Assembly (NCBI GenBank): GCA_003278305.1
Contig: QCFU01000007.1
Span: 1-64,000, forward strand
Direction of reading: 5' to 3'
Source of the DNA: Prochlorococcus sp. AG-363-M21
Lineage (GTDB): Bacteria; Cyanobacteriota; Cyanobacteriia; PCC-6307; Cyanobiaceae
DNA: 64,000 nt
Part shown: positions 1 through 64,000 of the stretch, one piece after another
Layout: each line of letters opens with the position of its first letter
Numbering within the stretch: the stretch's first letter is position 1
Notes under the pieces: model-generated
The model's input: only the letters and a program-made list of their open reading frames with translations
Database searches by the model: none
Told to the model about the DNA's origin: nothing
Translations under genes and position numbers: made by a program

Positions 1-2014
1 GATTATCTACTCTTCTAGATTCATGTCTTTCCGTGCCTATTACATGTAATCCTCCAGCTTCTCTAACTTGAACTTCTTCTTGAGAAACCACTTCATCATA
101 TTCTGAACGAACTAAAGTAATTGCTTCTCTTAAAGATTGAATTAATGGATCATTGGTAGGAGCTTTTTCTGCCGCAGTAGAAATGCGGTCTTCTAATTCA
201 ATTGCAGTCAAAGCTCTATCTCCCCATTCTTTCACTAATCTATGCTCTAAATCAATCAAAGCTTTTTCTGTATCTTCAGTCAATAAACAAGGATATAAAT
301 TGCTAATTGCATTCTTTTTCTCTATTTTTTTCTCCAAATTTTCTTCACCAAAACCTACTGATTTCTCAGTACGTCTCTGCAATGGGATAGGAGGTTTATG
401 ACCATCTTCTGGTTTAACTAATTTTGGCAAAAGAGCCTCACGAAGCTTTAATCGAGCCATATAGTCACTATTTCCCCCAAGAATGATGTCAGTACCTCTT
501 CCTGCCATATTTGTGGCAATAGTTACTGCTCCTGCTCTTCCTGCCTGAGCAACAATCTCTGCCTCTCTTTCAACATTCTCAGGTTTAGCGTTTAATAGAT
601 TATGAGGAATTTTTTGTTCCGATAAAAGAGAACTTAAAAGCTCACTTTTTTCAACACTGGTTGTTCCAACTAAAACTGGTCTACCTTTCTTATGAACATC
701 AGCAGTTTCGGCAGCAACAGCTCTCCATTTACCAGCTTCAGTTTTATAAACTTGATCTACCCAATCATTCCTTGACCGAGGCCTATTAGTAGGAATAACA
801 GTTGTCTCTAATTTATATGTTTTTTCAAATTCAACTTCTTCGGTTTTTGCGGTACCAGTCATTCCAGCTAATCTTGGATATAAAAGAAAGAAATTTTGAT
901 AAGTTATTGATGCCAAAGTCTGAGTTTCTGGCTGAATATCCAAACTTTCTTTAGCCTCAATAGCTTGATGTTGCCCATCACTCCAACGACGACCTGGCAT
1001 GACTCGACCAGTAAATTCATCAACTATTACAGCTTCATCATTTCTAACGATGTAATTAACATCTTTGATAAATAACTCTTTTGCTTTAAGAGCATTGGTG
1101 ATGTAATGAGCCCAAGGATCTTTAGGATCATATAAATCATTAATACTTAAAAGTTGCTCAGCTTTTGCAAAACCTTCATCAGTCAAAGTACAGGTTCTTT
1201 GTTTCTCATCTACTTCATAATCTCCCTCTGGATCTATTCCATCCTTTCCCATCTCAGCAGCCCTTTTTAAAGAAGCTACAACCTCTGCAGCCCTCTGATA
1301 TTTTTCTTGAGGTCTCTCAACTTGACCAGAAATAATTAATGGAGTTCTTGCTTCATCAATTAGAATTGAATCAACTTCATCAATAATGCAATATTGAAAA
1401 TTCCTTTGAACAATTTCGACTCTATCACTAGCCATATTATCTCTTAAATAATCAAATCCAAGCTCGGAATTAGTTGCATAAGTAATATCACATTCGTAAT
1501 TTTTTAGTCTTTCACTTGGACTCATATCCTGCTGAATCAAGCCAACAGACAAACCTAAGAATCTATGAATTTGTCCCATCCATTCAGCATCTCTTCTTGC
1601 GAGATAATCATTAACTGTAACTACATGAACACCTCTACCGGTTAAAGCATTTAAGAAGCTTGGCAAAGTTGCAACTAAAGTCTTACCTTCGCCTGTCTTC
1701 ATTTCAGCTATCTGTCCTTCGTGTAAAACCATTCCTCCAAGAAGCTGAACATCAAAATGACGCATTCCTAAGACTCTCTTACTTGCTTCTCGAACAACCG
1801 CAAATGCTTGAGGTAATAATTCATCCAATAATTCTGTTTGCTTATCAAAGTCAGAGGCATTCTCTAAAAGCTGACGAAACTCGGATGTTTTCGCTCGAAG
1901 TTCTTCATCCGACAATGGCGCTATTTCCTCTTCGAGGAGGTTGATATCAGTAACCAAAGGCTGATATCGCTTCAGCTTACGAGCGTTTGGGTCTCCCAGC
2001 AAAAGCTTGAGCAT
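1..2014 (-). CDS. secA: Protein translocase subunit SecA (5' part, runs off the left edge)
   Basis: SecA is the ATPase motor that drives unfolded preproteins through SecYEG; in cyanobacteria it serves both thylakoid and plasma membranes. Reading leftward from ATG at 2014, about 671 codons are present. They start [18 protein letters not shown], contain the Walker A core TGEGKT and the [13 protein letters not shown] segment, and end in [12 protein letters not shown] near position 1. That last motif lies in the second nucleotide-binding domain, so roughly 270 C-terminal residues are outside the window. It is divergent from the acetyltransferase gene, with 120 bases between the starts. Family identity is certain; the missing end is an edge effect, not a truncation. 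Confidence 0.97.
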
Positions 2015-2134
2015 AATTTCAAAACTACCAAGAATTTTATTAAGCCTAACTACCAAAAACAAAAAAAGTACGTCTAAAAAGCATTTAACGCTATAAATCG
2101 ATTATCTGTTATACATAAGAGAAGACAATTAAAA

Positions 2135-2629
2135 GTGTCTGATTCATTTTTTACAATGTCTCAAGTGAGGCTTGTCAAACATGCTCCAGGTGCACCTGGC
2201 TTAAGAATATTAGGCTTAGGCCCAAGTTTCATTCCAACTCAAGGCCTCAGCAAATTACAAAAACTTTTGGATAAGCATGCTTTCTGGGCAAAAAATAGAA
2301 GCTTTAAAAACTTAAAAATATTATTAGCAGGAAGTAAAGTAATAATTAGTCTTTGGAAAGGAAAAAGATTAATAGGGTTTGGGCGAGCTACTAGCGATGG
2401 AATATATCGAGCTGTTTTATGGGATATAGTTGTCGCAGATGATTTACAGAGAAAAGGCCTAGGAAGAAGAGTAGTAGAAGAATTATTAGCAATGCCTGCA
2501 ATTAGTAAGGTAGAAAAAGTATATTTAATGACAACACATAGCTCCGATTTCTATGAGCAATTAGGGTTTGACAAATGTTCAACTCAAGAACTGTTAATTA
2601 AATCAAAAAATATTAGCAAAACTGAATGA
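2135..2629 (+). CDS. GNAT-family N-acetyltransferase
   Basis: A 164-residue protein with the GNAT fold signature. Residues around 95-115 read VVADDLQRKGLGRRVVEELL, matching the acetyl-CoA-binding Q/RxxGxG/A loop, and a late segment (SSDFYEQLGFDKC) fits the C-terminal GNAT motif. The substrate cannot be read from sequence; relatives acetylate small amines or protein N-termini. The start is GTG at 2135, preceded by a purine-rich AAGAGAAG; an in-frame ATG at 2156 is an alternative that removes seven residues. The gene is divergent from secA and converges on tRNA-Gly, with a strong hairpin between. Confidence 0.85.
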   Translation: MSDSFFTMSQVRLVKHAPGAPGLRILGLGPSFIPTQGLSKLQKLLDKHAFWAKNRSFKNLKILLAGSKVIISLWKGKRLIGFGRATSDGIYRAVLWDIVVADDLQRKGLGRRVVEELLAMPAISKVEKVYLMTTHSSDFYEQLGFDKCSTQELLIKSKNISKTE

Positions 2630-2658
2630 TTTTTTAGATCGGTATTTTCAGCCAACAA

Positions 2659-2687
2659 AAAAGCCAGTACAAGACTGGCTTTTTAAT
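2659..2687. terminator. Bidirectional rho-independent terminator
   Basis: A perfect 7-bp stem AGCCAGT/ACTGGCT with a 5-base loop is flanked by an A-run on the left and a T-run on the right. It can therefore end rightward transcription of the acetyltransferase gene and leftward transcription of tRNA-Gly. It lies exactly between the two convergent genes. Confidence 0.85.
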
Positions 2688-2688
2688 A

Positions 2689-2760
2689 AGCGGATGAAGA
2701 GATTCGAACTCTCGACCCTCTCCTTGGCAAGGAGATGCTCTACCACTGAGCTACATCCGC
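2689..2760 (-). tRNA. tRNA-Gly (GCC)
   Basis: On the minus strand the sequence begins GCGGATGTAGCTCAG, pairs a 7-bp acceptor stem GCGGATG/CATCCGC, and has a 5-bp anticodon stem CTCCT/AGGAG around TTGCCAA, giving anticodon GCC. A GTTCGAATC T-loop follows. The discriminator base is U, as usual for bacterial tRNA-Gly. The CCA end is not encoded, since the next bases read TAT. Confidence 0.96.
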
Positions 2761-2843
2761 AAAAATAAAAATTATTCTGATAAAAGAAGCATGCCTTAGA
2801 AGAGGGGCAATGGTCAATGAATTTTGAAATTAATCATAGTTTA

Positions 2844-3320
2844 TTAATTAAGCGATTTCATTAATGAAGCCATTTCTAGAGCTTGTAATGCATAATTCCA
2901 TCCAAGGTTTGTTTTAATCCCAGCTCTTTCTAGAGCTTGCTGCATAGTATCTGTTGTCAAAACACCAAAAATGATGGGCAAGCCAGTATCTCTTGAAACA
3001 GAAGCTATGCCTTTGCTGGATTCACCAACTACAACATCAAAATGAGGAGTATCTCCTCTTATAACTGCCCCTAAAGTAATTAATACCTGATAATTACCTT
3101 TTCTAGCTAATGATTGACAAACAACTGGTAATTCAAAAGCACCTGGAACCCATACAACATCAAGCTGAGAACTATCTTGTGATGTGTCAATACCATGCCT
3201 TTCAAGACAATCCTTACATCCACTCAAAAGTTTATTAGTAATTAAATCGTTGAATCTAGCGACAACGATTGCAATACGAATACCTGACGCCTCTGTAAAG
3301 CGTCCTTCTATTGAAGCCAT
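2844..3320 (-). CDS. ribH: 6,7-dimethyl-8-ribityllumazine synthase
   Basis: RibH catalyses the penultimate step of riboflavin synthesis, condensing 5-amino-6-ribitylaminouracil with 3,4-dihydroxy-2-butanone 4-phosphate. The 158-residue length is normal for the family. Visible signatures are the N-terminal IVVARFND, the substrate-loop VPGAFELP and the [12 protein letters not shown] segment, which carries the catalytic histidine region. It lies 58 bases downstream of psbZ on the same strand, so the two may share a transcript. Cytosolic enzyme, usually a 60-mer or pentamer. Confidence 0.97.
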
Positions 3321-3378
3321 CTCTTATTTGCAAAGGGCTAACTAGTTGGGTCTAGCTTCGCACGCCAAGGGATGAAGT

Positions 3379-3576
3379 TCAAACAAAGTAAGAAATCAGA
3401 CCATTCACAAGGACAAGATGAAACCAAACACCACCTATAATCTCAATTTTCTTGATCTCACCATTGCGTCGATCTTCTGGATTGGTTTGGGTCATATAAA
3501 GGACCGGCACACCAACAACCAATAACAATGAAGCGAAGAGTAGTGCGTTAATAGCGACTGAACTAATTACCTGCAT
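3379..3576 (-). CDS. psbZ: Photosystem II protein PsbZ (Ycf9)
   Basis: PsbZ is a small two-helix thylakoid subunit at the edge of the photosystem II core that helps antenna contact and supercomplex stability. I start it at the ATG at 3576 (MQVISSVAINALLFASLLLV), giving 65 residues against about 62 in other PsbZ proteins. Helix 1 ends in LLVVGVPVLYMTQ and helix 2 reads GGVWFHLVLVNGLISYFV; both patterns are typical. The frame stays open for 36 more codons upstream (to 3684), but that part has no PsbZ similarity and is probably leader. It precedes ribH and is divergent from mutS. Confidence 0.9.
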   Translation of the reverse strand: MQVISSVAINALLFASLLLVVGVPVLYMTQTNPEDRRNGEIKKIEIIGGVWFHLVLVNGLISYFV

Positions 3577-3683
3577 AAGGATTGGAGCGATGGAGCAAAA
3601 GCTCTTTTCAAGTTCTTTATTGTCCCATGGAAAGAAACATTTTCTCAAAAAGATGACAGTGTTGTCGCGAGGCTTCACATCCA

Positions 3684-3701
3684 AAAGGCAAAATCGCCTT
3701 T
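3684..3701. promoter_or_regulatory. Hairpin in the psbZ-mutS divergent region
   Basis: An inverted repeat AAAGGC/GCCTTT with a 6-base loop lies 108 bases upstream of the psbZ start and 32 bases before mutS. It could sit in the 5' leader of either transcript. Only the dyad is seen; a role is inference. Confidence 0.3.
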
Positions 3702-3733
3702 ACTATGCGAAAGACTAATTAGTAGAGACGGGA

Positions 3734-6475
3734 ATGAGTGCCGAAAGTGAGCACCTACAAGGGAGTTTGTTTGGGAACATCCAAGCAGCGCCGAACAAAA
3801 AAGACACATTACAAAAGTTTCCAGATGAAGACAATGAAGATTTTTCAGACACTCAGCTGGCTCAATACTCTGCTATCAAGCCTCGAACAAGAAAAAAAGA
3901 CTCAAAGCTGGCACATGAAGAAGATATAAATAGATCAAGTACGAAAGAACAAGATTCAATTAATACTACTCATTCATACACTCATCATACTCAAATAGAT
4001 ATTAATCAAGTAACTCCAATACTTCGACATTATATAGAACTAAAAATAAGAAATCCTGAAAGAATCTTACTATATAGATTAGGGGACTTTTTTGAATGTT
4101 TTATTGAAGATGCAATTCTTTTATCACAAGTACTAGAATTAACTCTTACTGGAAAAGATGCAGGGAAAAAAGTTGGCCGTATACCAATGGCAGGAATTCC
4201 ACATCATGCTGCAGAAAAATATTGTTCACTGTTAATACAAAAAGGCTACTCAATAGCATTATGTGATCAACTAGAGAGTGTTCACAATAAAGAAGGAAAG
4301 ACAATTAAGAGAGGTATTACAAGAATACTTACACCTGGAACTGTTATAGAAGAAGGGCTACTTGAAGCGAAAAAGAATAATTGGCTGGTTGCGATATCAA
4401 TAGAAGATACAATTGAGAATAAAGATTGTAAATGGGGTTTAGCCAATGCAGATATTAGTACTGGAGAATTCATAGTAAAAGAAGGGTTTGGAACTCAAAA
4501 CCTTGGGCAAGAATTATTAAAAATAGAAGCTTCAGAAGTAATATGTGAACAGTCAAACGAAAATATTACTCATGATTGGTGCCCACAAAATGTTATTATT
4601 ACTTACAGTGAAAAGACACCTTTTAATCTTGTAGAAGCAGAAAGTAAAGTTAAAAAGTATTTTCAATTACAAACCCTCCAAGGCCTAGGGTTAGATGAAT
4701 GGAAAATGGCACTAAAAGCTGCTGGCGGTTTACTTTCATATTTAGAAGAAACAAATCCATTAAATGTGAAGGAAGGAAAGAAAAATTCTCGGATCATTCT
4801 TGATTTACCTCAAATCTCTTTCAATCAAGAATCACTAATCATTGATTCACAAACAAAAAGAAACCTGGAAATTATTGCTACTCAAAAAGATGGGCAATTC
4901 CAAGGGTCTTTACTTTGGGCAATAGATAGAACTCTTACAGCAATGGGAGGCAGGTGCTTACGGAGATGGATAGAAAATCCTTTGATTAAAAAAGAAAAAA
5001 TTCTTGCAAGGCAAAATGCAGTAAGCCTTCTTGTCAAAGAACAATCTATCCGGAACACCATAAGGAAACTACTCAAATCAATGGGTGATCTTGAACGTCT
5101 TTCAGGAAGAGCAAGTGCAGGGCAAGCAGGATCCAGGGATTTAATAGCAATAGCTAATGGTATAGAAAGATTGCCTCTATTAGCCGAAAATCTAAAAATA
5201 CTCCCAGATACTTGCCCTTCATGGTTAAAAGATCTACAAAGGATAGATTCTAAATTAATTGGACTATCAAAAACTATAAAATCTCAATTAATTGAAAACC
5301 CTCCTCTAAGTCTTACTGACGGCGGGCTTATTCATGATGGAGTTGACCCTTTATTAGATGGGATAAGAAATAAACTTGATGATCAATCTGCATGGCTAAA
5401 GAATCAAGAAAGCATTGAAAGAAAAGAGAGTAAAATTCAAAACCTTAAAATTCAATATCACAGAACATTTGGATACTTCTTTTCAGTTACAAAATCAAAA
5501 GCTAGCAATGTTCCAGTACATTGGATCAGAAGGCAAACATTATCAAATGAAGAAAGGTTTGTCACTCCCGATTTAAAAGCAAGGGAAGGCAGAATTTTTC
5601 AATTACAAGCAAGATCATCACAACGTGAATATGAGTTATTTTGTAATTTACGTGAAAAAGTTAGCCAGAATGCAACAAAGATTAGAAAGGTAGCAAGATC
5701 TATTGCAGGATTAGATGCACTAGCAAGCTTAGCTGAGATAGCATCACAATATAATTATTGTTGTCCATCTATTCTTGATAATAAATCAACCTCAAGACAC
5801 TTAAATATTCAAGATTGCAGACATCCAGTGGTAGAACAAATGCTTGTAGAAAAAGTATTCGAACCTAATTCGATTGACCTTGGTGTTGATACTGATCTCA
5901 TCATATTAACTGGTCCAAATGCAAGTGGTAAAAGTTGTTATCTTAGACAAATTGGATTGCTGCAACTACTTTCTCAAGTTGGAAGTTGGATCCCTGCCAA
6001 AAGTGCTTCTATAAGTATTACAGATAGGGTATTTACTCGTGTTGGAGCTGTTGATGATTTAGCAAGCGGTCAATCAACATTCATGGTGGAAATGTCAGAA
6101 ACAGCATATATACTAAATCAAGCAACTGATAAATCTTTAGTTCTATTAGATGAAATTGGCCGTGGAACCTCTACTTTTGATGGTCTCTCTATAGCATGGT
6201 CAGTAAGTGAATATCTTGCTTCTGAGATTAAAAGTAGAACAATATTTGCCACTCATTATCATGAATTAAATGGTCTATCAGAAAAAATAAAAAATATAGC
6301 TAATTTTCAAGTTTTAGTAGAAGAAACTGAAAATGACATTTTCTTTCTGCATAAAGTAATCCCAGGTGGAGCCAACAGAAGTTATGGCATAGAAGCTGCG
6401 AGATTGGCTGGCATCCCACAGAAGGTCATAGGAAATGCAAAAAAAATATTAAGCAATTTAGAGAAAAATAATTAA
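3734..6475 (+). CDS. mutS: DNA mismatch repair protein MutS
   Basis: MutS recognises mispaired bases and starts mismatch repair. The 913-residue protein has the mismatch-binding domain near residue 94 (TPILRHYIELK, then YRLGDFFECF, the counterpart of the FxE wedge region), connector, lever and clamp domains, and an ABC ATPase with Walker A GPNASGKSC near residue 726, then DEIGRGTSTFDG and the ATHYHEL segment. About 85 residues of low-complexity, charged sequence precede domain I, beginning MSAESEHLQGSLFG. The C-terminus stops right after the ATPase domain, without the tail carrying the clamp motif and tetramer domain in E. coli. ATG at 3734 is the only sensible start. Confidence 0.97.
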   Translation: MSAESEHLQGSLFGNIQAAPNKKDTLQKFPDEDNEDFSDTQLAQYSAIKPRTRKKDSKLAHEEDINRSSTKEQDSINTTHSYTHHTQIDINQVTPILRHYIELKIRNPERILLYRLGDFFECFIEDAILLSQVLELTLTGKDAGKKVGRIPMAGIPHHAAEKYCSLLIQKGYSIALCDQLESVHNKEGKTIKRGITRILTPGTVIEEGLLEAKKNNWLVAISIEDTIENKDCKWGLANADISTGEFIVKEGFGTQNLGQELLKIEASEVICEQSNENITHDWCPQNVIITYSEKTPFNLVEAESKVKKYFQLQTLQGLGLDEWKMALKAAGGLLSYLEETNPLNVKEGKKNSRIILDLPQISFNQESLIIDSQTKRNLEIIATQKDGQFQGSLLWAIDRTLTAMGGRCLRRWIENPLIKKEKILARQNAVSLLVKEQSIRNTIRKLLKSMGDLERLSGRASAGQAGSRDLIAIANGIERLPLLAENLKILPDTCPSWLKDLQRIDSKLIGLSKTIKSQLIENPPLSLTDGGLIHDGVDPLLDGIRNKLDDQSAWLKNQESIERKESKIQNLKIQYHRTFGYFFSVTKSKASNVPVHWIRRQTLSNEERFVTPDLKAREGRIFQLQARSSQREYELFCNLREKVSQNATKIRKVARSIAGLDALASLAEIASQYNYCCPSILDNKSTSRHLNIQDCRHPVVEQMLVEKVFEPNSIDLGVDTDLIILTGPNASGKSCYLRQIGLLQLLSQVGSWIPAKSASISITDRVFTRVGAVDDLASGQSTFMVEMSETAYILNQATDKSLVLLDEIGRGTSTFDGLSIAWSVSEYLASEIKSRTIFATHYHELNGLSEKIKNIANFQVLVEETENDIFFLHKVIPGGANRSYGIEAARLAGIPQKVIGNAKKILSNLEKNN

Positions 6476-6490
6476 TTACCGAAATTATTT
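6466..6490. terminator. Weak AT-only hairpin between mutS and cobH ends
   Basis: The inverted repeat AAATAATT/AATTATTT spans the facing stop codons of the convergent mutS and cobH genes, which are only 9 bases apart. All pairs are A-T, so its stability is low. A bidirectional terminator is possible but not certain. Confidence 0.3.
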
Positions 6491-7120
6491 CTCAATCATT
6501 GAATACCTCAATAAAGCATTTACTGAAGCTGCAGCCATGGCTGCTCCCCCTTTATTACCTTCAATTCTAATATGATGAATAGTAGATTTAGCTAAACGCT
6601 TTTTACTCTCTAAAACACTTATAAATCCCACAGGCATTCCAATCACTAAACTAGGCTTCATCAAACCTTCTGAAATCATATCTAATAATGCTAATAATGC
6701 TTTTGGAGCACTTCCAATAACAACTATTGGTGGAGTATCAGAAGAAAACTTATAGGAAAATTCTTCCCATGCTTTCTTCATTCCAATCACTGTTCTTGGT
6801 TCCTCTTTTTCATAATCTGAAGGGACCCACTCTAAAATAGAATTAACTGATGCATTCAATGTCTTGGAAGACATTGGAGTAATAGCAGATGCAGCCATAT
6901 TTGTATCAGTAATTATTCGAGCACCCTCCTTAAGAGCTATTACACCAGACTCACAAGCACCAGGAGTAAACTTTAATAAAGACTGGATTCCAAAATCGCC
7001 AGATGAATGAATCAATCTTTCCAGTACATCTTGCTCAATAGAATTAAATCCTGTATAACCCAGCCTAGACTGTATATATCGAATACTCTCCTGGAAAATG
7101 GGATGATCAATTGATTTCAA
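6485..7120 (-). CDS. cobH: Precorrin-8X methylmutase
   Basis: CobH/CbiC moves a methyl group from C-11 to C-12 of the corrin ring, forming hydrogenobyrinate or cobyrinate in cobalamin synthesis. The 211-residue length fits. Visible signatures are the early HPIFQESIRYI, the ITDTNMAASAI segment that forms part of the active site, and the glycine-rich VIGMPVGFISVLESK, followed by IRIEGNKGG. It is convergent with mutS and divergent from holA, with 59 bases between the starts. Another corrin/siroheme gene, cobA, lies at the far right of the window. No cobalamin-riboswitch-sized leader is present. Confidence 0.95.
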   Translation of the reverse strand: MKSIDHPIFQESIRYIQSRLGYTGFNSIEQDVLERLIHSSGDFGIQSLLKFTPGACESGVIALKEGARIITDTNMAASAITPMSSKTLNASVNSILEWVPSDYEKEEPRTVIGMKKAWEEFSYKFSSDTPPIVVIGSAPKALLALLDMISEGLMKPSLVIGMPVGFISVLESKKRLAKSTIHHIRIEGNKGGAAMAAASVNALLRYSMIEK

Positions 7121-7179
7121 TTTTCAGATAATACAAAATTCGATAAAGGCATCATCTCTCAAAAAGGAATTCATCTAAA

Positions 7180-8184
7180 ATGCCAATACATTTAATTTGG
7201 GGTGATGATCGTGGTTCTATTGACCATGCTATTAATCATTTAATTGAAAAGATAATAGATCCTAATTGGATAAGCCTTAATCTTAGTAGACTAAATGGTC
7301 AAGACCTAGCTCAAGTAAACCAAGCTCTCGAAGAAGTGCAAACTCCTCCATTTGGCACAGGAGGAAGAATAGTAGTACTGATAAAAAGTCCCTTTTGCAA
7401 TGGTTGTACACCTGAATTGGTAGAAAAATTTGAAAAGGGTTTAAAACAAATACCTAATAATACTCATTTAGTTTTAGTTAATTCAAATAAGCCAGATCAA
7501 AGGTTAAAAATAACAAAACTTCTACAAAATCTGAAAAAATCGAAAGAAGTTTTCGAGCAAAAATTTATTCTTCCACCAATTTGGGACGAATTAGGTCAAA
7601 AGAAATTGATTCAAGACATAGCACAGAAACTTAATCTTGAAATTGAAGAAGAAGCAATTTCTGCAATAATTGATGCTATTGGAAATGATAGTGTTAGGAT
7701 TATGTCTGAACTACAAAAAATTTCATTACTAGAAAAAACAAAATATATACAGAAAAAAAATAATACAATAATTATTAATAAGGAAATTGTAAACAATTTA
7801 GTTTTTGGCCATACAACTAATTCTTTAGAAATTAGTAATTACCTGATTGATGGAAAGCTTGGAGAAGCCATTTTGAAAATTGATTATCTATTAGATCAAG
7901 GTGAGCCTGCACTGAAAATTATTGCAACATTAACTAGCCAAATAAGAGGATTACTATGGGTTGCTTTATTGGATAAAGATCATAAAAATGATATAAATTT
8001 TATCGCAAAGAAGGCAGGCATCTCTAATCCGAAAAGAATCTATTTTATGCGTAAACAAATCAAAGGAAAATCAACAAACTTCTTAATTAATTTACTAGGT
8101 AAAGTTCTAGAAATTGAAGCTATGTTAAAAAGAGGTGAATCTGCTAAAAATTCTTTTAGGGATGGACTTCTAATAAATGTATGA
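7180..8184 (+). CDS. holA: DNA polymerase III delta subunit
   Basis: HolA (delta) is the wrench subunit of the clamp loader that opens the beta ring. The 334-residue protein starts MPIHLIWGDDRGSIDHAI, the usual HolA opening with a degenerate P-loop region. It keeps the domain II-III pattern, including ISNYLIDGKLGEAILKIDYLL and the later GQxxxLLWVALL-like helix, and ends in the typical AMLKRGESAKNSF. Sequence identity in this family is low, so the call rests on the overall pattern, length and the lysC neighbour. It is divergent from cobH and lies 43 bases before lysC. dnaX, another clamp-loader gene, is at 21.9 kb. Confidence 0.88.
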   Translation: MPIHLIWGDDRGSIDHAINHLIEKIIDPNWISLNLSRLNGQDLAQVNQALEEVQTPPFGTGGRIVVLIKSPFCNGCTPELVEKFEKGLKQIPNNTHLVLVNSNKPDQRLKITKLLQNLKKSKEVFEQKFILPPIWDELGQKKLIQDIAQKLNLEIEEEAISAIIDAIGNDSVRIMSELQKISLLEKTKYIQKKNNTIIINKEIVNNLVFGHTTNSLEISNYLIDGKLGEAILKIDYLLDQGEPALKIIATLTSQIRGLLWVALLDKDHKNDINFIAKKAGISNPKRIYFMRKQIKGKSTNFLINLLGKVLEIEAMLKRGESAKNSFRDGLLINV

Positions 8185-8227
8185 TTTCTTTTCAATCTCA
8201 TCTGACCAATTTCCACACACAAAATAA

Positions 8228-10000
8228 ATGACTATTTTGGTTCAAAAATTTGGAGGGACTTCTGTAGGCAGTGTTGAGCGTATTCAATCAGTTGCTCAAA
8301 GAATTGCTCTCAGCAAAAGCCAAGGCAATGATCTAGTAATTGTTGTTTCTGCGATGGGGAATACAACTAATGAACTCACAAGCTTAGCAAAATCAATAAG
8401 CAAGAGCCCTCCTAAAAGAGAAATGGATATGTTGCTTTCAACAGGAGAGCAAGTATCTATTGCATTGCTATCAATTGCACTCAATGAATTAGGAGTATCA
8501 GCCAAATCAATGACGGGAAGTCAAGTTGGAATAGTTACAGAATCTTCTCATGGGAAAGCAAGAATTCTTGAAATCAAAACTGAACGTATTAAAAATCTTC
8601 TTGAACAAGGGAAGATAGTTGTAATTGCAGGTTTCCAGGGCACTAGTCTTGGAAGTGGAGGAACTGCCGAAATAACAACCCTTGGCCGAGGAGGCTCAGA
8701 CACTTCGGCAATTGCTCTCGCGACAGCATTAGGAGCAGATGCTTGTGAAATATATACAGATGTACCTGGCGTACTCACTACTGATCCTAGAATTGTACCC
8801 AATGCTCAATTAATGCAGGAGATAAGCTGCGATGAAATGCTTGAACTAGCTAGTTTAGGTGCTGCAGTTTTACACCCAAGGGCCGTAGAAATAGCAAGGA
8901 ATTATGGAATTAAGCTGATTGTTCGTTCTAGTTGGAATAATGATCCGGGAACCACTTTGACTAGTCAAAATAAAAATCTAATCAGCAATAATGGTTTAGA
9001 AGTTAATAAACCGATTAATGGCGCAGAGCTAGTTGAAAATCAAGCTGTTCTTGGTTTATCTCATATTCCTGATAAACCTGGGATTGCTGCAGATTTATTT
9101 GAAATGCTTTCCAAAGGTGGAGTAAATGTTGATTTAATTATTCAATCTACTCATGAAGGAAATAGTAACGACATAACATTTACTGTTTGCGAAAATGATC
9201 TTGAAAAAGCAAAACTACTATGTGAAACATTTATCCAAAAGTTAGGAGGTGAACTATCAACACAAAAACAGATGAGCAAGTTAAGTATTAGAGGTGCAGG
9301 GATTATGGGTCGACCAAGTATTGCTGCAAGTTTATTTGAAACTATTTCTAAAGCGGGCATTAATCTACGGTTAATTGCCACTAGCGAAGTCAAGGTTAGT
9401 TGTGTAATAGATTCATCAATGGGCGCAAAGGCTCTTCGTTCAATTATTGAATTTTTTAAATTAGAAGACAACCAAGTGCAAATCAATCCAAAGGTAGTTA
9501 AATCTGGAGAGCCTGCAGTAAGAGGTGTAGCATTAGACCTTGAGCAAACTCAAGTAAGCGTAATAAATGTGCCTGATGTTCCTGGCTCAGCCGCAATAAT
9601 ATGCAAAAGACTTGCTGATTCTGGAATAAGCTTAGATACGATTATTCAATCAGAAAGAAAACATCTTAATGGAGGAAGGAATATAAGTTTTACTTTAAAT
9701 AAAAATGATAGAAAATTAGCTGATCAAGTACTAACTCATATTATAAAAAATTGGATTGGTTCACATATACAAGATGGTGAAGCTATTGCTAGAATTAGCG
9801 CTGTAGGTGCAGGTATGCCTAATACGCCTGGGACTGCAGCGAAAATGTTCAGAGCAATAGCAAATGCTGGAATAAATATTGAGATGATTGCAACAAGTGA
9901 AATTCGAACAAGTTGTATTGTTCCTGAAAGTGATGGTAGAAAAGCTTTACAAGTAGTTCATAATTTCTTTAACCTTAATAGAACCACCAACCTAAATTAA
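8228..10000 (+). CDS. lysC: Aspartate kinase with four ACT domains
   Basis: LysC phosphorylates aspartate, the first step to lysine, threonine and methionine. The 590-residue protein opens with VQKFGGTSVGS (the kinase K-x-G-G-S/T motif), and contains LGRGGSDTSAIALA and the YTDVPGV segment. After residue 270 there are two tandem pairs of ACT modules, seen as repeated (I)PD(K/V)PG-like openings and paired GIN(L/I)xxIATSE segments near residues 385 and 560. Two ACT pairs is the cyanobacterial arrangement and implies feedback control by lysine and/or threonine. Downstream pathway genes asd and dapA are at 16-18 kb. It converges on uvrB with a 9-base gap. Confidence 0.97.
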   Translation: MTILVQKFGGTSVGSVERIQSVAQRIALSKSQGNDLVIVVSAMGNTTNELTSLAKSISKSPPKREMDMLLSTGEQVSIALLSIALNELGVSAKSMTGSQVGIVTESSHGKARILEIKTERIKNLLEQGKIVVIAGFQGTSLGSGGTAEITTLGRGGSDTSAIALATALGADACEIYTDVPGVLTTDPRIVPNAQLMQEISCDEMLELASLGAAVLHPRAVEIARNYGIKLIVRSSWNNDPGTTLTSQNKNLISNNGLEVNKPINGAELVENQAVLGLSHIPDKPGIAADLFEMLSKGGVNVDLIIQSTHEGNSNDITFTVCENDLEKAKLLCETFIQKLGGELSTQKQMSKLSIRGAGIMGRPSIAASLFETISKAGINLRLIATSEVKVSCVIDSSMGAKALRSIIEFFKLEDNQVQINPKVVKSGEPAVRGVALDLEQTQVSVINVPDVPGSAAIICKRLADSGISLDTIIQSERKHLNGGRNISFTLNKNDRKLADQVLTHIIKNWIGSHIQDGEAIARISAVGAGMPNTPGTAAKMFRAIANAGINIEMIATSEIRTSCIVPESDGRKALQVVHNFFNLNRTTNLN

Positions 10001-10009
10001 AAGCTTAAC

Positions 10010-12043
10010 TTATCTTACAAGTTTCTTTCTTAATTGATGTATCTTATCTCTTAAAGTCGCGGCTTTTTCAAAATTTAATTCTTTTGCTGCTTTTTTCATT
10101 TGTTCTTCCAATTTATCAATTATTTCTGGCAAAGATTCAATTGGAACACTAAAGTCATTTCTATCCTGTAAATCATTAACAAAATTACTTGTAATATCAA
10201 CTATATCTTTATCAGATCCATCTTGATTTAAACGTCTTGAAAGTTCTAGAAAAGATAATATAGAGTTAGTAGATTTTCTACCAGCTGGCATTGGGTTAAT
10301 GCCATGTTTTAAGTTATAGTCTTTCTGCATAGAACGCCTGCGATCAGTCTCTTCAATAGCCTTAGCCATTGAATCAGTAAGTTTATCTGCATAAAGCAAA
10401 GCAAAACCTTCTACATGACGTGCTGCTCTTCCAATTGTTTGAATTAACGACCTGGTGGCCCTAAGAAAACCTTCTTTATCAGCATCTAAAATAACAACTA
10501 ATGAAACTTCAGGAAGGTCTAAACCTTCACGTAATAAATTGACACCAACCAATACATCATAAACTCCTGTTCTTAGATCTTGAATAATTTCTATCCTTTC
10601 AATAGAGTGAATTTCTGAATGAAGATAACAAACTTTAATAGAGTTTTCTGAAAGATAATCACTTAAGTCTTCTGCCATTCTTTTAGTTAAAGTTGTAATT
10701 AATACTCTTTGTCTTTTTTTTACTCTATGACCAATTTCATTCAATAAATCATCTACTTGACCCTTAGTAGGGCGCACTTCAACTAAAGGATCTAAGACAC
10801 CTGTCGGCCTAATAACTTGCTCTACAATAGCTCCTTTACTTTTCTCCAATTCCCAATCACCAGGAGTTGCGCTAACAAAAACAGTTTGTTTAGCTTTTTC
10901 CCAAAATTCCTCAGACTTTAAAGGTCTATTATCGGCTGCGCTAGGGAGCCTAAAACCATGATCGATTAAAACCTTTTTCCTTGATTGATCGCCATTATAC
11001 ATAGCTCTTAATTGAGAGCAAGTAACATGGCTTTCATCAACAATTAATAACCAATTATCTGGAAAATAATCTATTAAGCATTCAGGCGGAGTCCCTTCTT
11101 TCCTTCCCGACAAATGGCGGGCATAATTTTCAACACCATTACAATATCCAACCTCCCTTAACATCTCAAGATCATACTTTGTTCTTTGTTCTAATCTTTG
11201 CGCTTCTAAAAGTTTACCTTCTGAATTAAAGTAATTTAGTTGATTTTTTAATTCATTACTAATATCTCCTACAGCAGATAATAATCTTTCTTTAGGAGTA
11301 ACAAAATGCTTGGCGGGGTAAATATTTATCGAAGAGATTGTATCCAATATCTCACCTGTAATAGGATCAACATATTTTATAGATTCTATTTCCTCACCAA
11401 ATAATTCTATTCTTACAAGTCTATCGTCATATGCTGGACCAATTTCTAAAACATCCCCTTTTAAACGAAAAGTTCCTCTTGAAATCGTAAGATCATTTCT
11501 TAAGTATTGATTACTAACTAATTCTCTTATATAAAATCTAAGGTTAATTTCTTTGCCAACTTCAAATCGAACAGATGCTTTTAAATACTCGCTAGGTATT
11601 CCTAAACCATAAATACAACTAATTGATGCTACAACTATAACATCTTCTCTTTCAAATAAAGAACGAGTAGCAGAATGCCTAAGCATATCAATTTCTTCGT
11701 TAATAGAAGAAGTTTTTGCTATATATGTATCACTTATAGGAACATATGCTTCAGGTTGATAATAATCATAATACGAAATAAAATATTCAACTGCATTATT
11801 AGGGAAAAACTCTCGCAATTCATTGCAAAGTTGAGCAGCAAGAGTTTTATTATGAGCCAAAACTAATGATGGGCGACCTGTTTGGGCTATAACATTTGCA
11901 ATTGTGAAGGTTTTTCCAGTACCCGTAGCTCCTAATAAAGTTTGAAATCTCTTGCCAGAGTTTACACCGTGAACTAAATCAGAAATAGCGCTAGGCTGAT
12001 CTCCTTTAGGAGAATATGGAGATTTCAGTTGATATAAATTCAT
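10010..12043 (-). CDS. uvrB: Excinuclease ABC subunit B
   Basis: UvrB is the damage-verifying helicase-like subunit of UvrABC nucleotide excision repair. The 677-residue protein has Walker A GATGTGKT near residue 40, the beta-hairpin region [12 protein letters not shown], the DESH Walker B variant, helicase motifs ([44 protein letters not shown]) and a C-terminal UVR domain ([17 protein letters not shown]) that contacts UvrC or UvrA. The length is standard. It lies 52 bases downstream of the DUF561 gene on the same strand. I see no LexA-like box in the short gap before it. Confidence 0.98.
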
Positions 12044-12095
12044 CGCAATATCAAAGATAAGTTATATATTTTCCTTTTATTAATTTCTAATTTTT

Positions 12096-12875
12096 TTAAA
12101 AGGTCTCATTTAACACTCGATCTGAAGCATCTATTGCAGTCCTAAGATTTTTAACCATCGCTATCATTTCTAACTCACTATCCAACCGATTAACCACCGA
12201 ACCTACTCCTACTCCTGATGCTCCTGATGCAAATGCCATACCAACAGTCGCTTCTGACAAACCTGATGCACATATCAAAGGAACTTCAATTTGACATTCA
12301 GAAAAGCTCTTAAAAATAGTTTGCACAGCTGCTAGCGTTGGCGCAGCTTTTTCTATCAATCCAAGCACACCAGGGTTCTTTGGAGTTGCTTTAACGCTTC
12401 CTTCTGTCTGAATAATATCTGCTCCTACATCAACTAAGTCTATTGCTAATTGGGCCTGTTGATCTAAAGGCAAAAGATGAGGGACAGTCACAGATAAAGG
12501 AATATCCTTGATAAGTTTTTTGGATTGAATCGCCAAATCAAGAACTTCTCTTGCATTAAAGAAACGACCTTGAGGATAAAAAGAATCAAAATTACCTATT
12601 TCGATCATAGATGCCCCCGCTCTTACAGCCTCAACAAACAACTCGGGCTCCACAGAACTAACACATATCGGCAAACCTGAGGCTTTTATAGCTAATCGAA
12701 CTAAATGAGGATCACATGCTACATCAATCAAATCAGCACCGCCAAGACCTGCAGCTTTAGCAATTCGAGTGACTGATTGCTGATCAAAATTATTTAACCC
12801 TGAAATAACCTTAAGCAATGAGCAACTGGCAATTTTTTGACTAAGTGTCAAAGGAAGGTTTCGAAAAGACATCAA
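12096..12875 (-). CDS. DUF561 (Ycf23-like) TIM-barrel protein
   Basis: A 259-residue protein with the TIM-barrel pattern of DUF561, the cyanobacterial counterpart of plastid Ycf23. Signatures are KVISGLNNFD near residue 25, AAGLGGADLIDVACDP, GASMIEIGNFDSFYPQG and the phosphate-binding-like ASGASGVGVGSVVNRL near the C-terminus. No enzymatic reaction is established for the family that I can name. It is divergent from tilS and is followed by uvrB. The start is the ATG at 12875; a second Met follows at once. Confidence 0.88.
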   Translation of the reverse strand: MMSFRNLPLTLSQKIASCSLLKVISGLNNFDQQSVTRIAKAAGLGGADLIDVACDPHLVRLAIKASGLPICVSSVEPELFVEAVRAGASMIEIGNFDSFYPQGRFFNAREVLDLAIQSKKLIKDIPLSVTVPHLLPLDQQAQLAIDLVDVGADIIQTEGSVKATPKNPGVLGLIEKAAPTLAAVQTIFKSFSECQIEVPLICASGLSEATVGMAFASGASGVGVGSVVNRLDSELEMIAMVKNLRTAIDASDRVLNETF

Positions 12876-12956
12876 TGCAATTACATATATCCTGATTGTG
12901 ACATCCTTCTTGCAAAAGAACTATCAAACCAAGCTCCCTGGCTGTCTGAAACTGAA

Positions 12957-13979
12957 ATGTCACAATCCTCCAACAAAGAAACTCCTTGGAGTCAATGGCA
13001 TAATCGCCTAAACAAATTTCTAATAACCAAAGAAAATTTACTTCCTAAAGAAGTGCCACTTCTGCTATCAGTCTCAGGTGGCCAAGATTCTATGGCTCTT
13101 TTGAAATTAATTCTAGACCTAAAAAGACTATACAAATGGGAATTACATGTCTGGCACGGTGACCATGGATGGCACTTAGAATCTAAAACTTTCAGTCAAG
13201 AATTAGAAATTTGGTGCAAAAATCAAGGATTAAATTTTATATGTCAGCGTGCCAACAAAGATGAAGTCAAGAGTGAAGTAGAAGCACGTAATTGGCGCTA
13301 TAACAATTTATCCAAAATAGCGAAAAGTTTATATAAGCAAAATAATGACTTCAATTGCAAGCATGTTTTAACTGGACATACAGCAAGTGATAAAGCAGAA
13401 ACACTTGTTCTAAATTTAGCTCGTGGAGCTTACTTAGGTGGCTTAAGCAGTCTAAAAGAATCTAGACAATTAGAAAGAGATATTCATCTTATTAGGCCTT
13501 TAATAATTTTTAGTAGAGAAGAAACTGCTCAAATTTGTAATCACTTTAATTTACCAATATGGATAGACCCAAGTAATCAAAATCTAAAATTTAATAGAAA
13601 TAAAATTAGACATGAAATAATTCCAAGATTGGAAGAGATGTATCCTGGAAGTAGTATGAGAATTGCAGCACTTTCAGAAAAGCTAGCCGAGGTAAAGAAT
13701 AATCAAGATGACTTAATCAACTTTGGAATCAGAAAAATAAAGCATGGAGAAAAACTTTGTAGACAAGAACTCTTAAAGCTAAGTAAAGACAATCAAAGAA
13801 ATATACTTGCTAAATGGTTAACACTTGAAGGAGTTCCTATGCTTTCTGCCGCACAATTAGAAGATCTGCGCAGTAATACGTGCAGAAAATTATCTTCCGG
13901 CTCTAGAAAACTTTCTAAAGGATGGAAAATTAAATGGAATAAAAATACTATACAAATAATTAATTCAATAAATCAATAA
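12957..13979 (+). CDS. tilS: tRNA(Ile)-lysidine synthase
   Basis: TilS attaches lysine to C34 of the CAU-anticodon tRNA-Ile so it reads AUA, an essential step. The PP-loop ATPase signature LSVSGGQDSMAL is near residue 34, followed by HVWHGDHGWH and the HTASDKAETLVLNLARG segment that is diagnostic for TilS; WIDPSNQNLKFNRNKIRHEIIP also matches. I start at the ATG at 12957 (340 residues). The frame is open further left to 12837, but that would overlap the divergent DUF561 gene and adds no family similarity. It converges with rnj. Confidence 0.94.
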   Translation: MSQSSNKETPWSQWHNRLNKFLITKENLLPKEVPLLLSVSGGQDSMALLKLILDLKRLYKWELHVWHGDHGWHLESKTFSQELEIWCKNQGLNFICQRANKDEVKSEVEARNWRYNNLSKIAKSLYKQNNDFNCKHVLTGHTASDKAETLVLNLARGAYLGGLSSLKESRQLERDIHLIRPLIIFSREETAQICNHFNLPIWIDPSNQNLKFNRNKIRHEIIPRLEEMYPGSSMRIAALSEKLAEVKNNQDDLINFGIRKIKHGEKLCRQELLKLSKDNQRNILAKWLTLEGVPMLSAAQLEDLRSNTCRKLSSGSRKLSKGWKIKWNKNTIQIINSINQ

Positions 13980-14003
13980 TTAAGAAAATATTTTTATTAA
14001 TTA
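13977..14003. terminator. AT-rich dyad between tilS and rnj
   Basis: TAATTAA and TTAATTA flank a 13-base AT-only spacer between two convergent genes. Next to it, 14001-14012 is the perfect palindrome TTAGCTAGCTAA, which overlaps the rnj stop codon. Either could act as a weak two-way terminator; low pairing strength keeps confidence low. Confidence 0.3.
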
Positions 14004-14004
14004 G

Positions 14005-15987
14005 CTAGCTAACAGCAGATCGACGGCGTCTTGTTCGACCAGTTGGCAAGTCTAAAGATTGATCTTCTAAAGTTTTTTGCTTATTTAATTCTTGACTTTT
14101 CGAAGAAGTTGCTGGTGAAGGATGCTGATTATTATTAATTGTTTTTCCTTGTGAGTTGATTAATTGTTCAGCAGGTTTTTTGTTTTGTGTAGAAGAAAGT
14201 TCAATATCCGCACGACCTTTATATTTTGGTGTTCCTGATGGTGCAGGTTGAACTAAACAAAGTATAAGAGGTTCTACTTGAAACTCTCGCCTCATCCTTC
14301 TTGCAATACCAGTTTCTACTTCCCTTTGAAAACCAATCCAATCCACTTCAATTGATGAGCTGCTTGTTTGTCTTGAAAGTTGTTTCCATCTATTTTCTAA
14401 AACCCAAGTTATTTCTTTTTCAGTCCAAAGAGATATTTTGCGAGGTTCAGCAGTCGTAACAACTCCACGAAGATTAACTCTTGGTGGAGCCACCATAGCT
14501 GCATCAGTACTTACAGCAGCAAGAACAGTAATCACTCCATCTTCAGCTAATTGTTGACGTTCTTTTAAAACACGTGCATCAACAATTCCAGTTCTTGAGC
14601 CATCCAAAAGTTCTATTCCTGCCTTGACTGGATCCCCTTTTGAAATTGAATCTTCAGTTAACTGAACTACATCTCCATTCTCAAGAATCAAAATATTATC
14701 TTCCGGAACCCCCATCGTCTGAGCACTTTTACTATGACAAATCAACATTCTGTGCTCTCCATGCACAGGAACAAAGTACTTAGGTTTTGTTAAAGCTAAC
14801 ATCAATTTCTGATCCTCTTGAAAACCATGGCCTGATACATGAATTCCCTCTCCTTTTCCATAAACAACCTTTGCTCCCAACTTCATTAATCGATCAATTG
14901 TATTAACAACAGAAATTGTATTTCCAGGAATAGGGCTAGCTGAAAAGATAATTGTGTCGCTTGTTTTGACCTGTACATGTTGATGATCCCCTCTAGAAAT
15001 TCTACTTAGAGCTGCCAACGGTTCCCCTTGACTACCTGTCATCAGTAAAAGTGTTTCTCTGTCTGGGAGATCTCTAATTTGTTTAATAGGCACAAATAAA
15101 TCATCTGGTGCTTTCATATATCCAATTTCTCTTGCTTTTGCTATTACATTGAGCATTGATCTGCCTAATAAGCCCACCTTGCGACCATGCTTTAAAGCAA
15201 GCTCTAATATCATTGCTACTCGATGAATAGAACTCGCAAAAGTTGTAATAATTACTCTCCCTTGCGCTTCTGCAACATGTCTTTCTAAAGAAGGGAAGAC
15301 TGTTCGTTCAGAGGGGCACCATCCAGGAACCTCAGCATTAGTAGAATCACTAAATAAGCACAAAACTCCTTCTTTACCATGATGGGCTAAACGCTCAAGG
15401 TCAAAATGTTCTCCATCAACTGGAGTATGGTCAAATTTAAAGTCTCCTGTAAAAATTATTGTTCCAACTGGTGTCTTAATAGCTAATGAAAAACTATCAG
15501 CCATTGAATGTGTATTTCGTATAAATTCAATTGAAAAAGACTGACCTATTTTGACTTGATCTCTGGGACCAACCGTTTGAATTGTTGTTCTATCTGCTAC
15601 CCCTGCTTCTTCCATCTTGCCTTGCAGCATAGACATAGCCAAACGAGGACCATAAATAACTGGAATATTGAAATGTTTTAAATGATGTGAAATACCTCCA
15701 ATATGATCCTCATGACCATGCGTAACAATCATTCCCCTTATTCGCTGTTGATTCTCACGCAAATAAGTTGTATCAGGCATCACTACATTGACGCCATGCA
15801 TTCCATCACTAGGGAATGCAAGGCCTGCATCAACGAGCATTAAGTCATCACCATATTCAAAGACACAAGTATTTTTTCCAATTTCATGGAGTCCTCCAAG
15901 TGGAATAACTCTTAGTGATGGCTGCTTTTTTTTTGTATTCTTTGAAGCGTAAGCTTGAGAAGAAGAAGCTGAAATGCTAGTAGTCAT
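14005..15987 (-). CDS. rnj: Ribonuclease J
   Basis: RNase J is a metallo-beta-lactamase/beta-CASP nuclease with 5'-3' exo- and endonuclease activity in RNA turnover and maturation. The 660-residue protein has GGLHEIGKN near residue 31, the zinc motif HGHEDH at 90-95, later metal ligands (NTHSMADS, FTGDFKFDHTP), and the beta-CASP motifs TGSQGEP and SGHGFQEDQ, with VHGEHRML. After residue 600 comes a disordered tail ending in a basic GRTRRRRS. It is downstream of asd and dapA on the same strand; the order asd-dapA-rnj is also known from Bacillus subtilis. Confidence 0.96.
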   Translation of the reverse strand: MTTSISASSSQAYASKNTKKKQPSLRVIPLGGLHEIGKNTCVFEYGDDLMLVDAGLAFPSDGMHGVNVVMPDTTYLRENQQRIRGMIVTHGHEDHIGGISHHLKHFNIPVIYGPRLAMSMLQGKMEEAGVADRTTIQTVGPRDQVKIGQSFSIEFIRNTHSMADSFSLAIKTPVGTIIFTGDFKFDHTPVDGEHFDLERLAHHGKEGVLCLFSDSTNAEVPGWCPSERTVFPSLERHVAEAQGRVIITTFASSIHRVAMILELALKHGRKVGLLGRSMLNVIAKAREIGYMKAPDDLFVPIKQIRDLPDRETLLLMTGSQGEPLAALSRISRGDHQHVQVKTSDTIIFSASPIPGNTISVVNTIDRLMKLGAKVVYGKGEGIHVSGHGFQEDQKLMLALTKPKYFVPVHGEHRMLICHSKSAQTMGVPEDNILILENGDVVQLTEDSISKGDPVKAGIELLDGSRTGIVDARVLKERQQLAEDGVITVLAAVSTDAAMVAPPRVNLRGVVTTAEPRKISLWTEKEITWVLENRWKQLSRQTSSSSIEVDWIGFQREVETGIARRMRREFQVEPLILCLVQPAPSGTPKYKGRADIELSSTQNKKPAEQLINSQGKTINNNQHPSPATSSKSQELNKQKTLEDQSLDLPTGRTRRRRSAVS

Positions 15988-16067
15988 TTGAAAAGTATGG
16001 TGCAGATAAAGACTTTTTTAGGAAGACAAATCACTTATTAAAGCCAATAACAAAAGAAAGCTTTTTA

Positions 16068-16976
16068 TTAAATTTGTCGCAATGAATTAATTATATCGAC
16101 TAAGTCCTCTTTCATAACTTTATTTAGCGAAATCAATGGTTTGCGAGGACTACCCACCTCCCAGCCAATAATTTCAAGAGCAGCTTTTACCGGAATGGGA
16201 TTGGTTGTTGCAAATAAAGCTTTAAAAAGAGGTTGTAATTGTTCATGATAACCAAGTGCATCAGTAAATTGCCCTTTATAAAAAGAGTCAATCATTATCT
16301 TCAAGCGCCTTCCAACAATATGGCTTGCGACACTAACTACCCCTACTGCGCCCACAGATAGCATTGGAAGCAGTAATGCATCATCTCCGCTGTAAATAGC
16401 AAAGCCTGAACCACAGGCCATCCTTAGATCTGTAACTTCACTCACTGTCCCACTAGCTGCCTTAAAACTCACAATATTCTGGCAATCCATTAATTTTTTA
16501 ACTGTAGCTGGATGCAAAGAGCAACCAGTTCTACCAGGAATGTTGTAAAGCATTAAAGGCAACTCAGGCGCAGAGTTGGCGACTGCACGAAAATGACTCT
16601 CTAGACCCTCTTGAGGAGGCTTGTTGTAATAAGGCACTACTACCAATGCACCGTCAGCCCCTACTTCAAAAGCTTTAACCGTAGCTTCAATAGCTTCATC
16701 GGTACTATTACTACCTGTCCCAGCCAATACTTTTACTTTATTTCCAACGACATTCTTAACAGTTTCAAGCAATTGATATTGTTCATCCCAGCTAAGAGTT
16801 GGCGATTCTCCAGTGGTGCCACAAACCACTATTCCATCAGATCCTTCATCTACTAAATATCTTGCAAGTCTTCCAGCTAAAGCAAGATCAACATTACCTT
16901 CCCTATCAAAAGGGGTCACCATTGCTGTTAATAAGCGACCGAAAGGAGTTGGTGATAAATGTGCTAAGGCAGTCAT
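16068..16976 (-). CDS. dapA: 4-hydroxy-tetrahydrodipicolinate synthase
   Basis: DapA condenses pyruvate with aspartate semialdehyde, the first step specific to the lysine/diaminopimelate branch. The 302-residue TIM barrel shows the opening TAMVTPFD, the [10 protein letters not shown] substrate motif, the active-site tyrosine in [12 protein letters not shown] and the Schiff-base lysine in IVSFKAASG. Its ATG overlaps the asd stop codon by one base, so translation is probably coupled. rnj follows 80 bases downstream. Confidence 0.97.
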
Positions 16977-18013
16977 TAATTTGGAAGCAAAAGCTCTGCT
17001 ATCTGAACCGCATTTAAAGCAGCTCCCTTACGAATTTGATCTCCACAAAGCCATAATTCCAAACAATTCGGATGACTAATATCTTGACGAATTCTTCCTA
17101 CAGCCACTGAATCTTGCCCAGTAACATCATTTGGCATAGGAAATCTATTCATTTGCTTATTCTCTATCAATTTAAGACCCGCTGCAGTTTTTAACGCTTC
17201 TCTAGCAGAGTCTATTGAAATGGGTTTCTCAAATTCAATATTCACAGATTCTGAATGTGCTCGTAAAACAGGAACTCTTACACATGTTGCCGTTAAAGGT
17301 AAATTGGGTAGATCCATTATTTTACGAGTTTCATTAACCATTTTCATTTCCTCCTCACAATAATCATTGGGCCCGAGAGGAGAATTATGCAAAAACAGAT
17401 TAAAAGCTAGTGAATAAGGCAAAACATTACTTTTCGGAATTTGACCATTTAAAACTTTCAAGCTTAATTCTTTCAACTCTTCCATTGCCATTGCTCCTGC
17501 CCCACTTGCAGATTGATAAGTAGACACAACAACTCTTTTTAATGGTGAAATTGCTGCCAAAGGGAACAAAGCAACAGCTAATAAAATTGTTGTGCAATTG
17601 GGATTCGCAATAGTTCCTGTATGAGTGAATGCATCTTGAGGGTTAACCTCAGGAACTACTAGTGGAACATCCAAATCCATCCGAAAGGCACTTGAATTAT
17701 CAATCAAAACAGCACCTTGAGCATTAATCTCCTTTCGCCATTGCTTTGAAACCGATCCACCTGCAGAAGCAAAAACCAAGTCTATGCCTTGAAATTCTTC
17801 CGCAGAAGCTTCTCTAAGTATTAATTTTTTTTTGTTCCATTTTTGTGTGGTACCTGATGAACGAGCTGATGACAATAATTTCAAATCATTAATAGGAAAA
17901 GAACGATTATCCAAAATCTGAATAAGTTCCTTGCCAACTGCACCACTTGCACCAAGTACAGCTACATTCAGAGGTCTATTAGGGAAAGAATTCTTAAGGT
18001 TCAAGTCAATCAA
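16976..18013 (-). CDS. asd: Aspartate-semialdehyde dehydrogenase
   Basis: Asd reduces aspartyl phosphate (the LysC product) to aspartate semialdehyde using NADPH. The 345-residue protein has the nucleotide-binding [14 protein letters not shown] near residue 18, the catalytic cysteine in [11 protein letters not shown], and the substrate-binding [17 protein letters not shown] and [12 protein letters not shown] segments. It is the first gene of the leftward asd-dapA set; the TAATG junction with dapA shares one base. The gap of 158 bases to tig holds divergent promoters. Confidence 0.97.
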
Positions 18014-18171
18014 AAGCAGAAATGTGTTTTATAAAAGCTAATATGTAATTCTTTCTGAAAAAACATTCAAATATTCACAAAAAATCTATAAAGGATCAAC
18101 AGGTTTTGTTAGTTTGTCTAACTGTTTCTTAATCTATTGAGCTAACTAGGTTCATTTTTTCTAAATACCCA

Positions 18172-19584
18172 ATGACTATCTCCAGTTTAAAAGTTAAAAC
18201 CAAAGGCATGCCTGGTAGTCGTCTCGAAGTTGAATTGGAGATACCCTCATCTCAATGCAAAACAACATATGAAGAGGCATTAGCAGCACTCAGCAGATCA
18301 GCGAATCTGCCTGGATTCAGAAAAGGCAAAGTACCTAAAGCAGTCCTACTTCAACAAATTGGCCAAAAACGAATTCAAGCCTCGGCTCTAGAAACCTTAT
18401 TGTCAAAAGCCTGGGATCAAGCCTTAAAACAAGAATCTATCAAACCTCTTTGCGAACCTGAGTTAATTGGAGGCTTTGAAAAACTATTAGAAAAATTTAA
18501 TCCGGAAAAAAATCTGACCCTTACTTTAGCAACAGATATCACACCAATCGCCAAATTAAACAACACTAAAGGTCTGTCTGCTGAAGTTGAAAAAATCTCT
18601 TTTGACCCTAAAAAAGTCGATGAATTGATCGAGCAATCGAGAAAACAATTAGCAACAGTTATTCCTGTGGAAAACAGGAATGCTGCCAAAGGAGATATTG
18701 CTGTTATTAGCTTTAAAGGTATCTTTACTGATGATAAATCTGAAATAGAAGGAGGCAGTAGTGAGTCTATGGATGTCGAATTAGAGAAAGAGCAAATGAT
18801 TCCTGGTTTCATAGAAGGAATAATTGGAATGAATATTGATGAGGAAAAAACGGTTCAATGTACTTTCCCAAAAGATTACTCTCAAGAAAAAGCCAGAGGA
18901 AGGCAAGCAGAATTTACAATCCAATTAAAAGACTTAAAAACACGAGAATTGCCAAAGCTTGATGATGATTTCGCAAAACAAACAAGCGATCAAACAAATA
19001 TGGTTGATCTCAGAAATGAATTAACAAAACGTCTGAAAGAGGATACAAGTCTAAGAAATCAAAAAAATAAGCATGAGGCTCTCCTCCAAGAACTAGTAAA
19101 AGAATTAGAAATAGATCTTCCTAAATCACTCATCGAAAACGAAACGCGCAACTTAATAGAGCAAACTGCTAGAAACTTTGCCCAACAAGGAATTGACGTA
19201 AAATCAACCTTTACTCCAGAACTAATCAAAAAGCTTATGGAGTCTTCCAAACCAGAAGCAGAAGAAAACCTGCGTAAACAATTCGCTGTTTCTGCATTAG
19301 CGCAGCAAGAAGGACTTGAAGTTACCGATAAAGAGTTAAATCAAAAATTAAATGAAATCAAAGCAGAACTTGCCGGAGAAAAAAATATCGATCAAAACAA
19401 GTTGAAAGAAGTTGTATCAGCCGATTTATTGCAAGAAAAAGTCTTTTTATGGCTTGAGGAAAATAATGATGTCATTGATCAAGCATCTAAAAAGAGTCCA
19501 AAGCAAAAAAATACAACGGAAAAACAATCATCAAAGACAAAATCTACAAAAACAACCCAGAAAAAGCCCAAGTCAGAAGGCTAA
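18172..19584 (+). CDS. tig: Trigger factor
   Basis: Trigger factor is the ribosome-bound chaperone that meets nascent chains at the exit tunnel. The 470-residue protein shows the ribosome-binding signature LPGFRKGKVPKAVL near residue 44, a central FKBP-type PPIase domain (KGDIAVISFKGIFTDD through QCTFPKDYSQEKARGRQAEF) and a long helical C-terminal chaperone domain. It ends in a lysine/serine/threonine-rich tail. clpP and clpX follow on the same strand, the order also found in E. coli. Confidence 0.97.
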   Translation: MTISSLKVKTKGMPGSRLEVELEIPSSQCKTTYEEALAALSRSANLPGFRKGKVPKAVLLQQIGQKRIQASALETLLSKAWDQALKQESIKPLCEPELIGGFEKLLEKFNPEKNLTLTLATDITPIAKLNNTKGLSAEVEKISFDPKKVDELIEQSRKQLATVIPVENRNAAKGDIAVISFKGIFTDDKSEIEGGSSESMDVELEKEQMIPGFIEGIIGMNIDEEKTVQCTFPKDYSQEKARGRQAEFTIQLKDLKTRELPKLDDDFAKQTSDQTNMVDLRNELTKRLKEDTSLRNQKNKHEALLQELVKELEIDLPKSLIENETRNLIEQTARNFAQQGIDVKSTFTPELIKKLMESSKPEAEENLRKQFAVSALAQQEGLEVTDKELNQKLNEIKAELAGEKNIDQNKLKEVVSADLLQEKVFLWLEENNDVIDQASKKSPKQKNTTEKQSSKTKSTKTTQKKPKSEG

Positions 19585-19620
19585 CTTTTAGATTGTTCAA
19601 ACAAAAGCAAAAAACTTAGT

Positions 19621-20265
19621 GTGATTAAAGCCATCTCCAACCATCCAATTCAAAATCAATGGAAAGGCCCATTGCCTATTTCAGCAAATGGAATTCTCCC
19701 TACGGTTGTTGAACAATCTGGGAGAGGAGACCGAGCTTTTGATATTTACTCTCGTTTGCTCAGAGAAAGAATCATTTTTCTTGGAACAGATGTAAATGAT
19801 CAAATAGCTGATTCATTAGTAGCTCAAATGCTTTTTCTCGAAGCAGAAGACCCAGAAAAAGATATTCAGTTATATATCAATTCGCCAGGCGGTTCAGTCA
19901 CTGCTGGTTTGGCCATTTATGACACGATGCAGCAAGTTAATCCAAATATAGTAACTATTTGCTATGGCCTTGCTGCAAGCATGGGAGCTTTTTTGCTTGC
20001 TGGCGGAGAAAAAGGTAAAAGACTTGCATTACCAAATTCAAGAATAATGATTCATCAACCCCTTGGAGGGGCACAAGGTCAGGCTGTAGAAATTGAAATA
20101 CAAGCGAAAGAAATATTATTTCTGAAAGAAACCTTAAATAAGCTCTTAGCAGCTCATACTGGACAGCCACTTAATAAAATTTCTGAAGACACTGACAGAG
20201 ACCACTTTCTTTCCCCACAAGAAGCGGTTGAATACGGGCTAATAGACAAAGTAATTTCAGCCTAA
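19621..20265 (+). CDS. clpP: ATP-dependent Clp protease proteolytic subunit
   Basis: ClpP is the serine-protease chamber that degrades substrates fed by ClpX. In the 214-residue protein the catalytic triad reads Ser120 (GLAASMGAF), His145 (RIMIHQP) and Asp194 (DTDRDHFLS), and the oxyanion-hole glycines are in [11 protein letters not shown], so this is an active ClpP, not ClpR. The start is GTG at 19621. Position between tig and clpX suggests it is the ClpX partner, called ClpP2 in Synechococcus numbering; cyanobacteria carry other clpP and clpR paralogues elsewhere. Confidence 0.96.
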
Positions 20266-20270
20266 AACTA

Positions 20271-20323
20271 AATAGGAAACGTTAAGGAAAGCTGACGAAG
20301 CTTGATTTAGCAACGATCCTATT
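20271..20323 (+). promoter_or_regulatory. Structured clpP-clpX intergenic segment
   Basis: An outer 7-bp inverted repeat AATAGGA/TCCTATT encloses an inner hairpin AAGCT/AGCTT with a 5-base loop, all in the 120 bases between clpP and clpX. The nesting suggests a folded RNA element in the clpX leader or an mRNA-processing site. This is inference from pairing only. Confidence 0.35.
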
Positions 20324-20385
20324 AATAAGGGCTGAAGTTCTCATGTCAGATCCTTTAACAACTAAGGCATTTTGTCCTAAAACCA

Positions 20386-21747
20386 ATGGCAAAGTTTGAA
20401 GCTCATTTGAAATGCTCTTTCTGTGGCAAATCCCAGGAACAAGTAAGAAAGTTAATTGCTGGTCCTGGAGTTTATATCTGTGATGAATGCATTGATTTAT
20501 GCAACGAAATTTTAGATGAAGAACTTCTAGAAACACAAGATAAAACACGACAAAATAATCAAGAGGATCTTAAAAGTCGAACTTCGGAATCCAAAACAAA
20601 AAAACCTCTTCCAACACTCAGTGCAATTCCAAAACCAATTACAATTAAAAATTTTCTAGACAACCAGGTTGTTGGACAAGAAGATGCTAAGAAAATCCTT
20701 TCTGTAGCTGTATATAACCACTACAAACGGCTTGCTTGGCAAGGAGATCAAAGCAGTGAGGTGGATTTAAGTGCAACAAAATTACAAAAGTCAAACATTC
20801 TTTTAATTGGGCCTACTGGTAGTGGAAAAACACTTCTAGCTCAAACTCTTGCCGAATTATTAGATGTACCATTTGCTGTTGCAGATGCGACGACACTTAC
20901 CGAGGCAGGGTATGTCGGAGAAGATGTAGAAAATATTCTGCTAAGGCTCTTGCAAAAATCAGATATGGATGTTGATTTAGCTCAAAGAGGAATTATTTAT
21001 ATAGATGAGATTGATAAAATAGCTAGAAAAAGTGAAAACCCTTCTATTACAAGGGATGTATCTGGAGAAGGAGTTCAACAAGCGTTACTAAAAATGCTTG
21101 AAGGCACAGTCGCGAACGTCCCTCCTCAAGGAGGAAGGAAGCACCCATACCACGATTGTATTCAAATTGATACCAGTCAAATACTTTTCATATGTGGCGG
21201 TGCATTTGTAGGACTCGAAGAGGTCGTTCAAAAACGATTAGGTAAAAACAGTATTGGTTTTATGCAAGCTGAAAGCAAAAGCAAAAATAATATTAAGCGT
21301 CAGCTCGACAGCAATGAAGCACTCAAAAATCTAGAGCCAGATGACTTAGTTAAATATGGTCTGATACCTGAATTTATTGGAAGGATGCCAGTAAATGCTG
21401 TCTTAGAGCCACTAAACACTGAAGCTTTAGAGGCAATATTAAAGGAACCAAGAGACGCAGTAATCAAACAATTTAGAACATTAATGAGTATGGATAACGT
21501 GAAGCTTGAATTTAATGAAAGTGCAATCACTGCCATTGCAAAAGAAGCTTATAGAAGAAAAACTGGTGCTCGGGCATTAAGAGGTATCGTTGAAGAAATT
21601 ATGCTTGACCTTATGTATAAGTTACCTTCAGAGGAAGATTCACAAACATGTACTATTACAAAAAAAATGGTTGAAGAAGTTATCTCTGGAGCAAAAATAC
21701 TTCCACTTCCAGCAAAAGAGATAGTTAAACAAAAAGAATCCGCTTAA
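20386..21747 (+). CDS. clpX: ATP-dependent Clp protease ATP-binding subunit ClpX
   Basis: ClpX is the AAA+ unfoldase that selects substrates and threads them into ClpP. The 453-residue protein has the N-terminal four-cysteine zinc-binding domain (CSFCGKSQ, then CDECIDLC), Walker A GPTGSGKT near residue 143, the pore loop GYVGEDVEN, Walker [12 protein letters not shown], and the ClpP-contact IGF loop seen as NSIGF. A low-complexity linker separates zinc and AAA+ domains. It lies 120 bases behind clpP and is followed by a T-run hairpin. Confidence 0.97.
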
Positions 21748-21748
21748 T

Positions 21749-21774
21749 GTTATTTAAAAATAATGATTTTTTTT
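21749..21774 (+). terminator. Rho-independent terminator after clpX
   Basis: Starting two bases after the clpX stop codon, a short AT-only stem TTATT/AATAA with a 4-base loop is followed by TGA and eight T residues. The stem is weak, but the uninterrupted T-run in the right place supports a terminator for the tig-clpP-clpX set. Confidence 0.45.
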
Positions 21775-21860
21775 CAAGGAGTTCAAAGAGATAATTCTCC
21801 TACTAAATTTTACAGTAACTAAATTAATTATTGAATGCTTTTGAAGCAGGAATAAAAGCT

Positions 21861-23582
21861 ATGAATAATCCCTATATACCGCTACACCATAAATACAGGC
21901 CCAAAGAATTTGACGATCTTATTGGTCAAGAAATTATTGCAACCACATTAAAACAAGCACTTCAAAAGAATCGAATAGCACCTGCTTATCTTTTTTCTGG
22001 ACCTAGAGGAACAGGTAAAACCTCTAGTGCGAGGATTCTTGCTAAATCACTAAATTGTCTTAAGACAAATAAACCTACTATTTCACCATGCGGAGTTTGT
22101 GAAATTTGTAAATCTATTGGAAATAGTAGCGCTATGGATGTAATAGAAATAGATGCTGCTTCAAATACAGGTGTAGACAATATTAGAGACATAATAGAAA
22201 AATCTCGATTTGCTCCAGTACAAACAAGATGGAAAGTTTACGTTATTGATGAATGTCATATGTTATCTACAGCAGCATTTAATGCTTTATTAAAAACACT
22301 TGAAGAGCCACCCTTAAAAAGTGTTTTTATTTTAGCAACGACTGATCCCCAAAAACTATTACCTACAATAATAAGTAGATGCCAGCGTTTTGATTTTAGA
22401 AGAATTCCAAGAGATCTCTTACAATCAAATCTTGAAACTATCGCCAAGAAAGAACGCATTGATATTGAAACTGATGCACTCACTTTAATTGCAGATAGAG
22501 CACAAGGAGGTTTAAGAGATGCTCAAAGAATTTTAGACCAATTAAGCCTATTACCTCAACCAATTAAATTAAAATCTGTATGGGATTTACTTGGTGAAGT
22601 CCCAGAAGAAGACTTAATATCTTTAGCATCTTCATTAATACAAGAAGATCCTCTATTAACAATTAAAAACTGTCGTTATCTTCTAGATAATGGTAATGAA
22701 GCAATATTAATTCTTCAAGGAATAACAGCAATTATAAGAGACTTAATCATTATAAAGTCAATACCAAATGATATAGATCTATATAGTGTATCTAATTCAC
22801 TAAAAGAAAAGTTAATTAATATCAGTAATCACATAGACACCAAAAAACTCTTATATTGGCAAAACCATTTAAAAGGGTCTGAGTATCAAATACGGCAAAG
22901 TTATCAACCTAGGTTATGGTTAGAAGTAATCTTACTTGGATTGCTTCATCAGAAATCTTCCGAGCCAAGTGTTCAAAACACTAATGTCATTAAAAAACAA
23001 TTGTCTAAAGAAATAGAAAATAAAAAGGTGTTGAAAAATGCTATTTCTTTAGAAAATGAACATATTGCTAAAAAAGAGCAACAGCAAACAACAACGAAAA
23101 ATGAAAATGAAGTGTTTGAAGAAGATTTAAATGAAATTTGGAATAGAACAATTGCGCAAATTGAATTACCCTCAACCAGAATGTTACTATCACAACAATC
23201 CCAATTAATTAGAATTACAAATAATCAAGTAGAAATCACTGTTTCTGCTAATTGGTTAAGCATGATTCAAAGCAGAAAAAATATCATAGAGCAAGCTATT
23301 TTGCAAAGTTTTGGCGAAGCAAAGCAAGTAATTATAAATTCTAGAATTAATTCTCAAATTAAAATGGATACAAATTCTACTAATGCAGAAATTCCTTTAC
23401 CAGAAAAAAGAAATGCTGAAAATATAAAAAAATATAGTACTCAATCTGGCATTCAAAGTTCCACTATAAATAAAGAAACAACTAAAAATATGAAGGAAGA
23501 ATTAAATCAAGATAGTAGTAAAATAAATGAATCTGCTCAAAAGTTTGCTGATTTTTTTAATGGTGAAGTTCTCGATAATTAA
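21861..23582 (+). CDS. dnaX: DNA polymerase III subunits gamma/tau
   Basis: DnaX is the ATPase motor of the clamp loader. Visible features are HHKYRPKEFDDLIGQ, Walker A GPRGTGKTSSARIL, the four-cysteine zinc module (CGVCEIC and flanking Cys), DECHMLSTAAFNALLKTLEEPP and the SRC sensor ISRCQRFDFRRI. I start at the ATG at 21861, with AGGA about 11 bases upstream (573 residues); a TTG at 21831 is a poorer alternative. The C-terminal third is low-complexity and polar. No intein is present. A run of seven A at 23426-23432 could allow a -1 shift. It converges with the glycosyltransferase gene, one base apart. Confidence 0.95.
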   Translation: MNNPYIPLHHKYRPKEFDDLIGQEIIATTLKQALQKNRIAPAYLFSGPRGTGKTSSARILAKSLNCLKTNKPTISPCGVCEICKSIGNSSAMDVIEIDAASNTGVDNIRDIIEKSRFAPVQTRWKVYVIDECHMLSTAAFNALLKTLEEPPLKSVFILATTDPQKLLPTIISRCQRFDFRRIPRDLLQSNLETIAKKERIDIETDALTLIADRAQGGLRDAQRILDQLSLLPQPIKLKSVWDLLGEVPEEDLISLASSLIQEDPLLTIKNCRYLLDNGNEAILILQGITAIIRDLIIIKSIPNDIDLYSVSNSLKEKLINISNHIDTKKLLYWQNHLKGSEYQIRQSYQPRLWLEVILLGLLHQKSSEPSVQNTNVIKKQLSKEIENKKVLKNAISLENEHIAKKEQQQTTTKNENEVFEEDLNEIWNRTIAQIELPSTRMLLSQQSQLIRITNNQVEITVSANWLSMIQSRKNIIEQAILQSFGEAKQVIINSRINSQIKMDTNSTNAEIPLPEKRNAENIKKYSTQSGIQSSTINKETTKNMKEELNQDSSKINESAQKFADFFNGEVLDN

Positions 23583-23583
23583 T

Positions 23584-24915
23584 TTAATTGCCACTATGAC
23601 TTGTTTTTAACCATACTAAGTTCTTAGGAAAAAATGACATTCGAAATGTAATCCAAGGAATAACTACAAACCAATGAGCCAAATAAACTGTTGAAATTAT
23701 TAAACTAAATAATCTAGGTCTTGGAATATCTGGGCCTTGCGATCTGGTATTACAACCACGAAAAATTGCTAATCCTGATATAGAAAAAGCTGTTAATGAA
23801 AGTGGCCAAAAATTAGGTTGGGCCCTGAATAAAATAGACAAAATAAGATCTAGCAAAGAAATTATTGGCAATGCATATTGCAAAAGAAAGAAAGTTCCAA
23901 GGTCTAAACGTTTAGTGAGTGTTAATTTATTTGAAATTAAATGTTGCCAATAATCAAAGAAGCGTTGAAGACCACCTTCAGTCCATCTTTTTCTTTGATT
24001 CCATAAAGCATTAAAACTTTCCACAGCTTCCTCTTGAATAGGCGGATTCCACAAAATTCCAACAGGAGTATTAGAAAGCAAAAACCTAAAACTCAAATCT
24101 AAATCATCAGTAACTGTTTCTTCATTAAAGCCACCGCATTCATCAAGAGCACTCCTCTTTAATAATTGTCCGTTACCTCTAAGTTCAACAACACCTCCTG
24201 AAATTAATCTTCCTTCTTGAATAACAGCATCCATTGCCATTTCCATCCCTTGGCAACGTGTTAATAAGTTCTTTTTGGAATTAATAACTGCTTTGCGCAA
24301 TTGAACAGCTAACCATCCTTTATTTAAAACAACAGGTAATACTTCTAATAAAATACTTGCTTCAAATTTTGCGTCCGCATCAAGTATAAATATCCATTCA
24401 CTATTAAGAAATTTTAATGCATGGTTCAAAGCACCAGATTTTCCACCCCCTGAATTTCTAGAACGATTAATGACAATTAAATCAGGATATTGTTCGGCTA
24501 AATCTTTAAGAAGGATAGGGGTTTTATCTTTGCTGCCATCGTCAACAATAACTGTTTTTAATTTATCTTTTGGATATTCTATAGTTTGCAATTTTTCGAC
24601 TAATTGGCCTATCACATTCTCTTCATCTCTTGCAGAGACAACAACATCAACTGACGGGTAAGATAAGAAATCTTCAGGAGATATTTTATTAATATTAAAC
24701 TCATTAATCTTCGTATCTTTATAACGGAGAATAATAATTAATGCATAACTTCCCAAGAAAACTGAAAGTATCAATGAAATCAATACTCTATATTTTGGAT
24801 CAAGACAATAAGGGATTAGAGCTACAACAACGCAGCTAACCAAAAATATCAATGCCTTTTTTCGGCGATTTGCACCATTAAAAGCAGAAGATGCCATGGG
24901 AATCCCGAAGTTCAA
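23584..24915 (-). CDS. Membrane family-2 glycosyltransferase
   Basis: A 443-residue inner- or thylakoid-membrane GT2 enzyme. Two N-terminal membrane helices (LIFLVSCVVVALIPY; LISLILSVFLGSYALII) precede a cytosolic GT-A domain with DVVVSARDEE, VIVDDGSKD, the metal-binding ILDADA, the acceptor-site VTDDLDLSF and the WNQRKRWTEGGLQRF motif. Two or three further helices close the protein. This layout matches the cyanobacterial monoglucosyldiacylglycerol synthase (Sll1377-type) that starts galactolipid synthesis. That assignment is my inference; another processive GT2 is possible. A SpoIID-like gene lies just upstream on the same strand. Confidence 0.8.
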   Translation of the reverse strand: MNFGIPMASSAFNGANRRKKALIFLVSCVVVALIPYCLDPKYRVLISLILSVFLGSYALIIILRYKDTKINEFNINKISPEDFLSYPSVDVVVSARDEENVIGQLVEKLQTIEYPKDKLKTVIVDDGSKDKTPILLKDLAEQYPDLIVINRSRNSGGGKSGALNHALKFLNSEWIFILDADAKFEASILLEVLPVVLNKGWLAVQLRKAVINSKKNLLTRCQGMEMAMDAVIQEGRLISGGVVELRGNGQLLKRSALDECGGFNEETVTDDLDLSFRFLLSNTPVGILWNPPIQEEAVESFNALWNQRKRWTEGGLQRFFDYWQHLISNKLTLTKRLDLGTFFLLQYALPIISLLDLILSILFRAQPNFWPLSLTAFSISGLAIFRGCNTRSQGPDIPRPRLFSLIISTVYLAHWFVVIPWITFRMSFFPKNLVWLKTSHSGN

Positions 24916-24943
24916 CGAGTAACTCTAAGCTTTATTTTGAGAA

Positions 24944-26488
24944 CTACCGTAAAGATTCATAAGTTGTACCGGGATAATAATGTTGCAAGATTTGTTTTAC
25001 TGACCAACCCCTAAGAGCCAAATCAATTGCTCCTGCTTGAGATAAGCCTGCTCCATGGCCAAAACCTCCTCCTTTAAATTCCCAAACCCCATCATCAACT
25101 TCTGAAACTACAAACAAAGTACTTGGCAAACTTTTAATAATTCTTCTAATAGCATCGCGATTTAAAAACACTGAAGATTGACTATTTTTGCCTGCGATTT
25201 CTAGTGTTACCACTCTTCCGCTAGGACCTCTTTTAATAACTTTAATATTTTGAGGGTTCAGGGGCTTAAAGCCTGCATCAGTCAAAAAGTTTTTTAAATC
25301 CAAGAAACTTAATTTTCTTGTCCATCTAAATCGATAATGATTATTGCCATAAGCTCCATCCCTTTGAGATAAAAAACGCCAAAGAGCAGCATTATTATCC
25401 ATTGTAAAATTAACGTTTTCAACCCATCTTTTAGAACCATCTAATTTTGATTTCAAATATGGCTTTGGATTAATCGACCATGCTTCATCAGCCGATGCCA
25501 TGATCCCTCCATTTGTTGCATGGTAAACAGCATGAATAGGCTCACCCTTCCACGTAAGAATCTTATTAGAGGTTTCTCTAATCGCTCTTAATACATCCAA
25601 ATCAGCTTGATTAGGGTTTTTATAAACCTGACATTGGGTATCACTACATAAGTGATACCCATCAGCAGAAAAACGGGAACTATTAGCAACAGCCCATGTT
25701 CTAGCTAAAACTGCTTGAGCAGCTTTTGCGGAAAAAGGAGATGAAGGACCAATTTCATGAGGAACTACTCCTTTTAAATAATTCTCCAAAGGAGTCTTTT
25801 CAATCAAAGTCCAAGTTCCATAAGAATCTCGCTTTAGTAGAAATGGACCTTCATAAACTCCCTTCTTCCAATTCAAACCATCAGGAGCATTGATATTAAT
25901 TGGACCCTTTAAAACCAATTCACCGGTCTTGAGAAGCAATACAGGCTTTACTTCATAAGAAATTTGCGTATTAAAAAATTTTGACTGTATAGATTCAGGA
26001 AGTCTGATGTCTTTAGAGATCCAAATCTCCCAGTCATCAGGGTGAACAATAATATTTTGAATTCCTTTGTTTATCAAATCTTTTGAAACATTATTTGCTG
26101 ATTCAAAACTTGAAAAAGGACCTATTACTTGTCTCTCATATCGTTGAGGTGAGTCTAAAAGGATCTTTTTCCAACCAATACTAATTTGAGAGGATTTATA
26201 AATTCTTCCAAGTGCATCTTTTAGAACTAAAGGCTTACCATCACTTATTAAGTCTAAATTTTTTGATAAAGAACCTGATAAAACACTTTTCCCTAGATAT
26301 GGCTCAATGCCAACAAGTATTTGCCGGGAAGGCAATAATGAAGGTGGAGACTGAATCTTAGGATAAGTTAAGACAGCAGAATTCTGAGCTTCTATATCAG
26401 AACTGATTCTAAATCCATTGACGATTGGATATAGAACAAGCAAAAAGCTAGATAAAACAATTTTTTTGGAAATTGAGACCCTAATCAA
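24944..26488 (-). CDS. Secreted SpoIID/LytB-domain protein
   Basis: A 514-residue exported protein. It starts with a basic end and hydrophobic stretch (KKIVLSSFLLVLYPIV) that looks like a signal peptide or membrane anchor. A SPOR/SpoIID-like N-terminal region follows, then the SpoIID core: ENYLKGVVPHEIGPSSP near residue 240, KAAQAVLARTWAV, the TDTQCQVY segment, HAVYHATNGG, and near the end GGGFGHGAGLSQAGA. In Bacillus, SpoIID is a peptidoglycan lytic transglycosylase; a cell-wall role is likely here. It precedes the glycosyltransferase gene by 28 bases and is divergent from rpmI. Confidence 0.87.
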   Translation of the reverse strand: MIRVSISKKIVLSSFLLVLYPIVNGFRISSDIEAQNSAVLTYPKIQSPPSLLPSRQILVGIEPYLGKSVLSGSLSKNLDLISDGKPLVLKDALGRIYKSSQISIGWKKILLDSPQRYERQVIGPFSSFESANNVSKDLINKGIQNIIVHPDDWEIWISKDIRLPESIQSKFFNTQISYEVKPVLLLKTGELVLKGPININAPDGLNWKKGVYEGPFLLKRDSYGTWTLIEKTPLENYLKGVVPHEIGPSSPFSAKAAQAVLARTWAVANSSRFSADGYHLCSDTQCQVYKNPNQADLDVLRAIRETSNKILTWKGEPIHAVYHATNGGIMASADEAWSINPKPYLKSKLDGSKRWVENVNFTMDNNAALWRFLSQRDGAYGNNHYRFRWTRKLSFLDLKNFLTDAGFKPLNPQNIKVIKRGPSGRVVTLEIAGKNSQSSVFLNRDAIRRIIKSLPSTLFVVSEVDDGVWEFKGGGFGHGAGLSQAGAIDLALRGWSVKQILQHYYPGTTYESLR

Positions 26489-26530
26489 GGTTTGCTCACT
26501 AATCAGAAAAAAAATTCAAACTAATTTTGC

Positions 26531-26557
26531 TTTAGGTTACCTAAAAGAAGTAACCTA
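26531..26557. promoter_or_regulatory. Overlapping inverted repeats before rpmI
   Basis: The segment 26531-26545 is a 7-bp inverted repeat around one base (TTTAGGT-T-ACCTAAA). Its left half also pairs with GTAACCTA at 26550-26557 to make an 8-bp stem with a 9-base loop. The two pairings exclude each other. The site lies 30 bases before rpmI and 43 bases from the SpoIID-like start, so it could be an operator or an L20-type autoregulatory leader. Confidence 0.4.
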
Positions 26558-26586
26558 TCTGATTGTATTTGTAGTTTGCCAAACAG

Positions 26587-26784
26587 ATGCCTAAACTAAA
26601 AACTCGAAAAGCAGCCGCTAAAAGGTTCAAGGTTACTGGCACTGGGAAATTCTTACGCCGAAGAGCTTTCAGGAATCATTTACTTGATCATAAGAGCTCT
26701 AAGCTAAAAAGACATTTAGCAACAAAAGCTGTTGTTGATGAAAGGGATGCAGAAAACGTAAGCTTAATGCTCCCTTATAGCTAA
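26587..26784 (+). CDS. rpmI: 50S ribosomal protein L35
   Basis: L35 is a small basic protein of the large ribosomal subunit. The 65-residue sequence begins [21 protein letters not shown] and contains the typical [13 protein letters not shown] segment and a terminal LMLPYS. It is followed 59 bases later by rplT, the near-universal partner. infC, which often precedes this pair in other bacteria, is not adjacent here. Confidence 0.98.
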
Positions 26785-26843
26785 AGATCTACTACTTAAT
26801 AATCCAATCTCAATTATTCATTCCACCATTGCAATTCTGAATT

Positions 26844-27191
26844 ATGGCTAGAGTTAAAAGAGGAAATGTCGCAAGAAAGAGAAGAAATAAAATTCTCAGA
26901 ATTGCACGAGGATACCAAGGTGGCAGCGGTACCCTGTTCCGAACAGCCAATCAAAGGGTAATGAAGGCTCTTTGCAATGCCTATAGAGACAGAAAGCGAA
27001 GAAAACGTGACTTTAGAAGATTATGGATTGCGCGGATTAATGCAGCTGCGCGAGTAAATGGATTGAGTTATAGCAAACTCATGGGGAATTTAAAAAAGGC
27101 TGATATACAAATAAATCGAAAAATGCTTGCCCAATTAGCAATTATTAATCCTAAAAGTTTTACAAGTGTTGTTAGCTCAGTGAAAAATTAA
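26844..27191 (+). CDS. rplT: 50S ribosomal protein L20
   Basis: L20 binds 23S rRNA early in large-subunit assembly and in several bacteria represses its own operon by binding the leader mRNA. The 115-residue protein has the basic N-terminal extension ([18 protein letters not shown]), then [20 protein letters not shown] and [14 protein letters not shown]. Length is standard. Right at its stop codon is a weak AT hairpin (GAAAAATT/AATTTTTC, 27182-27200) that may help end the transcript. Confidence 0.98.
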
Positions 27192-27333
27192 AAATTTTTC
27201 CTAAAGAAAAAATATGCAGTTAGAATTAAAAGCATTTATCAATATAATAACAATAAGATTTATAGTAAAAATAATTCAAACCTCTTAGAATGATTGAAAT
27301 ATGTCGAATTTACATCCTTTAAAAATATAGAAA

Positions 27334-27891
27334 ATGCCCACCTCACTTCCTCAAGCTTACATTATTGGCTTAAGTGGACTTTTATTCATAATTGCTATTT
27401 TAGTAGGAAGACAACTGTTTAAAGTGCGCAAAAATGAGGTTGACTTAGTTAAATTAGAAAAAGAAGCCTCTATTAATTCTGAATCTCCAGCAAAGCTTTA
27501 TGAGTTAGCATCAGTACAATTAAAGAAAAGATTGTATCCTCAAGCCACAAAATCACTAAAACAAGCTTTAACAAAAATCAAAGATGAACCTGATGATGCA
27601 AAAGCAATTATTCAAAATGCTTTAGGTTTTTCTTTAGCTGCCCAAGATAATTTCAAAGAAGCCATCATTCATTATCAAAAAGCGATTCAAGCTAAAGATT
27701 CATATCCTGTTGCTTTAAATAATCTTGCATTTGCAAAACAAAAATTGTTGCAACAAGAAGAGGCCTATGAACTATATGAAAAAGTGCTGAAAATTGATCC
27801 AAAAAACCAGACGGCAAAAAAACAATTAGACAAAATAAAAAAGCTAAGAAAAAATACCTCTTCAAATATTAGTTACAAAAAAGGTTTTTGA
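27334..27891 (+). CDS. Membrane-anchored TPR protein
   Basis: A 185-residue protein with one N-terminal membrane helix (AYIIGLSGLLFIIAILVG) followed by a soluble helical domain. Residues about 85-165 form two clear tetratricopeptide repeats, seen in ALGFSLAAQDNFKEAIIHYQ and the following ALNNLAFAKQKL...EAYELYEKVLKIDPKN. TPRs bind protein partners, so an assembly or scaffold role is likely, but no partner can be named. Its TGA stop lies 9 bases before the thiG ATG, so the two are probably co-transcribed. A 142-base gap separates it from rplT. Confidence 0.85.
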   Translation: MPTSLPQAYIIGLSGLLFIIAILVGRQLFKVRKNEVDLVKLEKEASINSESPAKLYELASVQLKKRLYPQATKSLKQALTKIKDEPDDAKAIIQNALGFSLAAQDNFKEAIIHYQKAIQAKDSYPVALNNLAFAKQKLLQQEEAYELYEKVLKIDPKNQTAKKQLDKIKKLRKNTSSNISYKKGF

Positions 27892-27899
27892 ATATCCCA

Positions 27900-28706
27900 A
27901 TGGCTACATCTAATAACAGACAAGATTTATTAACAATAGGCAAGAAATCATTTCGAAGTAGGCTTCTAACTGGAACTGGTAAATATATAAATTCAAATAT
28001 TATGAATGAAAGCTTAATTAATTCAGAAAGTGAAATTGTGACAGTTGCTGTTAGAAGAATAAAAGCTTTGGAGCCAAATCATAAAGGACTGATGGAAGAC
28101 CTAAATTGGAAAAAGTTTTGGATGTTGCCGAATACTGCAGGATGTGAGAATGCTGATGAATCAATACGTGTTGCTCGTTTAGGTCGAGAATTAGCAAAAT
28201 TATCGGGTCAAGAAGATAATAATTTCATTAAACTAGAAGTTATTCCAGATAAAAATTATTTACTTCCTGATCCATTTGAAACTTTAAAAGCTGCAGAGAA
28301 ACTCATTCAAGAAAATTTCGAAGTACTGCCATATATCAATGCAGATCCTCTCTTAGCAAAAAAATTAGAAGAAGTAGGGTGCTGTACTGTTATGCCTTTG
28401 GGTTCACCGATTGGTTCTGCACAAGGAATTCGTAATAAAGCAAATATTGCAATAATCATCGAAAATGCAAATGTTCCAGTTGTAATAGATGCAGGGATAG
28501 GAGTCGCAAGCGAAGCCGCAGAAGCTATGGAAATGGGCGCAGATGCTGTCTTAATCAATAGTGCAATAGCTTTGGCTAAAAACCCTCCATTAATGGCTAA
28601 TGCTATGAATCATGCCGTTCTAGCTGGAAGAGAAGCTTTCTTGGCTGGCAGATTAAAAAAACAACTTATAGCTAGTCCCAGTTCTCCCGAAAATGGCATT
28701 CTTTAA
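27900..28706 (+). CDS. thiG: Thiazole synthase
   Basis: ThiG builds the thiazole phosphate half of thiamine from 1-deoxyxylulose 5-phosphate, a glycine- or tyrosine-derived imine and ThiS thiocarboxylate. The 268-residue TIM barrel shows FRSRLLTGTGKY, the LPNTAGCENADE motif, KLEVIPD with its lysine region, and the phosphate-binding DAGIGVASEAAEAMEMGADAVL. I choose ATG at 27900; a TTG at 27888 would overlap the upstream stop. It follows the TPR gene directly. Confidence 0.97.
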   Translation: MATSNNRQDLLTIGKKSFRSRLLTGTGKYINSNIMNESLINSESEIVTVAVRRIKALEPNHKGLMEDLNWKKFWMLPNTAGCENADESIRVARLGRELAKLSGQEDNNFIKLEVIPDKNYLLPDPFETLKAAEKLIQENFEVLPYINADPLLAKKLEEVGCCTVMPLGSPIGSAQGIRNKANIAIIIENANVPVVIDAGIGVASEAAEAMEMGADAVLINSAIALAKNPPLMANAMNHAVLAGREAFLAGRLKKQLIASPSSPENGIL

Positions 28707-28741
28707 ACTAAAAATTTGTTAATTTAGGTAAAGGTACGTAA

Positions 28742-28780
28742 CGGAAACAATTAAAACGATTATTTAGTCCATATTGTCCG
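28742..28780 (+). promoter_or_regulatory. Hairpin in the psb34-like leader
   Basis: CGG-AA-ACAAT (28742-28751) pairs with ATTGT-CCG (28773-28780) to give eight base pairs with a 2-base bulge and a 21-base loop. It ends 18 bases before the small photosystem gene. Function is unknown; it may shape the 5' untranslated region. Confidence 0.3.
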
Positions 28781-28798
28781 CCGAGATGCTCCAATCAA

Positions 28799-28966
28799 AT
28801 GACTGTTACTGAGGAAAGCGGAGGCAGGTTTAATGTATTTGCAAAAGAACCTAAAATTGAAATAATTCAGCCTAATGCCAATTCCAACAATAGGTTTCGG
28901 ATATTTACACTGGTTGGAGGCATAATATTAATTAGTATTATTGGGTGGTATTTGATCATTAAGTGA
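28799..28966 (+). CDS. Psb34-like (Ssl1498-family) small membrane protein
   Basis: A 55-residue ORF too short for ordinary gene finders. It begins MTVTEESGGRFNVFAKEPKI, matching the TEEGGRLNNFAxEP opening of the Ssl1498 family, called light-harvesting-like and shown in Thermosynechococcus as Psb34, which binds a photosystem II assembly intermediate. One C-terminal membrane helix (FTLVGGIILISIIGWYLII) follows. It lies alone between thiG and sqdB on the same strand. The family call rests on the N-terminal motif and topology recalled from memory, so an alignment would be needed to confirm it. Confidence 0.75.
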   Translation: MTVTEESGGRFNVFAKEPKIEIIQPNANSNNRFRIFTLVGGIILISIIGWYLIIK

Positions 28967-29024
28967 AACCGCTGTAGTAGCTTTCATTATTGTGGTCTAT
29001 TGATCTTTCCTGACGGAGTACTGG

Positions 29025-30215
29025 GTGAAAGTTTTTGTTCTTGGTGGTGATGGCTTCTGTGGCTGGCCATGTTCTGTGAATTTGGCAGAGAGTGGTCATG
29101 ATGTATTAATCATCGACAACCTCAGCCGTCGCAAAATAGATATTGATCTAGAAGTGGAGTCCTTAACTCCCATAGCATCAATAGGCGAACGTTTAGACGC
29201 ATGGAATGATGTAGGCGGAAAGCCTATGAGATTTATTAATCTTGATGTTTCAAAGGAATATCAAAAGCTAGTTGATTTATTAATTGAAGAGCGACCCGAT
29301 TCAATTGTTCATTTTGCAGAACAACGAGCCGCGCCCTATTCAATGAAGACTAGTGCTACTAAGAGATATACAGTCGACAATAATGTAAATGGAACTCATA
29401 ATCTTCTCGCCGCAATAGTTGAATCAGGTCTAGATATCCATATTGTCCATCTAGGAACAATGGGAGTATATGGATATGGTTCTCACAGAGGAGCAACGAT
29501 ACCAGAAGGGTATTTAAAAGTAGAAGTGCCTCAACCAGACGGCAGTCGCTTTGAAGAAGAAATTCTTCACCCTGCAAGTCCAGGAAGCGTTTATCACATG
29601 ACAAAGACGCTAGATCAATTACTTTTTCTTTACTACAACAAAAATGACCTAATAAGAATTACAGATCTGCATCAAGGTATCGTTTGGGGGACAAATACAG
29701 AAGCTACATTAAAAGATCCTCGGTTAACCAATAGGTTTGATTACGACGGTGACTATGGAACTGTTTTAAATAGATTTCTAATGCAAGCAGCTATAAATTA
29801 TCCATTAACAGTTCATGGAACTGGTGGACAAACTAGAGCATTTATTCATATTCGAGACTCAGTAAAATGTGTTCAACTTGCATTAGAGAATCCACCGTTA
29901 AAAGGCGAAAGAGTAAAAATCTTCAATCAAATGACTGAAAGTCATCAAGTTGGAGAATTAGCCCAAAAAGTTGCTTCTTTAACAGGTGCGGAAATTAATT
30001 ATTTACCAAACCCACGGAATGAAGCTGTAGAGAATGATCTGATTGTTGATAATCGATGCTTTATAGAACTGGGTCTCAAACCTACAACTCTTGATGATGG
30101 TTTATTAACTGAAGTAGTGGATGTTGCTCGACGATGGTCAGATAGATGTGATAAAAATCGCATTCCATGTATTTCTGCATGGACTTCAACACAAGCAAAG
30201 GCAATAAAAAATTAG
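29025..30215 (+). CDS. sqdB: UDP-sulfoquinovose synthase
   Basis: SqdB makes UDP-sulfoquinovose from UDP-glucose and sulfite, supplying the head group of the thylakoid sulfolipid SQDG. The 396-residue SDR protein has the Rossmann motif VLGGDGFCGWP at the start, the VHFAEQRAAPYSM segment diagnostic for SQD1/SqdB, and the catalytic YHMTK motif in SVYHMTKTLDQ. Translation starts at GTG 29025, with GGAG about 10 bases upstream. sqdX follows after 39 bases. In phosphate-poor oceans sulfolipid replaces phospholipid. Confidence 0.97.
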   Translation: MKVFVLGGDGFCGWPCSVNLAESGHDVLIIDNLSRRKIDIDLEVESLTPIASIGERLDAWNDVGGKPMRFINLDVSKEYQKLVDLLIEERPDSIVHFAEQRAAPYSMKTSATKRYTVDNNVNGTHNLLAAIVESGLDIHIVHLGTMGVYGYGSHRGATIPEGYLKVEVPQPDGSRFEEEILHPASPGSVYHMTKTLDQLLFLYYNKNDLIRITDLHQGIVWGTNTEATLKDPRLTNRFDYDGDYGTVLNRFLMQAAINYPLTVHGTGGQTRAFIHIRDSVKCVQLALENPPLKGERVKIFNQMTESHQVGELAQKVASLTGAEINYLPNPRNEAVENDLIVDNRCFIELGLKPTTLDDGLLTEVVDVARRWSDRCDKNRIPCISAWTSTQAKAIKN

Positions 30216-30254
30216 AATGAATTCATACACCTAATCTCATAACCCTTTAATCCA

Positions 30255-31403
30255 GTGAAGATTGCTTTTTTTACTGAAACTTTTCTTCCAAAGGTAGATG
30301 GAATAGTGACTCGATTAACCAAAACAGTCGAGAACCTTACCAAATCCGGAGATGAAGTGGTGGTTTTTTGCCCAGAAGGATGTCCCTCTGAATACAAAGG
30401 TGCAAAGATTGTTGGTGTTCCTGCAATGCCCCTGCCTCTGTATCCTGAATTAAAACTGGGATTGCCTGGACCAGCAGTATCAGAAACATTAGACAAATTA
30501 AAACCAGACCTTATTCATGTTGTTAATCCAGCTGTTCTTGGATTAGGTGGAATTTGGCTGGCAAAAACAAATGGAATTCCACTAGTTGCTAGTTATCACA
30601 CTCATTTGCCTAAATATTTAGAACATTATGGGATGGGAATGCTTGAACCTCTCCTTTGGGAACTACTGAAAGCTGCACATAATCAAGCAACGCTGAATTT
30701 ATGTACTTCTACTGCAATGGTGAAAGAACTGAGTGAAAAAGGAATACAAAATACTGCTTTATGGCAACGCGGAGTAGATACAGAAACATTCAGACCTGAA
30801 TTAAGAAACTTTGATATGAGAAAAAGGTTGCTTGGAAAATATAGTGATGAAGGAGAACTATTAATTTATGTTGGACGACTATCTGCAGAGAAACAAATTG
30901 AAAGAATTAAACCTGTACTTGAGGCTTTGCCAAATACCAGATTGGCACTAGTTGGTGATGGTCCCTACCGACAACAACTAGAGAAAATTTTTGAAGGAAC
31001 TTCTACAACTTTCGTTGGGTATCTATCAGGCGAAGAGCTTGCCAGTGCTTATGCATCTGGAGATGCCTTTCTGTTTCCTTCAAGTACAGAGACATTAGGA
31101 CTTGTACTCTTAGAGGCAATGGCAGCTGGATGCCCAGTTGTAGGAGCAAATAAAGGTGGTATCCCAGACATTATTAATGATGGCGTAAATGGATGTCTTT
31201 ATGAACCAGATGGAGAGAATGAAGGGTCAATTAGCTTAATTAAAGCTACTAAAAATATTCTAGGCAATGAATTAGAAAGACAATCAATGAGAAATTCTGC
31301 TCGACTTGAAGCTGAGAAATGGGGCTGGGCTAATGCTACAGAAGAATTAAAAAAATTTTATCGTGAAATTCTTGATAAAAACTCAACTAGCGTAGCTGCC
31401 TAA
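30255..31403 (+). CDS. sqdX: Sulfolipid synthase SqdX (SQDG glycosyltransferase)
   Basis: SqdX transfers sulfoquinovose from its UDP form to diacylglycerol. The 382-residue GT4-family protein (GT-B fold) starts IAFFTETFLPKVDGIVTRL, has the acceptor-side YHTHLPKY segment, the linker motif IYVGRLSAEKQIERI, and the donor-binding SSTETLGLVLLEAMAAG followed by ANKGGIPDII. GTG at 30255 is the start. The sqdB-sqdX pair is sufficient for SQDG synthesis in cyanobacteria. It ends three bases before the convergent 87-residue gene. Confidence 0.95.
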   Translation: MKIAFFTETFLPKVDGIVTRLTKTVENLTKSGDEVVVFCPEGCPSEYKGAKIVGVPAMPLPLYPELKLGLPGPAVSETLDKLKPDLIHVVNPAVLGLGGIWLAKTNGIPLVASYHTHLPKYLEHYGMGMLEPLLWELLKAAHNQATLNLCTSTAMVKELSEKGIQNTALWQRGVDTETFRPELRNFDMRKRLLGKYSDEGELLIYVGRLSAEKQIERIKPVLEALPNTRLALVGDGPYRQQLEKIFEGTSTTFVGYLSGEELASAYASGDAFLFPSSTETLGLVLLEAMAAGCPVVGANKGGIPDIINDGVNGCLYEPDGENEGSISLIKATKNILGNELERQSMRNSARLEAEKWGWANATEELKKFYREILDKNSTSVAA

Positions 31404-31406
31404 ATT

Positions 31407-31670
31407 TTACGCTGCTTGAGGTGGAGGTGTAGGAGATCCTTGAGGTTGAAATGGCAGAACTAAAGTAATTCTTGTATCAGGTTTCTCAGGTCTTTGTTTT
31501 CTAGGTTGACGAACACCAAATGGCACTCTCAATACATTTGTCCCATGGACCTTCACCAATCTGCCCTTACTCAAAACAGACTCAAGAGGAGTTTGAGTAA
31601 AAGGAAGATGTAAATCTTCTTTTGAAGTGACTTTCGAAGATTGCTTGTCAACAATAATTTCTTTCACCAT
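31407..31670 (-). CDS. Conserved-looking small protein of unknown function
   Basis: I do not recognise this 87-residue protein. I start it at ATG 31670 (MVKEIIVDKQ) because the upstream extension to 31742 would translate a strong hairpin. The middle is basic and mixed (VKVHGTNVLRVPFGVRQPRKQR), and the end is proline-rich (PFQPQGSPTPPPQAA). There are no cysteines and no membrane helix. It lies downstream of gcvP, behind that gene's terminator, so it seems to have its own promoter and a structured leader. It converges with sqdX at three bases. Confidence 0.6.
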   Translation of the reverse strand: MVKEIIVDKQSSKVTSKEDLHLPFTQTPLESVLSKGRLVKVHGTNVLRVPFGVRQPRKQRPEKPDTRITLVLPFQPQGSPTPPPQAA

Positions 31671-31691
31671 CTTTCCCCAAGTGATGTGAAA

Positions 31692-31730
31692 ATCTGCACA
31701 AAGAAAATAATTTTCTTTGCTATTGCAGAT
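31692..31730 (-). promoter_or_regulatory. 16-bp bulged hairpin in the leader of the 87-residue gene
   Basis: ATCTGCA (31692-31698) and TGCAGAT (31724-31730) form the outer stem; CAAAGAAAA (31699-31707) and TTTTCTTTG (31711-31719) form the inner stem around a 3-base loop. The only interruption is a 4-base bulge. It ends 21 bases before the start codon on the minus strand, and is separate from the gcvP terminator just upstream. Confidence 0.6.
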
Positions 31731-31740
31731 GATTAAAACC

Positions 31741-31765
31741 AAAAAAATAGGTTTTCGCTGAAAAC
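31741..31765 (-). terminator. Rho-independent terminator of gcvP
   Basis: On the minus strand GTTTTC-AGC-GAAAAC forms a 6-bp hairpin, followed by CTA and then seven T residues. It begins 41 bases after the gcvP stop. The position and T-run make it a good terminator for the leftward glycine-cleavage cluster. Confidence 0.7.
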
Positions 31766-31805
31766 TTAACTATTAAATCGGATATCGGCCAGTAGTACGT
31801 AACAA

Positions 31806-34709
31806 CTAATTATTTATATATTCCTCTATTGGATCGCATGTACATACTAAATTCCTATCGCCAAAAGCATTGTCTATCCTTGACACTGCAGGCCAGAACT
31901 TATTCTTAACTTGACCTTCTAATGGAAAAGCCGCTTCTTGGCGGGAGTAAGGTCTATCCCATTTATCTGCAGTAACAGCTTGCAAAGTATGAGGAGAACG
32001 CTTTAAAGGATTATTAGTTCCATCCATGTTTCCTAATTCAATCTGATTAATTTCTTGTCGAATTGCAATCATTGCATCACAAAAACGATCTACTTCCACA
32101 AGACTTTCACTTTCTGTAGGTTCAACCATTAAAGTTCCGGCTACAGGCCAACTCACAGTTGGCGCATGAAAACCATAATCCATTAATCTTTTCGCAATAT
32201 CATCTACTTCAATTCCTGTCTTTTGCTTGATTTGCCGAAGATCAAGAATACATTCATGAGCAACCTTATTATTAGGACCTTTAAATAAAACTGGATAATA
32301 TGAATCTAAGCGCTCGGCAATATAATTGGCAGACAAAATGGCAGTAGAACTAGCTTGTCTCAAGCCTTTTAATCCCATCATTTTTATATACATCCAACTA
32401 ATTGGTAAAATACCTGCGCTACCATAAGGAGCTGCAGAAATCGCACCTATATGAGTACTTGTTTGTGATTTATCAAAAAGATGCTTAGGTAAAAATGGCT
32501 GCAAATGCTTAGCAACTGCAATCGGACCAACACCAGGTCCACCTCCTCCATGAGGAATGCAAAAGGTCTTATGAAGATTTAAATGACAAACATCAGCACC
32601 ATATGCACCAGGTTTACACAACCCAACTTGAGCATTCAAATTGGCGCCGTCTAAATAAACCTGTCCATTGTGTCTATGAACAATTCTAGAAATTTCACAA
32701 ATGTTTGGCTCAAATACTCCATGCGTTGATGGATAAGTAATCATGAGAGCAGCCAAGTTCTCCGAATGGGTTTCAACTTTTCTAGATAAATCATTAATAT
32801 CTATATTTCCTTGAGAATCACAAAGAATGGCCTCTACTTTAAACCCTGCCATGACTGCACTTGCAGGATTTGTTCCATGAGCACTAGTAGGAATTAAGCA
32901 AAGATTCCTAGTTCCCTCGCCTCTCGCCTGATGCCACGCTCTAATAGTAAGTAACCCTGCGTATTCTCCCTGAGAACCTGCATTTGGCTGCAAAGATACA
33001 GCGGCAAAGCCAGTTAAATATGCAAGCCATCCCTCTAAATCATGAATTAACTTTTTATACCCTCTTAACTGATCTATAGGAGCAAATGGATGAATAGATG
33101 CGAATTCCTTCCAACTTATAGGTATTAATTCTGAAGTTGCATTTAATTTCATTGTGCAACTGCCTAATGGAATCATTCCTTGCACTAAAGAAAAATCTTT
33201 ATTTGAAAGTTTATTTATATACCTTAATAACTCAGTTTCAGATCTATAATAATTAAATACTTTTTGAGTTAACCAAGGTTCTTTTCTCAAAGGAACATCT
33301 ACAAGTAACTCATCAATATCTAATACATTAGATTCATCAAAATCTTGATAGTCTTGACATTTAACTTGAGAAAAAATATCAAAGAGCTGATGAAGTTCAT
33401 TTTCAGTTGTTAGTTCATCTAATGAGACAGCAAATCCAGTTGCATTATCTATAGAAGAGCCATAAGGAAGCATACGCAGATTAATAGATTTATTAAGCAT
33501 CAGTTTATGAATTTTTGTTGCCTCTGGACAAAAAACTTCAATGGTATCAAACCTAGTTATTGGAATAATTGGATAATTCATATACTTCAAGAATGATTCC
33601 AATTTAGCTCTATATAGGACTACTCTTTTAGCTATATCTTCTAAACCATCTGAGCCATGATATACAGCAAAAAAAGAAGAAATAACTGCTAAAAGAACTT
33701 GTGCTGTGCAAATATTACTTGTCGCCTTATCCCGACGAATATGTTGCTCTCTAGTTTGTAAAGCCAACCGCAAAGCAGGAGATCCATCTCGATCAACAGA
33801 TTGACCTACTAGACGTCCAGGAACTTGTCTTTGGAAAGTCTTTCTTGTAGCAAAAAAAGCTGCATGTGGACCTCCAAATCCCATAGGTACTCCAAAGCGT
33901 TGAGAACTTCCAATAGCAATATCAGCTCCTAACTTGCCAACTGGCTCTAATAAAACTTGTGCTAAGGGATCAATAGCTGTTGTAACCAATAAATTATATT
34001 CTTTAGCTTTGGATGTTATAGAAGATAAATTAAATAGTCGCCCATTAGAACCTGGTAATTGTATTAAAATTCCAAATACATCCTGATTAAAATTAAAATT
34101 TTCTAAATCCACTTCTTGCAAAACAATATTTAAAGGTTCTGCTCGAGTTCTAAGAACATCTAAAGTTTGAGGAAAAGCAAGTTGATCTACAAAAAACGTT
34201 CTAGCATTTTTATTTTTTCTTACTGAAAAAGACAAGCTCATTGCTTCTGCTGCTGCTGTTGCTTCATCCAATAAAGAAGCATTGGCAATCTCTAGGCCTG
34301 TTAATTCAGTAATTAAAGTTTGAAAATTAAATAAAGCCTCTAATCTTCCTTGAGATATTTCTGCTTGATATGGAGTATATGAGGTATACCATTGAGGATT
34401 CTCTAAAATATTTCTCTTAATCACAGAGGGAGTCGTGGTGCCATAATAACCAAGACCAATTAATGATCTATTAACAATATTTTGTCTAGCAATATGATTC
34501 AATTCTTCTAAAGCTTCTATCTCCGAACACCCTTCTAAAAAAGATGTATCTGAAGAATATTGATCAAGAATTTCACTAGGAACAACAGAAGCAACAAATT
34601 GCTCTAAGTCTTGTTGAGTTAAAAATTCAAGCATATGTGCCTGATCTAACTTATTAATTCCTAAATGTCGGCCTAAAAATTCTTCTGAAACTTTGTTTTT
34701 TTCTTTCAT
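31806..34709 (-). CDS. gcvP: Glycine dehydrogenase (decarboxylating), P protein
   Basis: GcvP decarboxylates glycine with PLP and passes the aminomethyl group to lipoyl-GcvH, in the cleavage system used in photorespiration. The 967-residue single-chain form has an N-terminal half with [17 protein letters not shown]-like sequence ([15 protein letters not shown]) and a C-terminal half with [24 protein letters not shown] and the PLP lysine in [17 protein letters not shown]. It follows gcvH by 82 bases and ends the leftward cluster. The dyad TTGATT/AATCAA (34709-34722) touches its start codon. Confidence 0.98.
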
Positions 34710-34791
34710 TGATTTTAATCAAATGATAAAAAGATAAAGTAGTTGTTATTTGGAAAGTATATTTCAATCAAAAGTTAAGAAATTCAATTAT

Positions 34792-35181
34792 TCAATTCGC
34801 AGCAATCTTACTAGCATAAGTTATCGAATCCATTAATTCATTAATTTCATTTATCGAAACTGGACGAATCAATAATAGCCACCCCTTTCCATGTGGATTG
34901 TTTTGTAATTCTTCAGGGTTGGATAGTACAGATTCATTGATTTGAACGACTTCACCACTAATTGGTAAATACATATCCTCTACAGCCTTAACAGACTCAA
35001 CTGAGCCAAAAGCACTTCCTTTCTCAATAGATGTGCCAATATCTGGAAGATCCACAAATACTATGTCTCCAAGTTGATCAACTGCAAAAGCACTTATCCC
35101 AATTCGGACAAGTTCTCCATCAACGACAGCATATTCGTGGCTATCAGCAAAGCGAAATTCTTTAGGAAAATCAAAGGCCAT
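34792..35181 (-). CDS. gcvH: Glycine cleavage system H protein
   Basis: GcvH is the lipoylated shuttle between the P, T and L proteins. I start at ATG 35181 (MAFDFPKEFRFADSHEYA), giving 129 residues; the frame is open to a TTG four codons upstream. The lipoyl-lysine is Lys65 in GSVESVKAVEDMYLP, and GISAFAVDQLGDIVFVDLP matches the family. It lies 18 bases behind the methionine-gamma-lyase-family gene and before gcvP. gcvT is 20 kb away at 54.7 kb. Confidence 0.97.
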   Translation of the reverse strand: MAFDFPKEFRFADSHEYAVVDGELVRIGISAFAVDQLGDIVFVDLPDIGTSIEKGSAFGSVESVKAVEDMYLPISGEVVQINESVLSNPEELQNNPHGKGWLLLIRPVSINEINELMDSITYASKIAAN

Positions 35182-35199
35182 TAGCGGGGCCAAGCAAGT

Positions 35200-36480
35200 T
35201 TATATATTCTGAGGCAACTTTAGCAATCTTTCTTGCTCAAGCATTACCAAGGCCTGAGCAAGTGCAATTTTGATATGCGATCGATGAGTGCCTCCTTGAA
35301 TAAATATATTATAAGGTGCCTTTAATGGACCATCTGCAGAAAATTCACTTGTACTACCATCAATAAAAGTACCTCCCGCCATAAGCAAGTCTGACTGATA
35401 GCCTGGCATATTAGAAGATATTGGCTTTAAATAAGAACCAACCGGCGAGGACATCTGGAAAGCATTGCAAAGTATTTTAATAATTTCTGGCTTCTTTAAA
35501 CATATGGCTTGAATCAAATCACTTCTATATTCTCCTGGTAATGGATTGACATCAAAACCAAGAGTATTAAATACAGCAGCAATTAAATCTGATCCAATTA
35601 GTGATTCTGCAACCATTTGTGGAGAAAGAAACAAACCTTGGAGGATAATACGATTCAAATCAAAACTTGTTCCTCCAAAACTACCTATACCAGGTGCCGT
35701 AAGTCTGCAACATGCCTTTTCAACCAAATCAAAATTGCCAGCTATGTAACCACCTGCAGGAACTATTGTTCCACCTGGATTTTTAATTAAAGAGCCTGCT
35801 ATCAAATCTGCACCAACTTCAATCGGTTCTTTATCTTCTACAAATTCTCCATAACAATTATCAACAAAGCAGATGCATTCTGGTTGAATTTCATGAATAC
35901 ATGCACAAATAGATTTAATATTAGCTATAGATAAAGAAGGTCTCCAAGAATATCCACAACTTCTTTGAATAAAAATCATATTTCTTTTAATCTTTAAAGA
36001 TTCTTTTAATTCCTCCAGCTGAAGAACTCTCTTGTGAAATACAGAAGTTTCTTCATAATTTATACCAAAATCTTTTAATGATCCTTGCCCAGAATTTCTT
36101 AAACCAATAACTTCCTCAAGAGTTTCATAAGGTCTACCTGTTACTGATAATAAATTATCACCTGGCCTAAGAATGCCAAACAAAACAGATGCAATTGCAT
36201 GAGTACCACTTACAAACTGCACCCTTGCAGCAGCATGATCTGCTTTAAAAATATTTGCAAATACCTTATCAATTAAATCTCTTCCTAAATCACCATGGCC
36301 ATAACCATTTACAGATGAAAAATGATGTGGCCCTAATCCTTGTTGAGAAAAAGCATCTAAAACTTTCTTTAATCTTATAGTTACTCCCTCTGTTCTTTCT
36401 TTTGATAAATATTCCAAATTCTTTTCAACTGAACTTAAAAAAGTAAAAGCATTTGACTGAAGAATATTTTTCTCTAACAT
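35200..36480 (-). CDS. Methionine gamma-lyase family PLP enzyme
   Basis: A 426-residue fold-type-I PLP protein of the Met_gamma_lyase / aluminium-resistance family. Signatures are HHFSSVNGYGHGDLGRD near residue 52, AARVQFVSGTHAI, the VDNCYGEF segment that places the PLP ring aspartate, the Schiff-base lysine region AGSLIKNPGGTIVPAGGY, and the C-terminal IQGGTHRSHIKIALAQAL. The true substrate of this family is not settled. It is the second gene of the leftward set HTH-like gene, this enzyme, gcvH, gcvP, which suggests an amino-acid or one-carbon role by inference. Confidence 0.85.
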   Translation of the reverse strand: MLEKNILQSNAFTFLSSVEKNLEYLSKERTEGVTIRLKKVLDAFSQQGLGPHHFSSVNGYGHGDLGRDLIDKVFANIFKADHAAARVQFVSGTHAIASVLFGILRPGDNLLSVTGRPYETLEEVIGLRNSGQGSLKDFGINYEETSVFHKRVLQLEELKESLKIKRNMIFIQRSCGYSWRPSLSIANIKSICACIHEIQPECICFVDNCYGEFVEDKEPIEVGADLIAGSLIKNPGGTIVPAGGYIAGNFDLVEKACCRLTAPGIGSFGGTSFDLNRIILQGLFLSPQMVAESLIGSDLIAAVFNTLGFDVNPLPGEYRSDLIQAICLKKPEIIKILCNAFQMSSPVGSYLKPISSNMPGYQSDLLMAGGTFIDGSTSEFSADGPLKAPYNIFIQGGTHRSHIKIALAQALVMLEQERLLKLPQNI

Positions 36481-36504
36481 CTAAAAAATATAAGCTAAAT
36501 AATT

Positions 36505-37221
36505 CTATATCCTTTCCAAGTCTCGTAAATGCAACGCTCTAGAACGTAAATCTTTCAAAAAATCATCTGCAGTTTGCAATTCAGACGAAGTAATAGTGCG
36601 ATGAGTAGCAAATAAATCTAATAATTCTCCATCTAATTCTTCAGCTGTATAATCACGAATACCTGCCATAACCTCGGCAAATCTCTCTCTCCTATTTGAT
36701 TTCTGCACTGGATAAGCTGACATTACTTCTTCCTTACATTGCCTCCAAGATCTTTGATTACATAAATAATCCGATAATGCAGCACTTAAGATTGCGGCCT
36801 CATCTTCTTCAATAAACCAATCAAATGAAGAAGGTAATGGCTTTAAACCAATAAATATTTCAAACAAATCTCCTGCTGAAAGTGGTTTATCATCATCACC
36901 AACCAAAGGAATAGATGAATCAACAAGGACTTTCAATAACTCAGGGTAATCATTACTAAGATGATCCCTGATTTCTCCTATTCCTTGATATAGAACATGA
37001 TTGATTTGTGATAATGCAAGAAATACTTCAGGGCCAGGCGAAGCAAGCTTTCCATTACGAAGTGTAGAAATCTGAGAATTATGAACTCTGCCAAGGTCTA
37101 GGGAATCTGCTAAAGCAGGTAAAACCTTATGAGACCAACCGTTTCTCTCATGCCAGACATGAATCAGATGAGCCATTGCTCGCCTGCCTTTTGCCAATCG
37201 CTCGCGAAAACCGTTAGTCAC
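36505..37221 (-). CDS. HTH-like protein heading the gcvH-gcvP cluster
   Basis: I do not recognise a named family. In this 238-residue protein, residues about 28-75 look like an XRE-type helix-turn-helix: two short helices with LADSL, then VHNSQISTLRNGK followed by PGPEVFLALSQIN, as in phage-repressor-like domains. The rest is helical and acidic (WFIEEDEAAILSAALSDYL), ending in a charged helix. It has no membrane helix. It is first in the leftward cluster and divergent from desC, a normal position for a local regulator. DNA binding is inference. Confidence 0.65.
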   Translation of the reverse strand: MTNGFRERLAKGRRAMAHLIHVWHERNGWSHKVLPALADSLDLGRVHNSQISTLRNGKLASPGPEVFLALSQINHVLYQGIGEIRDHLSNDYPELLKVLVDSSIPLVGDDDKPLSAGDLFEIFIGLKPLPSSFDWFIEEDEAAILSAALSDYLCNQRSWRQCKEEVMSAYPVQKSNRRERFAEVMAGIRDYTAEELDGELLDLFATHRTITSSELQTADDFLKDLRSRALHLRDLERI

Positions 37222-37236
37222 AAAATCGTTTACAAG

Positions 37237-37255
37237 ATCAATCTGACTAGATGAT
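37237..37255. promoter_or_regulatory. Imperfect dyad between HTH-like gene and desC
   Basis: ATCAATCT and AGATGAT face each other around four bases, with one unpaired base. It lies 16 bases upstream of the HTH-like gene. The palindrome CTGATCAG (37292-37299) directly precedes the desC start. Both are short; an operator role is only a suggestion. Confidence 0.25.
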
Positions 37256-37300
37256 ATACATCCTTATCGGTTATTATAAGATACCTTCATCCTGATCAGA

Positions 37301-38230
37301 GTGGTTTCAAGTGCGATAAGTGCAAATGCCCCTTTAAGCAGGCCAATTGCAAAAGACAAAGCAATGGCGGCTTCCAGGAAATTGCAATTGACTCATAAAT
37401 CTAATAGGCGACCTGATCGAATGCATAGAAGATGGGGAACTATTGCATTCATGCTTGCGATTCATCTGCTAACAATATTTGCCTTATCACCTAGATTTTG
37501 GAGTTTTCAAGCTGTAGCTACTTTACTCATTCTTTATTGGATCACTGCGTGTCTTGGAGTCACCCTGGGGTATCACAGATTGCTATCTCATCGTTCTTTT
37601 AAAGTGCCAAAATGGCTAGAAAGGTTTTTCGCAACTTGTGGGGCCTTAAGTTGTCAACACGGTCCAATTGACTGGGTGGGGCTTCATAGGCACCATCATA
37701 CTTTTTCTGACACAGATCCTGATCATCACAATAGTAATAGAGGGTTTTGGTGGAGTCATATGGGATGGATGCTTGAGACTGTTCCAGCCATGGATACTGT
37801 TCCTCAATTTGCTGGTGATCTAATTAAAGATCCTTATTATCGTTTCTTGAATAAAAACTTTTTGTTACTGCAAATTCCTCTAGGAGGATTACTTTTTTGG
37901 CTTGGCACAATTTCTGACGTAGGTGGTTGGTCAATGGTTCTCTGGGGAATACCTTTTAGATTAGTTTTGGTTTATCACATCACTTGGCTTGTAAATTCAG
38001 CAACACACTGCTGGGGAACAATTGCATTTGATAGTGGAGACAGATCAAGAAATAATGCATGGGTGGCAGCACTAACTTTTGGGGAAGGTTGGCACAACAA
38101 TCACCATGCTTATCCAAATTCTGCAAAACAAGGCTTACAAGCTGGTCAAATAGATCTAACTTGGCAACATATCCGTTTATTGCATGCTTTAGGGCTGGCA
38201 AAAAAAATACGTTTGCCCATGACGTCCTAA
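37301..38230 (+). CDS. desC: Delta-9 acyl-lipid fatty acid desaturase
   Basis: DesC places the first double bond in membrane fatty acids using ferredoxin electrons and a di-iron centre. The 309-residue integral membrane protein has all three histidine boxes: HRLLSH (HX4H), HRHHH (HX2HH) and HNNHH (HX2HH), between four hydrophobic segments such as FMLAIHLLTIFAL. The start is taken as GTG 37301; an ATG 22 codons downstream is a shorter option. It is divergent from the HTH-like gene and precedes rplI by 41 bases. The delta-9 assignment follows from the family, not from direct evidence. Confidence 0.92.
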   Translation: MVSSAISANAPLSRPIAKDKAMAASRKLQLTHKSNRRPDRMHRRWGTIAFMLAIHLLTIFALSPRFWSFQAVATLLILYWITACLGVTLGYHRLLSHRSFKVPKWLERFFATCGALSCQHGPIDWVGLHRHHHTFSDTDPDHHNSNRGFWWSHMGWMLETVPAMDTVPQFAGDLIKDPYYRFLNKNFLLLQIPLGGLLFWLGTISDVGGWSMVLWGIPFRLVLVYHITWLVNSATHCWGTIAFDSGDRSRNNAWVAALTFGEGWHNNHHAYPNSAKQGLQAGQIDLTWQHIRLLHALGLAKKIRLPMTS

Positions 38231-38271
38231 GCTTGGAATTAAGACATCAATAAATCCTTACTAAATCAATC

Positions 38272-38730
38272 ATGGCAAAAAGAGTACAAGTTGTTCTACA
38301 AGAAAATGTTCTTAGTCTTGGAAAAGATGGAGATGTTGTAGAAGTTGCTCCTGGATATGCAAGAAACTTTCTACTCCCATTTGGGAAAGCAGTTCCCGTA
38401 ACAGCTGCGGTTCTAAAGCAAGTGGAACATCGGAGAGCTAAACAAAAAGAACAAGAAGAAGCGATCAAGCAAGAAGCGATTAATTTCGAAACAGCTCTCA
38501 AAACTATCGGTAGATTTACAATAAAAAAACAAGTAGGAGAAGATGGTGTTCTATTTGGAACAGTGACCAATGGAGATGTTGCAGAAGAAATTGAAAAAGC
38601 AACAAAGAAAGAAATCGATCGAAGAACAATTATTCTTCCTGAGATTCATGGTGTTGGAAAATATAAAGTTGAAGTCAAGTTGCATCCAGAAGTTACAGCA
38701 GAGATAAATGTTGAAGTCGTTAGCTATTAA
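38272..38730 (+). CDS. rplI: 50S ribosomal protein L9
   Basis: L9 is a two-domain large-subunit protein that binds 23S rRNA near the L1 stalk. The 152-residue protein has the N-domain [19 protein letters not shown] and [14 protein letters not shown], a long connecting helix, and the C-domain [17 protein letters not shown]. It lies 59 bases before dnaB; an rplI-dnaB neighbourhood is common in bacteria. Confidence 0.98.
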
Positions 38731-38789
38731 TAACTTGAAAGATTCTTATGACCAGCCATAGTAAGTCTCCAATAAACATCAATATTTAA

Positions 38790-40205
38790 ATGGTTAGCGC
38801 CCCTTTTCAACAAAATAATGAACCTCCTAGCGAAGGAAAAAAAAGATCGCAGCGATATAAAAATTCTCTAGAAACAAACTTTGAAGCTCAACCAGACCTA
38901 ATCCCACCTCAGAATCTTGAGGCAGAAGAAGCCGTATTAGGAGGAATCTTATTAGACCCAGATGCAATAAGTCGCATAGCAGATTTAGTTCAACCAGAAG
39001 CTTTTTATCTAAGCGCTCATAGAGAAATCTTTCGTACAGCAATTATGCTGCATAGCCAAGGAAAGCCTACAGATTTAACATCAATGAGTGCTTGGCTTGC
39101 AGATACTGGAAGTCTTGAAAAAATAGGAGGTAATCAAAGATTAGTTTCACTGGTTGAAAATGTTGCTTCCACAGCGTCAATAGAACAAGTTTCAAAATTA
39201 ATCACTGACAAGTTTATTCGAAGGCAACTCATCAAGTCTGGTAATGAAGTTATAAAGCTCAGTTTTGATAAAAGTATTGCAACAGAAGAAGTCCTAGACA
39301 AAGCAGAGCAAAAGATCTTTTCAATTAGCCAAGAACAACCTTCTAAAGGACTTATTCCAACTTCAGAAATTCTCACTTCAACATTCAATGAAATTGAAAG
39401 CCGTTCACTTGGAACTTCAGTAGCAGGTATCCCAGTAAATTTTTATGACCTTGACGCAATGACCCAAGGTCTTCAACGCAGTGACTTAATAATTGTTGCA
39501 GGAAGACCAGCAATGGGGAAAACATCAATCGTTTTAAATCTTGCGAAAAATGTTGCACAGCTTCATGGCCTACCAGTTTGTTTATTTAGCTTAGAAATGA
39601 GCAAAGAACAACTCACATATCGGTTGTTATCAATGGAAGTGGGTATTGAAAGTGGAAGGTTGAGAACTGGAAGACTGAATCAAGAAGAATGGCCGCTACT
39701 TGGACAAGGTATTAATACTCTAGGCCAATTACCAATTTATATAGACGATAAGCCAAATTTAGGAGTACTTGAAATGAGATCCTTATGCAGAAGGCTAATT
39801 GCAGAACAAGGCAAAGAGCTTGGATTAATTGTGATTGACTATCTTCAACTAATGGAAGGTTCAACACCTGACAATAGAGTCCAAGAACTCTCTCGCATAA
39901 CAAGAGGTTTAAAAGCTATGGCCCGAGAACTTAAAGTGCCAGTAATAGCGCTTTCTCAATTAAGTCGAGGTGTTGAGTCTAGAACCAACAAAAGACCTAT
40001 GCTGAGCGACTTGCGGGAATCTGGCTCAATTGAACAAGATGCTGATTTGGTTTTAATGATCTATCGAGATGAGTATTACAATCCCGAAACACCAGATAGA
40101 GGTATAACCGAGGTAATAGTTACAAAGCACAGGAATGGTCCTATTGGGACTGTGAAATTATTATTTGAACCTGAATTCACAAGGTTCAGAAACCTTGCTT
40201 CATAA
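38790..40205 (+). CDS. dnaB: Replicative DNA helicase
   Basis: DnaB is the hexameric helicase that unwinds the fork. The 471-residue protein has the N-terminal primase-interaction domain (LEAEEAVLGGILLDPDAI) and the RecA-like domain with Walker A AGRPAMGKTS near residue 237, then FSLEMSKEQLTYRLLS, Walker B LIVIDYLQLM, and the DLRESGSIEQDADLVLMIYRDE segment. Unlike some cyanobacterial homologues, no intein interrupts it. mnmG follows after 38 bases, which include a 6-bp hairpin AAGAGT/ACTCTT at 40218-40234. Confidence 0.98.
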   Translation: MVSAPFQQNNEPPSEGKKRSQRYKNSLETNFEAQPDLIPPQNLEAEEAVLGGILLDPDAISRIADLVQPEAFYLSAHREIFRTAIMLHSQGKPTDLTSMSAWLADTGSLEKIGGNQRLVSLVENVASTASIEQVSKLITDKFIRRQLIKSGNEVIKLSFDKSIATEEVLDKAEQKIFSISQEQPSKGLIPTSEILTSTFNEIESRSLGTSVAGIPVNFYDLDAMTQGLQRSDLIIVAGRPAMGKTSIVLNLAKNVAQLHGLPVCLFSLEMSKEQLTYRLLSMEVGIESGRLRTGRLNQEEWPLLGQGINTLGQLPIYIDDKPNLGVLEMRSLCRRLIAEQGKELGLIVIDYLQLMEGSTPDNRVQELSRITRGLKAMARELKVPVIALSQLSRGVESRTNKRPMLSDLRESGSIEQDADLVLMIYRDEYYNPETPDRGITEVIVTKHRNGPIGTVKLLFEPEFTRFRNLAS

Positions 40206-40243
40206 AATCTCGAATACAAGAGTAAAAAACTCTTAAAAAATAT

Positions 40244-42232
40244 ATGAAAAATTCAAATATTTATAACGAAAAGTTTGATGTAATCGTAGTTGGTGGTGGT
40301 CATGCAGGTTGTGAAGCTGCTCTCACAACATCTCGCATGGGGTTATCAACAGCATTGTTTACGCTAAACCTTGATCGAATTGCTTGGCAACCTTGCAATC
40401 CTGCTGTTGGTGGACCAGCAAAAAGTCAACTGGTTCATGAAGTAGATGCTCTAGGAGGTGTAATAGGTCGCTTAGCTGATGCAACTGCATTGCAAAAAAG
40501 AATTTTAAATGCAAGTAGAGGTCCTGCTGTTTGGGCTTTAAGAGCCCAAACAGACAAAAGACAATATTCCAAACATATGCTCCAAATACTTCAAAACACT
40601 CCGAATCTTCATCTAAGAGAAGCAATGATCACTGATCTAGAAGTAGACCTCAAAGAATCAAACACCTTATCTAATGGAACTGATGGAGCAATTGGGAAAA
40701 TAAAAGGAGTCAAGACCTATTTTGGTAGTGTTTATTTTGCTCAAGCAGTAATTCTCACAACAGGAACTTTTCTACGAGGAAAAATATGGGTTGGCAATAA
40801 ATCCATGCCAGCCGGACGCTCTGGAGAACAACCAGCAGAGGGATTAACAGAGGCCCTTCAAAGACTGGGCTTCACAACAAGTAGACTTAAAACAGGAACA
40901 CCTGCACGAATTGATCGTCGAAGTATCGACTTAAATTCACTTGAGGAACAAAAAAGTGATGCAGCAGATCGATTTTTCTCTTTCGACCCTGTCGCATGGA
41001 AGAGCAGTGAACAAATGAGTTGCTATATAACTCGAACAACAAAAGAAACTCATTCATTAATCAAAAATAATCTTCACTTAACGCCTATTTATGGTGGGTT
41101 TATTAATAGCAAAGGCCCAAGATATTGCCCATCAATTGAGGATAAAATTGTAAGATTTAAAGATAAAGAATCACACCAGATTTTTCTTGAGCCTGAAGGA
41201 CGAGATACTCCAGAAATATATGTACAAGGATTCTCAACTGGGTTGCCCGAAAATATTCAGTTAGAGCTTTTAAGAACACTGCCAGGTCTAAAGGAATGTA
41301 TAATGCTACGTCCTGCATATGCAGTTGAATATGATTATCTCCCTGCAACCCAATTACTACCATCCCTAGAAACAAAAAAAGTCCAAGGTCTTTTTAGTGC
41401 AGGTCAATTAAATGGAACAACAGGCTATGAAGAAGCAGCAGCGCAAGGATTGGTTTCAGGAATAAATGCATCAAATTATATAAATAATAAAGAGGCAGTT
41501 TATTTTACGAGAGAAGAAAGTTATATAGGAACCATGATAGATGATCTTGTCAACAAAGATCTAAAGGAACCATATAGAGTATTAACAAGTCGTAGCGAGT
41601 ATAGGTTACTATTACGTGGTGATAATGCAGACAGGAGATTAACTCCTCTAGGCTATAAATTAGGGCTTATTGAGAAGCGACGTTGGGAAATATTTCAAAA
41701 AAAACAATCTGCGATAAAGACAGAAATTTCACACCTTGAAACTAATCGGGTTAAAGAAAGTGATCCTATAGCTCTAGCCTTAGAAAAAGAGACTGGTTCT
41801 AAAATCAAAGGATCAATAACACTTGCAAACTTGATTCGAAGACCAGGCTTTCATGCATCTAACCTTATAAAATATAACCTTATGCATACATCTATTCCAC
41901 TAGATGTCAGAGAAGGGGTTGAAATTGATATTAAATATAGTGGGTATTTAGAGCGACAAAAAAACCAAATTGAACAATTAAAAAAACAAACTAGAAAGCT
42001 TTTACCTAAGGAAATTAATTACAATAATATACAAACACTATCACAAGAAGCTAGAGAAAAATTAACAGCTCAAAAGCCAAAAAATTTTGGAGAAGCTGCT
42101 CAAGTACCAGGTGTAAGCAAAGCAGACCTAACAGCTCTTCTTGTATGGCTAAAAATACAAAGTAGAAAAAAACATGAAAGTTTAGTTCAAAATACAGAGG
42201 AACATCTGGAAAAGATTAAATTCTCTGACTAA
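40244..42232 (+). CDS. mnmG: tRNA uridine 5-carboxymethylaminomethyl modification enzyme MnmG
   Basis: MnmG (GidA), with MnmE, adds the carboxymethylaminomethyl group to wobble U34 of several tRNAs. The 662-residue FAD protein has the dinucleotide motif [13 protein letters not shown] near residue 14, [22 protein letters not shown], the family signature [15 protein letters not shown], and [20 protein letters not shown]. The helical C-terminus ([25 protein letters not shown]) binds MnmE. The ORF is intact and of normal length. A GTG-started gene follows four bases later. Confidence 0.97.
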
Positions 42233-42236
42233 ACAA

Positions 42237-42809
42237 GTGCTCAAATCACCAATACCTTCCTGGGAAGCTCCTACAGACTCTGTAATGGCAGGAAATGCAC
42301 CTGGTGAATTATCTGGCCCATGGAAATTAATGCTACTTGGAGATGGCAGCCCTACTCGTCATCTAAATCTTTTAACAGGAGATAAAGTAACAATTAAACT
42401 GATAACCATGGCATCTGAAGCCAAAGCTGGAGACAGAGCCCCAATAGAAGTAAAAGAACTCAAACCTCCTCTTCTCCGACGTCAAGTATGGATCCAATGT
42501 GGGCAACATACACTTGCATGGGCAGAAAGCTGGTGGAATCAAAGTGAAGCCGAACATCATCTTATAAATAAAGATCAGCCAATTTGGGAGAGCCTTACCA
42601 ATGGAAGGTCAGAGCTTTTTCGTGAAGTTGATGGACTGTCTTTGGTCAATGCAGATTGGCTTGAAGCTGAATTCAATACCAAAGGTCCCTTTTGGAGTAG
42701 GCATTACAGATTTTTTCGCCAACAAAAAGAATTAACTGTTATTAGAGAAGTATTTAATCCCAAACTAGAGGATTGGCTAGGTCCTATCTCTCGAAAAAAT
42801 ATAACCTAA
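42237..42809 (+). CDS. Chorismate lyase-like protein (DUF98/Ycf21)
   Basis: This 190-residue protein matches the DUF98 family, named Ycf21 in algal plastids. In Synechocystis a member (Sll1797) is the chorismate pyruvate-lyase that makes 4-hydroxybenzoate for plastoquinone. Signatures are PWKLMLLGDGSPTRHLNLLTG near residue 28, RRQVWIQCGQHTLAWAESWW, and the closing REVFNPKLEDW. The start is GTG 42237. It ends with a 4-base overlap with the convergent unknown gene. The enzyme activity is inferred from the family. Confidence 0.85.
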   Translation: MLKSPIPSWEAPTDSVMAGNAPGELSGPWKLMLLGDGSPTRHLNLLTGDKVTIKLITMASEAKAGDRAPIEVKELKPPLLRRQVWIQCGQHTLAWAESWWNQSEAEHHLINKDQPIWESLTNGRSELFREVDGLSLVNADWLEAEFNTKGPFWSRHYRFFRQQKELTVIREVFNPKLEDWLGPISRKNIT

Positions 42810-43327
42810 TTTTTTCTTCGGCTTGATTTAGGCAAGGGCCTTCTTAGATCTTTAGATTGCGTGGGATTACCAAAACTATTTCTTGAAATATTTACTTGCT
42901 TATCCTGAGAACGTTGCCATCTATCAATACGAAAATCTGAATCATCAGGCCATAGCTCAGAAGAGTTAGAATCTGAATCCATATTTACTGATGAAGGAAT
43001 TGCCTTAGGCACTCTCAATGAAATGGCTTCCAAAGGTCTTTTAATATTCCTCGAATTATTTATCAAATTCATTTCTGGCTCAATATTGTCTTGCCAATCT
43101 TCCTCCTCTTCAAAAAACCAATCCAACTTTTCCCCAACCCAGCGACCAGCATTTTGAATACTTGAACGATTAGAATTTATAGAGGTCTCTTTTTTTCTTT
43201 GTCCAGGGCGATTACCAGCGACACCATCAACAAATTGGCGCCCCGTTTCAAACCATTGATCCATTCGACGCTCTAATGGATCTCTAGAACGGTTCGAACG
43301 AAAGCTTGATTGTCGACTTATATCCAT
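42806..43327 (-). CDS. Unknown basic/acidic low-complexity protein
   Basis: I do not recognise this 173-residue protein. It is rich in Arg, Ser, Asn and Asp, with little hydrophobic core. A short central block, NAGRWVGEKLDWFFEEEEDW, looks like the conserved part; the ends are basic (FRSNRSRDPLERRMDQWF and the terminal PKSSRRKN). This composition suggests a disordered nucleic-acid- or ribosome-associated protein, which is speculation. The start at 43327 directly abuts a T-run hairpin. It lies downstream of the SprT-like gene on the same strand. Confidence 0.6.
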   Translation of the reverse strand: MDISRQSSFRSNRSRDPLERRMDQWFETGRQFVDGVAGNRPGQRKKETSINSNRSSIQNAGRWVGEKLDWFFEEEEDWQDNIEPEMNLINNSRNIKRPLEAISLRVPKAIPSSVNMDSDSNSSELWPDDSDFRIDRWQRSQDKQVNISRNSFGNPTQSKDLRRPLPKSSRRKN

Positions 43328-43350
43328 AAAAAATTTCTTTAATTAAGAAA
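43328..43350 (-). terminator. T-run hairpin abutting the next start codon
   Basis: On the minus strand TTTCTT-AATTA-AAGAAA is followed by six T residues and then immediately by the ATG of the 173-residue gene. It has the form of a terminator for the SprT-like gene, but leaves no room for a ribosome-binding site, so attenuation of the next gene is an alternative. Confidence 0.55.
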
Positions 43351-43354
43351 ATGC

Positions 43355-43370
43355 AGTTTTTGCAAAAACT
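43355..43370. repeat. Perfect 16-base palindrome
   Basis: AGTTTTTGCAAAAACT reads the same on both strands and lies 12 bases after the SprT-like stop codon, just upstream of the T-run hairpin. It may be the first of two tandem hairpins or a protein-binding site. Confidence 0.5.
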
Positions 43371-43382
43371 AATTTTGATAAT

Positions 43383-43931
43383 TTACACAGTCTGAGGAAC
43401 TGGTTCATAAACCAAAATACAATTGGCATGCCAATTTCCATTATATTTTTTGTCGCAGCACTTTTTGCAAGCGGCACTCTTAAATCTTCGTCTACAAAGC
43501 ACTCTTGATCTGCATAAGGGGCAAATAGCTAGCCACTTAGGAGTTTTTGAAGGAATAGGATATTGATGACGAATAGTAACTTGAAAATTATTTTGCAAAG
43601 AGTTAATGAAAGCCATCTTTTCCTTAAAAACCTTTCCATGCCCTTCTTTAATCCCCAGCACCAAGTCTGTCCAAGCATGGATCATTTCATGGCAAAGCGT
43701 GCTTTCCACAGCACTCAATGGAAGATTGGCCAATAAAGGGGTTGATAAAACTATCTCAGCCTCTGAAACCAAATAGTTATGGAAAACTCGACGATAAAAG
43801 CCTGCTGTATTAGTTAATCTTCCATCACTCCATCTCACAGAAACTAAGGATTTGCTACCAGTAGCAAGCAAACCATCAAAATATTCCCGATTGAATCGGT
43901 GAAATAATGGTAAAAGTGGAATCAGAGGCAT
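43383..43931 (-). CDS. SprT-like zinc metallopeptidase
   Basis: A 182-residue protein of the SprT family. The metal motif HEMIH (in STLCHEMIHAWTD, residues about 76-88) is the HExxH zincin signature, with a further histidine in EGHGKVF. A C-terminal zinc ribbon is visible as CPLCRSRVLCRRR and CKKCC. SprT relatives such as Spartan cut DNA-protein crosslinks; the bacterial role is less clear. The early WSDGRLTNTAGFYRR matches the family. It is divergent from the 140-residue membrane protein gene. Confidence 0.88.
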   Translation of the reverse strand: MPLIPLLPLFHRFNREYFDGLLATGSKSLVSVRWSDGRLTNTAGFYRRVFHNYLVSEAEIVLSTPLLANLPLSAVESTLCHEMIHAWTDLVLGIKEGHGKVFKEKMAFINSLQNNFQVTIRHQYPIPSKTPKWLAICPLCRSRVLCRRRFKSAACKKCCDKKYNGNWHANCILVYEPVPQTV

Positions 43932-44045
43932 TGACCTAGAAGAGGACAGTTACCGAAGTAATAACAATCTGTCTAAAATTTAGTGACTAATAAACACTCT
44001 GCTTTCTAAAGTTAAAAAGTCAAACTGTCAAAACGAACTTAACCA

Positions 44046-44468
44046 ATGGATGGAGCACTAGTAAAAGAAATAGGAATCAAAGCTCTCCTAATAGGCGGGA
44101 GCGGTCTTCTACTCTTTTGGACATTTAATGCTATCAAGCTAGTCATAGAAGCAAGAGGCATAAACCCTCTTGTCAAAAAATTCTTCGATCAAATAGCATC
44201 TGGACAAATCGATGGTGCTTATAGGCTTACAACAAAGAAATATCGTCAACATGTAAACCGACAAGATTTTCTTAAGTTTCTAAGCAGTCTCCAATTAAAC
44301 CGTTATCGCAATTTGAAGTCTGGAAGACCTCGTATTGAAGATAATCAAATCATTCTTACGTTAAAACTAAAATCAGAAGATAAAAAAGAAGAATTGCCTT
44401 TAGATTTTACATTTATTAAAATTGATAAGATTTGGCGAATTAATCGAATAGCAAAAAGTAATAATTAA
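44046..44468 (+). CDS. Membrane-anchored protein with NTF2/DUF4864-like domain
   Basis: A 140-residue protein with one N-terminal membrane helix (ALLIGGSGLLLFWTFNAI) and a soluble domain that reads like the DUF4864/NTF2-like fold: FFDQIASGQIDGAYRLTTKKYRQ, a middle helix (RQDFLKFLSSLQL) and a closing strand IDKIWRINRIAK. No active site is evident. It is 18 bases before ligA on the same strand. The domain call is a pattern impression only. Confidence 0.65.
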   Translation: MDGALVKEIGIKALLIGGSGLLLFWTFNAIKLVIEARGINPLVKKFFDQIASGQIDGAYRLTTKKYRQHVNRQDFLKFLSSLQLNRYRNLKSGRPRIEDNQIILTLKLKSEDKKEELPLDFTFIKIDKIWRINRIAKSNN

Positions 44469-46568
<2,100 letters not shown>

Positions 46569-46579
46569 TTTTATTCATC

Positions 46580-46738
46580 ATGAAAAAATTAAGAATATTT
46601 TCATTTATTAAAACAGAATGTGGGAGGGCAAAATATATAGAGCTTGACTCTAAACAAGGTTTTCAATCTAAAATAAGATTATATTGGTTCATTATAATTG
46701 CAAGTATTAAAGACTGGAATCTACCCAATCCCGATTAA
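46580..46738 (+). CDS. Possible 52-residue small protein
   Basis: An ATG-started ORF follows ligA by 11 bases and stops 4 bases before the end of the convergent TVP38-family gene. It reads MKKLRIFSFIKTECGRAKYIE and continues with a mixed hydrophobic stretch (RLYWFIIIASIKDW). I recognise no family. The fit between neighbours argues for a real gene, but its short length and AT-rich codons mean chance cannot be excluded. Confidence 0.35.
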   Translation: MKKLRIFSFIKTECGRAKYIELDSKQGFQSKIRLYWFIIIASIKDWNLPNPD

Positions 46739-46742
46739 AAGT

Positions 46743-47354
46743 TTATTCAAATTCTTTAAGGGCATTCCTTACAGCACGAAGAATTAAAAACACTGCAAAA
46801 CTTGATGAAATTAAAGCCATCGAAGTAAAAATTAAAGATTGCAAATCACTTCTATTTGATAGTATCTCATTAAATTTGGATAAATCGCCTGCCAAAGAAC
46901 CCAAACTACAATAGAGTATGGTACCAGGCAAAATTGCTATTAAGCTTATAACATAATCCTTAAAATTAACTTCACTAATGCCATAAACTAAGTTTAAAAA
47001 AGAAAAAGGAAAAATTGGGGATAAACGAGTAAGGAAAATTAATCTTAAACCTTCTTTACTAACTTTTTGTTTCACTAACTCTAATTTTGGATAATTACTT
47101 AATTTCTTTTGAGTCCACTTTCTCAAAAAAGTTCTACCTGACCAAAATGTTAAAATAGCTCCTAAAGAGGCTCCAATAAAAACGAATAAAGTCCCACTAA
47201 AAGTTCCATAAATTACTCCTGCCACCATGGTCAACCATGAACCTGGCAATAAAAAAGTAACCCAAAGCATATACATAAAAATAAATAAAAATATCCCCAA
47301 TGGAGTTAAAAAATATTGAATTTGATCTTGCACCCAATTACTAATATCAAACAT
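46743..47354 (-). CDS. TVP38/TMEM64-family membrane protein
   Basis: A 203-residue integral membrane protein of the VTT/DedA-like superfamily. Several helices are visible (YFLTPLGIFLFIFMYMLW; SLGAILTFWSGRTFL; YVISLIAILPGTILYCSLG). Family motifs are the GSWLTMVAGVIYG loop, FLTRLSPIFPFSFLNLVYG, and the GTILYCSLGSLAGDL segment. Relatives act as lipid scramblases or ion transporters; the substrate here is unknown. It follows valS by 8 bases on the same strand. Confidence 0.88.
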   Translation of the reverse strand: MFDISNWVQDQIQYFLTPLGIFLFIFMYMLWVTFLLPGSWLTMVAGVIYGTFSGTLFVFIGASLGAILTFWSGRTFLRKWTQKKLSNYPKLELVKQKVSKEGLRLIFLTRLSPIFPFSFLNLVYGISEVNFKDYVISLIAILPGTILYCSLGSLAGDLSKFNEILSNRSDLQSLIFTSMALISSSFAVFLILRAVRNALKEFE

Positions 47355-47362
47355 ATCTGAAA

Positions 47363-50167
47363 TTAATTATCTAAGCCAAATAATCTTTGTTCTGCCAATT
47401 CAGCTTGTGATTGAGCATCTAATAACTTCATTTTACATTCGGCAACAACTTTTTCAGGTGCTTTATTTGCAAAATTAGGATTAGACAATCTATCCGAAAG
47501 TATAGAAATTTCTTTGTTTGCTTTAGATAAATCTTTTTGTAAGCGATCTCGTAATGCTTGAATATCAACTAATCCTTCAATAGGCAAAATAACCTCAAGG
47601 TCACCTGCAACACCAGCCAAAACCTTTACAGCAGGCCTATCAAGAAGTTCGTCAGGATGAAAAACTTCTACTTTTTGAGCTTTTGTTAATACCTTGATCT
47701 CACTATTAGCTGCCTTAAGTGTTTTTGCAAGCGTTGTAGTTCTAGTTACAAAGCGTACAGGCACTTCCTGGGAAGGTTTCACGCCAGCTACTGCACGTAA
47801 ATTACGAACCAATCGAATGGATTCAAAAAGCTCTGCAAAAGAAAGCTCTAACTCTTCATTCAAAAAACTTTCTTCTAATTCAGGCCATAGTTGCAAGGCA
47901 AGTAGCTTTTGCTCGGGGAAACCAGTAATCCCATGCCATAATTCCTCTGACAAGTGAGGCATTAAAGGGTGAAGCATTACCAAAACCTCTCTCAAAACCT
48001 TAAAAATTACTTTTTGGGAAACTTTGCGATCACTTAATTCAGATTCTGTTGCTTGATGTGTGATATTTAATCGCGGTTTAATAAGTTCAAGATACCAATC
48101 ACAAAAATCATTCCAAATAAATTCATACAACCCTTTTGCTGCTTCACCAAGTGAATATTCTTGATATCTATTAGAAGTAGTCAAGTTGATTCTTGAAAGT
48201 CTCGATAAAATCCATTGATCTGAAAGACGTAATAAATCAAAGTCAATATCTTCTGATAACTCATTAAATGAAGTATCTCCAATATTCATCAAAGCAAATC
48301 TAGTGGCATTCCAAAGTTTATTCGCAAAATTACGCGAGGCTTCAACTGTGATAGAGGTATCATTAGATCGATCGTAATCAAGACGAATATCTTGACCAGC
48401 ACCTGCGACTTCCTTCACTAAAGCAAATCGCAAAGCATCTGTGCCATATCGATCAATTAATAAAAGAGGGTCAATTCCATTTCCAGCGCTTTTACTCATT
48501 TTGCGATTTTGCTCATCTCTAACCAGACCATGAATATAAACATCTTTAAATGGCATACGCCCAGTGAATAGACCTGCCATCATTGTCATTCTGGCGACCC
48601 AAAAAAAGATAATATCAAAGCCAGTAACAAGAGTACTAGTAGGGTACCAACATTCAAAATCTGAATGATTTTCATCTGGCCAACCTAATGTAGAAAAAGG
48701 CCATAAGCCACTTGAAAACCATGTATCTAATACATCTTCATCCTGTTGGATTTGCGCATCGTCTCCAAATTGTTGGCATGCTTTAAGATATGCCTGCTCT
48801 TTAGATATTGCAACAATATATGGCGTATTTTCCGTCACAGTATTATCAGTTTCACTGATCACAAACCATGCTGGAATGCGATGCCCCCACCATAATTGTC
48901 GACTTATACACCAATCACGAATACCCAATAACCAATCTCGATACACTTTCTCCCAACGATTTGGAACAAAATTTGGCTCACCTTTAGTCAAATGTGCACG
49001 ACATCTTTCTGCCATTGGCTCCATTTTTACAAACCATTGTGTTGAAAGCAGAGGCTCTACAGGGACCTTACCCCTATCCGAGAAAGGCACACTATGCCTA
49101 TACTTCTCTGTTTTGATCAGGAGTCCTTTTTCTTTCAAGCATTCAACAACTCGCCTACGCGCCTCAAAACGATCTAGTCCTTTAAATTGGCCAGCCTGAT
49201 TATTCATTGTTCCGTCTTTATTCATCACTGTAATTTGCGGTAAATTATGTCTCTGACCAATTGCAAAATCATTTGGATCGTGTGCAGGCGTTACCTTGAC
49301 ACAACCTGTTCCAAAAGTTTGGTCAACATGATCATCCGCAATGATAGGAATTTGTCGACCTATAAATGGAAGAGTTAATGTTTGCCCAACAAGATGTTTA
49401 TATCTATCATCCAAAGGATTTACTGCAACAGCAACATCGCCCAACATTGTTTCAGGCCTCGTCGTAGCCACCTGAAGATGAGTGATTGCTGATGATTCGG
49501 AAACAACAGATAATGGATATTGAAAATACCAAAGAAAACCATCAACTTCTTTCATTTCTACTTCCAAATCACTTACTGCCGAGCCTGAAGCAGGGCACCA
49601 ATTCACAAGATATTCTCCTCTATAAATCAAACCTTGGTCGTGCAATCTCACAAAGGCCTCTGAAACAGCATGACTCAATTTTTCATCCAAGGTAAACCTC
49701 TCTCTTTGCCAGTCAACTGAATAACCTAAGCGTCTAAGTTGATCGACGATTTTACCTCCACTTTGTGCCTTCCAAGCCAAGGCTCTTTTTAAGAAAGCAT
49801 CTCTACCAATATCTTCTCTAGTCAATCCCTCTTCTTTTAGCTGCTTTTCAAGAATTGTTTGAACTGCTATAGATGCATGATCAGTACCTGGTAAACACAG
49901 AACATTTTTTCCTTGTAATCGCTGATATCTAACTATCGTGTCAATTAATGCGGTATTAAAAGCATGACCCATATGCAAGCTACCAGTCACATTTGGCGGA
50001 GGAATTACAACTGAAAAAGGCTCGCCTTGCGCATTAGAGGCTGGATGAAAAGCACCAGACTCTTCCCAAATCCTTTGCCAACGAGTTTCTGTGCCCAAGG
50101 GGTCATAAACCTTGGGTAAAGCATCTAATGCTTTCAAAAAGCCCTCATTAAATGAATGATCTTTCAC
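47363..50167 (-). CDS. valS: Valyl-tRNA synthetase
   Basis: ValS charges tRNA-Val. The 934-residue class I synthetase has the HIGH-type motif HMGH at residues 65-68 ([15 protein letters not shown]), the editing domain, the KMSKS loop in [13 protein letters not shown], and a C-terminal coiled coil ([17 protein letters not shown] through AELAEQRL) typical of ValS. A tRNA-Val gene lies 1 kb upstream at 51.1 kb. The TVP38-family gene follows closely on the same strand. Confidence 0.98.
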
Positions 50168-50233
50168 AACAAAATTGGCGCTAAAAAAATCATGCTTGGA
50201 ACACTAATTAGATTCTATGTTTTTGTAAAATCA

Positions 50234-50689
50234 TCAGCTATTCTCTGAAGATTTCCAAGGAATAGAAATAATTCCATCATGCACATCCCATTGATTTCTA
50301 TCTTCATGTACTTTTTCAAATAATCCAACCTTATTCAAAGCTGTTTCAACTTGATCAAAACGAGGCAATTCTCCAACATTCAAAGGCAGTACTATTACTT
50401 GAGAATCTGAAGGATCTGCCATCAGATGAATAAACTTATCCTCTAAAATTCTTTCAAAAAATAGTCTTCTCATGCGAACTGATAATTGTGAGCCTAAAGC
50501 TTCTACAAATAAACCAAGGCTCGCTTGATCTCCTGGAAGTCCACAATTCAAAGTCATCCAAATTAAAAACTTTACCCAACTATCTACTGTCCATAATGGT
50601 TGAAAGCAAGTTCTTTGATGACGCACAAGCTCAAATAAAGCAAACTCAAATAGCTTTGCTTGAATAATTGATTTATCTATTTTTTCCAT
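50234..50689 (-). CDS. Conserved-looking protein of unknown function
   Basis: I do not recognise this 151-residue protein. It is soluble and mostly helical at the start (IIQAKLFEFALFELVRHQRT, WVKFLIWMTLNCGLPGD, RMRRLFFERILED), then turns to strands (SQVIVLPLNVGELPRFDQVE) and ends in a tryptophan-containing DVHDGIISIPW. There are no metal motifs or signal peptide. It lies between valS and the A-type Fe-S homologue, all on the minus strand, 38 bases after the latter. Confidence 0.65.
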   Translation of the reverse strand: MEKIDKSIIQAKLFEFALFELVRHQRTCFQPLWTVDSWVKFLIWMTLNCGLPGDQASLGLFVEALGSQLSVRMRRLFFERILEDKFIHLMADPSDSQVIVLPLNVGELPRFDQVETALNKVGLFEKVHEDRNQWDVHDGIISIPWKSSENS

Positions 50690-50727
50690 AAAAATCTAAA
50701 GCGCAATTTATTCCATCCAATAATTCA

Positions 50728-51063
50728 TCATTTTCTGAATCCAGCACCACAAGCACATGTTTCTGCACCATGTGGAGTCGAAATCAAAAAACCTCCTCCA
50801 CTAATATCACCAAAATAATTCAACTTTAATCCGGCAAACATCTCTAATTGACTTTTAGGACCGTATAAAGTGATCCCATCTGCTCTAGCAATTGGAATTC
50901 CATTGTGATTTCCAGGCCTAATTCGAATATGCAACCAACCTTCTTGAAGACTATCTTCAAGGAAATCTAGATGCATAATCCCAGGAGTACCTGCAAAGGC
51001 AGATTGCCTAATTAGCTCAGCAACTGCAGGTTGAGTAATAGTTAAACTAAAAGCTTTTTGCAT
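50728..51063 (-). CDS. A-type Fe-S carrier homologue lacking the first cysteine
   Basis: A 111-residue protein of the IscA/SufA/ErpA family, which hold or pass on Fe-S clusters. The C-terminal ETCACGAGF carries the CxC pair (Cys103, Cys105), and SGGGFLIS matches the strand before it. The first conserved cysteine, in the usual GGCSG position, is absent: the region reads IRIRPGNHNGIP. I start at ATG 51063 because the open frame upstream runs into tRNA-Val. The gap to the tRNA is 15 bases, too small for a promoter, so the mRNA is probably cut from a tRNA-led transcript. Confidence 0.8.
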   Translation of the reverse strand: MQKAFSLTITQPAVAELIRQSAFAGTPGIMHLDFLEDSLQEGWLHIRIRPGNHNGIPIARADGITLYGPKSQLEMFAGLKLNYFGDISGGGFLISTPHGAETCACGAGFRK

Positions 51064-51078
51064 TAAGAAAAAAAGCAA

Positions 51079-51150
<72 letters not shown>

Positions 51151-51160
51151 ATGTATATCA

Positions 51161-51180
51161 TTTTGCCTTATAAGGCAAAA
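51161..51180. promoter_or_regulatory. Perfect 20-base palindrome, candidate bidirectional promoter
   Basis: TTTTGCCTTATAAGGCAAAA is self-complementary. Its centre yields TATAAG as a -10-like hexamer on both strands (51169-51174 forward, 51167-51172 reverse). It lies 10 bases from the tRNA-Val 5' end and 18 bases before the DUF2227 gene, which diverge from it. Confidence 0.5.
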
Positions 51181-51198
51181 TTTATCATAGTAAATTCA

Positions 51199-51699
51199 AT
51201 GGCATCAGGCCAAAATCATGACAAAGCAACAAAAATATGTTGTATACCTATTGCAATTTGTATAGGGCTGTTTTTTGGACTAGGTCATGGAATGATAGCT
51301 GGCATCTCTTTTCTCATAGGTGGATTATGGCTCTCACCAGATTTAGATACATATTCCAACTCATTAAAAAGATGGGGATTTCTTAAATTCCTATGGTGGC
51401 CATATAGAAAACTCATACCTCACAGGTCATTTTTTTCTCATTCACCTTTTATTGGAACTGGATTCAGACTAATTTACATAGTTCTTCTTTCATTAATTAT
51501 AAAACGTTTGATACAGAGTTTTGGAATCACATTAGTACCTATTTCAATCTTTGATTTAAGTAGTTTAATTGAAACATATCGTGCTCAATTTATTACAGCT
51601 ATTCTAGGTATCGAAGGAAGCGCTTGGCTACATCTCATCCTAGATGGAGCTCCAAATCCAATTAAATGGAATAAGTTAAAAAGAAAAAAGAAACCCTAA
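51199..51699 (+). CDS. DUF2227-type putative metal-binding membrane protein
   Basis: A 166-residue membrane protein. The opening MASGQNHDKATKICC is the typical start of DUF2227 proteins, annotated as metal-binding from conserved histidine and aspartate residues; here LSPDLDT and IPHRSFFSHSPF carry the likely ligands. Three or more membrane helices are visible (PIAICIGLFFGLGHGMIAGI; LIYIVLLSLIIKRLI). I start at ATG 51199; the frame is open to 51151, but that would translate the palindrome next to tRNA-Val. mazG follows two bases later. Confidence 0.78.
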   Translation: MASGQNHDKATKICCIPIAICIGLFFGLGHGMIAGISFLIGGLWLSPDLDTYSNSLKRWGFLKFLWWPYRKLIPHRSFFSHSPFIGTGFRLIYIVLLSLIIKRLIQSFGITLVPISIFDLSSLIETYRAQFITAILGIEGSAWLHLILDGAPNPIKWNKLKRKKKP

Positions 51700-51701
51700 C
51701 T

Positions 51702-52526
51702 ATGAGTATGAATCCATCAAAAAAAAATCAATCTGCAATCTCAAGACTAAAAAAAGTGGTTGCAATACTTCGTCACCCTGAGACAGGATGTGAATGGGAC
51801 AAAATTCAAACACACCAATCATTAATACCTTATGTCTTAGAAGAAGCACATGAAGTTGCTCATGCAATAAGACAGAGAAAAGATTCCAATCTTCGAGAAG
51901 AGTTAGGAGACTTACTCTTACAAGTAATCCTGCATTCCGAAATTGCTTCTGAAGACAATCGCTTTAATTTTGAAGAAGTTGCTGAATGTATTACAGAAAA
52001 ATTGATACGGCGCCATCCACATATTTTCACTAAAGATATATCTAGTACCAAAAAAGAGCACGTTATGGAATGGGATGAAATCAAAGAATATGAAAAAAAT
52101 TACTCTTATAGTGAAACTCCTTTTACAGATAAGCTAAGAGAAAAGGTTCGGCCCCAACCTGCATTATTTAGTGCAAACTATATTTCTCGCAAAACATCAC
52201 AAGTAGGCTTTGATTGGAAATCAATTGATGAGGTCTGGTGTAAATTAGATGAAGAGATTCAAGAGTTAAAAGAAGCATTAAAATTAAACGATTTAGAGCA
52301 TGCTGAAGAAGAGTTAGGAGATGCACTTTTTACGATTATCAATATTGCTAGATGGTACAAATTAAATCCAGAAGAAGGGTTATGCAAAACAAATAATAAA
52401 TTTTTAGATAGATTCTCTTTTATAGAAAAAGAATTAAAAGGTGATATCAAGAATAATTCGATAGAAAAGCTTTCTTTTTTTTGGGAAAAAGCAAAATCAA
52501 TTAATCTCAAAGAGAAAAAAGATTAA
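51702..52526 (+). CDS. mazG: Nucleoside triphosphate pyrophosphohydrolase MazG
   Basis: MazG hydrolyses NTPs/dNTPs to monophosphates and is thought to clean damaged nucleotides or adjust alarmone levels. Both tandem MazG domains are present. The first has HPETGCEWDKIQTHQSL, VLEEAHEVAHAI and REELGDLLLQVILHSE. The second has VGFDWKSIDEVWCKLDEEIQEL and EEELGDALFTIINIAR. The acidic EExxE...ExxD metal pattern is kept in both. Length is 274 residues, standard for the long form. It starts two bases after the DUF2227 gene. Confidence 0.95.
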   Translation: MSMNPSKKNQSAISRLKKVVAILRHPETGCEWDKIQTHQSLIPYVLEEAHEVAHAIRQRKDSNLREELGDLLLQVILHSEIASEDNRFNFEEVAECITEKLIRRHPHIFTKDISSTKKEHVMEWDEIKEYEKNYSYSETPFTDKLREKVRPQPALFSANYISRKTSQVGFDWKSIDEVWCKLDEEIQELKEALKLNDLEHAEEELGDALFTIINIARWYKLNPEEGLCKTNNKFLDRFSFIEKELKGDIKNNSIEKLSFFWEKAKSINLKEKKD

Positions 52527-52536
52527 ATAGCTATAC

Positions 52537-52548
52537 TATAATTATAAT
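52537..52548 (+). promoter_or_regulatory. Tandem TATAAT before speE
   Basis: Two back-to-back TATAAT hexamers lie 21-32 bases before the speE start, giving a consensus -10 element for the speE-speB pair. No clear -35 box is seen, as is common in picocyanobacteria. Confidence 0.4.
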
Positions 52549-52568
52549 CAACTTAATTAGTTCTTTAA

Positions 52569-53444
52569 ATGATGTTAATACAAGATTTATACAGAAAAAT
52601 CTTTACTACTTGGTTTGATGAATATCAAAACGAAACTCGATATGGCATAAAAGGTAAATTAATAATCACAGAACAAAGTAATTATCAAAAGATCACCATC
52701 ATAGAAACCAAGAAGTACGGCAAAGCTTTATTACTAGACAACTGTTGGATGACCACAGAAAAAGAAGAAAAATCATATCACGAAAGTCTTGTTCATCCTG
52801 CACTATCAACAGCAAAAGAAATAAGAAAAGTACTAATTATTGGCGGAGGAGATGGAGGGGCAGTAAGAGAGTGTCTTTTATATAATGAAGTTAAGCATTT
52901 GGACTTAGTAGAAATCGACAATCGTGTTATTGAATTATGTCAAGAATATCTTCCTGGCTTAGGAGGCATCGCATGGGAAGATCCTCGTTTGAATATTAAA
53001 ATTAAAGATGGAGTTAAATGGGTAATGGAAGCAAAAGACCAATCTTATGATGTAATTATCGTTGATGGTTCTGATCCCAAAGGACCTGCATTAGGACTAT
53101 TTAATAAAGAATTTTTTCAAAATTGTCATCGAATCTTAAAAACGGGAGGCGTCTTTGCAACACAAAGTGAATCCCCAAAAACCTTTCTAAATATTCACCT
53201 TGAAATGTTAAAAATAATTAGACAAATTTTTAAATATGCAGAACCTCTCTATGGAAATGTACCAATTTATCCCAGTGGATACTGGAGTTGGATCTTTGCT
53301 ACTAAAGACAAACCTAGGTATTTAGAACCTATACCTCAAAGAACAGAAGGTATTAAAACAGAATTCAATATATGGAGCATTAATTGGCAAAGACATGCTT
53401 TTAAAGCGATGCCTGCTTATTTAGAAAAATTAATTAATAAATGA
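52569..53444 (+). CDS. speE: Spermidine synthase
   Basis: SpeE transfers an aminopropyl group from decarboxylated S-adenosylmethionine to putrescine. The 291-residue protein has the nucleotide-binding LIIGGGDGGAVRECL near residue 91, the polyamine-site KEEKSYHESLVHPAL, and the catalytic IIVDGSDPKGPA. It overlaps speB by four bases (ATGA), so the two are translationally coupled. Two ATG codons stand in tandem at the start; either is possible. Confidence 0.96.
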   Translation: MMLIQDLYRKIFTTWFDEYQNETRYGIKGKLIITEQSNYQKITIIETKKYGKALLLDNCWMTTEKEEKSYHESLVHPALSTAKEIRKVLIIGGGDGGAVRECLLYNEVKHLDLVEIDNRVIELCQEYLPGLGGIAWEDPRLNIKIKDGVKWVMEAKDQSYDVIIVDGSDPKGPALGLFNKEFFQNCHRILKTGGVFATQSESPKTFLNIHLEMLKIIRQIFKYAEPLYGNVPIYPSGYWSWIFATKDKPRYLEPIPQRTEGIKTEFNIWSINWQRHAFKAMPAYLEKLINK

Positions 53445-54328
53445 AATATATTATAAATCCAACATTTGATCAAACAGGCGCTATCTTTTTATGTTCTAAA
53501 GAGATAAAGGAAAATTGCGAAATAGCTATATTTGGAGTTCCCTTTGATGGAACCACATCATTTCGACCTGGAGCTAGGTTTGGGCCAGCAGCAATTAGAG
53601 AAGTTAGTGTTGGGATTGAGTCTTTCTGCCCTCAATTAAAAGTTGATTTAGAGGAAATCAATTTTAGTGATTTTGGTTCATTAGAAATACCTTTTGGGAA
53701 TCCTCTGCCAGTTATTAATGAAGTCGAAAAAGCCTCTAAAAAGTTTTTTTCAAAAGGCATTAAACCATTAATGATAGGAGGAGAACATTCAATCACATCA
53801 GGTGCGGTTAAAGCAGCAGTCGAAAGTTACCCTGATTTGATTCTTCTTCAACTTGATGCGCATGCAGATTTACGGAACAACTGGCTAGGATCAAAATATA
53901 ATCATGCATGCACAATGCAAAGATGCCTTGATTATGTGCAAAGCTCAAAAGTTTATCAAATTGGAATTCGTAGTGGAACGCGACAAGAGTTTCAAGAAAT
54001 GGAAAGCAAGAAGAGGCTAATCAATCATTTAAAAGGCCAACCCGCATGCGCTTTAGATAACATTCTAAAAGAAAATTTAGGAACTCCAATATACCTAACA
54101 GTTGATTTAGATTGGTTTGATCCAAGTGTTTTGCCTGGGACAGGAACGCCTGAGCCTGGGGGTTATTATTGGGAAGATTTTGCTGCTATTATTGATGTTT
54201 TGAAAAAACATAATATTATTGCAGCAGATGTAGTTGAACTTGCACCTCAATTAGATACTTCAAGTATTAGTAGCATTTTTGCAGCAAAAGTAGTTAGAAG
54301 TTTAATCATGCTTTTATCTCAAAATTAA
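53441..54328 (+). CDS. speB: Agmatinase (ureohydrolase family)
   Basis: A 295-residue arginase/agmatinase-family enzyme. The binuclear manganese ligands are visible in GGEHSITSG, DAHADLRNNW and DLDWFDPSVLPGTGTPEPGG. Coupling to speE favours agmatinase (agmatine to putrescine plus urea) over arginase. The other ureohydrolase substrates, such as guanidinobutyrate, cannot be excluded. The early VPFDGTTSFRPGARFGPAAIR is characteristic of the family. Confidence 0.93.
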   Translation: MKYIINPTFDQTGAIFLCSKEIKENCEIAIFGVPFDGTTSFRPGARFGPAAIREVSVGIESFCPQLKVDLEEINFSDFGSLEIPFGNPLPVINEVEKASKKFFSKGIKPLMIGGEHSITSGAVKAAVESYPDLILLQLDAHADLRNNWLGSKYNHACTMQRCLDYVQSSKVYQIGIRSGTRQEFQEMESKKRLINHLKGQPACALDNILKENLGTPIYLTVDLDWFDPSVLPGTGTPEPGGYYWEDFAAIIDVLKKHNIIAADVVELAPQLDTSSISSIFAAKVVRSLIMLLSQN

Positions 54329-54377
54329 GATTTTATTGAAGAGCAATTAATAAAAAAATAAGTATAAAATATAATGC

Positions 54378-54608
54378 TTAATTCTCAGAAATAGCAAATT
54401 TCTTACCAAAGTCCAATTGTTTTCCTGCATAAATATTCTTTTGGTCTAAAACGGGTAAAGATGGCTCACGTTTTTTCCAATGGTGACAAAAAACAAACTC
54501 AGCAATGTCAGGATGAAGTTTTATTCTTCTCAATAAACACCATCCATTCTGAGAAGACTCGCCCAAAATACAGTGGTTACAATTTTTGCAGCACTCATTA
54601 AAAGACAT
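54378..54608 (-). CDS. Small cysteine-rich protein of unknown function
   Basis: A 76-residue protein whose N-terminal half is packed with metal-ligand residues: CCKNCNHC at residues 6-13, then WCLLRRIKLHP, and FCHHW near residue 42. The spacing suggests a zinc or Fe-S site. The C-terminal half (LDQKNIYAGKQLDFGKKF) has no ligands. I recognise no named family. It is convergent with speB and divergent from gcvT, on its own short transcript. Confidence 0.65.
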   Translation of the reverse strand: MSFNECCKNCNHCILGESSQNGWCLLRRIKLHPDIAEFVFCHHWKKREPSLPVLDQKNIYAGKQLDFGKKFAISEN

Positions 54609-54730
54609 TACTCATGACCTCCGACTTACAGGTTAGATAAAGTTTCCAAATCAGGCCACGCATTATGCAATTCCTTGCCCTCTAATACGCAACTATTCCA
54701 GCCAAGAGACATTCACTGAGCTTATTAACC

Positions 54731-55846
54731 ATGAAATTACAAAAAACACCTCTTCATCAAATCTGCGTTCAACAAGGTTGTCGCATGGTCGAATTTGCAG
54801 GCTGGGAAATGCCTATTCAATTTTCTGGTTTAATTAATGAACATGAATCCGTAAGAAATAATGCAGGAATATTCGATATCTCTCATATGGGTACTTTCTC
54901 CATTACAGGAGTCAACGCGAAAGATTCAATTCAAAAATTAGTTCCATCAGATCTGCACAGAATTGGTCCTGGAGAGTCTTGCTATACAGTGCTTCTCAAT
55001 AAAAATGGAGGCATTATTGATGATCTAATTATTTATGACCTTGGCATCGATAAAGAAAATAATGATTGTCTAATAGTCATTGTAAATGCAGCATGCAAGC
55101 ACTCAGATCTTGAATGGTTTAAGCAGAATTTAAATAAAGAAGTAAACATATCAAATTCAATTGACAAAAAGGTTCTACTGGCTATACAAGGACCTAATTC
55201 GGAAAAGTATCTAAACAAATATTTTAAGAATTGTTTATCCAATCTTCCCCGTTTTGGTCATTGCACAATTGATCCCAAAAATCACACCCTAAAATCAAAC
55301 AAATCAATATTTGTTTCGCGCACTGGTTATACAGGTGAAGATGGATTTGAAATACTGCTTGATGAATTAGAAGCAAAAGAACTTTGGATAAATTTAATAA
55401 ATGAAGGAATTAAGCCTTGTGGGTTAGGAGCCAGAGATACCTTGCGTTTAGAAGCAGGAATGCTTTTATATGGCAATGATATGAATTCAAATACAACTCC
55501 TTTCAACGCCAAATTGGGGTGGTTAGTTAACTTAGAAATGCAAGGGGATTTCATAGGACGAGAAGCACTAGAGAAGCAAGTTGCTCAAGGTATTGAAGAA
55601 AAACTCGTAGGACTAGAAATTAAAGGGAAAGGAATTGCAAGAAAAGGTTATGAAATCTTCAATGGAATGAACAAAGTAGGTGAGATCACTAGCGGAAGCT
55701 GGTCACCCACCTTGAAACAAGCAATTGCTTTAGCTTATTTACCTGAAGAATTCACAAAAGCAGGAACTGTGCTAGATATCAAAATCAGAAATAAAATGCA
55801 TGAAGCCTCTGTCGTGAAATTACCCTTTTATCGCAGAGTTTCATGA
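54731..55846 (+). CDS. gcvT: Aminomethyltransferase, glycine cleavage T protein
   Basis: GcvT moves the methylene group from aminomethyl-lipoyl-GcvH to tetrahydrofolate and releases ammonia. The 371-residue protein has HQICVQQGCRMVEFAGWEMPIQ-like opening, GIFDISHMGTFSITG, the folate-site segment RTGYTGEDGFEI and GLGARDTLRLEAGMLLYGND. It lies 20 kb from gcvH and gcvP, so the three are not co-transcribed. I looked for the tandem glycine-riboswitch fold in the 122-base gap before it and do not see it. Confidence 0.97.
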   Translation: MKLQKTPLHQICVQQGCRMVEFAGWEMPIQFSGLINEHESVRNNAGIFDISHMGTFSITGVNAKDSIQKLVPSDLHRIGPGESCYTVLLNKNGGIIDDLIIYDLGIDKENNDCLIVIVNAACKHSDLEWFKQNLNKEVNISNSIDKKVLLAIQGPNSEKYLNKYFKNCLSNLPRFGHCTIDPKNHTLKSNKSIFVSRTGYTGEDGFEILLDELEAKELWINLINEGIKPCGLGARDTLRLEAGMLLYGNDMNSNTTPFNAKLGWLVNLEMQGDFIGREALEKQVAQGIEEKLVGLEIKGKGIARKGYEIFNGMNKVGEITSGSWSPTLKQAIALAYLPEEFTKAGTVLDIKIRNKMHEASVVKLPFYRRVS

Positions 55847-55919
55847 CATAAGACTTAGTTGTTGATGACTTCAAAACTCTCCTTATGAGAAACTCATTCT
55901 CTGTACTTATTTAATTCTT

Positions 55920-57737
55920 ATGCGCAGTAATTACTGTGGAGATCTGCGCAAACAGCATATCGACTCCAAAGTTCAACTATGTGGCTGGGTAGACCGCTGT
56001 AGAGATCATGGTGGAGTAATCTTTATTGATCTTCGTGACTGTACCGGCTCAATTCAAATTACTGTAGATCCTGATCAAGGAAAAAGCCTATTTGCCATTG
56101 CAGAGACTCTTAGAAACGAAACTGTTCTTCAAATAGAAGGGATTATTCAAGCAAGACCCGCAGATTCAATCAATCCTAAATTAAACACTGGAGAAATAGA
56201 AGTCTTAGCAGATTCCCTAAAAATATTAAATGCAGTACAAGGAAACTTGCCGTTTAATGTATCAATCCATGATGAAGAACCAATCAAAGAGGAGTTAAGG
56301 CTAAGGCATAGATATTTAGATCTCAGAAGAGAAAGAATGAATAAAAATCTACGTTTAAGACATAAAACAATAAAAGCAGCTAGAAATTTTCTTGAAAACG
56401 AAAATTTCATCGAAATTGAAACTCCAATTTTAACAAAATCAACTCCAGAGGGAGCAAGAGATTATCTCGTACCTTCACGAGTTTGTGAAGGAAAATGGTT
56501 TGCATTACCTCAGTCTCCTCAACTATTTAAACAATTATTAATGGTTGGCGGCATAGAAAGATATTACCAATTTGCAAGATGTTTTAGAGATGAAGATTTA
56601 CGCTCTGATAGACAACCAGAGTTTACACAATTAGATATTGAAATGAGTTTTATGAGTCAAGAAGAAATACTAAATATCAATGAAAAACTAATTGCTGCAA
56701 TCTGGAAGCAAGTAAAAGGCATAGATCTCCAAACACCTTTTCCTCGCTTATCATGGCAAGAATCTATGGATAGATATGGAACTGATAGACCAGATACTCG
56801 ATATGAAATGGAGCTTAAAGATGTCAGTGAAATCTTAAAAGATACTGGCTTTAAAGTTTTCTCAGGAGCTGTAAGTGCAGGTGGATCAGTTAAAAGTATA
56901 ACTATTAAAAATGGAAACCAAGCTATTAGCAATGTACGAATAAAACCGGGTGGCGATATCTTTAGTGAAGCAGAAAAAGCGGGTGCAAAAGGACTAGCCT
57001 TTATAAGAGTTCGTGATAATAAAGAAATAGATACTATTGGTGCAATAAAAGACAACTTAAATGATGCACAAAAAGAGGCTCTACTTGAAAAAACTAAGGC
57101 TCAGCCAGGAGATCTTATACTTTTTGGTGCTGGTAAAACACAAACTGTGAACAAAACACTTGATCGGATTAGACAATATATTGCAAAAGAACTAAATCTA
57201 ATTCATCCAAATAAACTTGCTGAGCAATGGAATTTTCTTTGGGTCGTAGATTTCCCAATGTTTGAATTTAATTCTGAAGAAAATCGTTTAGAAGCACTGC
57301 ACCATCCATTTTGTGCGCCAAATAACAAGGACCTTGGTGAACATGATGTGTGGATACAAAATTTACCTAAAGCACGCGCACAAGCATATGATCTTGTATT
57401 AAACGGTCTTGAACTTGGAGGAGGTTCCTTACGAATTCATAATTCAGAGCTACAAGAAAAAGTATTTGAAATTATTGGGATTCCTTTAGAAAAAGCAAAA
57501 GACCAATTTGGATTCCTCCTACAAGCGCTAAATATGGGTGCCCCCCCACATGGAGGACTGGCCTTTGGTTTAGATCGAATAGTAATGCTTTTATCTGGAG
57601 AAGAATCGATTAGAGACACAATTGCTTTTCCAAAAACTCAGCAAGCTAGTTGTTTAATGACTAATGCACCTGCCCAGGTCTCAGATAAGCAATTAGACGA
57701 ACTTCATATTCAAAGTCTTCTTAACGATAAAGAATAG
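55920..57737 (+). CDS. aspS: Aspartyl-tRNA synthetase
   Basis: AspS charges tRNA-Asp. The 605-residue bacterial-type class II enzyme has the N-terminal OB anticodon-binding domain ([23 protein letters not shown]), motif 1-2 region with [13 protein letters not shown] and [16 protein letters not shown], the inserted GAD domain (residues about 290-420) and motif 3 [14 protein letters not shown]. The length is standard. pyrG follows after 91 bases that hold two competing hairpins. Confidence 0.97.
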
Positions 57738-57761
57738 TTTCATATTGACTTCCAAAGCCTG

Positions 57762-57801
57762 CAAGAAATATTGAATTTTCTTGGACTTATACAAGTTCAA
57801 G
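57762..57801 (+). promoter_or_regulatory. Two mutually exclusive hairpins in the pyrG leader
   Basis: CAAGAAA/TTTCTTG (57762-57783) forms a 7-bp stem, and CTTGGACTT/AAGTTCAAG (57780-57801) forms a 9-bp stem with one G-U pair and a 4-base loop. They share CTTG at 57780-57783, so only one can exist at a time. They end 27 bases before the pyrG start. No T-run follows. Confidence 0.5.
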
Positions 57802-57810
57802 GTAATTTAA

Positions 57811-60139
<2,329 letters not shown>

Positions 60140-60192
60140 AATAAATCTCAACTCTTTAATAGTAAAAATTAATTCTTAGAAAACATAAACGA

Positions 60193-60882
60193 ATGCAAAC
60201 AGTTCAAAAGCCTCTAACCATTGCCTTACTATCTGGTGGCATAGATTCTGCAACTGCAACAGGATTAGCAATAGAAGCAGGTCAAGAAGTAATAGGTTTA
60301 TCATTCGACTATGGACAAAGGCATAGCAAAGAACTAAAAGCAGCAAGCAAATTAGCGCAACATTTTAAATTACGTGAACATCAAACTATTCATATAGATT
60401 TAGCACAATGGGGAGGATCCTCATTAACTGATCTCAAGCAACCTATCCCTGATCAAGGAGTTATTCCAAGCATTATACCTACGACATACGTTCCTGGAAG
60501 AAATACAGTGTTTATTGCTATTGCACTAAGCTTTGCAGAAGCACGAAAAGCAACACAAATAGTTCTAGGAATTAATGCAATGGATTACTCCGGATATCCA
60601 GATTGTAGACCTGATTACCTTGACTCATTTCAAAAACTTGCAAATCTTGCAAGCAAAGCTGGCAGAGAAGGAAATGCAGCAAAACTCTGGGCTCCACTAA
60701 TCAATTGGAATAAAACAAAAATTTTAGAAGAAGCTTTAAGACTAAATATTCCAATTCACGAAACTTGGAGTTGCTATAGCGGTCTCAATACGGCTTGTGG
60801 AATTTGCGATAGCTGTCGTATTAGAGATGAAGCCCTTAAAAAAATTGGAAGAAAAGATCTCTGTAGTGAAAGACACAAATGA
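60193..60882 (+). CDS. queC: 7-cyano-7-deazaguanine synthase
   Basis: QueC converts 7-carboxy-7-deazaguanine to preQ0 using ATP and ammonia. The 229-residue PP-loop protein has [15 protein letters not shown] near residue 13, [27 protein letters not shown], and a C-terminal four-cysteine zinc site ([15 protein letters not shown]). Its stop overlaps the pabB start (ATGA). Confidence 0.97.
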
Positions 60883-62210
60883 TTACTCCACTTAAAAAGC
60901 ATTGCCAATGGATAGAGCCAAGCATTGTTGCCAAACACCTAATTAATTCTTTTGGAGAAAGTGGTTTTATCTGGCTTGATGGTGATGGAAGTGAGAATGG
61001 ACGCTGGGTTACTCTAGGAGTGGAACCTCATGAACAAATTTGCTCACGCGGTTTACCTGGGAAAGAAAATGCATCAAACCCTTTTACTCTTTTAAGAAAC
61101 CTAAAACCAGGACATTGGACAGGCTGGCTTAGCTATGAAGCAGGGGCATGGCTAGAACCAAAGAATTCATGGAAGGAAGATGAAATGGCAACTCTTTGGA
61201 TGGCAAGCCATGACCCTATTTTCAAATTTGACCTACACAAAAAAATACTTTGGCTAGAAGGCTGTAACCAAAAACGTTTTAATAGTTTCTTAAAATGGTT
61301 AAACAATTTATCTTCTAACAAATTTGCTAATAATGATAGGAATATAAACAAACAAAGAATAAATATACCTATAGATAAATGGCAATGGATAACACAACTC
61401 GATGAATATCAGAAAAATGTAGAAGCTATTAAAACATTAATTGAACAAGGAGATATTTTTCAAGCAAATCTTTCTGCATGTTGTAAGGCAAAAACACCAT
61501 CTCCTATACTTGCGACAGATCTTTACCTACAATTAAAAGCCAAGTGTCCATCACCCTTTTCAGGGATTCTTGTAGGTGCTGGAGAAAGCCTAGGAGAAGC
61601 AATAATCTCAACATCTCCAGAGCGATTCTTGAAGGTTCTTCCATGTGGAGCTGTAGAAAGTAGACCGATCAAAGGAACTCGACCAAGAGATAAAAACCCT
61701 TTAATAGATGCTGATTTAGCGGCGGATCTAATTTGCAGCCCTAAAGACAGAGCCGAAAATATAATGATTGTTGATCTCTTAAGAAATGATCTTGGAAAAG
61801 TATGTCAAGCTGGTTCAATCAATGTAAATCAGTTAGTAGGACTTGAAAGTTACTCGCAAGTTCATCATCTAACTTCTGTAATCCAAGGAAAACTGAAGCC
61901 AAATAAAACATGGGTTGATCTTCTAGAAGCCTCTTGGCCGGGGGGCTCTATCACTGGAGCTCCAAAGTTAAGAGCCTGTCAAAGGTTATATGAACTAGAG
62001 CCAATTGCTAGAGGTCCATATTGCGGGTCTTTTATAAATATAAATTGGGATGGTCAAGTTGATAGTAATATTCTAATTAGATCATTAATTATCAAAGATT
62101 CATGCATTAGAGTGCATGCTGGATGCGGTATAGTTGCAGATTCTAATGCAAATAACGAATCAGAAGAGCTAAAATGGAAGCTAATGCCTTTACTAAAGTC
62201 AATCGTATAA
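60879..62210 (+). CDS. pabB: Aminodeoxychorismate synthase component I
   Basis: PabB aminates chorismate to 4-amino-4-deoxychorismate for folate. The 443-residue chorismate-binding protein has the PIKGT motif near residue 270 ([12 protein letters not shown]), the catalytic lysine that separates PabB from TrpE, plus [18 protein letters not shown] and [12 protein letters not shown]. It overlaps queC by four bases and is followed four bases later by pabC. The glutaminase subunit PabA is not adjacent; it may be shared with TrpG elsewhere. Confidence 0.93.
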
Positions 62211-62214
62211 ATCT

Positions 62215-63030
62215 ATGCTTAAGAAATTGGGTTGGGCAAATGATTCCTGGGGCTCTTTCCATGACTTAAAAATACCAATTAATGACCGAGGATTAAATTA
62301 TGGAGATGGTATTTTTGAAACAATATTCATATATAATAATAAACCTAAGTTACTTACAGCGCATATAAATCGTTGGCACAAGAGTGCTGCAATTTTAGGA
62401 ATGGAATTACCACCAAAAAAAGATGCGTTAGAAAAGATAATTACTGAAATCATTTCAAAAAAATTGCTTGAAAATGGAACAGGTGCATTACGAGTTAATT
62501 GGAGTCGAGGTAGTAATAATAATCGTGGAATTACTATAGATTCAGACAATAAATGTCGTTTTTGGGCTGAATTAACATCACTAGAACCAAGTTTTAAAAT
62601 AATTACAGCACTTATTAGTAGTCAAGAAAGGCGCAATGCCAATAGTCTCATCAGCCAGTGTAAATCTTTTAATTATCTACAATCTATACAAGCACAAAGG
62701 TTGGCTAGAAAAGAAGGTTTTGATGAAGCCTTACTTCTAAGCACAAGTGGTGAAATGTGTTGTAGCTCTACTGCTAACATTATTGTCAAGCGTAAAGGCA
62801 AACTTTTAACGCCACGTATTGCAAGTGGTTGCCTACCAGGAATCATGAGAGAGCAAGCACTCAAAAAAAAGCTTGTTGAAGAAGCAGAACTTTCAATGCA
62901 CCCGGAATTAGGTGATGAATGGTTACTAATTAATAGCCTTAGCTGTCACCCAATACACAAAATAGGTGCTATAGATCTAACTATATTCAAAGATGCACAG
63001 CATTTCTGGGAGGAATTACTAATTGAGTAG
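62215..63030 (+). CDS. pabC: Aminodeoxychorismate lyase-like class IV aminotransferase
   Basis: A 271-residue fold-type-IV PLP enzyme. The opening INDRGLNYGDGIFETI, the Schiff-base Lys150 in SQCKSFNYL and the phosphate-binding STANIIVKR with GCLPGIMR are all present. Position directly after pabB favours 4-amino-4-deoxychorismate lyase, which releases pyruvate and p-aminobenzoate. Branched-chain or D-amino-acid aminotransferase is the alternative in this family. It converges with cobA. Confidence 0.87.
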   Translation: MLKKLGWANDSWGSFHDLKIPINDRGLNYGDGIFETIFIYNNKPKLLTAHINRWHKSAAILGMELPPKKDALEKIITEIISKKLLENGTGALRVNWSRGSNNNRGITIDSDNKCRFWAELTSLEPSFKIITALISSQERRNANSLISQCKSFNYLQSIQAQRLARKEGFDEALLLSTSGEMCCSSTANIIVKRKGKLLTPRIASGCLPGIMREQALKKKLVEEAELSMHPELGDEWLLINSLSCHPIHKIGAIDLTIFKDAQHFWEELLIE

Positions 63031-63038
63031 TATTTCTT

Positions 63039-63824
63039 TTAGCGTTCTATGGGCATAGTTACATTGGCTACTCCTGGAGAACAAGACTCAACCTGAAAAT
63101 TTATAACATTGCCAATAACAATAATAGATGGAGCAAGAATCTGGTGTTTTTTTACCTCTGAAACAATATTATCAATTGTTGATTTAATGCAACGTTGTCC
63201 TATTACTGTACCTTGTTGAATAACAACTGATAATGTTTTTGGATTCATACCACCTGCAAGTAATTCATTAATAATATAAGAAAGATTATGCACGCCCATA
63301 TAAATAACTAGTGTATTAGTTGCTGTAGCAAGTTTCCTCCACTCTACTGAAGGGCGACATTTACCGCTGCCTTCATGACCAGTTACGAAAGTTACTGAAC
63401 TACCAGCTAATCGATGTGTCAAAGGTATCCCAACGTAAGAAGGAACAGTCATGCCAGCAGTCAAACCAGGTACAACTTCTACAGTAATGCCATGAATAGC
63501 TAGAAAATTCGCTTCCTCTCCTCCTCTCCCAAACATAAAGGGATCACCTCCTTTGAGGCGAACAACATTAGGATATTTTCGAGCTAGCTCTAAAAGTAAC
63601 GCATTAGTTTGAGTCTGTGGAATAGAATGATATCCACGTCGCTTGCCAACAAAAATAAGCTCACATTTCTTTTTTGCGAGACTTAATACTTCTTGAGGAA
63701 CAAGAGCATCATATACAAGTGCATCACATTGACTTATAAGCCTATTGGCCTTCAAAGTTAATAGATCAGGATCACCTGGGCCTGACCCTACTAAATAAAC
63801 CGTTCCAGGAACATGCTCTTTCAT
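63039..63824 (-). CDS. cobA: Uroporphyrinogen-III C-methyltransferase
   Basis: CobA (SUMT) methylates uroporphyrinogen III twice to precorrin-2, the branch point to siroheme and cobalamin. The 261-residue protein opens YLVGSGPGDPDLLTLKA and has RLKGGDPFMFGRGGEEA, the VPGLTAGMTVPSYVGIPLTHR segment and the SAM-site VIYMGVHNL. It shares the cobalamin context with cobH at 6.5 kb. Its start codon is separated from the divergent TrpD-like start by only two bases. Confidence 0.96.
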   Translation of the reverse strand: MKEHVPGTVYLVGSGPGDPDLLTLKANRLISQCDALVYDALVPQEVLSLAKKKCELIFVGKRRGYHSIPQTQTNALLLELARKYPNVVRLKGGDPFMFGRGGEEANFLAIHGITVEVVPGLTAGMTVPSYVGIPLTHRLAGSSVTFVTGHEGSGKCRPSVEWRKLATATNTLVIYMGVHNLSYIINELLAGGMNPKTLSVVIQQGTVIGQRCIKSTIDNIVSEVKKHQILAPSIIVIGNVINFQVESCSPGVANVTMPIER

Positions 63825-63826
63825 GA

Positions 63827-64000
63827 ATGAAGAATCTTAATCGAGAACGCTTTAAAAGCCACTTACGCAAGATAGGGAGTGGAGAGCATACAAGCAAAGG
63901 GCTCACAAGAGAAGAATCTGCTGATGCCCTAGAGCTCATGCTTCAAAATGTGCCTACGCCTGCTCAAATAGGGGCATTTATGATTGCCCATCGAATTCGA
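63827..64000 (+). CDS. Anthranilate phosphoribosyltransferase-like protein (5' part, runs off the right edge)
   Basis: The first 58 codons are present, starting MKNLNRERFKSHLRKIGSG. The segment LTREESADALELMLQNVPTPAQIGAFMIAHRIR matches the N-terminal helical domain of the TrpD/nucleoside phosphorylase family (Glycos_trans_3N). The charged opening and position beside cobA suggest the TrpD2/YbiB-type paralogue rather than the tryptophan enzyme, but the catalytic part is outside the window. The ATG at 63823 is out of frame and ends at once. Confidence 0.75.
   Translation, partial: MKNLNRERFKSHLRKIGSGEHTSKGLTREESADALELMLQNVPTPAQIGAFMIAHRIR

Follow-up and report, generated by a model that had tools for sequence, protein, structure and literature searches.

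A relocated, divergent IscA orthologue in Prochlorococcus with recurrent loss of cluster-ligand cysteines

The window analysed in this study, a stretch of 64 000 nt from Prochlorococcus sp. AG-363-M21, carries on the minus strand, at 50728–51063, a gene for a protein of 111 amino acids plus stop, which we identified as an orthologue of IscA. IscA is normally an iron–sulfur cluster carrier, in which the cluster is held by cysteines. The intact, ATG-initiated ORF occupies 50731–51063, followed by the stop codon at 50728–50730. At the three ligand positions the protein reads Leu-Cys-Cys, its only cysteines being Cys103 and Cys105 of a C-A-C motif (50749–50757, minus strand); the translated ORF thus agrees with the initial annotation, in which the C-terminal CxC was described as kept. 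Immediately upstream on the same strand lies tRNA-Val(tac) (51078–51151, minus strand), 14 nt from the ATG. Downstream, also on the minus strand, follow an ORF of 151 amino acids without assigned function (50234–50689), for which no Pfam match was detected up to E 1, and a gene at 47363–50167 which, from its sequence, we take to be valS, encoding valyl-tRNA synthetase. With valS two genes on and on the same strand, co-transcription of the tRNA and its synthetase is possible.

The window protein lies below the curated cut-offs for A-type carriers. It was not matched by PF01521 (Pfam Fe-S_biosyn) up to E 10, and the match of TIGR00049 (NCBIfam) to residues 59–110 was weak (27.4 bits; the cut-off is 58.8). 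The Cys-Xn-Cys-X-Cys motif is likewise incomplete, with Leu39 at the first position and only C103 and C105 in place. When the whole genome was searched with PF01521, the sole match was another protein, on contig C9, and the Pfam model matched only one of 11 picocyanobacterial family members, weakly. In a phmmer search against PDB, the top match of the window protein was IscA 1x0g (E 3.2e-6). Homologues were widespread: some match was detected in 148 of the 151 family genomes, being full-length in 138 and SufA-level or broken in 10, and the full-length matches reached E 7e-15 at the weakest. The presence of full-length homologues in 138 of 151 genomes indicates that the window ORF is not a chance reading frame. 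For comparison of residues we used a set of 127 sequences, composed of 125 of the 139 full-length matches and two further rows (G354 and G373); the 14 full-length matches outside the set were all among the more distant ones, of Synechococcus type. Three additional genomes were examined from their loci. A second sample, made up of the 80 named loci that ranked best among 381, overlapped in genomes with the 127-sequence set, and 17 IscA and 23 SufA-like cyanobacterial proteins served as the comparison set. A phage origin or spread of the gene was also considered and rejected, with no match among 50 697 phage records and no confirmed relative among 124 pattern hits in IMG/VR.

The absence of the first conserved A-type cysteine, noted in the initial annotation, was borne out by alignment, at a different place from the one given there. 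The segment RPGNHNG (residues 49–55; 50899–50919, minus strand) had been read as the GGCSG position. Alignments of 12, 24 and 171 sequences instead put Leu39 (codon CTT, 50947–50949, minus strand), in the segment EDSLQEGW (residues 36–43; 50935–50958, minus strand), in the column of the GGCSG cysteine, and orthologues read EDTCGEGW, EGGCEQW or SGSCETW at this loop. phmmer gave the same register, aligning the segment EGGCEQW in one orthologue to VPGGCSGFQY in AQ_1857. In the AlphaFold model (pLDDT 87.5), residues 37–43 form a loop between strands 29–36 and 44–50, and RPGNHNG is placed at the end of the following strand, one strand past the ligand loop. When conservation of the NHNG segment was checked among the 127 homologues, as the initial annotation had proposed, it was found to be variable: G51 and G55 were present in 125 of the 127, residues 52, 53 and 54 differed among homologues and were most commonly His, Leu and Ala, and His53 occurred in only five.

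Several lines of evidence place the family within the IscA lineage. In the tree, the family formed one clade (support 100) that grouped with cyanobacterial IscA (support 97), apart from SufA (support 96). The trees were built by a quick method on few alignment columns, and the stem of the clade was long (branch length 4.16), so that the placement in the tree is weak when taken by itself; it is backed by the profile comparison and by the neighbourhood. The profile match to IscA (1.6e-21) was stronger than that to SufA (2e-12). Among the picocyanobacteria, rpsL was located at 66 loci, of Synechococcus-type genomes, and at every one of them it lay directly downstream of iscA on the same strand (gap 21–256 nt). 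The same adjacency, with a gap of 54–278 nt, was seen in 13 of 17 IscA loci of other cyanobacteria, outside the family (L152–L166). On the upstream side, a gene that we take to be NAGPA-like was present on the same strand wherever such a gene was found (65/65 picocyanobacterial and 7/7 other loci). This rpsL site characterizes the family, while the window gene itself stands at the tRNA-Val site. A fold search with the predicted model gave IscA 1x0g as the best match (Z 11.9 over 104 residues), followed by SufA 2d2a (Z 11.1), E. coli IscA 1r94 (Z 11.0), DsrR (Z 10.0) and YneR (Z 8.2), so that the predicted fold is of the A type, closest in PDB to IscA and SufA. The window gene is therefore a divergent, fast-evolving picocyanobacterial orthologue of cyanobacterial IscA. 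Origin as an independent paralogue was rejected in favour of IscA orthology by the rpsL synteny. The earlier suggestion of a non-carrier paralogue accordingly holds in so far as the protein is a non-standard A-type protein and probably not a classical three-cysteine carrier, and fails as to paralogy.

The neighbourhood also revealed a relocation of the gene. Throughout the clade of 60 rows that includes the window sequence, iscA is gone from the rpsL site, where the following genes are presumably rpsL, rpsG and fusA. Within this clade, tRNA-Val was found upstream on the same strand in 43 loci, at a distance of 13–28 nt in 32 of them, and the common gene order was tRNA-Val, iscA, the 151-aa ORF and valS. 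Many genomes keep the 151-aa ORF between the iscA-like gene and valS, and it stays at the old site after iscA has gone.

The loss of cysteines was confined to this relocated clade: 30 of its 60 rows lacked one or two, compared with none of the 67 rows outside it, which comprise the 66 with rpsL found and one short contig showing the NAGPA-like gene only. Among the 127 sequences, the first position was occupied by Cys in 104, Phe in 16, Ser in three, Leu in two and Tyr in two. Cys103 was kept in 102, and was replaced in the other 25 by Ser (24) or Thr (one), while Cys105 was kept in all 127. The 16 sequences with Phe formed one clade (Phe-Ser-Cys, support 96), 15 of them at sites elsewhere and one (G093) still at the tRNA-Val site; these 16, plus two others that carry Ser or Tyr, retained a single cysteine at the three positions. 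In the sample of 80 named loci (the best of 381), almost all of them bearing a Prochlorococcus title, the first cysteine was lost in 26, the second in 42 and the third in none, and all three were kept in 33; Prochlorococcus marinus bv. HNLC2 and W8 were among the named loci without the first. By parsimony, the 171-row tree required seven changes at the first position and five at the second. The tree of named loci required 13 and five, respectively; it is poorly resolved, and five of the 13 changes were forced by well-supported branches. All 23 SufA-like proteins, including nine of picocyanobacteria, had three cysteines. The initial annotation held that orthologues with the cysteine would point to a local mutation or a sequencing error. 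Orthologues of this kind do predominate, and the 104 of 127 that keep the first cysteine mark its loss as lineage-specific; a one-off error is nevertheless not the explanation, since the cysteine is absent from 23 of the 127 and from 26 of the 80 named loci, on several branches. The change in the window protein is thus neither an error nor a new metal site at RPGNHNG, but a recurrent, lineage-specific loss of a ligand in a Prochlorococcus-type IscA orthologue.

The relatives with fewer cysteines are under purifying selection. By the Nei–Gojobori method, dN/dS was 0.08–0.34 among the 16 Phe-type sequences with one cysteine, 0.085 for a CTC/YSC pair and 0.06–0.21 within group g56 (CSC and SSC). 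Genes with three cysteines gave 0.04–0.23 (g17), 0–0.07 (g34) and 0.02–0.12 (g5, with one pair saturated). These values indicate a constraint somewhat below that on the genes at the rpsL site, yet far from neutral. Between the window copy and five relatives, dN/dS was 0.08–0.22; synonymous sites were saturated or nearly so, one pair being saturated, so that selection on the branch of the window gene itself is measured uncleanly.

The iscA-like gene is dispensable in some genomes. In G011, G085 and G128, the tRNA-Val site held broken remnants with stops (L082, L091 and L198), and in G038 no copy was detected at this site or elsewhere in the genome; completeness is only 69–74 % for two of the four. 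The source genome (G000), an incomplete draft of 26 contigs that is 70 % complete, contains a second copy of the gene, a Phe-type copy on contig C18 with one cysteine at the three positions (115–429; L051, 100–489). Ten of the 16 Phe-type genomes had the copy elsewhere together with a readable old site, and the old site was empty in eight, held the remnant in G011 and held the intact window gene in G000. The second copy in G000 could derive from another organism: the ValS of the window was closest to that of G016 (77 %), while a protein of C18, presumably desaturase-like, was closest to that of G001 (87 %), with no match in G016 and G066, both incomplete.

Taken together, we favour, with a probability of roughly 55 %, the reading that the window gene is a relocated iscA orthologue whose cluster site is not strictly required, with classical carriage performed by the SufA-like protein and a contact-based role retained. 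In the Prochlorococcus-type clade, iscA left its position ahead of the rpsL-rpsG-fusA operon; in most members it now follows tRNA-Val closely, with valS further on. On this model, the three-cysteine cluster site would no longer have been strictly required after the move. The first cysteine (Leu39 in the window protein) and Cys103 were lost repeatedly, with Cys105, the GGGF motif and the fold all retained. Such repeated loss, while selection keeps the protein, suggests that its job is probably independent of the usual cluster; the one-cysteine forms, in particular, are unlikely to be able to hold a classical cluster. The classical carrier job would fall to the second A-type protein, since the SufA-like protein with all three cysteines probably covers cluster carriage. 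IscA itself may keep part of its old role through contact with partners or apo-proteins, as an adaptor or iron-status regulator, without a three-cysteine cluster. By analogy, the window protein probably acts by protein contact, as DsrR, PdhI/YneR and the degenerate domain of NfuA do.

This preferred reading has to be weighed against continued carriage, in which the two CxC pairs of a dimer bind [2Fe-2S] or ferrous iron, perhaps helped by a thiol from a partner protein, for example IaiH, a HEAT protein. C103 and C105 in a dimer would supply four thiolates, which could hold a bridging cluster or coordinate iron, and the CxC is intact in the window protein, with Cys105 invariant among the homologues. 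PMC7058544 reports that Synechocystis IscA needs IaiH for a stable cluster and suggests that IaiH adds a cysteine. The 18 relatives described above with one cysteine (16 Phe-type and two with Ser or Tyr) speak against this explanation, those tested being under purifying selection, and we regard it as rather unlikely. Decay by genome streamlining, with iscA dispensable beside sufA and loss of ligands an early step towards pseudogene formation and deletion, would account for the three genomes with a pseudogene at the tRNA-Val site, for the absence of a copy from G038 and for the parallel losses of the first cysteine (13 changes on the poorly resolved tree, five of them forced). Cysteine-poor sequences, however, keep open frames and low dN/dS, and of the ten genomes in which the Phe-type copy is displaced and the old site can be read, eight have nothing at the old site, their second copy being intact. 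We regard decay as improbable.

The two remaining explanations concern the missing cysteine itself. Replacement of this ligand by His53 or Asn of RPGNHNG, as put forward in the initial annotation, has in its favour that the residues are present, and nothing more; the model places the segment a strand beyond the ligand loop and His53 is rare among homologues, which already largely refutes the proposal and leaves it very improbable. A sequencing or amplification error at codon 39 could be imagined in an incomplete draft of this kind. It is scarcely credible, given that CTT is more than one change away from TGT or TGC, that G028 independently reads EDPLDEGW and that further relatives have Phe, Ser or Tyr.

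The window protein resembles cyanobacterial IscA (Thermosynechococcus 1x0g; Synechocystis) in its fold, its clade, the rpsL synteny of its family, the GGGF motif and the C-terminal cysteine, and differs from it in lacking the first cysteine (relatives lack more), in its low identity (20–27 %) and in falling below Pfam detection. The SufA-like protein encoded in the same genome (contig C9, L053) also belongs to the A-type family, but has three cysteines, lies in a separate clade and scores above the Pfam cut-off. DsrR of Allochromatium vinosum (2k4z), reportedly a precedent for an A-type fold without the cysteines, has the IscA fold in common with the window protein, but belongs to a separate family, of sulfur oxidizers, and we claim no orthology between them. 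PdhI/YneR of Bacillus subtilis (9a4q), another protein without the A-type cysteines, shares the A-type fold and differs in lineage and partner, and no IscA origin is claimed for it. As described in PMC10090944, YneR, renamed PdhI, blocks its partner enzyme by occluding the active site of pyruvate dehydrogenase E1 and is thus an inhibitor. The degenerate A-type domain of NfuA, likewise without the conserved cysteines, promotes apo-protein binding according to PMC10301553; it is fused to a cluster-carrying Nfu domain, whereas the window protein stands alone. According to the review PMC7058544, Synechocystis IscA together with IaiH binds [2Fe-2S] in a stable manner, and cells that have lost iscA misread iron limitation. 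An iron-sensing phenotype is also reported for the laboratory strain Synechococcus PCC 7002.

According to PMC7058544 and PMC10301553, it is not settled whether A-type proteins serve mainly as carriers, as iron donors or as regulators. Closely related orthologues whose ligand cysteines number three, two or one, all under purifying selection, make it directly testable which function of IscA needs a cluster. A-type folds without cysteines are already known, and what is interesting here is that a graded series occurs in a single orthologous gene under selection. A further outcome is a picocyanobacterial protein overlooked by the Pfam model, which is why these genomes can look IscA-less. Among the papers listed in our literature searches, none dealt with cysteine loss in picocyanobacterial IscA, and in PMC11357015 IscA appears only in a reference. 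A more far-reaching idea, which we advance tentatively and consider rather doubtful, is that Prochlorococcus has a graded series of three-, two- and one-cysteine IscA in use, in which a carrier has turned into a cluster-free contact regulator, perhaps for iron economy. If this were true, selection would be keeping the second, non-carrier role of IscA.

The clade with the HNLC2 and W8 genomes, cited for the idea of iron economy, has also lost the first cysteine. At three loci (L213, L215 and L216, in G003, G011 and G065), genes that we take to be znu-like transporter genes lay near the iscA-like gene, and presumed CobW-like genes were present at L215 as well; three genomes are too few to support a link to zinc. 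A very divergent copy (L222, 7055–7393; branch length 1.55), with Tyr in place of the first cysteine, was detected at a third site in G025, a small genome with a contig of 1.58 Mb.
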